A stretch of 64,000 bases of DNA. It comes from Brachyspira murdochii DSM 12563 (GTDB taxonomy: Bacteria; Spirochaetota; Brachyspiria; Brachyspirales; Brachyspiraceae). Each line of letters begins with the position of its first letter. The first letter of the stretch is position 1. Shown piece after piece: positions 1-64,000 of this stretch. The position numbers and the translations under genes were made by a program. The stretch spans positions 1,574,919 to 1,638,918 of the forward strand of contig NC_014150.1 of assembly GCF_000092845.1 (NCBI RefSeq), in the 5' to 3' direction. The notes beneath the pieces are model-generated. The model did not search any database. It was not told the DNA's origin and saw only the letters and a list, made by a program, of their open reading frames with translations.

Positions 1-219
1 CAAGTTCTATACAGTAAGAAAGGAGATGAGGTTTGTAAATTGAATGAAAATGGAAATGTTGAAAATGAACTTGGAAATTTTTCTATACATCAAATGAGTG
101 CAAAACTTCAGAATTTATCTAAATATAATGGCTGGAATTATTTTTATATATATTATAAAGATAAATTTATATCTATAGATGAATTAAGATATATTTATAT
201 TGGAGATAATCATGAATAG
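1..219 (+). CDS. C-terminal part of a CcrM/M.HinfI-like adenine DNA methyltransferase (5' truncated by window)
   Basis: The frame is open from base 1 to a TAG at 217-219, giving the last 72 residues of a protein. Seen: a segment SIHQMSAKLQ..., then NGWNYFYI and ISIDELRYIYI. Known: the C-terminal domain of CcrM and M.HinfI (N6-adenine methyltransferases for GANTC) has the same order, SIH..g...q....NGW.fw......ID.LR. Inferred: this is the cognate methylase of the HinfI-like nuclease that starts inside its last codons (ATG at 212). The catalytic DPPY and SAM motifs would lie upstream of the window, so the class call rests only on this C-terminal domain and the neighbour. Confidence 0.7.
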   Translation, partial: QVLYSKKGDEVCKLNENGNVENELGNFSIHQMSAKLQNLSKYNGWNYFYIYYKDKFISIDELRYIYIGDNHE

Positions 220-1018
220 CAATATAAAAAATATTATAAATCAGGCTGTATATAATATCATAAATAATTCTGCCTCAGATAATAAAATAATTGAATTAAA
301 TAAAAAGCATAATGTTAAAATACACTTTATACCAAAAAGATATAGAATATTTGGCGGATTACTTCAAAGTATGAATATACAATTTGGCAATTTTATTGAA
401 GAACTTATGAAAGTAATTATCTCAAATGAAAAAAGATATAAAATTATAGATGAATACAGCGGCAAAAAAAGCAATAATTTTTATATTTCTAAGTCAAATG
501 AAACTAGAATAGATAATTATATAACCAGCTGTCAAACTACCTCAAACACTGATGAACAGTTAGAAGTTTCATTTAAAAATCTGCAAAAAGAAATTATAAA
601 TGATATAAATAATAATAAAGAAAATATAAATAATTCATTTAAACATGATATAGACCTGCTTTTTGAAGATAAAGAAACCAATATTATTTATTATCTTGAA
701 ATTAAATATAATGATGATCATGACACAGGTAAATTTGTTGATATAAACAGAAAATTTATAAAAACTTTTGCATATCTTGTAAATGAGCTTAAAACAAAAG
801 AAATTATACCAATATTATTCTTTTTTAATAATAAGAGAATGAAAGGAAACATTTATATACCAGAAAATACTAATATACGAAGAGGAAAACAATTTTTTGA
901 GAAGTTTTTATCAATAAAATATGATGATGTAGACAGTTATTTGCAAAATCTATCAGAAAGTAATGAAGTAATAGAAATGTTTGACAATTTATACAAAAAA
1001 GTTATGGAATTAAAATAA
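212..1018 (+). CDS. HinfI/TdeIII-like type II restriction endonuclease
   Basis: 268 residues from the ATG at 212; a GGAG at 201-204 sits 7 bases upstream, so a TTG at 200 is less likely. Seen: an N-terminal block with RYRIFGGLLQSMNIQFGNFI typical of HinfI-like enzymes, and a PD-(D/E)xK-like core with DIDLLF followed about 15 residues later by YLEIKYNDD. It overlaps the end of the methylase gene by 8 bases, so the two are translationally coupled. Known: HinfI-family enzymes cut GANTC, and the methylase C-terminus is of the GANTC type. Inferred: a complete type II restriction-modification pair that degrades unmethylated incoming DNA. It has no TM segment and should act in the cytoplasm. Confidence 0.75.
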   Translation: MNSNIKNIINQAVYNIINNSASDNKIIELNKKHNVKIHFIPKRYRIFGGLLQSMNIQFGNFIEELMKVIISNEKRYKIIDEYSGKKSNNFYISKSNETRIDNYITSCQTTSNTDEQLEVSFKNLQKEIINDINNNKENINNSFKHDIDLLFEDKETNIIYYLEIKYNDDHDTGKFVDINRKFIKTFAYLVNELKTKEIIPILFFFNNKRMKGNIYIPENTNIRRGKQFFEKFLSIKYDDVDSYLQNLSESNEVIEMFDNLYKKVMELK

Positions 1019-1069
1019 TAATAAACTATATACGATAATAAGAAATATATTCTATGTTTAAGGAATTTT

Positions 1070-1870
1070 ATGGCATCATTAAGAAAACAGCTGGAAGAAA
1101 GAGAGTTTGAAACTTTAGATTTATTTACTGTTTCTTTTTCTCTATTTACTGCAAATTTCAAAAATTTTTTTATAATAGCTTTAATATGCTCTCTTCCTAT
1201 AATATTAAGCAGCATATATTTTCCTGTAAAAATGTTTAAATCTTCAGATGTAAAAACATTTGAAGATTTAGTTTATCTATTCAAAACAGAGGTAAGCGTA
1301 GGATTTTATGTAAATATTTTTCTCTCTTGGTTTTTAGATGTACTTTCTGTAATATCAGTATCATTACTTGTAGAAAGTTTAATTTTTAAAAGAGTAAAAA
1401 GTGCTACTTGGGCTATTGTAAAAAGTTTTAAATTTATATTTCCTGCTTTAGTTACATCGTTTATATATTTTGTATTGGTATTTTTAGGTCTTACATTTTT
1501 TATAGTACCCGGTATAGCTTTAATTATCTTTTTCGTATTTATAAAAAATATTTGTGCTTTAAGACATACTTGGGGAATAAATGCTTTGAGATATTCATAT
1601 TACCTTGTAAAGCCTAAATTTTTTAAAACATTATTCATATTGCTATTTATATTTTTCTTTCAAAACGTATTTTCGATAACTTTTCTATCATCGCCTATAA
1701 ACAGCAGAGAAGGACTTCTTTCATATTTTATTGCTATGATAGTGCTTTATATATTTGATATTTATTTCAAAATAATAATATCATTATTTTTCTTAAACCG
1801 AGACTATATAAGCAGTACTCAGTCAGATGATGATGAATACGAAGATAATAATGAAGCAGGTGAGCAATAA
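1070..1870 (+). CDS. Polytopic membrane protein, function unknown
   Basis: 266 residues. A short charged N-terminus (MASLRKQLEEREFETLDL) is followed by about six hydrophobic segments, roughly residues 28-48, 80-100, 120-160 (two), 195-215 and 230-250, and an acidic tail (DDDEYEDNNEAGEQ). The arrangement resembles the membrane domains found in glycerophosphodiester phosphodiesterase-type or DUF975-type proteins, but no catalytic motif is visible and no function is assigned. It stands alone; a short inverted-repeat element lies directly downstream. Confidence 0.7.
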   Translation: MASLRKQLEEREFETLDLFTVSFSLFTANFKNFFIIALICSLPIILSSIYFPVKMFKSSDVKTFEDLVYLFKTEVSVGFYVNIFLSWFLDVLSVISVSLLVESLIFKRVKSATWAIVKSFKFIFPALVTSFIYFVLVFLGLTFFIVPGIALIIFFVFIKNICALRHTWGINALRYSYYLVKPKFFKTLFILLFIFFFQNVFSITFLSSPINSREGLLSYFIAMIVLYIFDIYFKIIISLFFLNRDYISSTQSDDDEYEDNNEAGEQ

Positions 1871-1890
1871 CTGATTTATTATATTTATAC

Positions 1891-2004
1891 CTAAACAAAT
1901 ATAGTTTGTCAAAAATTAGTTTTTACACAGCAATACTGCTCAATTAATAATAATTTAATTATTTATTATAAATAGTTAAAATTTGACAAATTATAGTTAT
2001 TTAG
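1891..2004. repeat. Short element with 28-bp imperfect terminal inverted repeats (MITE-like)
   Basis: The left end CTAAACAAATATAGTTTGTC at 1891 pairs with the right end (GACAAATTATAGTTATTTAG, ending 2004) at about 23 of 28 positions. No ORF lies inside. The same end sequence recurs at 59092 and, reversed, near 22078-22105, so it marks one dispersed repeat family in this chromosome. Inferred to be a non-autonomous mobile element or a relic of one. Confidence 0.55.
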
Positions 2005-2033
2005 GAATATAATAAAAATTTTATCGTATTTTA

Positions 2034-2441
2034 TTATTGTAATGATACTGTTGTTTTAGTTAAAGTTCCTTTGCCTTTATCTAAAGAATCTTGAACTTCA
2101 AACGTAAAAGTACCATTATTATCACTTGAAAATAAAAAAGTTACTGTTATTTCTTTATTACTTTCATTAGCATTATAAAATGTCATTTGATAACTTTCAT
2201 TTCCATTATCTTTTATATTGCTTGCATCTCCAAATTCTTGAGATTTTACACTTCCGTCATTTCCTATTGTTACATGCCCCTCTCCAAGATCTGCCGGCTC
2301 TGTAAACGTAAGATTCCATTATCCAGCATAATATGCTAATCCTTTTGTTGTAGAACTTGTTTTGTCTTTATTATTACAGCTTATCATTAGTACAGATGAT
2401 AATAATAAAACCAAAATTATTATACTTAATTTTTTAATCAT
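2034..2441 (-). pseudogene. Lipoprotein gene interrupted by an in-frame TAA
   Basis: Read on the minus strand from ATG at 2441, the frame gives a lipoprotein signal (hydrophobic stretch then VLMISC, lipobox Cys at residue 22), then a TAA at 2321-2319 (codon 41), after which the same frame stays open for 94 codons to a TAA at 2036-2034. The downstream part is rich in Thr, Gly and Asn (for example GTFTFEVQD) like small beta-rich Brachyspira lipoproteins. One base change would restore a 135-residue protein, so this is either a recent pseudogene or a sequence error. Confidence 0.7.
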
Positions 2442-2464
2442 ATGTTTATCCTTAAAAATTGTTT

Positions 2465-4054
2465 TTATTCATCAGCCCACATTCTCTCTACTTTAGATAT
2501 TCCTATTATATCAAAACATAAGCCTAGAACTTTTTTTACTGCTTTTACTAAAGTTAATCTCTCCTGTCTTATTTCAGCATTCTCTTCAAGTACTATATTA
2601 TCATAGTAGAACTTATGCAAAGCACTTGCTATTTCATAAGTATAATTTATAAGAGTATAAACTTCTAATGATTTAGCAGATTCATATACCTCGTCTGGAA
2701 ATCTTAATATTATTTTAGCTAGTTTTAATGAGCTTTCATTGGCAATTTTAGATATGTCAAAAGGTTTTGCATCATCATATGACATATTTTTCTCTTCCAT
2801 TTTGAAAAATATATTGCATACTCTTGCATAGGCATACTGTACATAATATACTGGATTATCATTATCTTTCTTTTTAGCAAGTTCCAAATCAAAATCAAGC
2901 GAGCTGGAATATGAACGCATAAGAAGAAAATATCTAGTAGGATCAACACCTATCTCATCAATAACATCTTCAAGACTAATCATGTCCCCAGTTCTCTTGC
3001 TCATTCTCACAAGTTCATTTCCTCTGTAAAGACGCACTAACTGACCTAATATTACTTTTAAAGAAGCAGTATCTTTACTTACAGCCCTAACAGCCGCAGT
3101 AATTCTAGGAACATAACCATGATGGTCTGCCCCCAATATATCTATCAAATAATGATATCCTCTGTCTATTTTATTTTTATGATATGTTATATCTGGAGCA
3201 AAGTATGTATAGCTGCCGTTACTTTTTTTTACTACTCTGTCTTTATCATCACCGTATTTTGTACTTCTAAACCAAACGGCATTATCCTCTTCAAATAAAA
3301 GTCCTTCCTTATCCAAAAAGTCCATAGTTTTTTCTAATTCTCCGCCCTCACGTATTTTAAGTTCGGAAGCGTAATTGTCCATATGAGTACCGAATCTTTC
3401 AAGAAGTTTTTTCTGGCTTTCTAATATAATATCTTTAGGTACTCCGTCTAGTTTTGCTACTTCTTTTATATATTCTCCATGATAACCGTCTTCCGGAATC
3501 TCTCTTCCTTCTTTTACGGCATTAACACTCTCATTTAATTTTGTTATCTGCTCTCCTGCATCATTAACATAAAACTCCTGATAAACTTCATGTCCTGCAT
3601 ATTTAAGTATATTTGATAAAGCACTTCCAATAGCTGCCCATCTTCCATGTCCTATATGAAGAGGTCCTGTAGGATTGGCACTTACATATTCTATTAATAT
3701 CTTTTTCTTATCTTCTACAGTATTTTTTCCATAATTATCATTATTCAAAAGGTCATTTATACATTCATTTATATAATTATATGATAGTGTCAAATTAATA
3801 AATCCAGGTTTTACGGCTTCTATTTTCTCAAAATATTTTTTATCTATTTTTTCTGTTATTGAAGCTGCTATTTCTAAGGGATTTTTTTTAAGCACTTTGG
3901 CAAGCCTCATTGCCGCAGGGCAGGCATAATCTCCGAACTTATCATCTGCTGCATAACCTATTTCTATATAAGAATCAATTTCTTTTACATCTGTATCTTT
4001 CAAATAATCTTCTAATGCAGTTTTTATAATATTTGAGATAATTTTTTTTAGCAT
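2465..4054 (-). CDS. argS: Arginyl-tRNA synthetase
   Basis: 529 residues, a normal length for class I ArgRS of the short type. Seen: N-terminal Arg-tRNA synthetase domain with the [16 protein letters not shown]-type block, the HIGH signature in [13 protein letters not shown] (near residue 135), the GADHHGYV segment, a KMSKS-equivalent RMSKRTGD around residue 350, and a C-terminal DALR anticodon-binding domain ending near VERMWADE. It charges tRNA-Arg with arginine in the cytoplasm. It is transcribed alone, leftward; its start lies about 140 bases from the divergent gene at 4194. Confidence 0.97.
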
Positions 4055-4142
4055 ACTCTCCCCGCAATAATGAAATTTAATAAGATAGAGTATATCAGAG
4101 ATTAAAACTTCTGCAAGTATATTTTTTATAAATCAAATATGG

Positions 4143-4168
4143 TTGACATATTATAAAAAAAATATAAT
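4143..4168 (+). promoter_or_regulatory. Promoter-like TTGACA / TATAAT pair
   Basis: A perfect -35 hexamer at 4143-4148 and a perfect -10 hexamer at 4163-4168, although the 14-base spacing is short. It lies 26 bases before the ATG at 4194 and would overlap any claimed TTG start at 4143. Confidence 0.4.
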
Positions 4169-4193
4169 ATTTGTATTTAAGAAGGATTGTTTT

Positions 4194-4586
4194 ATGTCAA
4201 AATATATGCTGCCTGAAGAAGAGCTTTCCAGAGCATCAAACTGGATAAGCAATTTTTTAATGCGTGAAGGATATCATGCCGATTATACTATAGAAAGTTT
4301 GGCTGAAGTGGATAAGTTTTTTAAAGAAAAACTAAATTTAGTTTTGGAAAGCGATAATAACAGAAACTTTATATTTTCTATTAGTTCTTATATAGGCGAA
4401 GTGATAAGAATCAAATTTCATGGAACTTGGGAAGTATCAAGAAATATTGATTTAGATGATGAAACTATAGGAATAAGTTTTAAAAATCACAATACTATAT
4501 ATCCGCTTAATATTACACTAGAACTTATACAAAAAAAATATACAATGAAAGAATATTTAAAAAATAACTTTAATGTTTTAATATAA
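4194..4586 (+). CDS. Conserved hypothetical protein, 130 aa
   Basis: Starts at the ATG at 4194 with AAGAAGGA upstream; an upstream in-frame TTG at 4143 is part of a promoter hexamer and is rejected. The sequence is soluble and mixed charged (MSKYMLPEEELSRASNWISNF...), with an Asp/Glu-rich centre and no recognisable catalytic motif or TM helix. It precedes the PTS EIIA-like gene by 40 bases and probably shares its transcript. Function not recognised. Confidence 0.65.
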   Translation: MSKYMLPEEELSRASNWISNFLMREGYHADYTIESLAEVDKFFKEKLNLVLESDNNRNFIFSISSYIGEVIRIKFHGTWEVSRNIDLDDETIGISFKNHNTIYPLNITLELIQKKYTMKEYLKNNFNVLI

Positions 4587-4626
4587 AATTGTTATATTTA
4601 ATAATGAAGGTAAAAGGTTGCTTATT

Positions 4627-5112
4627 ATGATTTCATTTAATGAAGTAGAAAAATATATTGATAATTCTTACGTTATTTTAGACTTAAAGGCTTCCGATAA
4701 AAATGAAGCTATAAGTGAAATGCTAATATATTCAGAATCAAAAGGGCTTAGAATAAATATTGCACAGACTATAGAATCTATGTATAAAAAAGAGGATATT
4801 ATAAGCAGCGGCTTGGGATACGGGGTAGCTTTTCCGCATGTGAGAACCAATGAAGTAGAAGATAATGATATAATTTTTGCTGTTTCTAAAAAGGGATTAA
4901 ACTACTTTGCATTAGATAAAAAACCTGTTCACTTGCTCACTATGTTTTTAACTAATAAAAATAGTAATGAAAAATATTTGGGACTTCTGTCTTTATTCAC
5001 AAAAATTTCAAGAATGAGTATGTATCCTGTAATTTTACTGGAATCTAAAACAGAAGAAGAGTTTAAAACAAAAATGAAAAATATATCTAAAGAGATGCTA
5101 GGAGTTAAATAA
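4627..5112 (+). CDS. PTS EIIA (PtsN/fructose-type) domain protein
   Basis: 161 residues from the ATG at 4627. Seen: the EIIA-2 fold signature with MYKKEDIISSGLGYGVAFPHVR, where the His of FPH is the phospho-accepting residue of this family, followed by the usual PVHLLTMFL strand and a C-terminal helix. Stand-alone EIIA-Ntr proteins in bacteria act as phosphorylation-dependent regulators rather than sugar porters; that role is inferred here because no permease is nearby. The stop is 2 bases before kdsB, so the two are co-transcribed and probably translationally coupled. Confidence 0.8.
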   Translation: MISFNEVEKYIDNSYVILDLKASDKNEAISEMLIYSESKGLRINIAQTIESMYKKEDIISSGLGYGVAFPHVRTNEVEDNDIIFAVSKKGLNYFALDKKPVHLLTMFLTNKNSNEKYLGLLSLFTKISRMSMYPVILLESKTEEEFKTKMKNISKEMLGVK

Positions 5113-5114
5113 TT

Positions 5115-5888
5115 ATGTCTAATAAAGTTACAGCAATAATACCAGCCAGATATGAATCAACAAGATTTCCAAGAAAATTAACATACGAACTATTAGGAAA
5201 GCCTATAATAATAGCAGTATATGATAATGTAAAAGCTGCCAAAAAAATAGATGACTGTATTATAGCAGCAGATTCTAAAGAGATAATGGATATATGCGAA
5301 AAAAATAATGCTAAAGCAGTTATGACTTCTAAAGATCACACATCTGGAACTTCAAGAATTATAGAAGCAGCTAAAAATATAGACTCTGATATTATAATTA
5401 ATGTTCAGGGAGATGAGCCTTTAATAGATGAGTCGGTTCTTAATCCTATAATAGATGTATTTGATGACAGTTCTGTTGATATTGCAACTTTAAAAGTAAA
5501 AATAGAGGATGACAGCTCTTTAATAAAAGATGAAAATGCTGTAAAAGTAGTTACAGACATTAATGATTATGCAATGTATTTCTCACGTGCTGCTATACCC
5601 CATAGAAGATTTGACCAGAATATAAATGTAAAATATTATAAACATATTGGTATTTATGCCTTTAGAAAAGATATACTTCTAAAAATAGAAAATCTTAAAG
5701 AATGCGATTATGAGAGCATAGAAAAACTTGAACAGTTAAGATGGCTTTATAACGGAATGAAAATAAAAGTTTTAGAAACTAAAAAATTTCTTCATGGTAT
5801 AGATACTATGGAAGATTTAGAATTTGTTCAGAATTATTTAAGAAACTTTGCTGAAAGCGAATTAAACAATGAAAACATATATAAATAA
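5115..5888 (+). CDS. kdsB: 3-deoxy-manno-octulosonate cytidylyltransferase (CMP-KDO synthetase)
   Basis: 257 residues, standard size. Seen: N-terminal nucleotide-binding IIPARYESTRFPRKL, the NVQGDEPLID metal/nucleotide motif near residue 97, YFSRAAIPHRR, HIGIYAFRK, and E-KLEQLRWLYNGMKI near the C-terminus, all typical of KdsB. It activates KDO with CTP for lipooligosaccharide core synthesis, so the cell surface probably contains KDO. It follows the EIIA-like gene by 2 bases. Confidence 0.95.
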   Translation: MSNKVTAIIPARYESTRFPRKLTYELLGKPIIIAVYDNVKAAKKIDDCIIAADSKEIMDICEKNNAKAVMTSKDHTSGTSRIIEAAKNIDSDIIINVQGDEPLIDESVLNPIIDVFDDSSVDIATLKVKIEDDSSLIKDENAVKVVTDINDYAMYFSRAAIPHRRFDQNINVKYYKHIGIYAFRKDILLKIENLKECDYESIEKLEQLRWLYNGMKIKVLETKKFLHGIDTMEDLEFVQNYLRNFAESELNNENIYK

Positions 5889-5898
5889 AATTTTATAA

Positions 5899-6229
5899 AC
5901 GCACGCAGAACGCATTTTTTAATATCAATAAATTTAGTATTCTAATTTTATTGTATATAAGAATTTCATTCTACGTGCGTTAAATAGCACTATAAATTTA
6001 AAACGCACTTGGGCGGCAACAGTAAAAGCTAATAAAGAAAAAAGAATTAAAAAAATGACAGTATAAAACTAAATAATTTAGAGGGTGGGAGTTAAAATAA
6101 ATTTTTAAACTTTATTTTAATCCCCGCCCTTTTAGATTTAAATGTCTTATTTTTTTACATAGCTTTAATTAAATCTATAATCTATTACTTCAAAAGCACA
6201 CCCGCCCTAGCGGAATTTAAATTTGCACT
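5899..6229. repeat. Palindrome-rich intergenic repeat, family R1, copy a (331 bp)
   Basis: Begins with an ACGCACG...CGTGCGT inverted pair about 85 bp apart, continues with a CTTGGGCGG block, then a near-perfect 48-bp palindrome (AGGGTGGGAG... to ...CCCCGCCCT) around 6080-6130, and ends at a GCACACCCGCCC / TTTGCACTC block. The copy at 34582-34910 is almost the same sequence in reverse orientation. No ORF. It fills the gap between convergent kdsB and the deacylase gene. Confidence 0.75.
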
Positions 6230-6297
6230 CTTCCTCATCACTTATATAAGATATTCTAATATATCAATTAATAAATCTGATTTTATATTACAATAAA

Positions 6298-6762
6298 TCA
6301 ATCTTCAGTTAAATCTACTTCCGTATTTGAAATTTTTTGAAGTATTTCATCATAAGTCATTTTAGCTAAAGAACTATCGCTTCCGCAGGCAATGTATAGA
6401 TCATCAAACCTTTTCATACTTTTATCTACTAATACCTCAATGTTTTTGTCTATACCGAAAGGACATACTCCTCCAAAAGTAAATCCGGTTAAATTATATG
6501 TATCTTCTGCATTAGCAAAACTAGTCTTACAACCGAAATAAGTTCTCATTTTTTTAGAAGATATTTTTTTATCTCCGGAAGCTATAATCATAGCAAAGTT
6601 TTTTTTTGAGGGCTTTACCAGTATAGATTTAGCTACCTGCCCTTTTTCTATATTTAGAGTTTTAGCTGCATCATCAACTGTCTTTGTAACGCCTGCTTCT
6701 TCAAATTCTTTATAATCTATATTAAGCTGTTTCAAAGCATTGAGTACTTTTTCATTCATCAT
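6298..6762 (-). CDS. YbaK/EbsC-family aminoacyl-tRNA deacylase
   Basis: 154 residues, the normal size for the family. Seen: GVTKTVDDAAKTL, QVAKSILVK with the conserved Lys, the ASGDKKISSKKM segment, and FTFGGVCPFGI, matching the YbaK core in which the Lys and the GG-x-P region surround the active site. Family members hydrolyse mischarged tRNA such as Cys-tRNA(Pro). The second Met is also a possible start. Its start is 14 bases from the stop of the BFD-like gene, so the two form an operon. Confidence 0.85.
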   Translation of the reverse strand: MMNEKVLNALKQLNIDYKEFEEAGVTKTVDDAAKTLNIEKGQVAKSILVKPSKKNFAMIIASGDKKISSKKMRTYFGCKTSFANAEDTYNLTGFTFGGVCPFGIDKNIEVLVDKSMKRFDDLYIACGSDSSLAKMTYDEILQKISNTEVDLTED

Positions 6763-6776
6763 AATTTTACCTATAA

Positions 6777-7019
6777 TTAAAGATCTAAAGGAGCATATTC
6801 ATTTTTTTTAACATATTCTATCAAACTTAAAATACGCTCTTTGCATCCGCCGCATCCGGTAGAAGCCTGAGTTTTATCTACAACCTCATCAAGAGAAGTG
6901 AGTTTATTATCAGCTATAGCTTTATAAGCATCTCTGTATGAAACATTTTTACAGTAGCATAGCGTTTTATCATAATTAATTGAAGTTTGATTTTTTAGAT
7001 ATTCTACATCGTATTCCAT
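6777..7019 (-). CDS. BFD-type [2Fe-2S] binding domain protein
   Basis: 80 residues. Seen: LCYCKNV with a CxC pair near residue 21 and ASTGCGGCKERI with CxxC near residue 55, the four-cysteine pattern of the bacterioferritin-associated-ferredoxin-like (Fer2_BFD) domain. This domain binds a [2Fe-2S] cluster and takes part in electron transfer or iron handling; the partner is not evident here. It is followed by the deacylase gene on the same strand. Confidence 0.8.
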   Translation of the reverse strand: MEYDVEYLKNQTSINYDKTLCYCKNVSYRDAYKAIADNKLTSLDEVVDKTQASTGCGGCKERILSLIEYVKKNEYAPLDL

Positions 7020-7170
7020 CAGGCACCCCCGTTTTTATTTTCATGATATATAAATATTATAAATTCCAAATATGTAAAAAACATTTTTAATAAATAATTA
7101 TTTTTACTTTACATAATACATTATAACATAGCTGTAATTTAATTTAAAGTATTAATTGTATGATTATATA

Positions 7171-7197
7171 AAAAGAGCTGACAAATATATGCCAGCC
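7171..7197 (-). terminator. Rho-independent terminator after the zinc alcohol dehydrogenase
   Basis: GCTGACA / TGCCAGC stem (one G-U pair) with a T run on the minus strand. Confidence 0.65.
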
Positions 7198-7221
7198 CAA
7201 TTTATTATTAGTTATAATCTA

Positions 7222-8280
7222 TTATTTTTCTAATCTTACAACAGGCTTAATCAAATCAGCAGGTTTTTCTCCCATGATTTTAACAGCCTCAGGAAGCTGA
7301 TCCCATCCTTCATATACATGAGTAATTAAATGACGAACATTTAATCTTCCAGAAGAAACTAAAGAACCTAATTTCTCAGCTCTTAATCTTCCGCCAGGCA
7401 TAAGACCGCCGAATATGGCTTTATGTCCCATACCAACACCCCATTCAATTCTAGGTATCAATACGTTATCACCTTCCCCAAGATAGTTAACATTTCCAAT
7501 CTTACCGCCAGCTTTTAATGATTTAACAGCTTCCGAGAAAGTTTCAACTCCTCCTCCAGCAATGATAACTTTATCAACGCCTTTTCCATTAGTCATTTTT
7601 AATACTTGTTCATCTATAGGACCATTTTTATAGCTGATAAACTCATTAGCTCCGTAAATTTTGGCAACTTCCACACATTTAGGTCTAGTACCAACAGCAA
7701 TAATTCTGGAAGCACCTCTTAAAGCAGCACCAGCAACTCCCATAAGACCAACCGGTCCAATACCTATAACTAAAACAGTATCACCATACTGTATATCAGC
7801 AAGTTCTGCACCATGAAAACCAGTAGGAACCATGTCAGAAATCATACAAGCGTCTATAGGATCCATTCCTTCAGGAAGTAAAGCTAAATTACCATCAGCA
7901 TCATTAACATGGAAATATTCAGAAAATACTCCGTCTTTTACATTAGAAAATTTCCAACCATTAAGCATACCGCCAGAGTGCATAGAATATCCAGCCTGAG
8001 CTTCCACTGTACTCCAATCTGGGGTAATAGCCGTAACTAATACTCTATCTCCTTTTTTAAAATCTTTTACTAAACTTCCAACTTCATATACTTCTCCGCA
8101 AACTTCATGACCTAAAATCATATCTTTTCTATCACCTATAGCACCTGCGATAGTGTGTATATCAGAAGTACATATGGCCACCGCCAAAGGTTTTACAATA
8201 GCATCAAGAGGTCCGCAAGCTGGTATCTCTTTTTCAACCCAGCCTGTTTCTCCTATCTTTTTCATAGCAAATCCTTTCAT
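7222..8280 (-). CDS. Zinc-dependent NADP secondary alcohol dehydrogenase
   Basis: 352 residues, same length as the Thermoanaerobacter brockii / Clostridium beijerinckii isopropanol dehydrogenases it resembles. Seen: CTSDIHT with the catalytic Zn-binding Cys near residue 37, GHEVCGEV with His-Glu near 59, a Rossmann motif VLVIGIGPVGLMG near residue 172, and an AVGTRPKC segment whose Gly-Thr-Arg suits NADP. As in that family the structural zinc cysteines are absent. It interconverts secondary alcohols or aldehydes with ketones and rebalances NADPH. A good minus-strand promoter lies just upstream. Confidence 0.92.
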   Translation of the reverse strand: MKGFAMKKIGETGWVEKEIPACGPLDAIVKPLAVAICTSDIHTIAGAIGDRKDMILGHEVCGEVYEVGSLVKDFKKGDRVLVTAITPDWSTVEAQAGYSMHSGGMLNGWKFSNVKDGVFSEYFHVNDADGNLALLPEGMDPIDACMISDMVPTGFHGAELADIQYGDTVLVIGIGPVGLMGVAGAALRGASRIIAVGTRPKCVEVAKIYGANEFISYKNGPIDEQVLKMTNGKGVDKVIIAGGGVETFSEAVKSLKAGGKIGNVNYLGEGDNVLIPRIEWGVGMGHKAIFGGLMPGGRLRAEKLGSLVSSGRLNVRHLITHVYEGWDQLPEAVKIMGEKPADLIKPVVRLEK

Positions 8281-8318
8281 TTTACACTCCTTTTATTGTA
8301 TTTATTTTTTATTTTTAT

Positions 8319-8346
8319 AGTATACAACTTTTACTAAAAAAGTCAA
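8319..8346 (-). promoter_or_regulatory. Promoter of the zinc alcohol dehydrogenase gene
   Basis: On the minus strand TTGACT (8346-8341), 16 bases, then TATACT (8324-8319), followed by an AGGAG ribosome site just before the ATG at 8280. Confidence 0.6.
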
Positions 8347-8363
8347 AAATATAACTTTATTAG

Positions 8364-9260
8364 TTAAACTTCTATCAATTTTATACCATATTTATCAGAT
8401 AAAGTTTCATATTTATTATTAATATTTTTATTATCATATATTGAACTTCCGCAATTCATCATTACATTAATTTTTTTGGTAATATTTTTATCTCCTGAGT
8501 ACATAATGCAAATTTGTTTTACAGTTTCATAAAGTCCTAAATCTTTAGCTTCTCCGCATATATATATCTTTTTATAATTCTTCAAATCATACACCCAAGC
8601 CATATCGAAGAATCTAGTTTCAGGAGTTACTATTTCTGGTTTAATAGCCCCATACATCTCTGTAAATCGTTCTGTACCTTTGATTATTTTATTAATATTT
8701 GTTTCTTTAGCCCTTTCAAAAAATAATAGCATATTATTAAGCTGTTTTTCTATGAGCCAGCCGTCTGTACCATGAAGACAATGATAAGGCCATATTATTA
8801 GATTCTTCATATTCTCTTTTTTTAGCTTTTTTATATATTCTGTCTGTTCTTTTTTGTAAATTGGTATAATTTCATTAGAATTAATTTTTTCTAATGTTAT
8901 TTCAGTGAAAGGTTCTACCTCTTCGCCATTGGGTTTTTTCCACATATAAGGGTGAAATATTGAATTATAATAATGCGTATCTATTGCCGTATAAATAGCA
9001 TATATATCTTCCAAATTTTCATAAATAAATTGTATTATTCTTCTAACATCTTTAACTGCCCCTTTTACTGGCAAAGCACCTTTTTTTTGGTCTATAAAAT
9101 CTCTCTGAACATTTACAATTATAAGTCCTATGCCGTTGCTTTTTTTTTCATTGGTTCTTGAATAATCTTTTGCCAAAGAAAGTATATCTTTTTGATTAAT
9201 TGGATTAATTTCTTTACCTATATGTTTTTCACTTATGATTTTATTATATATATCTTTCAT
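8364..9260 (-). CDS. Isochorismatase/nicotinamidase-fold protein with replaced catalytic residues
   Basis: 298 residues from the ATG at 9260 (a GTG at 9281 is the alternative). Seen: GLIIVNVQRDFI aligns with the family's VDxQxDF motif but the catalytic Asp is Asn; AIDTHYYNSIFHP keeps the D-x-H metal-site pattern; YICGEAKDLGLYETV aligns with the CGxAxDxCV motif but the nucleophilic Cys is Gly. Length exceeds the usual 180-220 because of an insertion around WPYHCLHGTDG. Two of the three catalytic residues of cysteine hydrolases are therefore missing. Probably a non-hydrolytic relative or an enzyme with other chemistry; the substrate is unknown. Confidence 0.7.
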   Translation of the reverse strand: MKDIYNKIISEKHIGKEINPINQKDILSLAKDYSRTNEKKSNGIGLIIVNVQRDFIDQKKGALPVKGAVKDVRRIIQFIYENLEDIYAIYTAIDTHYYNSIFHPYMWKKPNGEEVEPFTEITLEKINSNEIIPIYKKEQTEYIKKLKKENMKNLIIWPYHCLHGTDGWLIEKQLNNMLLFFERAKETNINKIIKGTERFTEMYGAIKPEIVTPETRFFDMAWVYDLKNYKKIYICGEAKDLGLYETVKQICIMYSGDKNITKKINVMMNCGSSIYDNKNINNKYETLSDKYGIKLIEV

Positions 9261-9459
9261 AAATAAATTTGACCTTAACACTAATATTATACTCTTAAAA
9301 TAATAACCAAATAAAATTATATTAATAATATATTTTTCATTGTTTTATTAAAAAATTGACATTAAATATTTATTTTATTATTAAAATTACATATTTATCA
9401 ATTATCTTTATAGTTTTTAAAACTGATATATATAAGTTTTTATAGATGAATTAAAAAAT

Positions 9460-9491
9460 AAAAATGCACCGAGTGTCAATACCCGATGCAT
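9460..9491 (-). terminator. Terminator of the chemoreceptor gene
   Basis: TGCAYCGG-type stem around GTGTCAATAC with a T run on the minus strand, ending 22 bases after the chemoreceptor stop. Confidence 0.7.
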
Positions 9492-9513
9492 TATAATCAA
9501 TCATTTAAATTAG

Positions 9514-11661
9514 TTAAAAAGAAGCAAAACCGTCATCTGTCATCTCATTTGAAGTAGAAGAATAAGTAACACCAAACTCATCATTTCTAACTGTAGAAGA
9601 GTTTTCGCTTTTACTTTCAAGCTCTCTTGCTTTTGCCACAGAAGGCGGCACTTTTAATTCAGATTTTTGATTTTTTATCTCTTCTTTTTTAGGAGTTTCT
9701 TTTTTAAATTCTCTATCCTCCGAATTTTTAATCATCTTAATATCATTATCTTTTTTAATTTCTGTACTTCCTGCTTTAAGAGTTTTCACAGATTTTTCTT
9801 TTGTCAAATCAGCCGCATTTAATTTAAAGAAACTGACAGTATCTTTAAGAGCATGAGCCTGTTCAAGAAGTGATTCTGAAGTATAAGTACTTTCCTGTAC
9901 CAAAGAAGCATTATGCTGAGTAACAGTATCCATTTCAGCAACAGCCTTATTAACCTGATCAACCCCAACCTGCTGCTCCATAGCTGTAGCACTGATATCC
10001 TGCATTATCTTAGCTGTATTATCTATCTTCTCTTTAATATCCATAAATATATCCTGCGACTGACGTGCTGTTTCTGTGGCTTTATTAATTTTCTCATTGG
10101 TATTATCAACTAAAGCTGTAATATCTTTAACAGATGACTGAGTAGTCTGAGCTAAGTTTCTTACCTCGCTCGCTACTACAGCAAAACCTTTACCCTGATC
10201 CCCAGCACGTGCTGCTTCTACTGCCGCATTTAATGCAAGTATATTTGTCTGAAATGCTATGTCTTCTATTATCTTAGTAATGTTTCTTATTTTTTCGCTA
10301 GCCTCATAAACTTCTTCTATGTTAAGAGTAGTTTCTGCAATAATTTTTCCAGCACTCTCTACTGCCTCTTTAGAAGTAACCATCATATCGTTTCCTGCAA
10401 CAGCATGATCGGTAGAAGATTTTATTGTAGAAGCCATCTCCTCCATAGATGAGGCTGTTTCTTCCAAACTTGCTGCCTGTGATTCTGTTCTTCTTGAAAG
10501 ATCTGCATTGCCCTGTGCCAATTCCTGAGCTGCTTTTACTATATTATTTGAAGCTGTATTAACTTCTGTAATTGTTTCTGCAAGTTTTTTACGCATACTT
10601 AAAAAAGATCTTGATAAAGCACCTATTTCATCTTTTCTAGGTTTTATACGCTGTTTAATATTACTTAAATCGCCTCTTTCTATCTCTTCAGCCTCCTCTA
10701 CTACAATTTCAAGAGGTTTAGTAATAGTTCCTATAAATAGGCTCACAAATGCAGCAACTACTATAATTGATATAACTCCTATTATAATACTTGCGATTAT
10801 TAATTTGGCATTTTGTTCGTATATCTCATAATCCATCATAGCAAGTGCTATAATCCAAGGTCTGCTCTTCATTTTATAATATGCTGCTGTTCTTTTTTGA
10901 CCTTCTACATCATAACTAATTATACCGCTTCCTGCACCGCTGAATGCCTGTCTGTATATAGGATTTATCTGCATCACTGCTATATTTTCATATTTAGAGT
11001 CCATTATATTATAAAGATCTTCACTCGTTATAAAAAGTCCGCCTGTTTTACCCAAATCTATATTAGAAAAATGTGTCTGATGAAGTACAGCCCAATCTAA
11101 AAGTACATATATATATCCTACAGTTTGATTATTACTGCCTTTAACAAGTTTAATAGCAGGCATAGACCATTTTCCAGTAATATCAGATTGTATCAATTTA
11201 TCGCCATATACAATGCTGTCATTATTAGGCGAAACTTTAGACCAAGTATTTGGAATATAATCACTTAAATTTCTTCCTATTAGTGAAGATGATACAGAAT
11301 CTGAAACTATACGTCCATTCATATCAGCAACACCAATATTGATTATATATAAATTATTACTCTTAAAATTCTTTATTGTATTTAATAGTAATTCTGCAGG
11401 CGTAGCTTCATTGCCTTCTAAATATCTCACAACCACAGGAGTTACAGCATATGTATTTATCAAAGAACTCTCTAGTCCAAACCAAGTATCTAAAACAGAA
11501 GCATATCCTGCTATTGTGCTGTTGAAGCCTCCCAATTTACTTGAACTGATGCCAAAACTGGCTATCCTTATTGAAGATATTAACATTACTATTATTATTA
11601 CAACTACTATCAAACATATAACAAATGGCATTCTAAATGCTAAACTATTTATTTTCTTCAT
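9514..11661 (-). CDS. Methyl-accepting chemotaxis protein (Cache sensor)
   Basis: 715 residues. Order: TM helix about residues 13-33, periplasmic Cache-type sensor to about 280 (contains [11 protein letters not shown] and [12 protein letters not shown]), second TM 283-308, HAMP linker 310-365, then a methyl-accepting signalling domain with the invariant hairpin [20 protein letters not shown] and EVRNLAQ. A charged Lys/Glu-rich tail of about 90 residues follows and ends DDGFASF rather than a CheR-binding pentapeptide. It senses an extracellular ligand and controls CheA. Monocistronic, with its own terminator. Confidence 0.95.
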
Positions 11662-11817
11662 ATACTATAATTCTTCTCCAAAAATACAAATTTATTTTCA
11701 AATAAATGTTATTATATTAATAGTAACAATTAATTAAAATTTTTGATATAGAAATTATATAATTTAACAAATTTTTTCAATATTTCAACTTATTTTTATA
11801 AAAAGTTTTAATAAAAT

Positions 11818-11850
11818 AAAAGCTGCAATAAAAATATACTGCAGCTTTTT
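11818..11850 (-). terminator. Terminator of the Fe-alcohol dehydrogenase gene
   Basis: AAAGCTGCA / TGCAGCTTT stem flanked by A and T runs, so it could work in both directions between the two minus-strand genes. Confidence 0.75.
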
Positions 11851-11869
11851 ATCAGAAAATTATATAATA

Positions 11870-13030
11870 TTACTTATATGATTTTTCTAATATGCTCAAT
11901 ACTTCATCATCTGTAAAATTATGAGGATCGCATTCAAATAATCCGCCCATAGCAAATCTGGCATTTTTAGCTATAGCAGGCAAATCTTCTTTTTTCATAT
12001 CATAATCTGAAAGTTTTAAATTATCAACTCCGCATGCTTTCTGCAAATCAACTAATGCATCCACAAAATCCATTGGTTTATTTGCATCTTTTTTACCCAA
12101 AGCTCTGGCCATATTTACCATTTTTTCATCGCGTACTTTAGCATTAGCTATAGATGTATAATATTCTTTGCTTATAATAATAAGTCCTGCACCATGTTCA
12201 AGTTTAGGATAATAAGCACTCATAGCATGTTCAATAGAGTGTTCTACTGTACAGCTTGATACACTTTCAACTATTCCAGATAAAGTATTAGCCATTGCTA
12301 CATCTTCTCTAGCCTGCATATTGTTTCCATCTTTAACAGCAGCAGCCAAACTTTTACCTATAAGCTCTATAGCTTTCAAAGCAAATAAATCGCTCATTTC
12401 ACTAGCCATTTTATTAAGATATCCTTCTGTGCTGTGAAACAATGCATCAAAACCCTGATATGCTGTAAGTTTTGGAGGAACTGTTTTCATAAGTTCTGGG
12501 TCTACTATAGAAAGATAAGGATAAGTTTTTTCATAACCAAAACCTATTTTTTCATTTCCATTTGTAATAACAGTCCAAGGATCAGCTTCTGTTCCAGTAC
12601 CTGCAGTTGTAGTGATAGCCACTACAGGAAGAGGATCATTAGGTATAGCTTTTCCTTTACCAGTACCGCCGAATATATAATCCCAATAATCGCCTTCATT
12701 TGCAGCCATTATAGCTATAGATTTTGAAGAGTCTATACTGCTTCCGCCGCCTATTCCTATAACAAAATCACAGTTTTCTTTTTTTGCCAAAGAAGCTCCT
12801 TCCATAACATGATCTTTAATAGGGTTTGGAAGTATTTTATCAAATAAAACATGATTAACATTTGCTTTATCTAATTCTTCTTCCAATTTTTTTAAATATC
12901 CGTATTTTTTTATAGAAGTTCCGCCTGTTACTATCAATGCTTTTTTACCAGGTAATTTTTGTTTATGAAGTTTGGATAAAGAACCACTTCCGAATATTAC
13001 CCTGCTAGGCATATAAAAATTAAAATTCAT
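11870..13030 (-). CDS. Iron-containing alcohol dehydrogenase (group III)
   Basis: 386 residues from the ATG at 13030, which has AGGGG upstream; an in-frame start 17 codons earlier lacks support. Seen: MPSRVIFGSG, KKALIVTGG, NFV-type GIGGGSSIDSSKSIA nucleotide motif near residue 90, TTTAGTGTEADPW, and metal ligands in the segment EHSIEHAMSAYYPKLEHGAGL (His residues near 260 and 274). Such enzymes reduce aldehydes to alcohols with NAD(P)H in fermentation. The second of three alcohol dehydrogenases within 9 kb, so Rex control is plausible though no operator was identified. Confidence 0.9.
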   Translation of the reverse strand: MNFNFYMPSRVIFGSGSLSKLHKQKLPGKKALIVTGGTSIKKYGYLKKLEEELDKANVNHVLFDKILPNPIKDHVMEGASLAKKENCDFVIGIGGGSSIDSSKSIAIMAANEGDYWDYIFGGTGKGKAIPNDPLPVVAITTTAGTGTEADPWTVITNGNEKIGFGYEKTYPYLSIVDPELMKTVPPKLTAYQGFDALFHSTEGYLNKMASEMSDLFALKAIELIGKSLAAAVKDGNNMQAREDVAMANTLSGIVESVSSCTVEHSIEHAMSAYYPKLEHGAGLIIISKEYYTSIANAKVRDEKMVNMARALGKKDANKPMDFVDALVDLQKACGVDNLKLSDYDMKKEDLPAIAKNARFAMGGLFECDPHNFTDDEVLSILEKSYK

Positions 13031-13140
13031 ATTACTACCCCTTAAATTAATACAAAAATTATTATGTTTACTATTATACAATGCTACAAAATTTAAATCA
13101 AATATACAATATGAAATTGTTTACATATTTCAAAATAAAA

Positions 13141-13172
13141 AACCACAAGCATTATATAAAATAATACTTGAT
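13141..13172. repeat. Decayed copy of the 14951 terminator hairpin
   Basis: CAAGCATTATATAAAATAATACTTG-type stem at 13146-13170 is nearly the same as the hairpin at 14956-14984. The two copies bracket the HEPN / SecB-like island. The rest of 13031-13479 has no gene; it shows only a small CTGAG...CTCAG hairpin near 13265-13289. Confidence 0.5.
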
Positions 13173-13479
13173 GGAATTTACCATACAAATAAATATTATA
13201 CTTATTTTAAAATTATTTTAATTATTATTTATAATAATTTTAAATATGGTATTTAAAATTTATAACTGAGCTTTACTGCAAAGCACTCAGTTGTACTGAA
13301 GTTCTTTTATGAAATCTGTAAGCTGTAAACAAAAGGAAGTAGAGTTAAATATAGTGCGACATAAAAAACAAATCTCTGCCAACACCAGTATATAAAATAT
13401 TTGTTTTGATATAATAAATATTATGCAATATATAATAAACTTCTAAAGCTATTCATCAATATGTTTTGAAACAAGTCTA

Positions 13480-13911
13480 TTATTTTTCTTCTATATCATC
13501 AGGATTAATTTCACTAAAATTTAAAATAGGTAAATCTAAAGGCGGCAATTTAGCCATAACAGAAATTTGAGCAGCTATAGGTCTTAAATAAGAATAAAGT
13601 ATAGACATTAAATTTATAAATAACTTTTTATCTATTCCATTTTCAAAAGAAAAAATACCAGCTAAATGAAACTGCATAATACCTAAATCTATATTGTCCT
13701 TATTGGCATCTTCTTGAAAAAGTTTTAACTGTATACCCAAGTTAAACTGTATTGTATTATCACTATCTAATTTACTATAAGAAGCATTGAATCCTAAACC
13801 AATATCCATATTTTCAAGATTAATTGGATTATCTTTTTGTATAAAATTTAACTGAACAAGTTTTACAGATTTTACAGATACAGATGATTTTTTAGGCTGC
13901 AGTGTATCCAT
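13480..13911 (-). CDS. SecB-like chaperone domain protein
   Basis: 143 residues. Seen: a beta-rich body and a C-terminal segment YSYLRPIAAQISVMAKLPPLDLPILNF that matches the SecB pattern of a Tyr-Arg helix followed by a PPL-LP-NF strand. The N-terminus VKSVKLVQLNF also fits SecB-like proteins. Known: solitary SecB-like proteins in Gram-negative and other diderm bacteria often act as chaperones for toxin-antitoxin modules (TAC). It is the last gene of a three-gene unit, overlaps the preceding gene by 20 bases, and has AGGGG before its ATG. A chaperone role for its partner proteins is inferred. Confidence 0.65.
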   Translation of the reverse strand: MDTLQPKKSSVSVKSVKLVQLNFIQKDNPINLENMDIGLGFNASYSKLDSDNTIQFNLGIQLKLFQEDANKDNIDLGIMQFHLAGIFSFENGIDKKLFINLMSILYSYLRPIAAQISVMAKLPPLDLPILNFSEINPDDIEEK

Positions 13912-14356
13912 TTAATTCCCCTAATATACTAATACATATAGAACTATCTATGTTATCATAAATATCAAAATATAATTTATAATCATAAAAATTACTATTC
14001 TCTAATAATTTATATTTTACAATTTCTGAGTTTTTACAGTTGGATTTAATTTCACTAAAAATAAATGAATCTGTAATATCAATTATTTTATTTTTCTTTA
14101 CATCATCTTCAAAATCTTTTATATCTTTATACCAATCATAAAAATATTGGCATTGTATTGTTTTGTATATTTTAAATTTATTATGTATTTCATAGGAAAT
14201 TTTATTAATAATTTTTCTTATATGTAAATCTCTTTTATCAAAAATATAAATTACATAATAATCTTTATTATCAGCTATTTTAAATCTATTTAAATTATTT
14301 TCTTTTAATTTATTTATATAATAATTTAAAGCATCATGCTCATTTTGTATACACAT
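13892..14356 (-). CDS. Hypothetical protein in HEPN / SecB-like operon
   Basis: 154 residues, GAGG ribosome site. Starts MCIQNEHDALNYYINKL; the core YYVIYIFDKRDLHIRKIINKI suggests an alpha/beta domain with a conserved-looking FDKRD, and the C-terminal third is strand-rich. No nucleotidyltransferase GS motif and no known antitoxin DNA-binding motif is visible. It lies 25 bases after the HEPN gene and overlaps the SecB-like gene, so the three products probably act together. Family not recognised. Confidence 0.6.
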   Translation of the reverse strand: MCIQNEHDALNYYINKLKENNLNRFKIADNKDYYVIYIFDKRDLHIRKIINKISYEIHNKFKIYKTIQCQYFYDWYKDIKDFEDDVKKNKIIDITDSFIFSEIKSNCKNSEIVKYKLLENSNFYDYKLYFDIYDNIDSSICISILGELNGYTAA

Positions 14357-14381
14357 TATAACATCCTCAATATTTAAAAAT

Positions 14382-14798
14382 TTAAAATGTATTTAAAATT
14401 TCATATATTTCATTAAATATTCTTCTAGCATTATTAAAATCTATATCACTGCATAAATTACCAGAATATTCATAATACTCACGCAATCTGGCAAGTTCCT
14501 CCCCCTGAAGAATATCACTATGATATTCTTCAAAAAAATCAGCCAATCTACTCCATATACTTTTAATATCATGCTCTTTATTAGATTTATGTTTAAAATA
14601 CTTAGAAAGATCAACAATACCTTTAATATTTACTAAATAGTCCTTAGCTATTAAATAAAGTCCATAATACCATCTTGATATTATTATATGTCTTAAATCA
14701 CTGTTCTCTATATTAATAGTAATATGGTTTGATACAAAGTTAAAATTATCATACAGATAATCAGCTATAGCTATGTTTACCTCGCCTCTTTTCTTCAT
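14382..14798 (-). CDS. HEPN-domain-like protein
   Basis: 138 residues, all helical. Seen: SRWYYGLYLIAKDYL in the second helix (typical SRxYYxxxxxAKxxL of HEPN proteins), EHDIKSIWSRLADF and LREYYEYSGN in later helices. No clear R-x4-6-H catalytic pair is present, so RNase activity is uncertain. It is the first gene of the three-gene unit with the unknown protein and the SecB-like chaperone. Inferred role: toxin- or defence-like module; a plain regulatory HEPN protein is the alternative. Confidence 0.6.
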   Translation of the reverse strand: MKKRGEVNIAIADYLYDNFNFVSNHITINIENSDLRHIIISRWYYGLYLIAKDYLVNIKGIVDLSKYFKHKSNKEHDIKSIWSRLADFFEEYHSDILQGEELARLREYYEYSGNLCSDIDFNNARRIFNEIYEILNTF

Positions 14799-14950
14799 AA
14801 AAAGATATCCTAATTATATTGATAATCGGCAAAAAATATATATACAAATATAAAAAATATAAGTATATATAAATTATAGTATACATATATTAACAAAATT
14901 GTCAAGGAATTAAAGTGCACTTATATGCAAAAAACTATTTATTTCTATAT

Positions 14951-14985
14951 AAAAACCCCAAGCATTATATAATAATACTTGGGGA
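14951..14985 (-). terminator. Terminator of the second Fe-alcohol dehydrogenase gene
   Basis: CCCCAAG (14956-14962) pairs with CTTGGGG (14978-14984), flanked by A and T runs. Confidence 0.8.
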
Positions 14986-15009
14986 AAAACTATGATTAGA
15001 ATATATTAA

Positions 15010-16179
15010 TTAAAAGTTAACATCGTTTCCATAATAAGCTGCTTCTAATACTTTTTTCATATTAGCTTCATCTGTTTCTCTTGGGTTAGAGCCAGTACAA
15101 GGATCAGTTACAGCGTTTTTAACTATACTGTCGCACTTTTGTTTGAAGTGTTCTTCTGTTACTCCGTTTTCTTTATAAGTTTGTTTAATGCCTAATTTAG
15201 CATTTAACTCTTTTACTTTTTTAACTAATGAAGCTGTAAGTTCGGCGTCAGTATTACCAGAAAGTTTAAGCATTCTAGCTATATCAGCAAATCTGTCGGC
15301 ACAAACTTTTGAATTGTACTCTATAACATAAGGAAGAAGTATAGCATTGCATCTTCCATGTGTGATGTGGAATTCGGCACCTGTTTTATGAGCCAAACTA
15401 TGAACTATACCAAGCAAAGCATTTGAAAAAGCCATACCAGCCAAACATTGAGCAACATGAAGTTTTGCTCTTCCTTCTTTATCACCCTTAACTGCTTTTT
15501 CTATATTATGCACTATCATATATATTGCTTTCATAGCTAAAGCATCTGTTATATCAGTTCTAAGTGATGCAACATATGCTTCTATAGAGTGAGTAAGTGC
15601 ATCCATACCAGTATCAGCAGAAACTGTCTCCGGCATTGTCATAGGTATAGAGTAATCAAGTATAGCAATATCCGGAGTAATTTCAAAGTCTGCTAATGGG
15701 TATTTGATATTTGTAGAATAATCAGTTATAACTGAAAAAGCTGTAACTTCTGAAGCAGTACCGCTTGTAGAAGGTATAGCTGCAAATATAGCTTTTTTTC
15801 TAAGTTTAGGCATAGTAAAAGGAGTTTTAATATCATCAAATTTTTTATCCGGATATTCATAGAAAACCCACATAGCTTTAGCAGCATCAAGAGCAGAACC
15901 ACCGCCTAAAGCTACTATTAAATCCGGATTAAACTCTCTCATAGCCTCAGCACCTTTATAAACCGTTTCTATAGAAGGGTCTGGTTCAACACCATCAAAA
16001 ATTTTTACTTCCAAACCAGCCTCTTTTAATATCTTTTCGCATTTATCAAGAAAGCCGCCTCTTTTCATAGAAGAGCCTCCAGTAACAATTATTGCCTTTT
16101 TATGATCTTGTAAATTTTTTAATTCCTCCATAGCGTTATCGCCATAGTATAAATCTCTAGGAATAGTAAATCTTGACAT
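15010..16179 (-). CDS. Iron-containing alcohol dehydrogenase (AdhE-type Fe-ADH domain)
   Basis: 389 residues. Seen: GGGSALDAAKAMW nucleotide motif near residue 95, IPSTSGTASEVTAF, DTGMDALTHSIEAYVAS, and metal ligands in GIVHSLAHKTGAEFHITHG (His residues spaced as in the Fe-ADH family). It resembles the C-terminal dehydrogenase half of AdhE as a stand-alone enzyme. It likely reduces acetaldehyde or butyraldehyde with NADH. A strong promoter and a terminator flank it, so it is monocistronic. Confidence 0.92.
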   Translation of the reverse strand: MSRFTIPRDLYYGDNAMEELKNLQDHKKAIIVTGGSSMKRGGFLDKCEKILKEAGLEVKIFDGVEPDPSIETVYKGAEAMREFNPDLIVALGGGSALDAAKAMWVFYEYPDKKFDDIKTPFTMPKLRKKAIFAAIPSTSGTASEVTAFSVITDYSTNIKYPLADFEITPDIAILDYSIPMTMPETVSADTGMDALTHSIEAYVASLRTDITDALAMKAIYMIVHNIEKAVKGDKEGRAKLHVAQCLAGMAFSNALLGIVHSLAHKTGAEFHITHGRCNAILLPYVIEYNSKVCADRFADIARMLKLSGNTDAELTASLVKKVKELNAKLGIKQTYKENGVTEEHFKQKCDSIVKNAVTDPCTGSNPRETDEANMKKVLEAAYYGNDVNF

Positions 16180-16215
16180 TTTTTAATCTCCTAAAATATC
16201 ATTTTATTGTTCTTA

Positions 16216-16243
16216 ATTATAACATTTATAAATACAATGTCAA
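16216..16243 (-). promoter_or_regulatory. Promoter of the 15010 alcohol dehydrogenase gene
   Basis: Minus strand TTGACA (16243-16238), 16 bases, TATAAT (16221-16216): both hexamers are consensus, and a TAGGAG ribosome site precedes the ATG at 16179. Confidence 0.75.
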
Positions 16244-16497
16244 TGATATTATTATTAAATACATACATTTTTTAATAATTATAATATATAAAATTTGTAT
16301 AATACATCATTCTTTTTAAATTTATTATTTATTATGTAATGATAAATATTATTATTATATAATAATATATTTTAAATGTATAAAATAAGGTATAAAATAT
16401 TGAATGATGAATTATAAATTAAATTTTTATAATAATATGAATATTCAATAATAAAAATACTTTAATTCTATAATTTTATAAATATCTAATATAAAAA

Positions 16498-16527
16498 AAG
16501 AGCAGAAATATAAATTTCTGCTCTTTA
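16498..16527 (-). terminator. Terminator of the TonB-like gene
   Basis: AAAGAGCAGAAAT / ATTTCTGCTCTTT perfect stem with T run on the minus strand; bidirectional in form. Confidence 0.8.
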
Positions 16528-16563
16528 TATAATATCATAAAAAACGAATAATATTTTAAAAAA

Positions 16564-17484
16564 TTAATCCCTGCTGAAATTCTGATATATAAATTTAAAT
16601 GGTATATATATTTTACCATTTTCAGCATAATCATTCCATAAACCTTGAGGAGGAGGCTTTAATTTTTTAGCATACTCTATTGCTTTAGAGCATGAATTAT
16701 CAAGGCTGGTTTGTCCGTTTTCTGATTTCTTTAAAAATTTTTCAAATAATATATTACCCTCTTCATCTATAGATATTAAAACCTCAACTTCATCTGTTCT
16801 TATAAGCCCTAAATAATGAGCCTGATTAGGTATAGTAAGATACCAAGAATCTCTTATAGAACCCACCAAAGAATAAAAATACCAAAAATATTCCTGAGCT
16901 TTTGTTCCAAGCTGTATGCTTCCAGTTTCGCTTGAAAATACAACAGCTCTGTCTGCACCCTCTTCAAAAGAGGCTGGAATTTTAGTGTCTCCCTTTATAC
17001 CGGGATTTTTAGGTTTATATGTTTCTATATTATCCCTGCTTGTTTCTCTTCCTAATTCTTTTCTCTGATTTTGATTTTGCAATGTATTATTATTATTAAA
17101 GTTCTGATTAGGTCTTCTCTCTACTACAGGACTGTTAGCTCCATCACCAAGAAACGAAAAAACTGAAGTATCAGAAAAAGTTTTTGAAGGCTTAACATCA
17201 GTCTGACCTTTAGATCTTAAAGTTTTATCAGAGGCAAAAGGTGTATCTTCTTTACTTTCTTCCTCTTCAACTTCAGGGGTTTCTACCAAAAACATATAAT
17301 CATCTTTTTTAGTTTCTTCTTCAGCTTCTTGCTTAGCTTTCTCATATGCAAATACATCTTGCATTATTGAAGTATTAATAAAGCTAAATATAAAAACATG
17401 AAGTATAAAGGATACTATAACAGAAAATATTATATCCTTTCTTTTAATTATTTTTTGTTTAAGTTTTTTAATTTTTTCTTTCAT
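16564..17484 (-). CDS. TonB-like energy transducer / cell-envelope protein
   Basis: 306 residues from the ATG at 17484. Order: short basic N-terminus, one TM helix about residues 15-37, a long low-complexity periplasmic linker with Glu/Lys then Asn/Gln-rich runs, and a C-terminal domain of about 110 residues containing VGSIRDSWYLTIPN, EVEVLISIDEEGNI and KAIEYAKKLKPPP, which fits the TonB/TolA C-terminal fold (VxxxIxxdGxi ... A...lp.pP). It would link the inner membrane to outer-membrane receptors. ExbB/ExbD partners are not in the window. Confidence 0.7.
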   Translation of the reverse strand: MKEKIKKLKQKIIKRKDIIFSVIVSFILHVFIFSFINTSIMQDVFAYEKAKQEAEEETKKDDYMFLVETPEVEEEESKEDTPFASDKTLRSKGQTDVKPSKTFSDTSVFSFLGDGANSPVVERRPNQNFNNNNTLQNQNQRKELGRETSRDNIETYKPKNPGIKGDTKIPASFEEGADRAVVFSSETGSIQLGTKAQEYFWYFYSLVGSIRDSWYLTIPNQAHYLGLIRTDEVEVLISIDEEGNILFEKFLKKSENGQTSLDNSCSKAIEYAKKLKPPPQGLWNDYAENGKIYIPFKFIYQNFSRD

Positions 17485-17601
17485 ACGTAAATACAATAAA
17501 ACTATAATTTAATATAAGTATAATTTTATACTAATTAGTATAATTTACAATATTAATTTTATAATAAATTTAAACATATTAAATTGCTAAAGATTAAAAA
17601 T

Positions 17602-17617
17602 TGTTTCACGTGAAAAA
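17602..17617. promoter_or_regulatory. parS: parS-like centromere site 1
   Basis: TGTTTCACGTGAAAAA matches 15 of 16 bases of the bacterial parS consensus TGTTTCACGTGAAACA. Confidence 0.7.
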
Positions 17618-18248
17618 ATCAGGCTTTTATAAACTTTAATGAGTAATCGTTTTAGTTTTTTATTGATAAGCATAGTTTATTGATTAGAAGATTTTTTTAT
17701 ATATAATAGACTTGTTTCAAAACTATTTGACAAAGAATTTTATAAGTTTATTATTTTATCTTAAAATTATAAAATATAAATTATCTATTTAGTCTATACA
17801 TTATGTTATATAAATGAAGTTATTCCACCTGCATACGGCACTCTGTATACCTCAGAGCTATTATTAAAAAAATATTAAATAAAAAACTATATATTAACAA
17901 ATTAATTTTTGAAGTAAGTATGATATTTAAGTTTGTCAAATTTTTTTCACTTTTTCCCGACGGCTTCGCCAAAAGTGCAAGTACAAAGATAATACTAAAT
18001 AAAACATGGATTTTATTTGAGCGGGGGCTGCACCTGCTTATTATTATAGGCTGATAACTCTTACATAAACAATAATTAATGCGGCCGCATATTTATTTAA
18101 AAAAGTAGTAAAAAAATTTAAGTATGGTACAAATATAATTATTAAAATTTATAATATAAAAATATTTAGTATATTTAATCAATTTATCATAATTTTACTA
18201 ACCTTATAAAAGACTATATATTATTCTAAGCATATTAAATACACAATT

Positions 18249-18264
18249 TGTTTCACGTGAAAAC
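18249..18264. promoter_or_regulatory. parS: parS-like centromere site 2
   Basis: TGTTTCACGTGAAAAC, 14 of 16 consensus bases, with the 12-bp core palindrome TTTCACGTGAAA intact. Confidence 0.7.
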
Positions 18265-18307
18265 TTATAATTTATTAATCTCTAATATAAAAATATCTAT
18301 AAATCAA

Positions 18308-18323
18308 TGTTTCACATGAAACA
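18308..18323. promoter_or_regulatory. parS: parS-like centromere site 3
   Basis: TGTTTCACATGAAACA, 15 of 16 consensus bases, with only the central CG changed to CA. Confidence 0.65.
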
Positions 18324-18494
18324 TTTTTTAATTACAGTAATATTGTATTAATCAAAAATTAATATATAATTAAATTAATAAAATATAGGAGAAGCACTAT
18401 TAAAAACAATAAATACAACAATGAAGAAATAAATACTAAAACTGATGATGAGTTTGTAGAAGAAATTATCAATAATGAAAATAATAAAAATGAG

Positions 18495-19220
18495 GTGGAA
18501 AACGGCGTTATTTATGTTGTAGCAACACCTATAGGAAATATAGAAGATATTACTATAAGAGCATTGAAAATATTAAGAAATGTTGACTTTATATTAGCTG
18601 AAGATACAAGAGTTGCTATGAGGCTGCTTAACTTCTATAAAATAAAAAATAAAATGTTTTCATATCATAGCCATTCTTCTGAATACAGAATTAATGAATA
18701 TATTGATGAAATATTAGAAGGCAAATCCGCAGCCATCATAAGCGATGCAGGTACTCCTTGTATAAGCGATCCCGGTGTAAGCATTATAAAAATAGCTATT
18801 GAAAAAAATATTAAAATAGTACCTGTAGGCGGAATATCCGCTTTCACTTCCCTACTCTCTGTTTCCGGACTTTCTGGAAATACTCTATTTGTGGGCTTCC
18901 TTTCCAATAAATCTGGAAAAAGAAAAAACCAATTAAAAGACTTATATTTAAATCATAAAACTATAATTGTAATATATGAATCTGTTTACAGAGTTAAAGA
19001 ATGCCTTGAAGATATTGTTAACATATTCGGAGAAAAAACGGATATTGTTATCGGAAGAGAACTAACAAAACAATTTGAGCAAATTATAAGGGCAGAAGCT
19101 AAAAATATCCTTGATTTTTTTACAGATGGTAGTATACTAACTAAAGGTGAATTTTGCATTATCATTGATAATAGAAAATCTAAAGTATGCGAAGCTAATG
19201 CCGAAAATAATCTTATGTAA
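18495..19220 (+). CDS. rsmI: 16S rRNA (cytidine1402-2'-O)-methyltransferase
   Basis: 241 residues from the GTG at 18495. Seen: YVVATPIGNIEDITIRAL at the N-terminus, the AEDTR motif, FSYHSHSS, SDAGTPCISDPG and FVGFLSNKSGKRKNQL, all diagnostic of RsmI, a tetrapyrrole-methylase-fold enzyme acting on the decoding centre. The start is uncertain: the frame is open upstream to an ATT at 18399 that has a clear AGGAG at 18387-18391 seven bases before it, which would add 32 acidic, Asn-rich residues. The flgM-like gene follows after 10 bases. Confidence 0.92.
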   Translation: MENGVIYVVATPIGNIEDITIRALKILRNVDFILAEDTRVAMRLLNFYKIKNKMFSYHSHSSEYRINEYIDEILEGKSAAIISDAGTPCISDPGVSIIKIAIEKNIKIVPVGGISAFTSLLSVSGLSGNTLFVGFLSNKSGKRKNQLKDLYLNHKTIIVIYESVYRVKECLEDIVNIFGEKTDIVIGRELTKQFEQIIRAEAKNILDFFTDGSILTKGEFCIIIDNRKSKVCEANAENNLM

Positions 19221-19230
19221 GGAGTCAGTT

Positions 19231-19524
19231 ATGACAATTGATAAAATAGGCGGCACATCAAATATACAGCAAAAATCTAATATTAAATATAATGAAAAAG
19301 TTTCTAAAATGGGTTCAGATAGAATAGAAATTTCTAATGAATCTAGAATAGCTTTGCAAAATGAAAAACTTGTTAATATCATTAAAGAAGCTCCTGATGT
19401 AAGAGAAGAAAAAATAGCCGAAGCTAAAAAAAGACTTGAGTTATATATGCAAGATGGTGCCTTAAGAGAAGAAGTTTTGAACTCCCTTGCTAATTCTATT
19501 ATAGACTCTATGCCATTAGATTGA
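19231..19524 (+). CDS. flgM: FlgM-like anti-sigma-28 factor
   Basis: 97 residues from the ATG at 19231, which has AAGGAG upstream; a longer frame starting inside rsmI is rejected. Seen: MTIDKIGG N-terminus, a flexible Lys/Asn region with DRIEISNES, then helices APDVREEKIAEAKKRLE and LANSIIDSM, the order found in FlgM proteins where the C-terminal helices bind sigma-28. It would hold the flagellar late sigma factor inactive until hook completion. Same operon as rsmI. Confidence 0.8.
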   Translation: MTIDKIGGTSNIQQKSNIKYNEKVSKMGSDRIEISNESRIALQNEKLVNIIKEAPDVREEKIAEAKKRLELYMQDGALREEVLNSLANSIIDSMPLD

Positions 19525-19558
19525 TTTTGTAATAGCTTTAAAGAGAGATAACTCTTCT

Positions 19559-19593
19559 AAAAATAGTAAGTCAGAAAACTTACTATTTTTTTC
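19559..19593 (+). terminator. Terminator of the rsmI-flgM operon
   Basis: AATAGTAAGT / ACTTACTATT stem followed by seven T; on the other strand it also ends the LuxR gene region. Confidence 0.8.
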
Positions 19594-19639
19594 AAAGTAC
19601 TAGTTATCATAAGTAAATAAAATCTGAATATATTATTCT

Positions 19640-20602
19640 TCACTTTGTAAATTTGTTTACAAGCTCTACCCTATTCTTTACGCCGGATTTCTCATATATA
19701 TTTGCCACATGATTATTAACTGTATTTAAAGATATATCTAGTATTAATGATACTTCCTTATTGGTTTTACCATCAAGAAGATATGATAATATTTCACGTT
19801 CTCTTCTAGTTAAATTTACTGCGTTTTCTATGTCCTCAATATTTGAGCTTTTATTTGTTTCATTTATATCGTTATCATTTGATTTAGTATTTAAACTATT
19901 AAAAATATTCTTACTCTTTACTATACTTATAAAATACCAAGATAAATAACCAAGCATAACCAAATTCCACCATATGTAAAATAAAACTAAAGTTATATCC
20001 ATAGAGCCTATATCAGCAGCTTCTCTTCTATATACTATAAGCTGATAAATCAAAACAGGATATATTATAATAGTTATAATGCCCAATATTTTAACTATAA
20101 ACTTTATTGTTTTATCTTCTATTCTTTTATAATTAAGAACGCCTATTATAAATATTACTATTATAGAAACATAAAATATTATGCTGCTTATAATATATAT
20201 ATCAAATCTTGTAAGTATTCCCAATATGCTTAAAATAAAATGTGTTACCGAAACTATTATATAAATAATATTCTCTTTAAAAGTCCATTTTAAGTTTAAA
20301 AATCTATATAAAAAAGCTGGTATAAAATAAAGCATTAAAGACATAGCAACAGAAAAGCTGAAAAAATATAATGTATTAAATATATTTCCAGACATAAAGG
20401 AAGGTACCGTTAAAAAACTTAGTAGTTTAATAGCTCTTATAAAAAGAAGAAAAGCAAATGTAAATAAAAATACTATATAATATTTGAGCCAAGCTACCCT
20501 CTCTATTATATAATAAATAATAGAAAAAAGTATGGAAGAAAAACCTATTATAAATCCAAATAAATAGGCAAGTAATAGTCCGTATCCCAATATGTAATTC
20601 AT
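19640..20602 (-). CDS. Membrane-bound LuxR-family transcriptional regulator
   Basis: 320 residues. Seven to eight hydrophobic helices occupy about residues 5-225, then a short Asn/Asp-rich linker and a C-terminal LuxR/GerE helix-turn-helix: LTRREREILSYLLDGKTNKE, then DISLNTVNNHVANIYEK. Such membrane-tethered LuxR proteins sense a membrane or small-molecule signal. Its start overlaps the stop of the kinase-like gene by 4 bases (ATGA), so the pair is translationally coupled and probably a functional unit. Target genes unknown. Confidence 0.85.
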   Translation of the reverse strand: MNYILGYGLLLAYLFGFIIGFSSILFSIIYYIIERVAWLKYYIVFLFTFAFLLFIRAIKLLSFLTVPSFMSGNIFNTLYFFSFSVAMSLMLYFIPAFLYRFLNLKWTFKENIIYIIVSVTHFILSILGILTRFDIYIISSIIFYVSIIVIFIIGVLNYKRIEDKTIKFIVKILGIITIIIYPVLIYQLIVYRREAADIGSMDITLVLFYIWWNLVMLGYLSWYFISIVKSKNIFNSLNTKSNDNDINETNKSSNIEDIENAVNLTRREREILSYLLDGKTNKEVSLILDISLNTVNNHVANIYEKSGVKNRVELVNKFTK

Positions 20603-21372
20603 AATTTATTCTTAGCTGGAAAAACGATGTTGATCCTTTCCTTATTTTCTAAAGATTCCATCCATATATTTCCATAATGTTTTTTTATAATATTATAGGC
20701 AGTATAAAGATAAAGATTATTGAAATTCATGTTTTCATATGATATTAAAGGTGTTTTAAAAAGTTTTCTTTTTACATCTTCAGGTATTTTATCACATTCA
20801 AATGTTACAGATATATCTATGCATTCTTTGCTTAATTCTAATTTCTTTTCATCATGTTCGCTTATTCTATTAACACCATTCATAAGTAAGAAATCTTCAT
20901 CATCATCATAGTCAACCAAACTGAATGATATATTCAAAGTACTGTTTATCTTTATTATATTATATATAAAAGAAAAAATGTTTAAAAGGCTTCCTTTTAT
21001 TCTTGCCCTATCCATCATAACTGTACAGCTTTTTAATATATCATCATTTAATGTAAACTTAACTCTCTTTGATTTAAATAAATCAAGAATACTATCTAAA
21101 ACTTCATTAATTATATTATTTATATTTTCAAAATTCATGCTGAGCTCAAATGAACTTGAATTAATGTTATTAAAGTCATTAAGAGCTTCCATTGTTCTAT
21201 TTATTAAAAAAGACTGTCTTACTATTGTATTTCTTGATTCACTGCAATAATTATTAGCACATCTTTCTAAATCTATATATTTTAATATTATACTATTATA
21301 GTTCTGAACATCATAAATTAGATTTGATATTAATTCTTTTAATTTTTCATTCATATAAAAACTTTGCTTCAT
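20599..21372 (-). CDS. Histidine-kinase-like ATPase domain protein (degenerate)
   Basis: 257 residues from the ATG at 21372 (GTG at 21381 is possible). Seen: N-terminal helices, then MDRARIKGSLLNIFSFIYNII in the position of the N box and LYTAYNIIKKHYGNIWMES in the position of the G2/last-strand region of HATPase_c domains. The N-box Asn and the DxG box are not obvious, and no phosphorylatable H-box is clear, so activity is doubtful. No TM segment. Coupled to the LuxR gene, it may act as a cytoplasmic partner. Confidence 0.6.
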   Translation of the reverse strand: MKQSFYMNEKLKELISNLIYDVQNYNSIILKYIDLERCANNYCSESRNTIVRQSFLINRTMEALNDFNNINSSSFELSMNFENINNIINEVLDSILDLFKSKRVKFTLNDDILKSCTVMMDRARIKGSLLNIFSFIYNIIKINSTLNISFSLVDYDDDEDFLLMNGVNRISEHDEKKLELSKECIDISVTFECDKIPEDVKRKLFKTPLISYENMNFNNLYLYTAYNIIKKHYGNIWMESLENKERINIVFPAKNKL

Positions 21373-21439
21373 AACTATCACCGCTAATAAACATAATATC
21401 TATTTTTAATTATTATAACATAAAATAATTAAAAATGCT

Positions 21440-21930
21440 AATCAGTAATTTTTATTATCAATTATAAATTCAAATTTTGAATTCATATATAAAATTCATA
21501 TTATAAATTTTTTGTTTGAATTTTATAGTGAAATTTATACAGTATCTTTTATTTAAAATTATCAACATTATCAACAATTTATCAACATTAATTAAATAAT
21601 TGAATTCATAATTTTCATTTATTACAAATTCAAATTTTGAATTTATAATGTTTTTTAAGTATTATAATAATATTATATATATTAAATTTTTTAAAAATTT
21701 ATTATTATTATTAAGACGTTTATATGTTGATAACTTTTTGCATATAAGAAGAAAATTAAAAAATATGCTTTATATGATGTTGATAACTTTGTTTATATTA
21801 ACTAAAATATAATCAATGAAAAATAACAAATTTACCTGTAAAATTCAAATTTTTAATGGTTTATAAATTTGTCAGTAATGTTAATAGTTTTTTATTATTT
21901 ATTAACAATTTATTAACAAAAAGATTTATC
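21440..21930. other. oriC: Candidate replication origin: DnaA-box-like cluster in AT-rich DNA
   Basis: TTATCAACA occurs at 21559-21567, 21568-21576 and 21579-21587, and inverted as TGTTGATAA at 21725-21733 and 21778-21786. Two TTATTAACA variants follow at 21899 and 21910. Two identical AATTCAAA-T-TTTGAATT palindromes at 21467-21483 and 21627-21643 flank the triple box. DnaA boxes in other bacteria are TTATCCACA, one base different. The surrounding DNA is extremely AT-rich and gene-free, and parS-like sites lie 3-4 kb away. DnaA binding is inferred. Confidence 0.5.
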
Positions 21931-21939
21931 CCATCTTCA

Positions 21940-22105
21940 TTACTAATTTTTTAAACTTGCACTTTCGCGAAGCGTATCCGAGCTTGTCGAGGATATAAGG
22001 TTCTTTTGGCGAAGCCCGCCACTCTGTGTGCCGTAGGCAAGCGAAGGCGTGAAAAAGAACAATAAAAAAATAACAAACTATATCTGTTTAGTTATATACT
22101 AAAGA
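21940..22105. repeat. R2-family palindromic repeat
   Basis: Contains a GTTCTTTT / AAAAGAAC hairpin whose loop is filled by GC-rich segments (GCGAAGCCCGCCACTCTGTG), preceded by a GCGAAGCG / CGAGG stretch, and ends with the reversed CTAAACAGATATAGTTTGTT end sequence seen at 1891 and 59092. No ORF. The 22106-22244 stretch beyond it holds nothing recognisable besides the leader of the next gene. Confidence 0.55.
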
Positions 22106-22244
22106 TTTTAAAAAAACTCCCCCTACCCTACTGTTAAACTTATATTATTGATATTTAGAGTATTCTAATATATAATCAAACTCTATGATATTATAAATAC
22201 ATATAAAATAATTTTAATATAAAAATAATTAAGGATTAATGGTT

Positions 22245-22985
22245 ATGAATATTTTCACTTTTACAAAAAAAGGTTCTAATACAAAAATAAATACTGATAC
22301 TATTCTTTTCAATAGTGAGGCTGTATCAGGACACCCCATTCTTATTAATGAGCAGGAAAATTACTCTCATTTTATAAATAATATAAGCGGTACAGCTGTT
22401 TCACTTATAGCTGACGGACTTGGAGATACATTTGCTTCAAAGTTGGCTGTAGATGTTTATAATGAAAATTTTTTGGATTTGATTGAGCTAGTTGGAGAGC
22501 AGGAAGTATTTAACTGGATAGTTCATAACTTTGTAAAATTGGAGGTTGTAGCTTCTAGGGATTCAGCAGATGATAAAGAAAAATCTATGGCTGGAGCTTC
22601 TATTGCCGGTGTTTTATATCATAAGTTTGTAGGTGCTTTTGTTTTTAATGCAGGAGATTCTAAAGTTTTTGCTGTGAATAAAAACAGAGCTATTCAAGTG
22701 ACTAGAGATCATATAAACGGAAATGCTTTGGAAAATTGTGCTTGTGCAGGAGGCGGACATTATATTACTGTTGAAGGGGCTAGAAGAAATCAGAATTATA
22801 ATTATTTTATAGCTTCTAATTCTATGATTGAACTATTATCAAATAAATATAAAAATCATGAAGAAGCAGTTATTGATATAATGCTTTCTTCAAATACTGA
22901 AGATGCTTTAAATAAGATAAATAAAATTACTGAAAACTCTAAGGATAATGTTAGTGCTTTAGGATTATTTAATATATTTGAATAA
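22245..22985 (+). CDS. PP2C-like Ser/Thr protein phosphatase
   Basis: 246 residues from the ATG at 22245, placed 9 bases after AAGGA. Seen: the PPM pattern SLIADGLGDTFASKLAV (metal-binding DGxGD), MAGASIAGVLYHKFVGAFVFNAGDSKVFAV (GDS motif) and QVTRDHI; the C-terminal DN pair appears as KDNVSALGLF. It probably removes phosphate from Ser/Thr residues of cytoplasmic proteins. No kinase gene is adjacent, so its target is not known. Confidence 0.8.
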   Translation: MNIFTFTKKGSNTKINTDTILFNSEAVSGHPILINEQENYSHFINNISGTAVSLIADGLGDTFASKLAVDVYNENFLDLIELVGEQEVFNWIVHNFVKLEVVASRDSADDKEKSMAGASIAGVLYHKFVGAFVFNAGDSKVFAVNKNRAIQVTRDHINGNALENCACAGGGHYITVEGARRNQNYNYFIASNSMIELLSNKYKNHEEAVIDIMLSSNTEDALNKINKITENSKDNVSALGLFNIFE

Positions 22986-22989
22986 TTTT

Positions 22990-23110
22990 CAGTATATATT
23001 TAAAAAAGTACAGTTTGTTAAAGAATTAGTTTTTTAAATTTTTATGTTCTCATGGTTTTTCTTACCGGCTGTAAAAGTTGAATAAAAAACTGATAAACTT
23101 AAGAAGTTTC
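22990..23110. repeat. Fragment of R2-type repeat
   Basis: CAGTTTGTTAAAGAATTAG and a nearby GCTGTAAAAGTTGAATAAAAA resemble parts of the R2 ends seen near 59100 and 62650. No gene in the 200-base gap. Confidence 0.35.
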
Positions 23111-23188
23111 AGAATATATTAAATTAATTAAAAAAAATATAAAAAGTTTCGAGAATTTTTACATAAAATATATTTACGGACTTAATTT

Positions 23189-23677
23189 ATGAAAAAAGGT
23201 ACAGTAAGAACTATACCTATAATGTTTTTATTAAATATTATTACATGCGGCTGGTATTATATTTATTGGATATATCAGACTTCATCTGAGATAAAACGCT
23301 TTACTGAAAGAGAAGATTTAAATCCTGCATTAGAGGTAATATTAGGTATAGTTACTGGAGGACTTTATTTTAAGTATTGGTATTATAAATATGGAAAAAT
23401 TGTTTATAAAGAAATGCCTCTAAAAGTTGGTATGAATAATACTGAAGATAAAACAATTGTTCTTGTGCTTATTGATATTGCAGTTGCTGTTCTTTATTTC
23501 TTTAATATTTTCTTTAATGTTCTCATTTTGACATTAAAATTGATTAGCTCTCCTGCTAAAGCGGAAGATTTAGTTATGCTTTCTAGTATTATACCTACTG
23601 GTTTAATTTTTATAGTAAATATTTCTTCTCTTATGATGCAGGATAAACTTAATAATATTTGGGATAAAGTACAGTAA
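23189..23677 (+). CDS. DUF4234-like membrane protein
   Basis: 162 residues. Seen: RTIPIMFLLNIITCGWYYIYWIY at the N-terminus and a repeated IVTGGLYFKYWYYKYGK, the paired G-x-Y-x-x-Y-W motifs typical of the DUF4234 family, followed by two further hydrophobic helices near residues 90-125 and 130-150. Four TM segments in total. Function of the family is unknown. First of a run of small plus-strand genes. Confidence 0.7.
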   Translation: MKKGTVRTIPIMFLLNIITCGWYYIYWIYQTSSEIKRFTEREDLNPALEVILGIVTGGLYFKYWYYKYGKIVYKEMPLKVGMNNTEDKTIVLVLIDIAVAVLYFFNIFFNVLILTLKLISSPAKAEDLVMLSSIIPTGLIFIVNISSLMMQDKLNNIWDKVQ

Positions 23678-23740
23678 TTTTTTATTATTGCCTGTCTTAT
23701 TATAATTTAATATTATCAATAATTATTGGTTTTATTAATT

Positions 23741-23974
23741 ATGAAATATGATGATATTATAAAGAAGTTTCCATATTTGTTTGCAATATTAATTGGCATT
23801 TTATTTATTTTAGCTGCTGTTTTTAAATGGCGTTTTCTTTTAAACAATAACAGTTCAAATTTTATGATGAGTATATATGAGATGTTTGGAGAGATTGGGG
23901 TTAGAGTAGTTACATTTATTTTGGGTCTTGTAATAATAATATGCTCTATAATAATTTGGATAATAAGAAAATAA
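23741..23974 (+). CDS. Small two-TM membrane protein (Imm17-like?)
   Basis: 77 residues from the ATG at 23741. Seen: MKYDDIIKKFPYLFAILIGIL, a first helix, a short loop with KWRFLL, and a second helix ending IIIWIIRK. The layout (FPY, two helices, W-R/F-L after the first) recalls Imm17-type immunity proteins, but no toxin gene is beside it. It starts 63 bases after the DUF4234-like gene. Confidence 0.55.
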   Translation: MKYDDIIKKFPYLFAILIGILFILAAVFKWRFLLNNNSSNFMMSIYEMFGEIGVRVVTFILGLVIIICSIIIWIIRK

Positions 23975-23993
23975 TTTTTTATGATTTTTAATA

Positions 23994-24683
23994 ATGTATA
24001 TAGAAAAACATTTATTTGATGATATTAATTTCTTTCCTGATAGAATGAGAGTTTTGATACTAGGTACTTTTCCAGTGCCTAATTATTCTAATATAGAAAA
24101 ATTTGAAAAATTAAGCAGCAAAGAAAAAGAAAATGCTTGGTATTATGCAAGTAAGAGAAGCGAGTTTTGGAAGATAATATCATACAGTTTTGACATTGAT
24201 TATAATAATTTAATTTCATCAAAACAAAATAAAAAAAAACTTTTTGAAGAAAATAGGGTAGGTATAGCTGATGTTTTTTCAAAATGTAAAAGAAAAAATA
24301 AAGAGAGTGCCAGAGATACTGACTTAATAATACTTGAATACAATAATATATTAAGCGAAATAATAACAAATAAAGATTTGAAGATTATAATATTTACAAG
24401 CAGATTTACAGAGAATCATTTTTTTAAGATACTTAAGAGTAATAAAATAGATTATAATACAGAAGAGAGCAGGGGAGTTTATGATTATTACAATAATGGA
24501 ATAAATGATAAAGGTATTACACTCGGTATTATAAATGCTTTAAGAGAGCGTTATTTATATATTAGTAATTCTAAAAAAATAAAACTTGCAACTATTACAT
24601 TAAAAATAAGCCCTATAAAGGGTGTAAGTTTATATGATACAAAAAAAGAGCTTTATAAATATTATTTAACTAATAGTAAATAA
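23994..24683 (+). CDS. Uracil/mismatch DNA glycosylase-fold protein
   Basis: 229 residues. Seen: RVLILGTFPVP near residue 20, followed by WYYASKRSEFWKIISYSF, equivalent to the ILGSxPG and YYAHPRNRFW motifs of the Mug/hypoxanthine glycosylase group, and RVGIADVFSKCKRKNKES further on, matching the GI-D-x-x-x-x-x-R/K-S region. Members remove damaged bases. The later half is divergent and Asn/Lys-rich. It starts 20 bases after the small membrane protein gene. Confidence 0.65.
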   Translation: MYIEKHLFDDINFFPDRMRVLILGTFPVPNYSNIEKFEKLSSKEKENAWYYASKRSEFWKIISYSFDIDYNNLISSKQNKKKLFEENRVGIADVFSKCKRKNKESARDTDLIILEYNNILSEIITNKDLKIIIFTSRFTENHFFKILKSNKIDYNTEESRGVYDYYNNGINDKGITLGIINALRERYLYISNSKKIKLATITLKISPIKGVSLYDTKKELYKYYLTNSK

Positions 24684-24708
24684 ATTATGTATCATCATTA
24701 ATTTATTT

Positions 24709-24914
24709 TCACTCCCCTCCCTTTAAATTCTTTAATATTATCTGTTATTTATGTATAGTTATTCTCTCTTTGTTTTTACTGTTATTTAAGTACCCACCCA
24801 AGCGGGTTTTAAATTTATAATATTATAAAACGCACGTTCAATTAATTATTATTATCTAATTTTATTATGAATTCTAATTTTTATTATATATAAATGCTTC
24901 ATTCTGCGTGCGTT
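24709..24914. repeat. R1-family intergenic repeat, copy b (partial)
   Basis: CTCCCTTTAAATTCTTTA, then ACCCACCCAAGCGGG, and an ACGCACGTT...GCGTGCGTT pair: the same blocks as the left two-thirds of copy d at 34582, in the same orientation. The rest of the gap to 25077 has no recognised feature. Confidence 0.65.
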
Positions 24915-25077
24915 GAGAAAAGTGCTAAATTAGGCTATGTGTCAAGTATGTAAATATAGCATTGAAAAATAATATTTAATTTGTCTAAAAATAAATTGCA
25001 AAGCTATTAATAATTAATATATATCATTCCGAAATTTGATAATAGCTAAAATTCTATACTTTAAGGAAGAATTAAAT

Positions 25078-26184
25078 ATGCGTTATTTATGTTTTATTTT
25101 AATATTTTTGAATACGTTTTTTTCTCTATTTGCTCAAACTCCAAATACAGGCAGATTAGATCAATTATTAGATTATGCTAATACAGGTGATGTTAATGGT
25201 ATAAGAAGATTAATTTCTCAAGGTCCTATTTCTAATTTTATAAACTTTGGAGACAATCAGGGACATAATGCTTTAATAATCGCTTCTTCAAAAGGATATA
25301 AAGATGCTGTTCTTTTATTATTATCACAAAATGCAAATGTTAATCTAACCTGCATACATGGCAAAACAGCTTTAACTTATGCCGCAGATGCCGGATATGT
25401 AGATATAGTTTCTTATTTGCTTGCTAAGAATGCCGACCCTAATATAAAAATAAACGGCGGTACAACAGCACTATTACAGGCATCAGGAAAAGGATACTAT
25501 AGTATTGTAGAAATGATAGTTAATTCAAAAGCAGATTTGAGGGTAACAGGCACTTATAGAAGCGGAAATGATGATGGTATTAATTATAATATGACTCCTT
25601 TAATGGTAGCTGCTTTTAATAATCATGACTTAATAGTAAGATTATTATTAGATAAAGGAAGCGATATTAATTATATAAATGAATACGGAGCTAATGCTTT
25701 ATTTTATGCTATAGCCAGAGGAAATAATGAAGTTGCTAAAATATTATTAGAACGTGGTGCCGATGCCAATATTGCAGCTTCTTACGGTCCTTATGGTAAT
25801 ATAACGCCTCTTGCTTTGGCTTCTACATTAGGCTTAACAGATATTATTTCTTCTCTTTTGATAGGAAAATCAAATATCAACTTCAAAATGAGAGATGGAA
25901 GAACAGCTTTGATATGGGCATCAATTGCAGGAAAGAGTGATGCGGTTAATGCTTTGGTTATGAGTAAAGCTGATTTAAATATAGCTGATAATGACGGAAA
26001 AACAGCTTTGATGTTTGCTGCAGAAAATGGAGATTATGCTTCAGTAGAATATTTAATTAATGCAGGAGCGTATTTAAATACTTTGGATAAGTTTAATAAA
26101 ACAGCATTAATGTATGCTATGGAAAATGGCAATACAGAAGTTGTTGATTTACTAACTAGAGCAAGTTTAACTTATAATAGATAA
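25078..26184 (+). CDS. Secreted ankyrin-repeat protein
   Basis: 368 residues from the ATG at 25078 (AAGGAAG upstream). A signal peptide MRYLCFILIFLNTFFSLFA with likely cleavage after FAQ is followed by about ten ankyrin repeats from residue 27 to the end, each with the G-x-TALxxA...G....V..LL..gAd-N pattern (for example GKTALTYAADAGYVDIVSYL). Ankyrin proteins are numerous in Brachyspira; they bind other proteins. Periplasmic or exported location is inferred from the signal peptide. Monocistronic with a strong terminator. Confidence 0.9.
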   Translation: MRYLCFILIFLNTFFSLFAQTPNTGRLDQLLDYANTGDVNGIRRLISQGPISNFINFGDNQGHNALIIASSKGYKDAVLLLLSQNANVNLTCIHGKTALTYAADAGYVDIVSYLLAKNADPNIKINGGTTALLQASGKGYYSIVEMIVNSKADLRVTGTYRSGNDDGINYNMTPLMVAAFNNHDLIVRLLLDKGSDINYINEYGANALFYAIARGNNEVAKILLERGADANIAASYGPYGNITPLALASTLGLTDIISSLLIGKSNINFKMRDGRTALIWASIAGKSDAVNALVMSKADLNIADNDGKTALMFAAENGDYASVEYLINAGAYLNTLDKFNKTALMYAMENGNTEVVDLLTRASLTYNR

Positions 26185-26200
26185 TGCATATAAATATATT

Positions 26201-26236
26201 AAAAGGGATTGTATAATGAAATACATTCCCTTTTTT
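26201..26236 (+). terminator. Terminator between the ankyrin gene and rex
   Basis: AAAAGGGA...TCCCTTTT stem with T tail; serves both convergent genes. Confidence 0.75.
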
Positions 26237-26255
26237 ATTTTTTATTAAATTATTT

Positions 26256-26918
26256 TTACTGCTGTTTTTCAGATTTTTCTCTATGTCTCTTATGCGGAGC
26301 AGCTTCTTTAACATCGTTAATAAAGTAGAATAAAGATTCTATCTCATCAGCAATATTAACATCATTAATAATGCAGTCAGGTCTTTCCAAAAGTTTAATA
26401 GGTGCGAAGTTTAATACCCCTTTTATACCAGCATTACAAATAACATCAAACATTCTCTGAGCTTCCAAATCCGGTACAGTTAATATAGCTACTTCTATTT
26501 TATTATTGATAATGAAATCTTTTAATTCTTCTATAGGAAGTATTGGAGTAGGGGCTTCTCTGTTTATTTTTTCTGGGTTATGATCAAATGCTGCGATTAT
26601 TTTTATAGCTTCGCTTTCAAAACCTCTGTAATTAACTAATGCTTTTCCTATTTTACCATATCCTATTAAAATGATATTATGAGAAATTTGCTTCCCCAAT
26701 ATACTGTCAATTTGCTCAAGTAAATCATCTATATTATATCCGCCTTTTTTGTTCCCAGATATATTAAAAAGTGAGAAGTCTTTTCTCACTTGTACAGATG
26801 TAATGCCTATTGCGTCTCCTAAATTATTTGAATATGCTTTTATAAATCCGAAACTCTTCATACGTCTTAAAGCGTTTTTATATTTTAGTAGACGCATAAT
26901 TTGTGTTCTGCTAATCAT
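26256..26918 (-). CDS. rex: Redox-sensing transcriptional repressor Rex
   Basis: 220 residues. Seen: N-terminal winged helix with LGDAIGITSVQVRKDFSLF, then a Rossmann domain NIILIGYGKIGKALVNY binding NAD(H), IIAAFDHNPEK, and the C-terminal swap helix with IESLFYFIN. Rex senses the NADH/NAD ratio and represses fermentation genes when NADH is low. The three alcohol dehydrogenases in this window are natural candidates for its regulon, although no clear TTGTGAA-type operator was found by eye. AAGGA precedes the ATG. Confidence 0.93.
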   Translation of the reverse strand: MISRTQIMRLLKYKNALRRMKSFGFIKAYSNNLGDAIGITSVQVRKDFSLFNISGNKKGGYNIDDLLEQIDSILGKQISHNIILIGYGKIGKALVNYRGFESEAIKIIAAFDHNPEKINREAPTPILPIEELKDFIINNKIEVAILTVPDLEAQRMFDVICNAGIKGVLNFAPIKLLERPDCIINDVNIADEIESLFYFINDVKEAAPHKRHREKSEKQQ

Positions 26919-27303
26919 AATATGTCCTTAAAATAATTTTTATATTGATAAATATTTAATATTGTTTAATTATAACATAATAAAGTTATCTGTCAATAAA
27001 TATTATAGTGAAATCTATTTTTTATGGTAAAAATAAAATATAAATATCAGAACATTAACTACTGTTTTTTTGGGAGATTATTATTATATGCAATAATATT
27101 TATAATATAAATATTATCAAATTTGATTAAATTAAATTAAATATTATTTTATTTATAAGTATTATTATTTACTAATAATATTTACTATATATTGTTTTTT
27201 AAATTTATTGTTATATACGTATCTTTAATTAAATGTTAATAATAGCAGATATAAACAATAAATAGATATATAATAATTTAAATTATAAACAGTGAGGATA
27301 ATA

Positions 27304-27442
27304 ATGAATAATAAATTCAGAATGAATATATGTTTATCTTCTGATGATAATTATGCTAAATATATTTTAACAGTAATGATTTCTATGCAAAAAATAGTTT
27401 GGAAGATGAGGAAATAGTATTTCATTTATTAATAAAAAATTA
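27304..27442 (+). pseudogene. Remnant of a family 8 glycosyltransferase gene
   Basis: From ATG at 27304 the frame reads KFRMNICLSSDDNYAKYILT, the start of GT8 enzymes (xCxxSDxNY), then a one-base shift after ISMQK; in the next frame the similarity continues NSLEDEEIVFHLLIKN and stops at 27442. Everything after about 46 codons is missing. The rest of the 26919-27534 gap has no gene. Confidence 0.65.
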
Positions 27443-27534
27443 AGATATAAATTTGGAAGTAAATTTTTTTAAGAGGATTATGGTAAAAAATATATTATTA
27501 TTGTATAATGAATTAAAAGGTTAGGGAGTATATC

Positions 27535-28266
27535 ATGATAGATTATCAGTCAGCAGCTAAAATTATAAAAGAATCAAAATATGTTGTATCGTTTACTGGT
27601 GCTGGTATAAGTGTAGAAAGCGGAGTTCCGCCTTTCAGAGGAGAAAACGGACTTTGGGAGAAGCATGGAAGTCAGTTTGCTGAAATATCTTATTTTATGA
27701 AGCATCAGAAAGAATCTTGGAATTCTTTAAAAAAAGTTTTTTATGATCCTATTACCGATGTAAAGCCGAATAAAGCACATATAGTATTAGCTAATTTAGA
27801 GAAAATGGGTATAATGCGTAGTGTAATTACTCAAAATATAGATAATCTTCATCAGGAGGCTGGAAGTAAAATAGTTTATGAGCTTCATGGAACAGCTAAA
27901 TATGCAGTATGTACTAAATGCAAAACAAAATACAAAATAACAAAAGAAATACTCTCAATGGATCCTCCTAGTTGTGAAAAATGTGCTTCTGTACTAAAGC
28001 CAGATTTTGTATTTTTCGGAGAACAGCTTCCTGCAATAGCTTTTAATTCTTCTATAGAGGATGCCGAGAAAAGCGATTTATTTATTATAATAGGAACAGG
28101 AGGGGAAGTTATGCCTGCAGCTCAGATTCCTCATATTGCTAAAAGATCCGGAGCTAAGATTATGGAGATTAACCCGGCACCTTCTAGTTTTACTAATTCT
28201 ATAGTTGATATCTATATACAAGAAAAAGCTGGTGCTGCATTTACAGAAATAGAAAAATATTTATAG
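27535..28266 (+). CDS. cobB: Sirtuin NAD-dependent protein deacylase
   Basis: 243 residues. Seen: VSFTGAGISVESGVPPFRG near residue 20 (NAD site), ITQNIDNLH near 104, catalytic His in ELHGTAKY, a four-cysteine zinc site CTKC...CEKC, DFVFFGEQLP, and IIGTGGEVMPAAQIP with INPAPSS late in the protein. It removes acyl groups from lysines using NAD in the cytoplasm. Ribosome site TTAGGGAG lies upstream. Stand-alone; faces the hemerythrin genes across a shared terminator. Confidence 0.93.
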   Translation: MIDYQSAAKIIKESKYVVSFTGAGISVESGVPPFRGENGLWEKHGSQFAEISYFMKHQKESWNSLKKVFYDPITDVKPNKAHIVLANLEKMGIMRSVITQNIDNLHQEAGSKIVYELHGTAKYAVCTKCKTKYKITKEILSMDPPSCEKCASVLKPDFVFFGEQLPAIAFNSSIEDAEKSDLFIIIGTGGEVMPAAQIPHIAKRSGAKIMEINPAPSSFTNSIVDIYIQEKAGAAFTEIEKYL

Positions 28267-28407
28267 TTTTTATTATTTAACTTTGTTACAATTTTCATAA
28301 TTTACCAATTATAAAAATAATGTTTTATATGTTTTTAAATTAGCGAATATGAAATATTTCGAGTATTATTTTGAATTCAATTATAAATAAAATTAGTTTT
28401 TGGAATT

Positions 28408-28440
28408 AAAAAGCCTTAAAATAATACTTTAAGGCTTTTA
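28408..28440. terminator. Bidirectional terminator between sirtuin and hemerythrin genes
   Basis: AAAAAGCCTTAAA / TTTAAGGCTTTTA perfect stem with A and T runs on both sides. Confidence 0.8.
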
Positions 28441-28448
28441 TTAATTAT

Positions 28449-28922
28449 TTATTCATTATCAGAATCATCTTGACATATTGTTTTTAAAGATGTTTTTAAT
28501 TCATATATGAACTTTTTGTCTTCAACTATAATATGGTTAATAAGCCAATTTTTTAGAAAGTCAATAAAATCTTCTATAACCAAATTGTCTCCATTCTCAT
28601 ATTTATTAACTTCTTCAACAACCTTAATAGAAAAAGATCTATGTTTAGATATATGATCTCTTGCTATAGAATAATTTATAGCCTTCATGATTTTTTCTTC
28701 ATAAGAGAAATGATAAGTAGCATACTCTATTGTTCTTTTAATAATAGCATTAAATGATCTTCTTACATATTCATTGCTGAGGTCTCCCACAACACCTGTT
28801 TCATATAAATCATTAATAATATTAACAAGTTCTTTGTGCTGATCATCTATTCTTTTATAGCCTGTTTGGAATTTAGTTTCCCATTTAATCCAAGGCTTTT
28901 TTATAGAAACTCGATTATACAT
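28449..28922 (-). CDS. Bacteriohemerythrin 1
   Basis: 157 residues. Seen: KWETKFQTGYKRIDDQHKEL with the first His ligand, YATYHFSYEEKIM giving His and Glu, DHISKHRSF giving two His, and LINHIIVEDKKF giving His and Asp: the full set of di-iron ligands of hemerythrin. It binds O2 reversibly in the cytoplasm, useful to an oxygen-sensitive gut spirochaete. Third and last of three tandem paralogues, 11 bases after the second; it is the most divergent copy. Confidence 0.92.
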   Translation of the reverse strand: MYNRVSIKKPWIKWETKFQTGYKRIDDQHKELVNIINDLYETGVVGDLSNEYVRRSFNAIIKRTIEYATYHFSYEEKIMKAINYSIARDHISKHRSFSIKVVEEVNKYENGDNLVIEDFIDFLKNWLINHIIVEDKKFIYELKTSLKTICQDDSDNE

Positions 28923-28933
28923 TTTGATAACTC

Positions 28934-29401
28934 CTATTGATTATTATTCTGCTGCGAAAGTTGTTTTAATGCATCTATTACTTCCCCAACAAATTCTTTA
29001 TCTGAAACTAAAACATGATTTAAAAGCCAATCCCTTAAATACTTTACCAAATTATTCACAGCTTCCAAGGAACCATTTTCATAAGACTGAACATAATCGT
29101 AAATGGTTTGAGTAAACTCTCTATGAGAAGAAGAGTGTTCTAATAGTTTTCTATACTTTATAGCCGTCATAATTTTCTCTTCATAAGAGAAATGATATGA
29201 AACATAATCTACAGTTTTTTTAAGAGCATTTTTAAAAGCCTCTTTTAATTTTTTATCTTCTGAGCTGCTGTATCCTATGCAGTCATATAAACTATTAATA
29301 ATATTTATAAGTTCTTTATGCTGATCATCTATTCTTTTGTATCCTATTTTGTATTTATCTTCCCATTTTATCCATTCTATTTTTTTATTATTTTCACTCA
29401 T
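28934..29401 (-). CDS. Bacteriohemerythrin 2
   Basis: 155 residues. All metal ligands visible: RIDDQHKEL, VSYHFSYEEKI, EHSSSHREF and LNHVLVSDKEF. An N-terminal extension SENNKKIEW precedes the domain. Very similar to the copy at 29420 (same KLKEAFKNALKKTVDYVSYH segment), so the two arose by recent duplication. Lies between the other two copies, 18 bases after the first, in one operon. Confidence 0.93.
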   Translation of the reverse strand: MSENNKKIEWIKWEDKYKIGYKRIDDQHKELINIINSLYDCIGYSSSEDKKLKEAFKNALKKTVDYVSYHFSYEEKIMTAIKYRKLLEHSSSHREFTQTIYDYVQSYENGSLEAVNNLVKYLRDWLLNHVLVSDKEFVGEVIDALKQLSQQNNNQ

Positions 29402-29419
29402 AGAAGAAACTCCTATTTT

Positions 29420-29860
29420 TTATTGCTGTGAAATTTTTTTTAATGCTTCCTTTACTTCAGCAACAAATTTTTTGTCTGTAACTAAAATATGATTTAAAAA
29501 CCAATCTTTCAAATATTGTACTAAATCATCAATAGCCTTCAGAGAACCGTCTTCATAAGACTGCACATATCTGTAAATAGTGTTTGTGAATTCTCTATGA
29601 TATGATGAATGCTGTATTATTTTATCATATTTTATAGCATTCATAATTTTCTCTTCGCATGAAAAGTGATATGAAACATAATCTACAGTTTTTTTAAGAG
29701 CATTTTTAAAAGCCTCTTTTAATTTTTCATCTTCTGAATCTCTATTATCCATACAGTCATATAAATCGTTAATAATTTCTATTAATTCAAAATGCTGATC
29801 ATCTATTCTTTTATAGCCTGTTTTATATTTATCTTCCCAAACTATATACCTATCGCTCAT
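29420..29860 (-). CDS. Bacteriohemerythrin 3 (first in operon)
   Basis: 146 residues. All metal ligands visible: RIDDQHFELIEI, VSYHFSCEEKIM, QHSSYHREF and LNHILVTDKKF. One Cys replaces Tyr next to the Glu ligand helix. First gene of the three-gene operon, with an AAGGAAT ribosome site. Role as for its paralogues: O2 binding, storage or sensing in the cytoplasm. Confidence 0.93.
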   Translation of the reverse strand: MSDRYIVWEDKYKTGYKRIDDQHFELIEIINDLYDCMDNRDSEDEKLKEAFKNALKKTVDYVSYHFSCEEKIMNAIKYDKIIQHSSYHREFTNTIYRYVQSYEDGSLKAIDDLVQYLKDWFLNHILVTDKKFVAEVKEALKKISQQ

Positions 29861-30120
29861 AAATTATTCCTTTATTTATATATATATATTCGTATCATAT
29901 ATATTATTATCAGATTAAAATAAAAAATATTTATATATATTAATTATATTGATATTTTTTATTTTTTAAAGTAAAAATGAATATTTTTTATAATACAAAA
30001 ACAAATACACAAACAGTTAAAAGTTTTTAATCGTTTTGCAAAAAAAGTATTTTTATATGCTTTATTATATTTATTTTAAAGTTAGTTATAATTTAAACTA
30101 TGCAGTGTTCAATTGATAGT

Positions 30121-30248
30121 GAAAATAAATTTTTAAACTTTATTTTAATCCCCGCCCTTTTAGATTTAAATGTTTTATTTTTTTACATAGTTTTAATTAA
30201 ATCTATAATCTCTCACTTCGCCATAGCTTAGTTTAAATTTGCAATTTA
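30121..30248. repeat. R1-family intergenic repeat, copy c (right third)
   Basis: Matches 6100-6225 of copy a (AAACTTTATTTTAATCCCCG onward) but stops at TTTAAATTTGCAATT. Lies in the 29861-30526 gap, whose other contents are the two terminators and the eno-tail copy. Confidence 0.65.
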
Positions 30249-30322
30249 CTTAATTAAATAAATTTTATGCACTTCTATAATTTGGGAGTATGCAAATAAT
30301 TTTTATCTTTATATCCAAATAT

Positions 30323-30362
30323 AAAAAAAGAGGCAGTAACGAAATATCGTCATTACCTCTTA
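30323..30362 (-). terminator. Second terminator downstream of eno
   Basis: AAGAGGTAATGACGA / TCGTTACTGCCTCTT stem followed by T7 on the minus strand; it follows the eno-tail copy rather than eno itself. Confidence 0.7.
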
Positions 30363-30380
30363 TGCAAGCTTTAAATCCAA

Positions 30381-30415
30381 ATTATTATTTCATAACATTA
30401 TAAAATGCTTTTTTA
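30381..30415 (-). pseudogene. Duplicated 3' tail of the enolase gene
   Basis: 35 bases differ at one position from 30523-30557, the last codons of eno (KKAFYNIMK and stop; here KKAFYNVMK and stop). It lies between two terminators, so a second eno end with its own terminator remains downstream of the intact gene. Confidence 0.65.
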
Positions 30416-30441
30416 TTATTGTTGCTAGCGATAAACTCGCA

Positions 30442-30475
30442 TAAAAAAGCTGGTACCAATAAATTGTTACCAGCT
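30442..30475 (-). terminator. First terminator downstream of eno
   Basis: AGCTGGTAACAA / TTGGTACCAGCT stem with T6 on the minus strand, about 55 bases after the eno stop. Confidence 0.75.
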
Positions 30476-30526
30476 CTCGTTTATCGCTTCAAAGCTAAAT
30501 TATTATTTAATGCTTAATCAATATTA

Positions 30527-31840
<1,314 letters not shown>

Positions 31841-32023
31841 TTAATTGATTATATCATATAACATAACCTATAAATTTCAAGTGAAAAAATCGGACATTTA
31901 TAAATAAGAGTAATTTTATTATAATTCAAAACTTTGGAAAATTCTTTTATTGATATAAATATATAGCAGAATAATGTTTTTTTACTTATTTCTAAAATTT
32001 ATTAATTTAAATAATTAAAAGAT

Positions 32024-32062
32024 AAAGCCTCCAGCAATGATTTTATTACTGGAGGCTTTTTA
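32024..32062 (-). terminator. Terminator of gpmA
   Basis: AAAGCCTCCAG / CTGGAGGCTTT stem with T tail on the minus strand. Confidence 0.85.
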
Positions 32063-32075
32063 TAATTATTTTTTA

Positions 32076-32822
32076 TTACTTCTTTTTACCTTGATTAGCT
32101 ACTGCTTCCATAGCTTTTTTAACAGCTTCAGGGTCGCCTAAATACTGTTTGTTTACAGCTTTAAAATTATCATCAAGCTCATAAACTAAAGGCATTCCAG
32201 TAGGTATATTAAGCTCTGTAATGTCAGCATCAGAGATATTGTCTAAATATTTTACTAATGCTCTTAAACTGTTTCCATGTGCTGCTATGATGATTTTTTT
32301 TCCAGCTTTAATATCCGGAAGTATAACATTTTCCCAAAAAGGTACTACTCTTGCCACAGTATCTTTTAAACATTCTGTTAAAGGGAGTTCTTTTTCTGAT
32401 AAGTTTTTATAACGCGGATCATGACCCGGATATCTTTCATCATCTTTTGTCAAAGCTGGAGGCGGAGTATCATAGCTTCTTCTCCAGATTTTTACCTGAT
32501 CCTCTCCGTATTTTTCAGCTGTTTGCGATTTATTTAAGCCTTGTAATGCTCCGTAATGTCTTTCATTTAACTGCCAGCATTTCTCTACTGGTATCCATAA
32601 AAGTCCCATTTCTTCTAAAACTAGATTTAAAGTTTTGATAGCACGTGTTAAAGTAGAAGTATATGCTTTATCAAAAGTAAATCCTGCTTTTTTAAGTTCT
32701 GCTCCGCCTGCTTTAGCTTCTTCTATACCTTTTTCAGACAAAGTTACATCTGCCCAGCCTGTAAATAAATTTTCTTTATTCCATACGCTCTCACCATGAC
32801 GTATTAAAACAACTTTTGTCAT
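32076..32822 (-). CDS. gpmA: 2,3-bisphosphoglycerate-dependent phosphoglycerate mutase
   Basis: 248 residues. Seen: [20 protein letters not shown] with the phospho-accepting His, [21 protein letters not shown], and [16 protein letters not shown] with the second catalytic His. It interconverts 3- and 2-phosphoglycerate upstream of enolase. AAGGAG lies before the ATG, and a terminator follows. Confidence 0.97.
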
Positions 32823-32954
32823 TTTTATAACTCCTTATAAATAAGATTAAGTTCTATTATATATTAAAATAAGAAAAAAGTTAAACAAAAAATCTATTGT
32901 TTTTATTATTATAATATATTATATTTTACTAATAATAAATAGGGATTTTTATCT

Positions 32955-34514
32955 ATGAATAACGAAGAATTAGATTTACAATTGCAAAAATTATATGAAG
33001 AGGGAAAACATAGCGAAATCATTAAATTAATACTCTCTTTACCAGAAGATCAATTAAATGATAATATTAAAGGGCTTCTTGCTGCAGCATATAATAATAC
33101 TTCAGAATTTGACTTGGCAATAGAAATATTAAATTCTTTATCTGAAGAAAATAAAGATAATCATACTTGGTTTTATAAAATTGCTTATGCATATTCAGGT
33201 AAATCGGATATAAGCAATGCCAATTTAAATATAGACAGAGCATTATATATATTAGAAATGAATAAGGCTTCTATAAGCAGTGAAGAGTATGATTACTTCA
33301 GCAATCTGTATAATAATTTAAAAGAATACATACAAAATGGAAGTTTTCATTATGAAGCTAATTCTGTTAATATAGACGATAATGATTCTATTATAAAAGA
33401 TATATCTTCTGTTTTAGCAAATGATATAGATAATGAAATAATAGAAGGAAGTATTGTTGTAAAAAAATGGAATATATTTATCAATGCTTATGCAGAAGAT
33501 ATAACAGATAAAAGTGCTGTTATAAACTATTATATATCTAGTCCTGATTGGGATAGAGATATATTTGAATGCTGTGCAAGTGCAGGAAAAGATGCTAATA
33601 CTTCTGTAGGACTTTCAAATGGAAGTTTTATATTTGGAATAATGACAGGCATAAAAGCGATGAATGAAAATATAATACTCGATGAGGCAGAAACCGAATC
33701 TGCTGGAAAAAAACATAAATGGAAAGTATATACTAGTAATTTGGTTAATATGGGTAGAGATAATGGAAAGCCAAAAAACGTAAATATTTATTGGGATATG
33801 TTTAAAGATGATATTTTAAAAAGAATAGGAAATCAAAAAATTTGCTATATTAAAATATATGGAGCTAAGGCTTCTAATGATTATTCTATAGGAGAGCTTA
33901 GAATAAATGATGTTAATATACAAGAGCTTTCCGACAAAATGAATGAATATGTGAAAACTTGGAATGAAACAGATTTCTCATCAGACAAACAATTTTTCTT
34001 TTTGGTTCAGGATAATGAAACTTATATTCCTTATCCATTTAGTAATGATACTATTTTAAATTTTGTTAAAGAATACTGCAATATAGTATTAAACTTTAAA
34101 GAAAATGATTATGATAAATTAGGAAATTTAGCTGAGCAGCTTACGAAGGACTATACTTTAGCAACAGATCTATTTTTATTTCTTCCGGAAATATGTGCGG
34201 ATAATGAGTTTTTTAATGAACTTCATTCATCTGAAAAGATTAATTTTAATTTTGAATCAGAAGAAAAAAATACAGCTGTATACAAAACACAGATTTACAC
34301 ATATCATTTAATTAGTAATTATTTATTTGAGCTTTTCAGGGAAAATGCTTTTAATGGAAATGAAAATGAAGTGTATGCAAAATTTATAAATATGAGTGCA
34401 TTATATAATATTTATTCTCAAGTAAAAGAAGATTATGAAAAGAAAAATAAAACACTGGAAAATCTTAAAGTTAATTTATCTTTTAGTGTAAATAATGATT
34501 ATTATATTAGATAA
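32955..34514 (+). CDS. TPR-like protein with C-terminal domain of unknown function
   Basis: 519 residues. The first 120 residues are helical repeats with a TPR-like spacing (LLAAAYNNTSEFDLAIEILN, then FYKIAYAYSGKSDISNANLN). From about 170 there is a mixed domain with WNIFINAYAEDI, SSPDWDRDIFECCASAG, VGLSNGSFIFGI and HKWKVYTSNLVNMGR, reminiscent of DUF6348-like regulatory-adjacent proteins. No TM helix, no signal peptide. Role not recognised. Divergent from gpmA, with its own AGGGAT ribosome site. Confidence 0.7.
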   Translation: MNNEELDLQLQKLYEEGKHSEIIKLILSLPEDQLNDNIKGLLAAAYNNTSEFDLAIEILNSLSEENKDNHTWFYKIAYAYSGKSDISNANLNIDRALYILEMNKASISSEEYDYFSNLYNNLKEYIQNGSFHYEANSVNIDDNDSIIKDISSVLANDIDNEIIEGSIVVKKWNIFINAYAEDITDKSAVINYYISSPDWDRDIFECCASAGKDANTSVGLSNGSFIFGIMTGIKAMNENIILDEAETESAGKKHKWKVYTSNLVNMGRDNGKPKNVNIYWDMFKDDILKRIGNQKICYIKIYGAKASNDYSIGELRINDVNIQELSDKMNEYVKTWNETDFSSDKQFFFLVQDNETYIPYPFSNDTILNFVKEYCNIVLNFKENDYDKLGNLAEQLTKDYTLATDLFLFLPEICADNEFFNELHSSEKINFNFESEEKNTAVYKTQIYTYHLISNYLFELFRENAFNGNENEVYAKFINMSALYNIYSQVKEDYEKKNKTLENLKVNLSFSVNNDYYIR

Positions 34515-34581
34515 GTTAATCAATAGATATAATAAAAACTTCTCTTCATAAGAAAATATATTTTGCATGCTTTATATTAAA

Positions 34582-34910
34582 AGTGCAAATTTAAATTCCG
34601 CTATGGCGGGTGTGCTTTTGAAGTAAGAGATTATAGATTTAATTAAAGCTATGTAAAAAAATAAAACATTTAAATCTAAAAGGGCGGGGATTAAAATAAA
34701 GTTTAAAAATTTATTTTAACTCCTACCCTTTAAATTCTTTAGTTTTATACTGTTATTTTTTAATTCTTTTTTCTTTATTAGCTTTTACTGCCCACCCAAG
34801 CAGTTTTTAAATTTGTGATATGCTTTAACGCACGTAGAATGAAATCTTTATATACAATAAAATTAGAATACTAAATTTATTAATATTAAAAAAATGCGTT
34901 CTGCGTGCGT
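34582..34910. repeat. R1-family intergenic repeat, copy d (329 bp, inverted relative to copy a)
   Basis: Nearly full-length reverse complement of 5899-6229, including the GCGGGTGTGC block, the large AGGGCGGGG palindrome and the ACGCACG...CGTGCGT end. Fills the gap between convergent genes. Confidence 0.75.
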
Positions 34911-34925
34911 ATAGGAAATCTTAAA

Positions 34926-35378
34926 TTATAAATCTGTATTCCAGTTAGCCGATTGAATAATAACATCTATATCACTGTACGCCTTTGAGAGTTTATCAGC
35001 TTCTGCCTGAATCTCTTTTACATTAACTAGAACTTTCATCTTTATTTCATTTTTAGCATTTCTGTAATCCTTGCTGTTAAGTTCTTTTAAAACAGTTTTA
35101 TAAATATCTAATTCTCTGTCTAATTTATCTCTTATGTTTATAGCATCGGCAATCGATATTCCTATTTCAAGTTTTGTTTCATGTTCTTTATTAGTTATTT
35201 TCACAATTAAATCTGAAAGCTCATTATTTACATCAATATATTCTTTTATTAAATCATTAGGATTTTCATTGTTTTCATTATCATCTCTCAGTAAGACATT
35301 GTTTTTTATTCTCTTTTTAATATTTTCCTGTCTTTTAATATATTCATCTTTTTTTAATAAAGCCTCTCCTAATTTCAT
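34926..35378 (-). CDS. DIP1984-family (septicolysin-like) protein
   Basis: 150 residues, helical. Seen: MKLGEALLKKDEYIKRQENI at the N-terminus, an acidic break NENNENPNDLIKEYI, GISIADAINIRDKLDRELDIY, NEIKMKV-VNVKEIQAEADKL, and the C-terminal IIQSANWNTDL: the motif order of the DIP1984 family. Earlier called septicolysin-like; biochemical function is not established. Monocistronic. Confidence 0.8.
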   Translation of the reverse strand: MKLGEALLKKDEYIKRQENIKKRIKNNVLLRDDNENNENPNDLIKEYIDVNNELSDLIVKITNKEHETKLEIGISIADAINIRDKLDRELDIYKTVLKELNSKDYRNAKNEIKMKVLVNVKEIQAEADKLSKAYSDIDVIIQSANWNTDL

Positions 35379-35496
35379 AATATCTCCTATTTTTTTATTT
35401 TTTTAATTGCATAATAATGTATATAATAAATTTTATAAATAAAGTATAATAGAAAAGCTATTCTAGTCAATAATAATTTTTAAGGTAATTTATATT

Positions 35497-35937
35497 ATGA
35501 AAAAGATTTTTTGTCTTAGTTTATTTTTTGTTATTATTTTAATAAGCTGCAATATATATGTAAATGATAATATAGGTATTTTAATATTTGATGAAGATAC
35601 TAAAGGAAATAGATTAACAAATGAAACATTAACTTTTATATTGCTTAAAAGAGAAGATAAAAACTCATTTAATAATATAACATACATATTAGGAGAAATA
35701 TATAATAAAAACAGCAGTCAAAATATAAAATACATAGAAGAAGCAAAATATATAAAAGATATCAAAAATACAAACAGTTCTAAGTATTTAAATATTGATA
35801 ATACTAAAATGATGATTGATTATAATAAAAAAAGAATAATATTCACAGATTATGACGGAAAGAAATATACTCTGCCTTTAAATAATTCTGAGGATACTTG
35901 GATTTACAAACTCCTTTCTGACAGCACCAATTTATAA
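35497..35937 (+). CDS. Small lipoprotein
   Basis: 146 residues. Lipoprotein signal MKKIFCLSLFFVIILISC with lipobox Cys at residue 18, then a soluble Asn/Lys-rich domain with one YDGKKYTLPL segment. Family not recognised. It lies 94 bases before a second lipoprotein gene and may share its transcript. Confidence 0.75.
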   Translation: MKKIFCLSLFFVIILISCNIYVNDNIGILIFDEDTKGNRLTNETLTFILLKREDKNSFNNITYILGEIYNKNSSQNIKYIEEAKYIKDIKNTNSSKYLNIDNTKMMIDYNKKRIIFTDYDGKKYTLPLNNSEDTWIYKLLSDSTNL

Positions 35938-36031
35938 TTTTTTAATATGTGAGATGATATTATTTTATTAGTTTGCATTCTTTTATAAAGGAATGTATAT
36001 TTATAATCATATAATTATAGAAGAGAAGTAA

Positions 36032-36874
36032 ATGAAATATAAATTGATAATAATATTATTGCTTGTAATAATTTCATGCATAAACAATAGTAAAGAAAAT
36101 AATATAATCTCTGTTAATAGAGATGAAATAGAGCCTAATGATAGTTTTGAATATTCGCAGTTTATAGACACAAGTACTTTTATAAATGCTAGTTTTCAAA
36201 GTGATGAAGATATTGACTATTATCAGATAAAGCCTACCAATTCTTCAGTGATGAATTTATCAGTTTATGCAAATAAATTGGATATAAATTTAACTTTAAT
36301 GTCATCTTCAAACAGCAATGTAATTAATATTAATACAAAATATATTGAAAATTACAGAGGCTTTATTGAATTAAAAGATTTTATGTTTTATGATGACAGT
36401 TATTTTCTTAAATTAAGTTCTGATAAAGAGGGTAAATATGACTTGAGATTTGAGTTTAAAAATGATTATTTCCCTTCTAATGAAATAGAGCCTAATAATA
36501 ATATTAATGCGGCAAATATAATTAATTATCCTAATGAATTATTTTACGGATATTTTTTATATAATGATTTTTATTCTAATAATTTTAATATAGATGAAAA
36601 TATAAAACCTTATATAAAAAATTCTGACATAACAGATATAGATTTTTATGAAATAAGAAATGATACTGATATAAATACTTCTATTAATATAATTCTTGAA
36701 TATTCAAAGGATATAGATATGCTTTTGTTTGATGAAAATTATAATTATATAAAGAAAGGTATTAACAAATTAAGCACAAGTTTTAAATCAGGAAGTAAGT
36801 ATTATATAGCATTAGTGTGCTTTGGAAGTAAATCAATTATTGAAAGATACACACTTCATTATGAGTTTAATTGA
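36032..36874 (+). CDS. Lipoprotein with two PPC-like domains
   Basis: 280 residues. Signal MKYKLIIILLLVIISC with lipobox Cys at residue 16. Two copies of the pre-peptidase C-terminal domain pattern: EIEPNDSFEYSQ...DEDIDYYQIKP...LNLTLMSS, and EIEPNNNINAANI...DIDFYEIRND...DIDMLLFDE. PPC domains are beta-sandwiches in secreted proteins that often bind matrix or sugar. Surface or periplasmic location is inferred. Confidence 0.8.
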   Translation: MKYKLIIILLLVIISCINNSKENNIISVNRDEIEPNDSFEYSQFIDTSTFINASFQSDEDIDYYQIKPTNSSVMNLSVYANKLDINLTLMSSSNSNVININTKYIENYRGFIELKDFMFYDDSYFLKLSSDKEGKYDLRFEFKNDYFPSNEIEPNNNINAANIINYPNELFYGYFLYNDFYSNNFNIDENIKPYIKNSDITDIDFYEIRNDTDINTSINIILEYSKDIDMLLFDENYNYIKKGINKLSTSFKSGSKYYIALVCFGSKSIIERYTLHYEFN

Positions 36875-36889
36875 TTAAAATGTATGCTA

Positions 36890-36918
36890 TTGACAAATCA
36901 GTATTTTTGATATAGAAT
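36890..36918 (+). promoter_or_regulatory. Promoter of the NhaC-type antiporter transcript
   Basis: TTGACA at 36890-36895 and TATAGA at 36911-36916 (15-base gap; TAGAAT at 36913 gives 17), placed between the lipoprotein gene and the structured leader. Confidence 0.5.
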
Positions 36919-36960
36919 TATCTTTACTATTAAAAGTAAGAACAATTTTGGAATATTATA

Positions 36961-37077
36961 ATGAATAATTCTTTTTTAAAAAAAGCCTTCTCTCTTTGGG
37001 AGTGTTAAATTATTGATATTTTACAATATGTAATAATTTTTTAAAATTTTGCCTCCCAAAATAAGGGGGCTTTTTTT
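36961..37077 (+). promoter_or_regulatory. Structured leader: leader-peptide ORF plus long terminator-like hairpin (candidate attenuator)
   Basis: AAAAAAAGCC (36978-36987) pairs with GGCTTTTTTT (37068-37077); TTTGGGAG (36995-37002) pairs with CTCCCAAA (37053-37060); inside, ATTATT-G-ATATT pairs with AATAT-G-T-AATAAT. A 15-codon ORF MNNSFLKKAFSLWEC (36961-37008) covers the 5' arm. It lies downstream of a promoter and 70 bases before the antiporter ATG. It may be an attenuator or a simple terminator for the lipoprotein gene. Confidence 0.5.
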
Positions 37078-37147
37078 ATATTTTTTATTGTCATTAAAAT
37101 ATTTTCATAATTATAAAAAATGTATATATTAATTAGGAGTAAACTTT

Positions 37148-38800
37148 ATGGAACATTATGGTATATTAGGTATTATACCTCCTCTTTTAGCCATTATACT
37201 TGCTTTGGTTACAAAAGAAGTTATTATTTCTCTCACGCTTGGTATACTTTCCGGAACATTGATAATAGCACATGGTAATATATTTACAGCTATTACAATA
37301 TTCACAGATAAAGTTGCCGAGATGAGCGGCGATGCTTGGAATATACGCATACTTTTATTTTGTGCTTTGCTTGGTGCTTTTGTTAGCATGCTTTCAAAGA
37401 CTGGTGCTACTAAAGCATTCGGTCTTTGGGCGAGTAAATATTTGAAAACAAAAAAAAGCATACTTATATTTACTTGGTTTTTCGGTCTTATTATCTTTAT
37501 AGATGACTACTTCAACAGCCTGTCAGTAGGTACTGTTATGCGTCCTGCTTTTGACCAGAATAAAATTTCAAGGGCTAAATTGGCATATATACTAGATTCA
37601 ACTGCTGCTCCTGTTTGTATACTTGCTCCTATATCCACTTGGGTTGTTACTGTTATGAGCTATATTAGAGATTCTGAAGGTTTTGAATCTTTAAATATTA
37701 GTGAATTTGTTTTCTTTATCAAAATGATACCTTATTCTGTTTATCCGCTTTTGGCTTTAGCATTTGTAGTTCTTATGGCTTTGGTATTTAAAGATTTCGG
37801 ACCTATGAAAAGAAGTGAAGATAATGCCAAAAATGGAAAACTATTTGATGAAGAATTATACGGTGATTGTCCGGGTAATTTGGAAAGCTCTTCAAATGAC
37901 ACTGCTAAATGGTATGATATGGTTATAGCTATAGCTGTACTTATTATAGTATGTATAGTAATGTTCCCTGTTACAACATATATGGGCTTAATAGGTAAAG
38001 AAGGTATAGATACTTTTTCTGCTGCTATGTCTAGTATATCTTTAAATCAGGCTTTTTTGGATACTGATGCTTCTAAGGCTTTATTTTATGGTGCAGTTAT
38101 TTCTATTATGATAATGTACATATACTATATGGCTAGAAGATTATTAAATATACGTTCAGCTGGAAACTCCATAATAGAAGGTATAAAATCAATGGTTCCA
38201 GCTTTGGCGGTACTTGCATTAGCTTGGTCTATAGGAAGTGTTATAAAATCAAGTCCTGAAGACGGCGGACTTGGGCTTGCTGCTTTTCTTTCTGAGGCTG
38301 TAAAAGGAGGCGGTTTTCCTCTTTGGATACTTCCTGCTATAGGATATTTGCTTGGATGCGTTATCGCTTTCTCTACTGGTACAAGCTGGGGTACTTTTGC
38401 CATACTGATACCTATAGTTATACCTATAGCTAACGGACTTGCTGCAGGAAACGGATATACTGGCGAAGCTTTACTTAACGTTCTTCTTATAAGTGTAGGT
38501 TCTGTTGTTTCTGGTGCTGTTTTTGGGGATCACTGTTCGCCTATATCTGATACTACTATACTTTCTTCTACTGGAAGTAATTGTCCTTTGCTTGAGCATG
38601 TGGCAACTCAAATTCCTTATGCTGGATTAGTTGCTGTTTCATCATTCGTTGGTGTTGTAGTAGGAGGTATTACTTTAAATCCTATAGCTGCTTTATTAGT
38701 AGGTTTTATAGTGATGTGCGTACTTGCTATGCTTGCTCCTAAATTCTATGACAGAATATCATCTTTATATAAAAAAAATACATCAGAAAATCTTAAATAA
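37148..38800 (+). CDS. NhaC-type Na+/H+ antiporter family protein
   Basis: 550 residues with about 12 TM segments. Seen: GILGIIPPLLAIILAL N-terminus, FGLIIFIDDYFNSLSVGTVMRP near residue 115, STAAPVCILAPISTW, FSTGTSWGTFAILIPI and VFGDHCSPISDTTILSS, motifs shared by NhaC-like sodium antiporters and amino-acid antiporters of that superfamily. Located in the inner membrane; ion or substrate is not certain (malate-lactate or lysine types are alternatives). AGGAG precedes the ATG; a structured leader may regulate it. Confidence 0.85.
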   Translation: MEHYGILGIIPPLLAIILALVTKEVIISLTLGILSGTLIIAHGNIFTAITIFTDKVAEMSGDAWNIRILLFCALLGAFVSMLSKTGATKAFGLWASKYLKTKKSILIFTWFFGLIIFIDDYFNSLSVGTVMRPAFDQNKISRAKLAYILDSTAAPVCILAPISTWVVTVMSYIRDSEGFESLNISEFVFFIKMIPYSVYPLLALAFVVLMALVFKDFGPMKRSEDNAKNGKLFDEELYGDCPGNLESSSNDTAKWYDMVIAIAVLIIVCIVMFPVTTYMGLIGKEGIDTFSAAMSSISLNQAFLDTDASKALFYGAVISIMIMYIYYMARRLLNIRSAGNSIIEGIKSMVPALAVLALAWSIGSVIKSSPEDGGLGLAAFLSEAVKGGGFPLWILPAIGYLLGCVIAFSTGTSWGTFAILIPIVIPIANGLAAGNGYTGEALLNVLLISVGSVVSGAVFGDHCSPISDTTILSSTGSNCPLLEHVATQIPYAGLVAVSSFVGVVVGGITLNPIAALLVGFIVMCVLAMLAPKFYDRISSLYKKNTSENLK

Positions 38801-38834
38801 TTTATAGCTTTTTAATATTTATGCTATTATATTG

Positions 38835-39344
38835 TGGGGATTAGATTAAAAAATTAAAAATAAAAGGTTTTTTCTAATCCCCACCCTCTTAGATTTAAAT
38901 ATTTTATTTTCTTAATTTGATTTAATTAAATACATAAGCCTTCACTTCAAACATTGCACCCGCCCAAGCGTTAATTTAACTTTGTACTTTACTCCACGCA
39001 CGTATAACTAATTTTTAAAATATATATTAATTAATAATTCTAATTTTGCTTTATATAAAAATCGATTGAACGTGCGTTGAAGAACATTACAAATTTATAA
39101 CGCACTTGGGTGGGCAGCCATAGTAACAGTCAACGCTGAAAAAATAAAAAACATTTAGAATAGTAAATAGCATTAAAAAATTTAAAGGGTGGGGCGTGAG
39201 AGTAAATTTAAAAACTTTATTTATATCACCGACCTTTTAGATTTTAAGGCTTTATTTTTTTTATATTAGATTGATTAAATCTTCTAAATCTTCACTTCAA
39301 AAAGTGCACCCGCTCAAAGCGTGATTTAAATTATGCACTTTTTA
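38835..39344. repeat. R1-family repeats, copy e (one half plus one full unit)
   Basis: 38835-38985 is the right half (GGGGATTAGATT palindrome to CACCCGCCCAAGCG), and 38994-39344 is a full unit in the same orientation as copy a: ACGCACGT...ACGTGCGTT, ACGCACTTGGGTGGGC, AAAGGGTGGGGCG palindrome, GCACCCGCTCAAAGCG. No ORF. It separates the antiporter from the GTA tail block. Confidence 0.7.
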
Positions 39345-39390
39345 TACTTAATTATAATAATATAAATTCTTATGTATTCAATCCTTATAT

Positions 39391-39426
39391 ACTTATAATA
39401 ACTTATATTTTTTCTTAATAGTATAT
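39391..39426 (+). promoter_or_regulatory. GTA-associated upstream motif 1 (tail/lysis block)
   Basis: ACTTATAATAACTTATATTT followed by TTTCTTAATAGTATATTGAT: two ACTTATA half-sites 10 bp apart and a -10-like TATAT, 30 bases before the first tail gene. The same arrangement precedes the portal gene (56751) and recurs at 58963 and 59497. Confidence 0.55.
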
Positions 39427-39456
39427 TGATATAAGTATATTTAGGAGTTTTTATTT

Positions 39457-40251
39457 ATGTCTTTTAATTTTCAGTTGATTGTAAGAGATAAGTATTCAGA
39501 AGATATTTTTGATATTATAAGCGAAGCTCAGAGTATAAAAGCTGATGATATAAAAACTGACTATAAAACATCAGACGGAAACAGAGCTTATTCTATAAAA
39601 ACTGGTATAGGAAATATCTCAAGCGGCAGAAGTTTTAGTATAAGCATACCCATTTATGAATATAAAAATGATTTAGGCATATGGGTAAAAATAGAAGATC
39701 AGTATGCAAAATATACAAGTATGATACTATCAAGCAATATTAAAAGATATTTTATAAGAACTATTTTTGAAGATGAGATTTATGAGGCAGAATATATTAT
39801 TAAATCAGTAGGCGGATACAATATTAAGTATATAAATAATTTGGGAGTAGTGGACATTACACTTGAGGCATTAGATAAAGTATTTTTAATGCAAAAAGAA
39901 GAGGAGTATGAGATTGCCGTTACAGAAGATAATAAACAGGATATTAATTATAAATCATTAAGTTTAGTTCCAGTGCCTTTATGTTTTAATTTGGAGTTTA
40001 TAGTTGTCGGGGGAGTTTTAGAATTTTTATTTGCCAATAGGGATAATTTCGGAATACAGTGCTATGCAGAATTAAGAAACGGAGTTTATAATATAGACTT
40101 TGACGGAGAGAGACTAAATATAAACGGTGTTTCATATGATTATAAAGGTATTCAGCCTGAGCTTAATGTCGGAAATAATATTTTTTATTTAGAAAGTAAT
40201 CAGACATGTATTAAAGCGTTAGTAAGATATAAGAGAGGTATTTTAATATAA
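39457..40251 (+). CDS. GTA tail protein, distal-tail-like
   Basis: 264 residues, beta-rich. Starts MSFNFQLIVRDKYSEDIFD; contains SGRSFSISIPIYEYKN and repeated short strands; late segment LVPVPLCFNLEFIVVGG. First gene of the tail-lysis block behind motif 1, with TTAGGAG before the ATG. Position before a large tail protein and a fibre suggests a Dit or baseplate hub role as in siphophages, but no diagnostic motif was found. Its stop overlaps the next start (TAATG). Confidence 0.65.
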   Translation: MSFNFQLIVRDKYSEDIFDIISEAQSIKADDIKTDYKTSDGNRAYSIKTGIGNISSGRSFSISIPIYEYKNDLGIWVKIEDQYAKYTSMILSSNIKRYFIRTIFEDEIYEAEYIIKSVGGYNIKYINNLGVVDITLEALDKVFLMQKEEEYEIAVTEDNKQDINYKSLSLVPVPLCFNLEFIVVGGVLEFLFANRDNFGIQCYAELRNGVYNIDFDGERLNINGVSYDYKGIQPELNVGNNIFYLESNQTCIKALVRYKRGILI

Positions 40252-41838
40252 TGCGAAAAATGCCTTATCATTTTTTAAGAAACAAAATATATAAACTTCC
40301 TCCTAGTCCTTATGTTAGTTTTGAAGAGTTCGGCAATTATATAAAGATTAATGATAATATATATGCAGAAAATGCTTATAATAGTTATTTAAGTTATGAG
40401 TTTATAGTTAATAAAAGAGGAGGCGATACAAGCAAAATAAGTTTCAGTATGCCTTTAAATTATTTTAGTATTAATGATAAAGTAGAATATTATCTTAACG
40501 GTAAAAAAAAGATTTGCTGGATATATTGAAAGTATAGATAATGCAGGACTTAATCTGAGTATTATACCTATATGGGGAAAACTTCTTCATCAGTATATAC
40601 AGGGTGATTTGATATTGGAATCTACTAAAGGGGCATTGGATATAGTTTTGTCATTAAGAGAAAAAATTGAAGAGATGGGTATAATATTTGATGAAAAAAA
40701 TATCACTCTTAATAATGATAAAAAAATAACAATGTCTTTCAGCGGAAAAAATATTTCGGATATACTTGATGAGGTTGAAGAGAGTATGTCAGATACTTGG
40801 TGCTGGGGAGTAGATTTTGACGGTTATTTTTATTTTAAAGAGTTTTCTGATATACCAAGTAAAAAATTAAATTGGCATAATAATGATTTTTCAGAAAGCG
40901 ATTATGAAGAGGATTCTTCCGATTTGGTAAGCCGTTATATTATAAAGATGAAAGATGTTATTACAGATGATGAAGGAATTGAGAAAGAAGTATACAGAAC
41001 TCTTCCAAAAATAGTAGGTGCTGATGAGTTTTATCCTGCTATACCTTTGGAAAAAGAAATAGGTATAAAGACTGATATATTTGAGATAGAATACAAGTTA
41101 GAAAATTATGATTTAGCTTATGAGTTTGCCTATAAGTTTTTAACTAGTCAGTCAAAAAAAGAGACTGTAAAAATAAAAGGACTAAACAGTAAAAATAATG
41201 ATTTGAGTATTAATGAATGCGTAGAGTGCATATTAAAACCTACTAATAACTTTTATCAGATTATAGATTTTAATGATTTTACAGTATCAGAAAGCAGATT
41301 AAATGAAGTGTATTCATCAGATATAATAGATATTGATGAGAGTATAGAATACAGAAAATATCCCAATTATAAACAGCAGCATTCAGTAACACTCACAGAT
41401 ATAGACAGATACTATAAAGAGGTTTGCAATCAAAGCTATAATATCACAAAGATAGTAATATTTTTCTCAAACGGAATTGAAGGTGAGGATAATAAAAATA
41501 TTTCAGCAGTGTTTCAAATAGAAGATAAAAATCATTTTCAAAGAAAGTATTTTCAGAATGGTTTCGGAGTATTTGATGTAAGAGGCTATGATAAAAGAGA
41601 TATAATAATAACTTCAGAAAGAGGAAACATACTTTATGAAAAGTTTATTTGCTTTTTTGATGCAGCTTCTAGAATTACAGACATGAATATACGAACTATA
41701 GATTATAAATTTGAAAATAATGCTCTTAATATAGATTTGGAATTATCAAAGATGAATATAAAACTCACAAATTATTTATATAATCAGGAAGAGAAAAGAA
41801 AGAATCTTGAAAAACTTTTAAGCTATAGCGATTATTAA
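40251..41838 (+). pseudogene. GTA large tail protein, split by a frameshift at an A8 tract
   Basis: The frame from ATG 40251 stops at 40527-40529; the frame that continues the protein runs from there to 41838. The shift is at the A8 run 40503-40510: with seven A the reading is GKKRFAGYIESIDNAGLNLS and one 528-residue protein results. The downstream part has FSGKNISDILDEVEESM, TWCWGVDFDGYFYFKEF and a beta-rich body, as in tail-associated baseplate proteins. Either sequence error, pseudogene, or slippage on the A tract; slippage at A8 is known in AT-rich bacteria. Confidence 0.7.
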
Positions 41839-41896
41839 ACTAATATTGCATGAATAATTTTATACAAATAAGTTTAAATAATAGGAGTAAATGTTT

Positions 41897-42778
41897 ATGA
41901 TATCAAGCACTAAAGGAACTATATTAAATTATTTCGGACTTGCAAATACATACAATCCTTTTACAGATGAAAACTCTCTCTATACAGCAGAAAATCTATA
42001 TTTTGAAATACCTAATGACGAGCCTTTTGAGAATGCAGGATACGTAGCAGTATCAACAGGACTTTTAACCAATTCTCTAGCTTTTCTTAATGACTGTACA
42101 TTTGAGATATATGATGATAATACAAAAATAGCTGATTTAGTAAATGTAATAGGAGAGGTGGGAAATAATAAATATATGCCTCAGAATGGGCAGATATTTT
42201 GGTTTAATAAAGACGCTCTTAGAGGCACTTATTTTTTAAATAGCACCTATAAAGGAAAAAAGCTGAAGATAGTAAGAGGGCGTTTTGTAACTACTTCAAT
42301 AACTTCTGGAGTTTTAAATGATATTTTTGAAAGGACAGTTGGAGTTCCTTCATATATAGAGGAGATTAATAGTATGATAGACAGCATAAAAAATAATTCT
42401 GCTTTTATAATAAAAGAAACTATAACAAAAACAGACTCAGGTACGCAATATTGGGAATTGACTTTTAGAGATGATTTAGAGTATTTGCAGGTGTCTGGAT
42501 ATGTAAGAGGTAATACTGATGCTTTACTTTCTCTTTCTTCTTACGGACTTTATCAAAATATAAATGATTCTGCTCCTTTTATAGGCTGGTTTGGAAGCAG
42601 CTCATCTTATTATTATTATGGCGGAGAGTTTCAAAAAAGTTTTAGTAATTATCAGACAGGACTTCCTAATTTAAAATGGTTTCCTATACTTGAAAATAAA
42701 CCAGTAGTTGGAATAAAAAATAATAGCGAAAATACTATAACAGCATATTTGTATTTTTTGGTAAGATATAAAGAGTAA
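41897..42778 (+). CDS. GTA tail-associated protein (about 33 kDa)
   Basis: 293 residues from the ATG at 41897, nine bases after AGGAG; the ATG at 41891 is too close to it. N-terminal MISSTKGTILNYFGLANTYNPFT, a middle coiled helix near residue 150 (YIEEINSMIDSIKNN), and a C-terminal beta/aromatic-rich domain with SSSYYYYGGEF. Lies between the large tail protein and the fibre. Size is compatible with one of the VSH-1 tail proteins, but the match is from memory and unproven. Confidence 0.65.
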   Translation: MISSTKGTILNYFGLANTYNPFTDENSLYTAENLYFEIPNDEPFENAGYVAVSTGLLTNSLAFLNDCTFEIYDDNTKIADLVNVIGEVGNNKYMPQNGQIFWFNKDALRGTYFLNSTYKGKKLKIVRGRFVTTSITSGVLNDIFERTVGVPSYIEEINSMIDSIKNNSAFIIKETITKTDSGTQYWELTFRDDLEYLQVSGYVRGNTDALLSLSSYGLYQNINDSAPFIGWFGSSSSYYYYGGEFQKSFSNYQTGLPNLKWFPILENKPVVGIKNNSENTITAYLYFLVRYKE

Positions 42779-42933
42779 TTTTTTAATTATCATATTTATT
42801 GCAAATATGTAGTTTTTATATTTAAAGCAAATTTTTTATCATAGTTCTATTATATTTTTTAATTGCAACAACTCTAATTTAAAAATCTAGTAAAAAAATA
42901 AATAATAAATGAATAATGAAGGAAATATTATAA

Positions 42934-45096
42934 ATGAATCTTAATGAAAATAATATACAAGCTCCTTTTCAGTATAAAATAAGCGAAAATACTTTTGAGC
43001 TTAAAACAGTTTCAGGAGGGTTTTTACTTAATGCTGATAATGTACAGGTAAAAGTGTTTTCTGGAGAGAGGCTTTTTTGTGCTGATATTGGTTATGCCAT
43101 TGATGGGGCGGTTGAGGAAATGGAGTTTTTAATAGACAGTATAAAAGTTTATCCTCAAGTTTTAGAAAATCTTGATAATTTACAAACTGCAGAAGTTAAA
43201 GACAATGAAGTATACTTGATAAGAAATGAACTTGATTTTAAGAGTATAGTTTTCTTTCCGCCAAGTGATTTAAATAAAAATTTTAAATATACAATCACAA
43301 CTTACAGCAATACATTTTCTTCTTTTATGTTTGATGATATTGCTAAAAAGTTAAATAGTTTAGATATAAATTATCCCATTAAAAATTATTATGAGAATAC
43401 AGATTATAAAATTAATGACATAATAAAATACAACGGCTATTTATATAGAGTTTTTAAAGATTTTACAAGCGACAGTACGGATTATTATTTAAAAAGTAAT
43501 TGTAATATTTTAACACCTTTCAAAAAATTAGAACTAGATACTGATTATAAAGCTAATGAATTAATAGAGTATAATAATAATTTTTTTATAGTTCAAGAGG
43601 ATTTTTTATATAATCAGTCAAGCGGTATATTAACTAATTTAAACGGATTATTAAAGCCTTTACAGGATATAATTATTTGGTTTGACGGTATAAGTAAAAT
43701 ATATAAAAATCAAATAGTTATAAAAGATGATGTATTATATAAAGTGCTTGAAGATATAGAAAATCCCATTTGGGACAGTATTCAAAATAAAATAAATAGA
43801 TTAATAAAAGCAGAAAATACTTTTTATGATGACAGCAATTCTTCTTTTGGAAATAATACTAATACGGTTCAAAAGGCAATAGAAAAATTAAAGTCAGCTA
43901 AGCAGGATAGTTTAATAGCAGGAAATAATATTAATTTATACGGTAATGCTATAAGTGTAGACGGAGGAGTAAATAAAGAATATATAATAGGAAAACAATA
44001 TTTTATAAATGATTTAATAGTAAAAGAAGATACAATATATAAGGTAAATGAAGACTTTACTGCTTCTGACTTCAATACAGATAGAGCTAAACTTACATTA
44101 ATAAGTTCAGTCATAGGCGTAGCTTCTTCAGCAATAGATGTGAGTTTTGATAATTCAAAAACTAATTTAGAATATTTATCAGGTTATGATTTTCCAAAGT
44201 TCAAAATAGAAATACCAGAAACTATTAATTTGGTATTAGCAGATGCTGATAATACAGCAGAATATCAAGCTGCAATTATAAAGCAGGCAGATGGTAGTTA
44301 TGTATTGAATGCCAGTATAGAAAATTATACTCTTACTAGTCATAGTCAAAGTATATTTTTTATAATAAAAAGTATAGATTCTAATATTAATGTTTATCAA
44401 ATATATTCTATATTGTCTCAATTCTTTAGTTTTAATTCTATATATAATTTAGAATTAAATGAATGTAGAATCTCTAATATAGAATATGAATTAAAAAGTA
44501 CTATTGGCTTTATCACAGAAAGTTATACAGTTATTGCTATTTCAAAACAAGACTTAACAAATTTTAATCAAGGCAGTTATAATATAACACTTAATATAAA
44601 AAATAGAGTATTAAGAAATGAAGATAGAAATATATTTGCTTCTAGTTTTGCCTTTATGTCTAGTCAGTCAGTATTGGATTTTTATAATTTTACTTTAGAG
44701 CAAAATAATAATTCGGTAAAATTAAAAGGAGAATATTCTTTAAAAGAAGGAGCTGGAGTTGTTATTGGTTTTTACAGCCCTATTATAGAGAATTATTTTA
44801 ATGTATCATCTGGGACAGTCAATATACAAAATACAACTGGTATAACTTCAAGCAATGGTAATCCTATGAAGTTTGGAATATATAAAAGCAGTAATAATGA
44901 AGTTTACAGAGGAATACCTCCTTATATTTTATTTGTAGGTTATCAAGATGACAGTACTATACAAGTTGGAGATACTATTACCTTTAATCTAACACCTGAT
45001 AAAAACTCTACGCTTAATCCTATTTATCAGAATGTTACTAATGTTCAAGAGGCTGTAGAGGAAATAGTTAGGCGTTTAGCTATACTTGAAAGTTAA
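42934..45096 (+). CDS. GTA tail fibre / receptor-binding protein with repeated modules
   Basis: 720 residues. Residues about 150-380 hold four similar modules with the pattern Y-x-x-N-D/E-x-I-x-Y/K-x-x-x-x-Y-x-V-x-x-D-F (for example KINDIIKYNGYLYRVFKDF and KANELIEYNNNFFIVQEDF), similar to small carbohydrate-binding repeats. A coiled stretch NTVQKAIEKLKSAKQ follows, then beta-rich domains, and a terminal helix NVQEAVEEIVRRLAILES. This suggests a trimeric fibre that contacts the host surface. Immediately followed by the endolysin. Confidence 0.7.
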   Translation: MNLNENNIQAPFQYKISENTFELKTVSGGFLLNADNVQVKVFSGERLFCADIGYAIDGAVEEMEFLIDSIKVYPQVLENLDNLQTAEVKDNEVYLIRNELDFKSIVFFPPSDLNKNFKYTITTYSNTFSSFMFDDIAKKLNSLDINYPIKNYYENTDYKINDIIKYNGYLYRVFKDFTSDSTDYYLKSNCNILTPFKKLELDTDYKANELIEYNNNFFIVQEDFLYNQSSGILTNLNGLLKPLQDIIIWFDGISKIYKNQIVIKDDVLYKVLEDIENPIWDSIQNKINRLIKAENTFYDDSNSSFGNNTNTVQKAIEKLKSAKQDSLIAGNNINLYGNAISVDGGVNKEYIIGKQYFINDLIVKEDTIYKVNEDFTASDFNTDRAKLTLISSVIGVASSAIDVSFDNSKTNLEYLSGYDFPKFKIEIPETINLVLADADNTAEYQAAIIKQADGSYVLNASIENYTLTSHSQSIFFIIKSIDSNINVYQIYSILSQFFSFNSIYNLELNECRISNIEYELKSTIGFITESYTVIAISKQDLTNFNQGSYNITLNIKNRVLRNEDRNIFASSFAFMSSQSVLDFYNFTLEQNNNSVKLKGEYSLKEGAGVVIGFYSPIIENYFNVSSGTVNIQNTTGITSSNGNPMKFGIYKSSNNEVYRGIPPYILFVGYQDDSTIQVGDTITFNLTPDKNSTLNPIYQNVTNVQEAVEEIVRRLAILES

Positions 45097-45105
45097 GGAG
45101 TTTAT

Positions 45106-45720
45106 ATGATAACTAAAGAACAAATAATAAAAATAGGCATTAATGAAAAATGGTTAGAGCCTTTGAACAATGCTTTTGAAAAATATGATATTACAAACAC
45201 CGAAGGCGGACAGTCGTCTAAGAACGAAGTTTCTATGTTTTTAGCTCAGACTACTCATGAAAGCAATAATTATAAAAGGCTTGAAGAGAGTTTTAATTAC
45301 AGACCCGAAAGGCTTTTTCAAGTGTTCAAAAAAAGAGTTGGAAGTTTGGATAAAGCTAAAGAGTTATGCTCTAAAGGTGCCAAAGCTATAGGAGACTTTG
45401 TTTATGGCGGTAGATTAGGAAACGCTCAAGATGAAGGATACAAATACAGAGGCAGGGGCATTATTCAGCTTACTGGAAAAAATAATTATAAATATTATGG
45501 GGAAAAATTAAATATTGATTTGGTAAACAGTCCAGACTTAGCTAAAGAGCCTGATACAGCGATAGAAATAGCTTTGCTTTTTTGGAGAGAGAAAGGATGC
45601 GGTTTATTGGCATGTAAAGGAGATGTTAAAGGAGTTACCAAACTTATTAACGGCGGTTACAACGGACTTGAAGATAGGCAGAATAGATTTGAGAGAATAT
45701 TAAAAATATTGGGAGCATAG
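45106..45720 (+). CDS. GTA endolysin, GH19 chitinase-like
   Basis: 204 residues. Seen: FLAQTTHESNNYKRLEESFNYRPERL with the catalytic Glu in the HES context, AKAIGDFVYGGRLGN, GYKYRGRGIIQLTGKNNYKYYG and the late INGGYNGLEDRQNRFERIL, all typical of glycoside hydrolase family 19 phage lysozymes. It cleaves peptidoglycan to release particles. No signal peptide, so it needs the holin encoded downstream. Starts 9 bases after the fibre gene with AAGGAG. Confidence 0.9.
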   Translation: MITKEQIIKIGINEKWLEPLNNAFEKYDITNTEGGQSSKNEVSMFLAQTTHESNNYKRLEESFNYRPERLFQVFKKRVGSLDKAKELCSKGAKAIGDFVYGGRLGNAQDEGYKYRGRGIIQLTGKNNYKYYGEKLNIDLVNSPDLAKEPDTAIEIALLFWREKGCGLLACKGDVKGVTKLINGGYNGLEDRQNRFERILKILGA

Positions 45721-46014
45721 CAATAAAAAAGAAAGTGAAAACGAGCCAGCTAGTAACTTCGCCAAAGGCGGACACAGTCAGTTGCTAGCTATTAATTGGC
45801 GAGTTTGACCAAGTAGTCACCCTTTGGGTGGCATAGCAATAAAGGAGGAAAGCGAATGCGAGCCTCAAAGTAAGTTCACTTGCTTTGAGTTTATAGGCGA
45901 GCACGAGCATAACAATAAAGGAGGAAAGCGAATGCGAGCCTCAAAGTAAGTTCGCCGAAGGCGGACACAGTCACTTGCTTTGAGTTTATAGGCGAGCACG
46001 AGCATAACAACAAT
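45721..46014 (+). repeat. Tandem hairpin repeats with ribosome sites in the lysis operon
   Basis: Two copies of AACAATAAAGGAGGAAAGCG-ATG-CGAGCCTCAAAG-TAA (about 45839 and 45910), each giving a five-codon ORF MRASK behind a strong Shine-Dalgarno, each followed by a CAAAGTAAG / CTTGCTTTG hairpin and AGGCGAGCACGAGC. Copy 2 has an extra GCCGAAGGCGGACACAGT in the hairpin loop. A third hairpin, CTAGTAACT / AGTTGCTAG at 45750-45800, carries the related CGCCAAAGGCGGACACAGTC in its loop. Confidence 0.6.
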
Positions 46015-46809
46015 ATGAGCGACTTTGCTATTGTATTTATTTGTATTTCTTCTATGGTAATAGCTTATTTCGTTTTTAATATTATTAAAAGCGGAAGACA
46101 TGCTAATATGAAAGCTAATATTAAGGACGGCACTATAGAGTTTGGAAATGATAAAATTATTACAGAAAAAAGTATAGATAAGCAAAATAAAATAGTATCT
46201 AATGCCTTTGAATCGCCAAAAGAACTTTCTGCTTTATCAAATAAAAATAATAATGAGATAATTAATTATTATAATAATTTGAAATATGATGATAAAATTA
46301 CTTCTTTAACTGTGTATAAAGAATATAGTAATATTATTAGTCAAAGCACACTTGAAGTACAAAGTAAAATTATAAGCTATATAGCCAGAAATCATATACT
46401 TAATAAAAATAAATCAGAGTTTGAAAGTTATTTAAAAGAAAAAAGAATTGAGATAATAGATATATATAATTCCGCTTTGTTTAATAGCAGTATAGAAAGT
46501 ATAAAAAAACTGCAGTTGGAAAATATTTGTAATTTTTATTATATGATTATATTGGATAATATAAAAAATACTTATAAATCTATTTATAATAATCATAAAG
46601 TACAGTATATAAAGCGTAGGGATTTTATTAAGAACTTAAAAAATATTAAGCCTTCTGACAGATTAAAAAGCTATGATGTATTTATAAATAATAACTTTAC
46701 AGAAACTGCTATAAGAGACAGTGAAATAGTTTTGGATAATTTAAAGCATTTACAGAAATTTTTATTAGGCATATTTCATGACAACTTAAAATACAATGGA
46801 GTTAGATAA
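46015..46809 (+). CDS. Lysis-module protein with N-terminal TM helix, unknown
   Basis: 264 residues. One hydrophobic helix at residues 5-25 (IVFICISSMVIAYFVFNII), then a basic helical body with many Asn and Lys. The ATG at 46015 lacks a good ribosome site. It sits between the endolysin and the holin and overlaps neither; the next gene begins at the base after its stop. No enzymatic motif. Its location suggests a lysis or particle-release role, which is inference only. Confidence 0.6.
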   Translation: MSDFAIVFICISSMVIAYFVFNIIKSGRHANMKANIKDGTIEFGNDKIITEKSIDKQNKIVSNAFESPKELSALSNKNNNEIINYYNNLKYDDKITSLTVYKEYSNIISQSTLEVQSKIISYIARNHILNKNKSEFESYLKEKRIEIIDIYNSALFNSSIESIKKLQLENICNFYYMIILDNIKNTYKSIYNNHKVQYIKRRDFIKNLKNIKPSDRLKSYDVFINNNFTETAIRDSEIVLDNLKHLQKFLLGIFHDNLKYNGVR

Positions 46810-47070
46810 ATGAGCATATTTAATTTTACAGACAAGCATAATGCTAATAAAAAACTTTCTATATATACAAGCATAATAAGTTTTTTATTAGGCTGTATTT
46901 GGCTATTTGTTAATCTTATTTGGCGAGGCAGGGCTGTTAATAAAGAAGAGGCAATAGCTGTTGTAATAATTCTTCTTGGGCTTAATGCTGTGAGTTTCGG
47001 CAGTGATTTAAGAGGTTTTTTAAAGATATTAAGAAATAATAAAGATAATAGTAGAGAAGATATTAAATAA
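46810..47070 (+). CDS. GTA holin-like membrane protein
   Basis: 86 residues. Two hydrophobic helices (SIYTSIISFLLGCIWLFV and EEAIAVVIILLGLNAVSFG) separated by a short charged turn, with a basic C-terminus. Small size, helix layout and position after the endolysin fit a holin that opens the inner membrane for the endolysin. No family motif was recognised with certainty. Confidence 0.7.
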   Translation: MSIFNFTDKHNANKKLSIYTSIISFLLGCIWLFVNLIWRGRAVNKEEAIAVVIILLGLNAVSFGSDLRGFLKILRNNKDNSREDIK

Positions 47071-47087
47071 ATATTTAAGGAAATTAC

Positions 47088-47435
47088 ATGTTTATAACGG
47101 TATTGATTAATATACTTAAGTCAAAGTATTTTTATATAGCTTTGATATTAATTGCTTTACTTGCTTATGTATCTTCTTTAAATATTAAATTAAATATAAA
47201 AAACAAAGAGATATATAAATTAAATAATGAAATATATAAGTTGGAGTATTCTAATATATTATTAAGTAAAGATAATGATTTTAGGAAAAAGCAGATTAAT
47301 ATATCAGAAACTTTTTCAAAAAGTGATGAATATATTAATGTTATAGAAGAAAAAAAATTAAGTGATAATACTATTAAAGCATTCAATAGTATTGTAAGTA
47401 ATTATTATAGAAGTTTTGAATATGAAAAAAATTAG
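47088..47435 (+). CDS. Inner-membrane spanin (Rz-like)
   Basis: 115 residues. N-terminal TM helix (FYIALILIALLAYVSSL), then a coiled coil rich in Lys, Glu, Asn (KEIYKLNNEIYKLEYSN). Rz-type inner spanins have this shape. Its last bases overlap the start of the lipoprotein gene that follows, as in overlapping Rz/Rz1 pairs. It would fuse inner and outer membranes with its partner at the end of lysis. Confidence 0.65.
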   Translation: MFITVLINILKSKYFYIALILIALLAYVSSLNIKLNIKNKEIYKLNNEIYKLEYSNILLSKDNDFRKKQINISETFSKSDEYINVIEEKKLSDNTIKAFNSIVSNYYRSFEYEKN

Positions 47436-47631
47436 CTTTTTATTATTATTAATATTTTTAGTGAGCTGTTCCAGTGTAAAATATGTAACTGTTCCTATGT
47501 CAGACCCTCCAGAAATATATAAGCCCAATCTTATAAAAACTGAAAAAGATTTTTTATATGAATATAAACGATCCTTAATGAAAATAAGCGAATGGCAGAA
47601 TTGGTATGCTATACAAACTAATAAATTTTAG
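47422..47631 (+). CDS. Outer-membrane spanin (Rz1-like lipoprotein)
   Basis: 69 residues from the ATG at 47422, which lies out of frame inside the end of the Rz-like gene (14-base overlap). Lipoprotein signal MKKISFLLLLIFLVSC with lipobox Cys at residue 16, then a short Pro-containing segment (VPMSDPPEIYKPN). Proline-containing short lipoproteins next to Rz-like genes are the hallmark of o-spanins. Last gene of the lysis set. Confidence 0.65.
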   Translation: MKKISFLLLLIFLVSCSSVKYVTVPMSDPPEIYKPNLIKTEKDFLYEYKRSLMKISEWQNWYAIQTNKF

Positions 47632-47731
47632 TTTGATTAATAAACTCATAATTTTTATTATCGATAACAAAAAACATTGATTTTCTAAAATGTAAAGGTA
47701 TCATATTTTTTATTAAATTATGAAAATTATA

Positions 47732-47759
47732 TTGACATATAAGTGTTTTTTTGTATAGA
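47732..47759 (+). promoter_or_regulatory. Promoter of the first sister chemoreceptor gene
   Basis: TTGACA (47732-47737), 16 bases, TATAGA (47754-47759), 45 bases before the ATG at 47804. Confidence 0.6.
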
Positions 47760-47803
47760 ATATGTGCGAATTTTCATAATGTTTTTTTGGGGTAATATAT
47801 TAT

Positions 47804-49690
47804 ATGAGTAAAATAAACCTATCAAGTGTAAAATTAGGCACTTTTAAAATGGGTAAATTAAACAGCATAATGTTTAAAATACCATTTATGGTAACAGTAA
47901 TGATAATTATGTTATCGGTTGTAATAATATCTGTATCCATAAGCCTTGCAACTAAAGAAATAAATGCAGCAACAGCTTCAGGTTTTGAAACTTCGGTAAA
48001 TGGTTTTTCTTCCTTGATAGATAGCATACTATCTTATCAGTCTATTCTTATAGAGTCCTATGCTAATATTCCTACAATAAAAGAATATATGTCAACTAGA
48101 AGCGAAGCAGTTCAAGACAGGGCTATCAAAACTATGACAGTATTATTTGATAATAATTCTTATATAGTAGATTTATTTATGTTGAGTTTAGACGGAAAAG
48201 TAATAGAGTCATACAATGGAAACAAAGAAGAGGCAGGAGAGAATATCTCTTCAATGTATCCTGCATTGTGGCAGTCATTTGTTTCTAAAAATTATAATAC
48301 AACATTATCATTTAATATATACAATCATGAAAACTATATTATACTTCCAGTTTTACAAGGTGTAAGAGATGATAATAATAATGTAGTAGGTGCTTTTATA
48401 GCGTATGTAAATTGGGGTAAAATCATAGATGAAAGTTTAAAAGATTCAAAGTCTCAGTTTTCAGAGGAAAAAACACTTTTTGTTATTAATAATGAAATGG
48501 ATATAGTTTATCATAATGATAAAAACAGATTATTTTCTAAGGCTACAGGAGCTCTTGTAATACCTAGTAATGAAGATTCTGGTCTTCTTAGTTATATAAG
48601 GGAAGGAGAGGCAATATCAGCATTCTTCAAAAAATTATCTTCTACAGAATGGGTAATGGTTGAAAGAACAACAGACAGATTATTATATGCCCCCGGAAGA
48701 AAGATGACACTTATAGGTATTATTATAGGAATTATAGGAGTTACTATATCTGCAGCCATAACTATATGGTATATACATGGCACTATTAAGCCTATGAAGT
48801 TTATAGTTGAAGAGGCAAGAGAGATGTCTGAGGGTAATTTTTCTATAACTTCTTCTATAAATGATAGAAAAGATGAGATAGGGGAGCTTTCTCATTCTTT
48901 CCAAGTAATGCGTGAAAAAATAGTAACAGTTATAACCGATGTATTAGCCGCTTCTTCAGAGATAGCAAATGCTGCTAATGAAGTTTATCAGGGTACTGAG
49001 GATTTGGCACAGAGAACGGAGTATCAGGCATCAAGTTTGGAAGAGACTGCTTCTTCTATGGAAGAGATGGCTTCTACTATAAAGTCATCTGCACAAAACT
49101 CAGTAGACGGTAATAAAGTTATGATAGATTCAAAAAATGCTGTTAAAGAGGGCGGTATTGTAATAAGCGACACTACAAAGATGATAGAAGATGTTTATTC
49201 GGCAAGTGCCAAAATTAAAGATATTACTAAAGTTATAGAAGACATTGCTTTTCAGACTAATATACTTGCTTTAAATGCGGCAGTAGAGGCAGCCAGAGCA
49301 GGAGATCAGGGCAGAGGCTTTGCGGTAGTAGCAAGTGAGGTAAGAAACCTAGCACAAAACTCCCAGACTTCAGCTAAAGATATTACAGTTCTTATAGAAG
49401 ATATTTATGAAAAAATAAATAAATCAGCCGAAATGGCAAGACATTCTCAGGATATTTTTAATAATATTGAGCTTAAAATAGAAGAGACTTCACAGATTAT
49501 GAATGATATTAGTCAGACAGCAGTAGAGCAGGAAGCTGGAGTTGATCAAGTTAATACAGCGGTTACAAAAATGGATAGTATTACTCAGCAAAATGCAGCA
49601 TTAGTAGAACAGTCTACAGCAGCTACAAAATCGCTTCTTGACCAAGCTAAACATTTGGAGGATTTGGTTGCTTTCTTTAAAGTGAAATAA
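47804..49690 (+). CDS. Methyl-accepting chemotaxis protein A (GTA-adjacent)
   Basis: 628 residues. TM helix about 27-50, a Cache-type periplasmic sensor to about 300 ([20 protein letters not shown]), second TM 304-328 with [15 protein letters not shown] 325-380, signalling domain with [20 protein letters not shown] and SEVRNLAQ. The C-terminus ends DLVAFFKVK without a pentapeptide tether. Sister of the gene at 49963. As I recall, chemoreceptor genes also border the VSH-1 cluster of B. hyodysenteriae, so this neighbourhood may be conserved. Confidence 0.95.
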
Positions 49691-49697
49691 TATTATA

Positions 49698-49749
49698 TTA
49701 TCATATTATACAAAATAATACTTTATTGTTTTTCTGTATAATATGATAA
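49698..49749 (+). terminator. Terminator between the two sister chemoreceptors
   Basis: TTATCATATTATACA pairs perfectly over 15 bp with TGTATAATATGATAA, followed by G and T6. Confidence 0.8.
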
Positions 49750-49962
49750 GTTTTTTATACTACATAATACTATACAAATGTCATTTTTTGTATTTTACAG
49801 TAATTACTATAAAATATTTATATCATCAGAATTGACTTTTTTTAATAATTAAATTATACTATACAACTATAGTGTTAGTAGTTTTTATGTTTTAATTTTC
49901 ATTATTAAACAATAACTATTTTTATAATATCTAATTTTTTGTTTTAGAGAGAGTGTTTATTT

Positions 49963-51813
49963 ATGAGAAGATTTAATAGTATAGTTGTAAAAATTCCTTT
50001 AATAGTTAATATAGTTATTGTAATATTATCTTTTACAATAATTTTCACTTCAATAAAAATAGCTAATAAAGCTATAAATAATGCAACATATTCAGGTTTT
50101 GAAACTTCAGTTAATGGTTATTCTACATTGTTAGATACTATACTTAATGATCAATTAATCATTATGGATGCATATTCAAGAATACCCGAGGTAATAGAAT
50201 ATATGCAGACAAGAAACGAAGCTGTAAGGGAAAGAGCATTAAGTACTATGATAAATTTATTTGATAATAATGATTATATAGTAACATTAGATTTAATAGG
50301 TTTAGATGGTAAAGTAATAGAAGCATACAATGGAGATACTAAAAATGCAGGACTTGATATGTCTTCAACTTATCCTAAAATGTGGAAAGAGTTTGTAGCT
50401 TCTGGTTATGATCATGCTACAAGCGATAACATATACAAGTCAGATATAAATAAAGGGTATGTTCTTCCTATAGTGCATTCCATTTATAGTTTGGAAGGCG
50501 AGCTTATAGGAAGTTTTGTAGCGTTTGTTGATTGGTCAAGAATTATTAATGAAACTTTGGCAGATGCTAGAAATGAATTATCAGAAGCTAGAAGTATATT
50601 TGTTTTAAATGAAGATGACTTGCAGTGTGTATATCATAATATTAATGAAACTATAGGTGTTATTCCGAATGCTTCATTAAAACCTCCTGCAGGACAGTCT
50701 TCTGGTATATTTGCATATAATTTTGACAATTCCCCTAGAACAGCATTCTTTAAAAAGATGAAAAGTCAGCCTTGGTTTATGATGGCTGCAATTACACATA
50801 ATATATTGTATGCAGAAAGCAAAAAAATGACAATTATTGGTATATTATTAGGTATAGCTGGCGTTATTATTTCTTCTTTGGTATCTGGATTTTATATAGG
50901 AAGAACTATTAAACCTATAAGCAATATAGTTGATGAAGCTCATCAAATGGCCAAAGGTAATTTCATGTTTAAATCTCAATTATCAAAAAAAGATGATGAG
51001 ATAGGCGAGTTATCTAATTCATTTGATACTATGAGAAACAGATTTGTAGAGGTAATTTCAGAAGTACTTGCAGCTTCAAAAGAGATAGCAAATGCAGCTT
51101 CAGAGCTTCATAAAGGAAGTGAAGATTTGGCACAGAGAACAGAATATCAGGCGTCAAGTTTGGAAGAGACTGCTTCTTCTATGGAAGAGATGGCATCTAC
51201 AATAAAATCATCAGCACAAAATTCAGTAGATGGTAATAATGTTATGATAGCTTCAAGAAATGCTGTTGTTGAAGGCGGAAGTGTTATAGCGAATACTACC
51301 AAAATGATAGAAGATGTTTATTCAGCAAGTGCTAAGATAAAAGACATTACTAAAGTTATAGAAGACATTGCTTTTCAGACTAATATACTTGCTTTGAATG
51401 CGGCAGTAGAAGCAGCTCGTGCAGGAGATCAGGGCAGAGGCTTTGCGGTAGTAGCAAGCGAAGTAAGAAATCTAGCACAAAACTCTCAGACTTCAGCTAA
51501 AGATATTACAGTGCTTATAGAAGATATTTATGAGAAAATAAATAAATCGGCAGAAATGGCAAGACATTCTCAGGATATATTTAGAGATATAGAAGTAAAA
51601 ATAGAAGAAACTTCAAAAATTATGAGCGATATTAGTCAAACAGCTTTAGAACAGGAAGCTGGAGTTGACCAAGTTAATACAGCGGTATCAAAAATGGATG
51701 GCATAACTCAGCAGAATGCTTCTTTAGTAGAAGAGGCTACTGCAGCTTCAAAATCGCTTCTTGAACAGGCTAATCATTTAGAAGATGTTGTATCTTTCTT
51801 TAAGGTGCAGTAA
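49963..51813 (+). CDS. Methyl-accepting chemotaxis protein B (GTA-adjacent)
   Basis: 616 residues, same layout as the previous gene: TM 14-34, Cache sensor with [20 protein letters not shown], second TM 285-310, HAMP, and a signalling domain almost identical to that of the sister ([20 protein letters not shown]). Sensor halves differ clearly, so the pair shares signalling output but likely detects different ligands. Arose by tandem duplication; own ribosome site GAGAGAG, own terminator. Confidence 0.95.
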
Positions 51814-51838
51814 ATTATTTTTAATTATATATTTTAAG

Positions 51839-51867
51839 AAAGCCTGTAATTTACGGGCTTTTTTGTT
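51839..51867 (+). terminator. Terminator of chemoreceptor B
   Basis: AAAGCCYGTAA / TTACGGGCTTT stem with T6. Confidence 0.8.
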
Positions 51868-51884
51868 TTTTAATAAGTTTATAT

Positions 51885-52040
51885 TTATTTTAGTTTTATG
51901 CTGTTAATATACTCTTTTAATTTTGGAATATCTTTTTTTACTGTTTCCCAAATTATATCATTGCATACATCATAATATTGATGTATTAAAAAATTTCTCA
52001 TATATGATAATAAACTCCATTCTATTTTAGGATTATTATT
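51885..52040 (-). pseudogene. 3' remnant of a HepT-like (DUF86, HEPN) toxin gene
   Basis: On the minus strand the frame reads IEWSLLSYMRNFLIHQYYD, then VCNDIIWETVKKDIPKLKEY and a stop at 51887-51885. This matches the C-terminal half of HepT proteins, including the R-N-x-x-x-H RNase motif and W-x-x-V-x-x-D-x-P. The N-terminal half and any partner MntA antitoxin are missing, so it is a fragment. Confidence 0.65.
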
Positions 52041-52154
52041 TTTGTGAAATATATTTTATTTATGATAGTATTATTATTATAAAAATATAATAGCAATATA
52101 TTCAAAACTATGATATTATTTTATTTACACTTGATTATATAAAGGTTTTTATAA

Positions 52155-53609
52155 ATGAAAAATATCGCTATACTTGGAAGACCTAATGTTGGTAAGTCCA
52201 CACTGTTTAACAGATTTGCTGGAAGAAGAAAATCTATAGTTGACCCTACTGCTGGAGTTACCAGAGATATAAGTATGTCTTTAGCATATATTGATGATAT
52301 AGCTTTTAATGTTTTTGATACTGGGGGACTTCTTGATATAAGCGATGATACTTTAAATGAAAAGGTGAGAGAGAAGGCATTAAAAACCGCTGCAGAAGAT
52401 GCAGATATACTTCTCTTTTTAGTAGACGCTCATCAAAGCCACCCCGATGACAGACACTTTATTAATATCATAAGAAAATCTGGAAAGCCCATCATACTTG
52501 TAATTAATAAAGTAGATGCTGATTCTCATAACAATTTGATTAATGAATTTTATTCTTTAGGTATAAATGATGTTGTTCCTATAAGTGCTGAACATAATAA
52601 CGGCATTGATGATTTGAGAGAGAAAATACTTGAAGTGCTTGAGAGAATAGGTGTTGATTTGGAGGCTGAAAGAGAAGAGCAGATTAATCAGATAAAAGAT
52701 AGTAATAAAAGTTCATACAATTCAGAAAAGATGGATATTGAATATAATGAATTATTAGAAGAATATGATGAATATGATGAAGAAAGCACAATAGAAGAAG
52801 ATGAAAATAAAATTATAAATATAGCAATAGTAGGTAAGCCTAATGCTGGTAAATCTACTTTATTAAATACCTTAATAGGAAAAGACAGAAGTATAGTTTC
52901 AGATATTGCAGGTACAACTCGTGATGCTATAGATGAAACTTTTAATTTTAAAGGCGATGATATTTGTCTTGTAGACACTGCTGGTATAAGAAAAAAGAAA
53001 AATGTTAATACAGATGTTGAATATTACAGCGTAAACAGAGCAATAAAAGCAATAGAATCTTCCGATGTATGCATACTAATGCTTGATGTATTTGAAGGTT
53101 TAACCGACCAAGATAAAACAATCGCCAATCTAATAATAGAGAGAAAGAAGGGCATTGTTATAGCTGCAAACAAATGGGATATAAGAGAGAAAGGCACTAC
53201 TTGGAATGATTATGAGGCATATATGAAAAGTGCCTTTCCTATACTTAATTATGCTTTTTATGCTAGGGTTTGTGCTGCTAGAAAAAATGATGCTGAAAAA
53301 CTTTTATCGCTTGCTGTACGTGTGGCAAAAACTAGAATGCAGAGATTTGAAACTCATGCTCTTACAGAGACTATGGTTAGAGCTACTAGAGAGTATACTA
53401 TATCTGCAGGAGGAAATCCTTTTAAGATTTTTTATGTTACTCAGACTGGAGTAAATCCGCCAGCATTCGCTGTGTTTTGCAATCATCCGCATAAATTAAA
53501 TTCGCATTATAAAAGATATTTAGAAAATAGATTTAGAGAAATGTTTGATTTCAGAGGAACTCCGATTATTCTTAATTTCAGGAAGAGGGGTAAAAAGTAT
53601 GGAGGTTAA
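52155..53609 (+). CDS. der: Ribosome biogenesis GTPase Der (EngA)
   Basis: 484 residues. Two tandem GTPase domains: first with GRPNVGKSTLFNRF, DTGGLLD and NKVDAD; second with GKPNAGKSTLLNTL, DTAGIRKKKNV and NKWDI, joined by an acidic linker near residues 195-215 (EYDEYDEES). C-terminal KH-like domain ends NFRKRGKKYGG. It assembles the 50S subunit. Its end overlaps the plsY ribosome site, so the two are coupled. Confidence 0.97.
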   Translation: MKNIAILGRPNVGKSTLFNRFAGRRKSIVDPTAGVTRDISMSLAYIDDIAFNVFDTGGLLDISDDTLNEKVREKALKTAAEDADILLFLVDAHQSHPDDRHFINIIRKSGKPIILVINKVDADSHNNLINEFYSLGINDVVPISAEHNNGIDDLREKILEVLERIGVDLEAEREEQINQIKDSNKSSYNSEKMDIEYNELLEEYDEYDEESTIEEDENKIINIAIVGKPNAGKSTLLNTLIGKDRSIVSDIAGTTRDAIDETFNFKGDDICLVDTAGIRKKKNVNTDVEYYSVNRAIKAIESSDVCILMLDVFEGLTDQDKTIANLIIERKKGIVIAANKWDIREKGTTWNDYEAYMKSAFPILNYAFYARVCAARKNDAEKLLSLAVRVAKTRMQRFETHALTETMVRATREYTISAGGNPFKIFYVTQTGVNPPAFAVFCNHPHKLNSHYKRYLENRFREMFDFRGTPIILNFRKRGKKYGG

Positions 53610-53613
53610 AAAT

Positions 53614-54261
53614 ATGCTTTTAAAAATTATCATAAGTATAGCAGTATCCTATATAATAGGAGCTATTCCTTTTTCATTTATAATAGGAAAAATAAACGGT
53701 CATGATGTAAGAAAAGAGGGAAGCTGTAATCCCGGTGCTAGTAATGTTCTTCGTGTATGCGGGAAAAAAGCTGGAATTCTTGCATATATACTTGACATAG
53801 GAAAGGGTATGATTGCTGTATTAGTACCTTCTTTTATACTTGCTGATATGGTTTCTACTCATAGCTATATTTTAGTGGCATGTGCTGTGGCTTCTATACT
53901 TGGGCATGTATTTTCTATATTTTTAGGATTTAAAGGCGGTAAGGGTGTTGCTACAAGTGCAGGTTCCATGTTTATGCTTGCTCCTATAAGCCTTCTTATT
54001 ACTATGGTATTTTTCTTTATAGGATTATTTTCTTCCAAAAAAACTGTTGCTATAGGTTCTACATGCGGGGCTATAGCTTTTCCTATAGTTTTAAGTATTT
54101 TATATTTTAAGGCTAATTTCTTATACAGAATATTTTTTAATATAAATTATATTGTTCTTCTTCCTATAGCGATACTTCTTGCTATATTTATAATAATAAA
54201 GCATATACCTAATTATAAAAGAATGCTTAAAGGTGAAGAAAATAGTTTTTCTAAAAAATAA
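53614..54261 (+). CDS. plsY: Acyl-phosphate:glycerol-3-phosphate acyltransferase PlsY
   Basis: 215 residues from the ATG at 53614, which has GGAGG at 53601-53605; an ATG at 53599 inside der is less likely. Seen: VSYIIGAIPFSFIIGKINGHDVRKEGSCNPGASNVLR near the N-terminus, ILGHVFSIFLGFKGGKGVATSAG in the middle and KHIPNYKRMLKGEE at the C-terminus, the three PlsY motifs. About five TM helices. It acylates glycerol-3-phosphate in the first step of phospholipid synthesis. Confidence 0.95.
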   Translation: MLLKIIISIAVSYIIGAIPFSFIIGKINGHDVRKEGSCNPGASNVLRVCGKKAGILAYILDIGKGMIAVLVPSFILADMVSTHSYILVACAVASILGHVFSIFLGFKGGKGVATSAGSMFMLAPISLLITMVFFFIGLFSSKKTVAIGSTCGAIAFPIVLSILYFKANFLYRIFFNINYIVLLPIAILLAIFIIIKHIPNYKRMLKGEENSFSKK

Positions 54262-54396
54262 TTAATTATTTATATTTTTGTAAGGCTCTTGCAATCTTAA
54301 AAATATTATAAAATAACTTTCACAAAGTTTTTATTAGATTTCAAACTTAAATTTCGCATATTGTTAAAATTATTAAAAAATATTGGAGTTATAACA

Positions 54397-54813
54397 ATGT
54401 ATAAAAAAAGATTTTCAATTATAACAAAAATATTAATATTTTTTGCAGGAATAGTTTTAACTTTAGATGGTGTAAGGGGATTGTTTTCTTTTATTAATAC
54501 AAAAAATTATATTCATACTGTAGGAGTAGTTGAAGAGTGCGGTATAAAAAGGGTATATGAATCTGGAAAAATTAAATATAAAAATTCAATGGTAATAAGT
54601 TATGAAGCTGATAATCATGGAACATTATATGCTGCTTTAAGAAGTCATTATCCATTTAGAAAAGCAGGCGATGAATTGCCTTTATGGTATGATGCTGATG
54701 AACCAAAAAATATAAAACTTCCTTTTTCTGATAGTATTTCTAATATATTCACTATTGTTTTAGGACGTATATTAATTTCTTTTGGACTTGATATTGTAAA
54801 GAAAAATAAATAG
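54397..54813 (+). CDS. DUF3592-like small membrane protein
   Basis: 138 residues from the ATG at 54397. TM helix at about residues 10-30 (ILIFFAGIVLTLDGVRG), then a beta-rich soluble domain (THTVGVVEEC-type start, YPFRKAGDELPLWYDADEPKN), and a second TM helix near the end. The soluble part with G-V-V...G-D-x-L-x-x-x-Y-D fits DUF3592 proteins of unknown role. It precedes the small-RNA locus. Confidence 0.6.
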   Translation: MYKKRFSIITKILIFFAGIVLTLDGVRGLFSFINTKNYIHTVGVVEECGIKRVYESGKIKYKNSMVISYEADNHGTLYAALRSHYPFRKAGDELPLWYDADEPKNIKLPFSDSISNIFTIVLGRILISFGLDIVKKNK

Positions 54814-54830
54814 CTATATTGCTGTTATTA

Positions 54831-54887
54831 TCAATGCTTTTAATACTTGATACTTTGAAAGATTATAGTATTGAGATAAAAGACTAA
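54831..54887 (+). pseudogene. 3'-end remnant of a second copy of the DUF2828-like gene
   Basis: Bases 54831-54884 align with 56616-56669, the last codons of the 55173 gene: 18 codons (SMLLILDTLKDYSIEIKD) and a stop are preserved, differing at a few third positions. Similarity ends abruptly upstream. It shows that a second copy once stood before the small RNAs. Confidence 0.75.
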
Positions 54888-54924
54888 TGAGATAGTTTAT
54901 AATTTACATACTCCATCTAAAAGA

Positions 54925-54953
54925 TTGACAAAATTAATAATCAGTAATATAAT
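54925..54953 (+). promoter_or_regulatory. Consensus promoter of the small-RNA pair
   Basis: TTGACA (54925-54930), 17 bases, TATAAT (54948-54953): a perfect sigma-70 type promoter. Transcription would start about 54960, exactly at the first base of the outer stem of the first RNA element. Confidence 0.85.
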
Positions 54954-54959
54954 GAAAAA

Positions 54960-55018
54960 TAGATTCCAACAGCAATATATTTAAGCCACAATCTGGATTA
55001 AGTGGAATCTAGTTTTTT
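54960..55018 (+). ncRNA. Y-RNA-like small RNA 1
   Basis: The outer stem TAGATTCCA (54960-54968) pairs perfectly with TGGAATCTA (55003-55011), followed by GTTTTTTATTTT, so the stem doubles as a terminator. Directly inside is ACAGCAA, also present in RNA 2. An inner hairpin has TTAA, CCA / TGG, TTAA arms (54981-54984, 54986-54988, 54994-54996, 54998-55001). End-pairing stem plus inner hairpin and the neighbouring Ro60-like gene fit a Y RNA; no homology search was possible. Confidence 0.65.
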
Positions 55019-55024
55019 ATTTTT

Positions 55025-55113
55025 TAGACACGAACAGCAATTTTATTTTATGGCAGTAAGAAGGTTCAAATCCTTTAGCCATTTTTAATGGTGTATATCG
55101 TGTCTAGTTTTTT
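55025..55113 (+). ncRNA. Y-RNA-like small RNA 2 with a tRNA T-arm module
   Basis: Outer stem TAGACACGA (55025-55033) with TCGTGTCTA (55098-55106), then GTTTTTTATT. ACAGCAA (55034-55040) follows the 5' arm as in RNA 1. Inside, ATGGC (55050-55054) pairs with GCCAT (55078-55082), enclosing GAAGG-TTCAAAT-CCTTT (55060-55076), a canonical tRNA T-stem and T-loop. Bacterial YrlA Y RNAs are known to carry tRNA-like modules. CCAT (55079) can alternatively pair with ATGG at 55088. Not a tRNA: no D or anticodon arm. Confidence 0.7.
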
Positions 55114-55172
55114 ATTCTATGCTTATTTTATTATAGGCATGGAATATTTTTTATTATAGGAGAATTAATTTT

Positions 55173-56672
55173 ATGTCTTTTTTAGATTTGCTTAAAACTT
55201 CCTTTAATAAAACTTATACGCAGAATTTTGCTGATACTAATATTTCATCATTAAGCGGTGTAATAGATTTATTTGCAACTATGGGAGCAAGCAGACTAAA
55301 AACAGACGATGAATTATTAAAATATTTTATAGATGCTTGGAGAGAAAGTCCTGAACTTACAGCTAAATCTATAATGTATTTGAGAGATATAAGAAGAGGC
55401 ATTGGCGAGAGAGAAGTTTTTAGGAAATATATAAATATTATGATTAGGCAAAATCATACTCTAACAGCAATAGAAATCTTAAAAACTATACCTGAGCTTG
55501 GAAGATGGGACGATATTATTTATATATGGTATAAAAACAGACAAAACAAAAAAATTTCTGATTTTACAAAAAATATAATATTAGAGCAATTAGAAAAAGA
55601 TAAAACGGCTGATAATGTTTCGCTTCTTGCTAAATGGCTTCCTAGTGAAAACACATCATCACAAAATACAAGAAACATTGCAAAAGAATTAATACAACTT
55701 TTAAATATAAACACTAAAGAATATAGAAAAACTTTATCTTCTTTAAGAAATAAAATAAAAATAGTAGAAAATAATTTAAGAGAAAAAGATTATACATTTG
55801 ATTATTCATCTGTTCCTTCTCTTGCTATGAGAAAATACTCTAAAGCATTTATTAGAAATGATGAAAAAAGATATAATAATTTTTTTGAAGATGTAAAACT
55901 AGGAAAAGTAAAATTAAATACTAGCGTCTTAACTCCATTTGATGTTATAAGAGAGATTTTAGACTGTGATGAAGAAGATAAAAAATCGAGAAGAGAAGAA
56001 TTTGATTTAACTTGGAAAAATCTTCCAAATATTTTTGGAGATAATAATTTAAATGCCATAGCGGCATGTGATGTATCTGGAAGTATGGGAATGGCTTTGA
56101 ATGGGGAACCATTAATATGCTCCGTGGCTTTGGCAATATATATAGCACAGTTAAATAAGTCTGCATTTCATAATCATTTTATAGATTTCTGCGGTAATTC
56201 TAAAATACATGACATATCAAATATAAATAATATTGTTGATGTAGTTGATTATGTTTTAAGGTCATCTGTTGATTATAGTACAAATATTAATTCTGTATTT
56301 AAAGCCTTGCTTAATACTGCTATCAAAAATCATGTTCCAGAGGAAGAGCTTCCTAAATATATAATAATAATTTCTGATATGGAGTTTAATCAATGCGAAC
56401 TTACAAATAAAACTAATTTTGAATATTGGAAAGAAATATTTAATAAAAATAATTACAAACTTCCTAGAATAATTTTCTGGAATGTAAACTCATTAAGCAG
56501 AATAATGCCTGCATTAAAAAATGATGATGTATTATTTGTTTCTGGAAGAAGCCAGAATGTTATAAAAAATATAATCAATATAGATAAATACGATTTAGCA
56601 AATCAAGATGAACTTTCAATGATTTTAATATTAGATACTTTGAAAGATTATAATATTGATATAAAGGATTGA
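55173..56672 (+). CDS. Ro60/DUF2828-like RNA-binding protein with vWA domain
   Basis: 499 residues. The N-terminal 270 residues are helical, with YLRDIRRGIGEREVFRKYI and KTIPELGRWDDIIYIW, blocks typical of DUF2828, a relative of the TROVE (Ro60) fold. The C-terminal vWA domain has an intact MIDAS motif, CDVSGSMGMAL, with Asp300, Ser302 and Ser304. Ro60-type proteins bind Y RNAs and misfolded RNA in RNA quality control. The two small RNAs just upstream are the likely partners. TAGGAGA precedes the ATG. Alternative: a MoxR-associated vWA protein, but no MoxR ATPase is nearby. Confidence 0.75.
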   Translation: MSFLDLLKTSFNKTYTQNFADTNISSLSGVIDLFATMGASRLKTDDELLKYFIDAWRESPELTAKSIMYLRDIRRGIGEREVFRKYINIMIRQNHTLTAIEILKTIPELGRWDDIIYIWYKNRQNKKISDFTKNIILEQLEKDKTADNVSLLAKWLPSENTSSQNTRNIAKELIQLLNINTKEYRKTLSSLRNKIKIVENNLREKDYTFDYSSVPSLAMRKYSKAFIRNDEKRYNNFFEDVKLGKVKLNTSVLTPFDVIREILDCDEEDKKSRREEFDLTWKNLPNIFGDNNLNAIAACDVSGSMGMALNGEPLICSVALAIYIAQLNKSAFHNHFIDFCGNSKIHDISNINNIVDVVDYVLRSSVDYSTNINSVFKALLNTAIKNHVPEEELPKYIIIISDMEFNQCELTNKTNFEYWKEIFNKNNYKLPRIIFWNVNSLSRIMPALKNDDVLFVSGRSQNVIKNIINIDKYDLANQDELSMILILDTLKDYNIDIKD

Positions 56673-56750
56673 TATTATTTAAAACCAAATTTGTTTTCTT
56701 ATTTTTTACTGTGAGTATTTTTAATTAAGTTCATTACTAACCAAATAAAA

Positions 56751-56790
56751 ACTTATAATCACTTATATTTTTTATTATTAGTATAAAGAT
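56751..56790 (+). promoter_or_regulatory. GTA-associated upstream motif 2 (head block)
   Basis: ACTTATAATCACTTATATTT, then TTTATTATTAGTATAAAGAT: the same two ACTTATA half-sites and spacing as at 39391, and a -10-like TATAAA, 25 bases before the portal gene. Confidence 0.6.
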
Positions 56791-56813
56791 TAATTTTTAA
56801 TAGGTTTTCATTT

Positions 56814-58055
56814 ATGCAAAATATAGAAAATAAACAATCACAAATAGAAAAAATTATTGAAGAATATGATAATAAATTAAAAGATAAAAACAGAGAAATA
56901 GAAAAATTAAATGATGAATTAAACAGAATATCCACAAGCAGTTATAATTCTGGCGTTCCGAATGTAATATCAAATAGGGGAGATGAAAGCGATGATTTTT
57001 CATTTCCTCATAAATGGGCATTAACCTGCAAGAGAATGGAGAGTTCTATTTATCTTGAGCCTATACTTCAGTTTTACAGAGGAGTTATTAATTCTTTTGA
57101 TTATTTTGTAGAAAAGCCCAAAGAATGCGAAGATAATGAAAGAGTAAATAATGCGTACAACTTTTTTGTAAATCAGTTTGAAAGGTCTGGAGGACTTAAA
57201 AACTTAATAGTTAATGTTACTTATAATGCTTTGGTTTATGGATTTTGTTTTTTTACTCCGAAACTTGAAGTAGTATCTGCAAAGGCTTACGGATTTAAGG
57301 GAAGGCTTGACGGACTTAGAGGATTTAAGTATTATGATCCTTCTTCAATATACAGATTCAATTTTGATGAAAATGACAGTGATGAAATTAAAAGCATAAG
57401 TATTATAAAGAGCCGTAAAGAAATTTTTAATAGTTTGTATAGTGATGATGAAGCAAGCATTATAAATATAGATTTTGATTTAGCTTTAGCAGGTTATGCA
57501 AGCTATGGAAGTATTGAAGGTGATATTATAGGAAAGCCTTTTTTATACAGTTCATATTCACTTTGGCAGATTTTAGAATCTATGGATAATAGTTTTAACC
57601 GCAATTTAAAGAATATAGGCGAGCATAGTTTTAATTTTATAGCAAATACAGAGCTTAATGATTCAAAGCGTAAGGAGGCAGAGAGGGAGATAAGAAATTT
57701 CGTAAATAATGGAGGCGGAATTTTTATCTCCAAATATGGTAAGATAGAAAAGATAGAAAGTATTGATGCTAATGAATGGTATAATTTTAGAGACAGCATG
57801 CTTTCAGCTTTATTTAAAAATAAGGGAGTAGATATTAAAGCACTTGGTCTAAACAAAGGAGCTACTAAATCATTGGCAGAACTTACTCAGGACAATGCTA
57901 TTCTTATGGCAAGCGATATTGTTTCTGGTATAATCAATTATATTAACAACAGCTTCATTAAAAGATATTTTGATTTGAATTTTAAAAGTTTAAGACTTTC
58001 AGGCGAATGCGATTATTTTAGAGTTTCTCATTCTGTAATTGAGAAATCAGAGTAG
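56814..58055 (+). CDS. GTA portal protein
   Basis: 413 residues (about 47 kDa). N-terminal coiled coil (residues 3-40), then KWALTCKRMESSIYLEPILQFYRGVINS, and a portal-like central part: SLWQILESMDNSFNRNLKNIGEHSFNFI, a long helix DSKRKEAEREIRNFVNNGGG and DIKALGLNKGATKSLAELTQD, as in Mu gp29/DUF935 or SPP1-type portals. It forms the ring through which DNA enters the head. First gene of the head block. A VSH-1 head protein of about 45 kDa is on record, from memory. Confidence 0.75.
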   Translation: MQNIENKQSQIEKIIEEYDNKLKDKNREIEKLNDELNRISTSSYNSGVPNVISNRGDESDDFSFPHKWALTCKRMESSIYLEPILQFYRGVINSFDYFVEKPKECEDNERVNNAYNFFVNQFERSGGLKNLIVNVTYNALVYGFCFFTPKLEVVSAKAYGFKGRLDGLRGFKYYDPSSIYRFNFDENDSDEIKSISIIKSRKEIFNSLYSDDEASIINIDFDLALAGYASYGSIEGDIIGKPFLYSSYSLWQILESMDNSFNRNLKNIGEHSFNFIANTELNDSKRKEAEREIRNFVNNGGGIFISKYGKIEKIESIDANEWYNFRDSMLSALFKNKGVDIKALGLNKGATKSLAELTQDNAILMASDIVSGIINYINNSFIKRYFDLNFKSLRLSGECDYFRVSHSVIEKSE

Positions 58056-58260
58056 GTATCAATAAAAAACTTTGATAATTTGATGTAATAAATAGTAAAA
58101 TAGAACTTATTATATATAATAATATGTTAAATATATTTAAATACGATTAAATTTTTATATGTATATGCAATTGCTAATTATTTAAATTTGTATATACTAT
58201 ATTTGTATAAATTTATTTCAAATTTTACGATATCTCTAAAATATATTTAAGGAGGCATTT

Positions 58261-58503
58261 ATGGCAGTTAAACTTTTTAGCAAAGAAGAATTGCAGAGAT
58301 GCACTACAAAAGAACAAGTTGAGGCATACTTTGATTCTTTGGGTATAAAAGAAGATGATTATGAAACAAAAATAGATGCTCTTACAAAAGCATGTAATTC
58401 TAAAGCCATAAAGTATTTTGGTAATATATCATTAGAGAAAAAATATAATGATATATTGGTAATGTTTTTAGATGAAGATGTTAGAATGTATAGAGGGTTT
58501 TGA
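58261..58503 (+). CDS. Small acidic protein preceding the ImmA/IrrE-like gene
   Basis: 80 residues, AAGGAGG ribosome site seven bases before the ATG. Helical and charged: FSKEELQRCTTKEQVEAYFDSLGI, DDYETKIDALTKAC. No HTH motif is obvious. It is followed at once by a putative metallopeptidase, the layout of a regulator-peptidase or antitoxin-toxin couple, but which role it has is unknown. Confidence 0.6.
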   Translation: MAVKLFSKEELQRCTTKEQVEAYFDSLGIKEDDYETKIDALTKACNSKAIKYFGNISLEKKYNDILVMFLDEDVRMYRGF

Positions 58504-58508
58504 CAAAA

Positions 58509-58898
58509 ATGTCAAAATTTAGATTGAAAAATATAGCTTTATATAAAATTTTTATAAAAGAAAAGGATATTAGTAGTTATGGTTTTTTGTCTCCAGATGA
58601 AGAACCTTATGTAGATATAATAATCATAAACAAAAATATGACAATACCTGAAAAAAGATGTGTTGTATCACATGAATTAGCTCATATTATAGTTGAGAGA
58701 ATATTAAAAGAAAAAAATGTAGAGATAAATTGGGATATTATAGATGAAGAAGAATTGATGGATACTATTATGTGCTATATTTTATATGATAAATCAAATT
58801 TCTATAAAGATATTAGTAAATTGGAAGATTTTATAGTTGATGGAGTTTCTGAATTTAAGAAGTTAAGAGAAGCTATAATTAATAAATATGGAAATTAA
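58509..58898 (+). CDS. ImmA/IrrE-like zinc metallopeptidase
   Basis: 129 residues from the ATG at 58509, 5 bases after the previous stop; a TTG at 58500 overlapping the stop is the alternative. Seen: CVVSHELAHIIVERIL, containing HELAH of the HExxH zinc motif, and an acidic DEEELMD later that could give the third ligand. ImmA/IrrE peptidases cut phage or mobile-element repressors (ImmR) or act with toxins. Sitting inside the GTA head block, it may switch GTA expression; inference. Confidence 0.7.
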   Translation: MSKFRLKNIALYKIFIKEKDISSYGFLSPDEEPYVDIIIINKNMTIPEKRCVVSHELAHIIVERILKEKNVEINWDIIDEEELMDTIMCYILYDKSNFYKDISKLEDFIVDGVSEFKKLREAIINKYGN

Positions 58899-58918
58899 TT
58901 TTAGAATAAAAAATTAAT

Positions 58919-58957
58919 AAAAGGCTTGGTATTAATTTACCGAGCCTTTTTTATTTT
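58919..58957 (+). terminator. Terminator after the peptidase gene
   Basis: AAAAGGCTTGGTA / TACCGAGCCTTTT stem followed by a T run. Confidence 0.8.
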
Positions 58958-58962
58958 GATGA

Positions 58963-59000
58963 ACTTATAATCACTTATATTTTTTGATATAGATATAGGA
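58963..59000 (+). promoter_or_regulatory. GTA-associated upstream motif 3
   Basis: ACTTATAATCACTTATAT then TTTTTGATATAGATATAGG, same arrangement as at 56751, but no gene starts until 59731. Confidence 0.5.
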
Positions 59001-59091
59001 ATAATAAATAGACAGATAATGTTTAATTAATATTATCAGAAATAATATATTGAATCTTTATTGAATATATGAGTATTACATTTATATATAC

Positions 59092-59222
59092 CTAAACAAA
59101 TACAGTTTGTCAAAATTAATTTTTTTTAATTTTAAATATTTGCAGGGCTTTGCCCACCACTCTGTGTGCTACGCAGCACCCCAGTTCTTTTATTGGTATA
59201 AAAGAACCAAAAGAACTGCATT
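59092..59222. repeat. R2 repeat, left inverted arm around the capsid genes
   Basis: Starts with CTAAACAAATACAGTTTGTC like the 1891 element. The stretch 59134-59222 (GCAGGGCTTTGCCCACCACT to AAAGAACTGCATT) is identical to the reverse complement of 62540-62628. It contains GTTCTTTTATTGGTATAAAAGAAC hairpins. A frame across it (59107-59340) is not a gene. Confidence 0.75.
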
Positions 59223-59339
59223 TTTAGTCAAAATTTTAGGTGTTACCATACATTTAATACATATATTAAAATATAAAGTTCTAGTAATTGCGTTTTTTGC
59301 AACTTTTTTGTGCGGCAAAAAAGTTGATAATTCTATATA

Positions 59340-59460
59340 AAGTGTATCCGTTGACAAAATAAAATCGTTCCAGTATATATTGTAATAGCACTTGCGTTTT
59401 TCGCGAAGCGTATCTGAAAGATAAAAACTTTGGCGTGTGCGGCAAAAAAGTTGATAATAG
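59340..59460. repeat. R2 repeat fragment
   Basis: CTTGCGTTTTTCGCGAAGCG followed by TGTGCGGCAAAAAAGTTGAT, pieces also seen at 21960 and 62680. No gene. Confidence 0.4.
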
Positions 59461-59496
59461 ATTTATAAAAATATAAAAATTGACAAAATAAATATG

Positions 59497-59534
59497 ACTT
59501 ATAATCACTTATATTTTTTGTTATAGGTATAGAG
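59497..59534 (+). promoter_or_regulatory. GTA-associated upstream motif 4
   Basis: ACTTATAATCACTTATAT then TTTTTGTTATAGGTATAG, 200 bases before the protease gene. The downstream AATAAATAATTTCTGA is repeated near 59660, so this leader was partly duplicated. Confidence 0.5.
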
Positions 59535-59730
59535 ACAATAAATAATTTCTGATTGCTAACAATATTAAATAATTATAATTATTAAACTGCACATGTTTTT
59601 AGCTTTGTAAAATAATAAGTATTACCGTGTAAAATACCTGTTTGCTATATGTATATGGATAATAAATAATTTCTGACAGTTAATTATTAAACAACATCAT
59701 TAAATTAAATATTTATATCAAGGAGATAAA

Positions 59731-60711
59731 ATGATTAAAAAGAAATACAAAATTTTAGGAGATAGTTTCAAACAGTATATACCGCTTTCAAAAAATACTT
59801 TTGCTGAAACTAAAACTAATAAAATCACAGAAAAAAATATTGATGAGATTATAAACTCATTTATAAAAAGCACTATAGAAATATTTGTTTATAAGGGACA
59901 TAAAGAAGATGATGAAAGAGAGGCTATTGGAAAAGTTGTAAGTTTAGAAAAAGATAATGAATCTATAGGACTTTATGCTGTTATAGAATAGTTTGATGAG
60001 AGCATAACAGAAAAGAAATCTTTTTATCCTTCTATTGAGATGGTGGGTAAAAAATCTTATGAAGATGAAGATTTTATTTATTGGGAGAATTGCGAGATAA
60101 AAGCAGTTGCTGCAGTGGAATATCCTGCAAGCCGTAATGTAGATTTGCTTTGTGCTAGTGCCATTATAAACAGTGAAGATAATATTAACGGAGGCTACAT
60201 GCAAAAATTAAAAACTGTATTAGAAAAATTATTAAGCGAAGAGAAAGAAATAGAAAATCATGCTAGAGAAGAGTTTGTTTATTTATTTAAAAATGATGAA
60301 GAGATTCAAAATATTATTATTGATATTGTGGCAGAAAAATTGAGAGAAGATAATTTAAAAGTGAATAAAGATAGTAATGATAAAGCGTACAACAAAGATT
60401 TAAATAATTTATCTAACTCATCTAATAATACTGCCAATGATAAAGAATTAAATCTTTCAGCTATAACTTACGGTGATTGGTGTAATGAATATGCAGAGAG
60501 TCAGAATGCTGTAAGATGTTCTTCAAAATCAGAAAGCTCTACATACACAAAGGCAAGAAAACTTTTTAAGGCTGGACTTAGCAAAGAAGAGATAATGTCA
60601 ATAGTGAGAAATGATTTAGTACCTATTGGAGTAGGCGGCACAGAGAAGATTAATTTATCAGCATTAAGCGAAGAAAATAAATACAGTGAAATAGCGAAAC
60701 TTTTTAAATAA
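59731..60711 (+). pseudogene. GTA prohead protease/scaffold gene with in-frame TAG
   Basis: From ATG 59731 (AAGGAG upstream) the frame gives 86 codons to a TAG at 59989-59991, then stays open in the same frame to 60711, 326 codons in all. Before the stop: EIFVYKGHKEDDEREAIGKVVSL; after it: SFYPSIEMVGKKS and AVAAVEYPASR, which is the order found in phage GPO/prohead protease proteins. One change, CAG to TAG, would explain it. Located before the decoration and capsid genes as expected. Readthrough, error, or loss cannot be told apart from sequence alone. Confidence 0.75.
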
Positions 60712-60748
60712 ATATCAGAGTAGGTGGCATAAAACAATAGGAGTTATA

Positions 60749-61117
60749 ATGGCACAAGGATCTATAATAAAATCAGGTATTCATAGCGATGAAGCTAATT
60801 TACCTAAAAAAGGTTTTCCTGTAACAATAAAAAATGATAATGGAAAAGGCGTTTTCTCACTCTACAGCGATGGAAGTGTATTTGTAGGCGTTGCTTTGGA
60901 AGACGCTTTTTCCTATCAAGAGTTTGGATTAAGGGCAAATACAATATCGGTTTGCTATGATGGAATAGTAAATGCAGTTGTAGCTGAAAGTGTTGTAGCA
61001 GGAGATATCGTAACAGCTAGTGATGTAGGATTCAAAAAATCATTAGACGGACATGGAGTAGGAGTAGTTATAAGAGGCGGCAGCAATTATGCAGAGATAC
61101 TTTTGAAATCTGTATAA
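60749..61117 (+). CDS. GTA capsid decoration protein (DUF2190-like)
   Basis: 122 residues (about 12.6 kDa). Starts MAQGSIIKSGIHSDEANLPKKG and continues GVFSLYSDGSVFVGVALEDA, VNAVVAESVVAGDIVTASDVGF and HGVGVVIRGG; the G-D-x-V-x-x-D and repeated V-x-x-A strands are typical of DUF2190 decoration proteins (phage SHP-like). It stabilises the capsid surface. Between protease and major capsid genes, AGGAG upstream. Confidence 0.8.
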   Translation: MAQGSIIKSGIHSDEANLPKKGFPVTIKNDNGKGVFSLYSDGSVFVGVALEDAFSYQEFGLRANTISVCYDGIVNAVVAESVVAGDIVTASDVGFKKSLDGHGVGVVIRGGSNYAEILLKSV

Positions 61118-61189
61118 TGTGTATTATATAGTTAAATAAATATTTATTAAATGTTTTATAATACTGAAATTTAGTTTAAAAATGCAGTC

Positions 61190-61245
61190 TTTTTGCTTCT
61201 TTGGGTCACCAAAAGAAGTGGGGTTTGGGGCAAAGCCCCAATTAT
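61190..61245. repeat. R2-type hairpin repeat
   Basis: CTTCTTTGGGTCACCAAAAGAAG hairpin followed by GGGGTTTGGGGCAAAGCCCC. The same CTTCTTT/AAAGAAG stem occurs at 62838 with a GC-rich insertion in its loop. Confidence 0.55.
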
Positions 61246-61385
61246 TAAAACTATAAATATGATTTTTAAATTTATTATATAATAATATAACTATATATAT
61301 GTATAAATTGCAACAGGCATAATAACTTTAGTTATAACTTAATTAAAATCAAGTTTATAACTAATAACAATAGGAGTTAAATAAT

Positions 61386-62429
61386 ATGAGCATACCTAAT
61401 TTACAAAATATACAAAATAAACTTTTTCCAATTATCAATAAAGAAATGCCTAGATATATGGGGCAGACTAACTTTGTGAGCAAATATATACCAGAGATTT
61501 TTGTCGGTGTTTCTCAGGGAGCTATAGGAGGCGATTTAGACAATACAGCATTTAATCTCAAAAACATGTACGGTGGTACTTCTTTGGGGGATTTAAATAT
61601 TTTTAATGAGTATCCTAAACATGAGGCTAGAGTTTTTAAAATGGAGCCTGAAGAGTATTATATCGGAATAGACATTAACAGAATAGAAGAGATTAATGAA
61701 CTTTATTCAAGAGATGAGAAAAAAGCAGGTGAAGAGATTTTAAATTATATAGCTCAGAAACTTGTATCAAGACTAGGTCTTTTAAGAGAAAGAAACCTAG
61801 CTGCAAAAGTTACAGATGCAAGTCTTTACGGAAGTACAAACACTGTTGATTTAACAGCAAAACCTATAAGCACTTGGACGGAGGCTGATATTGATAATTT
61901 CTTCTCTTCATTTATAGATTTGGCTAAATATTTAAATTATGCTGTGGGAGGCAATCTATTTAATGACAGAATGGAGCTTCAAAATAACGGACAGAAACTT
62001 TATATAGTTATTCCAATAGATGTATATATTAAACTTCAAGGCTTATTCAGATTATTTTCTAATTATATATCAATGATTGGAAATGATGCCAACGGAAAAT
62101 ATAAAGCATTCAGACCAGATATTTTTAATGCGGTAACAAGCGGAATAACTGTTGTAGGCACAGCATTCAGAGTTGCAGATGATCATGAAGTGGATCAAAT
62201 ATATCAGCTAGAAAATCTTACAGATATATGGACAGGCTCATCAATTTATATGTTTACAACTTCATCTAATATACTTGATATGGCTTCAATAAAAGAGGTA
62301 GTATATTTAAATCATGATATAAGAGAAGTTGATATATTGGGCAATAATTTGTGGAGAACAAGAACAAAGAGATGCACAGTAGCTTCCAACCCTTACGGCT
62401 TCTGTAAAATAGACTTGAGCTTGTCTTAA
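61386..62429 (+). CDS. GTA major capsid protein
   Basis: 347 residues (about 39 kDa). Seen: N-terminal helix, then FVSKYIPEIFVGVSQGAIGGD, EYYIGIDINRIEEINELYSRDEKKAGEEIL, LYIVIPIDVYIKLQGLF, and a C-terminal beta part with VVGTAFRVADDHEVDQIYQL. This is the usual layout of HK97-fold capsids related to Mu gpT or phage E proteins. As I recall, the VSH-1 major head protein is Hvp38, a match in size. AGGAG precedes the ATG. Confidence 0.8.
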   Translation: MSIPNLQNIQNKLFPIINKEMPRYMGQTNFVSKYIPEIFVGVSQGAIGGDLDNTAFNLKNMYGGTSLGDLNIFNEYPKHEARVFKMEPEEYYIGIDINRIEEINELYSRDEKKAGEEILNYIAQKLVSRLGLLRERNLAAKVTDASLYGSTNTVDLTAKPISTWTEADIDNFFSSFIDLAKYLNYAVGGNLFNDRMELQNNGQKLYIVIPIDVYIKLQGLFRLFSNYISMIGNDANGKYKAFRPDIFNAVTSGITVVGTAFRVADDHEVDQIYQLENLTDIWTGSSIYMFTTSSNILDMASIKEVVYLNHDIREVDILGNNLWRTRTKRCTVASNPYGFCKIDLSLS

Positions 62430-62539
62430 TATAATTAATTTCTAGAAATTTATATTGTAAAAATATGTATTAATCATGGTAATACCTGAAATTTAAACTG
62501 CTACTTGCTAAAGGCACGCATAGTGAGGCGGACTTTGTC

Positions 62540-62628
62540 AAATGCAGTTCTTTTGGTTCTTTTATACCAATAAAAGAACTGGGGTGCTGCGTAGCACACA
62601 GAGTGGTGGGCAAAGCCCTGCAAATATT
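62540..62628. repeat. R2 repeat, right inverted arm
   Basis: Exact reverse complement of 59134-59222. The two arms enclose the protease, decoration and capsid genes (about 3.3 kb). Preceded by a partial CTTGCTAAAGGCACGCATAG segment and followed by TTTTAAGTTTGTAAATTTT. Confidence 0.75.
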
Positions 62629-62639
62629 AAAATTATGAA

Positions 62640-62935
62640 TATATACTAAAAAATTTTAAGTTTGTAAATTTTTATTCAACTTTTTCCCGCCGCAAAAAGT
62701 TGCAAAAAGTGCAAGTATTTAAATTATTATTAAATCGTACTAATCATTTATTACATGTGGTATAAATTGTTAAATTTAGTATAATATATAGCCTTTCGCT
62801 GCCGAAGGCACGCAGAGCGGCGGGCTGTGCCTGCTTCTTTGTGGCACGCCACAGGCGGACAGCGTCAAAAAGAAGTGGGGTTTGGCACGACTGTGTACTT
62901 CGCAGCAAAGCCACAAATATAATAAAAAAATACTA
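62640..62935. repeat. R2-type repeats after the capsid gene
   Basis: TTTTTCCCGCCGCAAAAAGTTGC near 62690 and, at 62794-62920, GCTGCCGAAGGCACGCAGAG then a CTTCTTT...AAAGAAG hairpin enclosing GCCACAGGCGGACAGCGTC. No gene is present in 62430-63091; the remaining stretch is AT-rich leader of the next gene. Confidence 0.5.
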
Positions 62936-63091
62936 AAATAAAAAACTATTAGTGTTAAAAAAATTTAGTTTTGAAACAAGTTTAATATAAATTAAATATT
63001 TATTTTGTATTTATATAATAGGAAGATTTGAATTTAATAATTACAATAAATTAATATTTAAGTAAAAGTTTTACTATAAAAAAGAGGCGTT

Positions 63092-63388
63092 ATGTCAAAG
63101 AAATCTTTATTATTTTTTTTAGAAAATAGCATTACTAATAAAGAAATAAAAGCTAATGATTATGTGGTATCAAGAGTGGGATATTTCTTTAGAGATGTGC
63201 ATGAGAGAAGATGCAAGGTAATAGTTGAAAGCGATTTAAATATATCTTTAAGCGATTCATTTTTGATTATAAGTAAAAATGAAGCAGAGGAGCTTATAAG
63301 AGAGAAGATGAAGCCTGATGATGTTATTAATTATCTTAAAGAAGAAAACAGAAAGTTAAAAGATAAGATAAAAGAGCTTGAGGCTTAA
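63092..63388 (+). CDS. GTA head-block small protein
   Basis: 98 residues, ending in a coiled coil (EEIREKMKPDD-type helix, then YLKEENRKLKDKIKELEA). N-terminal part KANDYVVSRVGYFFRDVHERRCKV may be a beta domain. Position after the capsid and before a connector suggests a head or head-tail accessory protein; no family was recognised. GAGGCG precedes the ATG. Confidence 0.6.
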   Translation: MSKKSLLFFLENSITNKEIKANDYVVSRVGYFFRDVHERRCKVIVESDLNISLSDSFLIISKNEAEELIREKMKPDDVINYLKEENRKLKDKIKELEA

Positions 63389-63451
63389 TTTATTTTTATG
63401 TGCTGTATTATATTTTAAGGCAGTACATAAAAACTAAAAAAGGAAATTAAT

Positions 63452-63835
63452 ATGCATGAATATATTTACGAGCCTGATATAAATTATTTTAAAAGCATAT
63501 TTAAAATGTTTAACTATGATGATATTGATACAGACTTTTTAGAAGAACAGCTTAAAAGTTATACTATTCAGTTTAGAAGAATGATTTTGAATATGAATTA
63601 TACAGAGCCTACGGAAGAAAACGGACTTCCATATATATCTATAAAAAATTATATATGCTATGAGGCAGCAAGGCTTTTGACTGTTAATTTTGTATCAAAC
63701 AGCGACTTGATAAACTTTATTCGTACAGAGAGTCTGCGTTTAAAAGAGCTTGCTATAAAAGATTTATCAAGCATTGTAGTTGGAGAAAATAGTTATGATA
63801 GTGTTAGTTTAGAAGGCAAAATAAAAAAGCCTTAG
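63452..63835 (+). CDS. GTA head-tail connector-like protein
   Basis: 127 residues, mostly helical: EYIYEPDINYFKSIFKMFNYDD, FLEEQLKSYTIQFRRMILNM, YICYEAARLLTVNFVSNSDL. Small helical proteins at this place in phage clusters act as gp6-like head completion or connector proteins. No diagnostic motif. Starts 63 bases after the previous gene, AAGGAAAT ribosome site. Confidence 0.6.
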   Translation: MHEYIYEPDINYFKSIFKMFNYDDIDTDFLEEQLKSYTIQFRRMILNMNYTEPTEENGLPYISIKNYICYEAARLLTVNFVSNSDLINFIRTESLRLKELAIKDLSSIVVGENSYDSVSLEGKIKKP

Positions 63836-63865
63836 ATCGTACTAAAAAATATAAAAAGGTTTATT

Positions 63866-64000
63866 ATGATACATTTTAAAAACAGCGTTATATATGTTTT
63901 AGATAATTTTATGAACTTTATGGCTGATGAATATATTGATTTGTCTGGAAATAAAGTTGAAGGCGATAATCAATTAAATAAACTTTTAGATGATAAATTA
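63866..64000 (+). CDS. GTA head/tail gene, N-terminal part (cut by window end)
   Basis: From the ATG at 63866 (AAAGG upstream) 45 codons are open to the last base: MIHFKNSVIYVLDNFMNFMA, then DEYIDLSGNKVEG. Co-directional with the head block; family not recognisable from this part. Confidence 0.6.
   Translation, partial: MIHFKNSVIYVLDNFMNFMADEYIDLSGNKVEGDNQLNKLLDDKL

Follow-up and report, generated by a model that had tools for sequence, protein, structure and literature searches.

A probable replication origin of the Brachyspira chromosome, distant from dnaA and built on a lineage-specific DnaA box

Where does replication of the Brachyspira chromosome start, and by which sites would the initiator DnaA recognize that place? 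The 2009 and 2010 genome papers put oriC at dnaA for B. hyodysenteriae and B. pilosicoli (PMC2650404, PMC2897892), and PMC2897892 cited hypothetical DnaA boxes upstream of the gene. GC skew together with Ori-Finder moved the origin away from dnaA in B. intermedia (PMC3163572, 2011) and B. pilosicoli (PMC3532143, 2012). Since the relevant passages of the latter two papers already unlink the origin from dnaA, as is found here, its location is not wholly new. Those passages describe neither boxes nor an unwinding region, and neither conservation nor a correlation with DnaA; these are the subject of the present analysis.

The locus analyzed here lies at 1.5964 Mb of the closed 3,241,804-bp genome of Brachyspira murdochii DSM 12563, within a 64-kb window (bases 1,574,919–1,638,918) in which an initial annotation had singled out a candidate origin. 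It is very likely that this element is the Brachyspira chromosomal oriC, at which a distantly encoded DnaA would bind seven TTATNAACA boxes, box B4 would guide melting and the helicase would be loaded. The element would thus do the ordinary job of an oriC at a place predicted from skew in 2011; its anatomy comes with a probable recoding of initiator and box. No published anatomy of a Brachyspira origin or recoding of its box was found in the open-access literature searched. The box code appears to be new. Literature searches with Thr435/His434 returned no paper; those with the string TTATCAACA returned noise, and such a short-string search cannot prove absence.

The element and its conservation

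The element is flanked by a histidine-kinase-like gene at the left and a PP2C-phosphatase-like gene at the right (Table 1), for both of which Pfam gives weak matches only. The initial annotation had the location right; its extent, 21,440–21,930, was trimmed slightly at the right end to about 21,440–21,920. The interval is gene-free as had been claimed, with no open reading frame of at least 80 residues between 21,381 and 22,239, and an Rfam search of the 64-kb window gave zero matches. Just right of the origin is a GC-rich block (21,956–22,075), which is a dispersed repeat because pieces of it recur elsewhere in the sampled genome at 79–93% identity (L050, L057, L045, L062). Further right in the window, at 28,449–29,860, three tandem similar genes look by eye like bacteriohemerythrins.

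Table 1. Features of the element and its surroundings (window coordinates)
Feature	Positions	Strand	Remarks
parS-like site	17602..17617	+	1 mismatch
parS-like site	18249..18264	+	2 mismatches
parS-like site	18308..18323	+	1 mismatch
Left flanking gene	20599..21381	-	histidine-kinase-like protein; NCBIfam, below curated cut-off
oriC element (very likely)	21440..21920		gene-free, family-conserved; seven DnaA-type boxes, two palindromes, AT-rich unwinding region
Palindrome P1, AATTCAAATTTTGAATT	21467..21483		17 bp
AATTTATACAGTA	21532..21544	+	immediately left of triple box; kept in some of the genus
DnaA box B1, TTATCAACA	21559..21567	+	
DnaA box B2, TTATCAACA	21568..21576	+	
DnaA box B3, TTATCAACA	21579..21587	+	
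Palindrome P2, AATTCAAATTTTGAATT	21627..21643		17 bp, identical to P1
Proposed DNA unwinding element	21660..21709		nearest-neighbour energy scan: least stable 50 bp of the 64-kb window
TTATTATTATTA, conserved T-rich repeat	21702..21713	+	beside B4; proposed single-strand DnaA tract (DUE motif or DnaA-trio; PMC5742627, PMC8287927)
Degenerate second box, ATATAAACG	21717..21725	-	overlaps B4; ATATCAACA in many relatives (alignment)
DnaA box B4, TTATCAACA	21725..21733	-	oriented like E. coli R1, towards unwinding region
ATATAAGAAGAAA, near-invariant 13-mer	21742..21754	+	between B4 and B5; genus and sister genus
DnaA box B5, TTATCAACA	21778..21786	-	
DnaA box B6, TTATTAACA	21899..21907	+	
DnaA box B7, TTATTAACA	21910..21918	+	
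Right flanking gene	22239..22985	+	PP2C-phosphatase-like protein; NCBIfam, below curated cut-off

The word TTATCAACA occurs exactly five times in 64 kb, always inside the element and within 228 bp, whereas 1.48 copies are expected by chance over the whole 64 kb and five were reached in 1 of 100 shuffles. The initial annotation had counted these copies exactly (three direct and two inverted in some 230 bp) and had given the start-to-start offsets of the triple box, 9 bp for B1–B2 and 11 bp for B2–B3; the two TTATTAACA copies and the two identical palindromes framing the triple box were likewise where it had reported them. With the lineage consensus TTATNAACA, a 571-bp slice holds seven sites, where shuffling gives a mean of 0.27 and a maximum of 3. 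Pairs of TTATNAACA no more than 30 bp apart number nine in the whole 3.24-Mb genome, three of them in the element, so that the unique genomic box cluster expected of an oriC is found here when this consensus is used. P1 and P2 are the sole copies of AATTCAAATTTTGAATT in 864 kb of sampled genome, and the palindrome was not found at those further sites in the genome to which BLAST matched the element.

Other box-bearing places were noticed during these counts. The only other dense cluster in the sample (L046) has TTATCCACA at a 48-bp period; it looks like coding repeats and was set aside. TTATCAACATTGTTGACAACTTATAAACA or a near copy is present at 1530826, 1968954 and 2593393 of the B. murdochii genome and in a draft relative (G015, L145), where the surrounding frames resemble, by eye, an HNH nuclease and a DnaC-like helicase loader; perhaps these are sites of a prophage or mobile element that uses the host box. 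Second triple TTATNAACA arrays away from oriC occur in two relatives (G011:C18:1814-1844 and G019:C10:193886-193914) and might represent a plasmid origin or a site of DnaA titration or reactivation.

Conservation, a check that the initial annotation had proposed, extends through the family. Of 26 Brachyspira genomes searched with 491 bp, 24 contain the element (identity about 69–95%), and it is present in the sister genus (g2, G046) beside a homologue of the left gene, together with a frame that by eye resembles the right gene. Wherever both were sought and found in a relative, the left gene adjoins the element, the sister genus included, whereas a passage of PMC3532143 describes extensive variation between species in the genes at oriC. 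The start of the left gene falls inside an alignment of 21 genomes, in which the right flank is not conserved. The two Brachyspira genomes without a hit, G015 and G003, are drafts that have neither the element, nor a close box pair, nor the left gene. G015 (10 contigs, 99% complete) is the sole member of the genus at least 90% complete that lacks both the element and the left gene; this fits an assembly gap, or it could be a real loss. On contig C8 of this genome a phage-like site occurs in near-symmetric copies, each some 24.5 kb from one of the contig ends.

The order and offsets of the boxes are nearly fixed among the 21 aligned genomes: three direct boxes (9 and 11 bp), two inverted boxes 51–53 bp apart, and two direct boxes 11 bp apart at the right end. 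Individual boxes are degenerate in some species; each aligned genome has 6–9 TTATNAACA sites, against 0.2–0.3 expected from shuffling. In sister-genus G046 the boxes read TTATTAACA-TTATTAACA-AG-TTATTAACA. The longest block of the element conserved at 90% or more is the 13-mer ATATAAGAAGAAA, whose core, TATAAGAAGAAA, is unique in the 864 kb sampled. A motif covering B4 and the 13-mer, run against 84,980 species genomes, gave 15 stretches, of which 12 are in named Brachyspira, one is in an uncultured spirochaete contig and two are in Firmicutes (L219, L228). The Firmicutes matches have no boxes nearby and are probably due to chance. No viral contig carries the motif.

The box consensus and the DnaA helix-turn-helix

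The unusual box spelling pointed out in the initial annotation is real and lineage-wide. Over 154 copies (seven boxes, 22 genomes), which come from related species and are not independent, the counts at positions 1 to 9 are T150, T154, A152, T152, then C84, T53, A15 and G2 at position 5, followed by A151, A154, C151 and A146. Only position 5 varies freely, and position 6 is A in 151/154 copies where the E. coli consensus TTATNCACA has C. Position 5 is also the base unread by the DnaA proteins of E. coli and M. tuberculosis (PMC5043019); the lineage thus varies freely where DnaA does not read.

E. coli DnaA reads the 3' part of the box (TnCACA) with helix 5, with base-specific contacts from residues 432–435 and 438–439, and box binding is impaired by T435M (PMC5742627, PMC5043019). 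This region reads F-NR[D/N]H[A/S]S in all 26 Brachyspira and both sister-genus DnaAs, compared with FGGRDHTT in E. coli and B. subtilis (the B. subtilis row of the alignment was taken from a PDB match). The turn before the recognition helix is one residue shorter in 28/28 family proteins, and residue 435 is A, or S in two genomes. Serine at 435 also occurs in other spirochaete DnaAs; the turn deletion occurs in none of 30 of them. Most likely, A-for-C at position 6 co-evolved with the turn deletion and the change at position 435 in the DnaA helix-turn-helix, and the change in the protein may have caused that in the box. We somewhat favor a broader reading, by which the turn deletion and T435A/S switched the code from TTATNCACA to TTATNAACA and became fixed throughout the Brachyspiraceae, oriC was split from dnaA, and ATATAAGAAGAAA and AATTCAAATTTTGAATT would be lineage-specific sites for origin regulators.

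The recoding step has one competitor, in which the locus is the origin and the boxes belong to DnaA, with a spelling that reflects neutral AT drift under an unchanged DnaA specificity. The genome is indeed AT-rich (window G+C mostly 21–33%) and a C-to-A change raises A+T; however, C is kept at position 8 in 151/154 copies while position 6 is A in 151/154, and drift alone is unlikely to spare one C yet fix the other as A. The turn deletion in DnaA also coincides with the new spelling in the same family. Drift with unchanged specificity is accordingly rated as unlikely, and co-evolution of box and protein is preferred.

A different question is whether the boxes are DnaA's at all, an assignment that draws on homology. 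They depart from TTATCCACA at a base that E. coli DnaA reads, and the palindromes suggest the site of a dimeric regulator; together with the invariant 13-mer, they are probably bound by other factors. It might then be argued that the element is the origin, with TTATNAACA serving mainly another protein and DnaA using other, weaker sites. Yet TTATCCACA, TTATACACA and TTATTCACA are all absent from the element, free variation at only the position that E. coli DnaA ignores (PMC5043019) is the signature expected of DnaA, and the base-reading region of DnaA itself is altered family-wide. Another owner of the boxes is therefore quite improbable, and they are taken below as putative DnaA boxes.

Chromosomal position and the dnaA locus

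GC skew, which the initial annotation had named as a check, was computed from about 1 Mb per genome, roughly one third of each of two closed genomes, with the terminus sampled more densely. The cumulative G-C minimum of B. murdochii falls at 1.597–1.600 Mb, next to the element at 1.5964 Mb, and the base-by-base minimum inside the window is at 22,341, less than 450 bp from the element. In the second complete genome (G010) the minimum is at 1.879–1.882 Mb and the element at 1.886 Mb. The sampled curves contain local reversals, and the B. murdochii maximum is broad (63–197 kb, varying with sampling). A dif-like 28-mer, TATTCCGATAATGTATATTATGTTAACT, lies at 220,295, and its G010 counterpart, sharing 27/28 bases, at 540,133. 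Both sites fit the dif core pattern without a mismatch, as against 2 mismatches for the runner-up in the sample; because the terminus regions were sampled more densely, this uniqueness applies to the sample rather than to the whole genome. By the shorter way, element and dif are separated by 42% (B. murdochii) and 47% (G010) of the circle. In both sampled genomes, then, the element sits at the skew minimum with dif roughly opposite, which together with its conservation supports the candidate-origin reading.

The parS-like sites are placed as is common, though not defining, for an oriC. The three in Table 1 are the only ones with at most 2 mismatches in the B. murdochii genome; they are 3.1–3.8 kb from the element, in agreement with the 3–4 kb noted initially, and the sampled part of G010 has such sites about 3 kb away. 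Adjacency to dnaA, another common but not defining feature, is lacking. As had been stated, no dnaA is near the element: the gene starts at contig base 132, 1.6 Mb away, and in G010 the distance is 0.67 Mb. The dnaA region, taken from 3 kb before to 5 kb past the contig start, contains two isolated boxes and no box cluster. In the genome G009, base 1 is 11 kb from the element. This genome fits B. intermedia, for which the authors of PMC3163572 set base 1 by skew.

That the origin lies at dnaA and the element is merely a regulatory or titration site for DnaA, as the placements of PMC2650404 and PMC2897892 and the latter's hypothetical upstream boxes would have it, is scarcely credible, given that in 26/26 genus genomes no 250 bp of the dnaA locus holds more than one TTATNAACA or TTATNCACA and a cluster is lacking, that dnaA is 219 kb (B. 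murdochii) and 539 kb (G010) from dif with the skew minimum of the sampled sequence elsewhere, and that passages of PMC3163572 and PMC3532143 also reject it. The warning that callers based on dnaA may miss the origin is borne out by the history of the 2009 and 2010 placements.

With oriC at the element, the origin of Brachyspira is confined to a stretch of about 480 bp whose parts can be named, and the position next to dnaA given by two genome papers is corrected. Standard box searches are seen to need a lineage consensus in Brachyspira, and the locus provides a small, naturally occurring example in which an essential initiator and the site it binds have changed as a pair. To our knowledge there are few genetic tools for Brachyspira, and the element is a candidate replicon part for laboratory genetics in this genus.

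The unwinding region and known initiation systems

The least stable 50 bp, as judged by predicted stability, lie between the triple box and B4, placing an AT-rich candidate unwinding element beside the boxes. DnaA, encoded far off on the chromosome, would bind the seven TTATNAACA boxes, three direct ones left of this element and two inverted plus two direct ones right of it. B4, in R1 orientation next to TTATTATTATTA, would direct domain III of DnaA to the plus strand once opened; melting would occur at about 21,660–21,715, and the helicase would then load. The element's position, its conservation and the layout of its boxes are observations; that DnaA binds them, where the DNA melts and that helicase is loaded are predictions.

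The 3' end of B4 faces the unwinding region, with a spacer of 10–11 nt to TTATTATTATTA, and published spacers peak at 10–13 nt (PMC8287927). The loose DnaA-trio rule of that study (a box with at most 2 mismatches from TTATCCACA, a spacer of at most 16 nt and at least 3 NAN triplets) describes the site, as B4 scores 1 mismatch, a 10-nt spacer and five NAN triplets; of the five, only one fits the strict trio, 3'-[G/A]A[T/A]-5'. A strict trio running rightward from the triple box into plus-strand TTATTATTATTA would have the right polarity, but it was rejected because the distance to the box is about 115 bp where at most 16 nt is allowed. The E. coli-type single-strand DUE motif (TTGT/TTATT on the strand carrying the R1 complement) is found in plus-strand TTATTATTATTA or in TTGTTATTATTA, which takes its place in a clade including B. 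pilosicoli. We lean towards the opened plus strand being read as in E. coli, because TTGTTATTATTA breaks one middle A of the trio yet keeps TT(A/G)T (PMC5742627).

The Brachyspira element shares with the basal unwinding system (PMC6669920, PMC8287927) a box facing the unwinding region, the 10-nt spacer and five NAN triplets. That system often has a second, weaker overlapping box, and many relatives have ATATCAACA over B4. The triplets differ, being mostly 3'-TAT-5' in Brachyspira rather than 3'-[G/A]A[T/A]-5', and the TTGTTATTATTA clade lacks one middle A. In common with DUE recruitment at E. coli oriC (PMC5742627), an R1-orientation box stands beside a T-rich strand with TTATT or TTGTT, a pattern that the A-to-G Brachyspira clade still fits as TT(A/G)T. 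Unlike in E. coli, the Brachyspira boxes lie on both sides of the unwinding element and the gene context is different; an IHF site is not shown here. At the shortened turn, Thermotoga maritima DnaA aligns gap-free with that of Brachyspira, and its divergent box, AAACCTACCACC, also departs from TTATCCACA (PMC6669920). The two nevertheless differ: the recognition helix of T. maritima DnaA has different residues, and its 12-bp box is unrelated.
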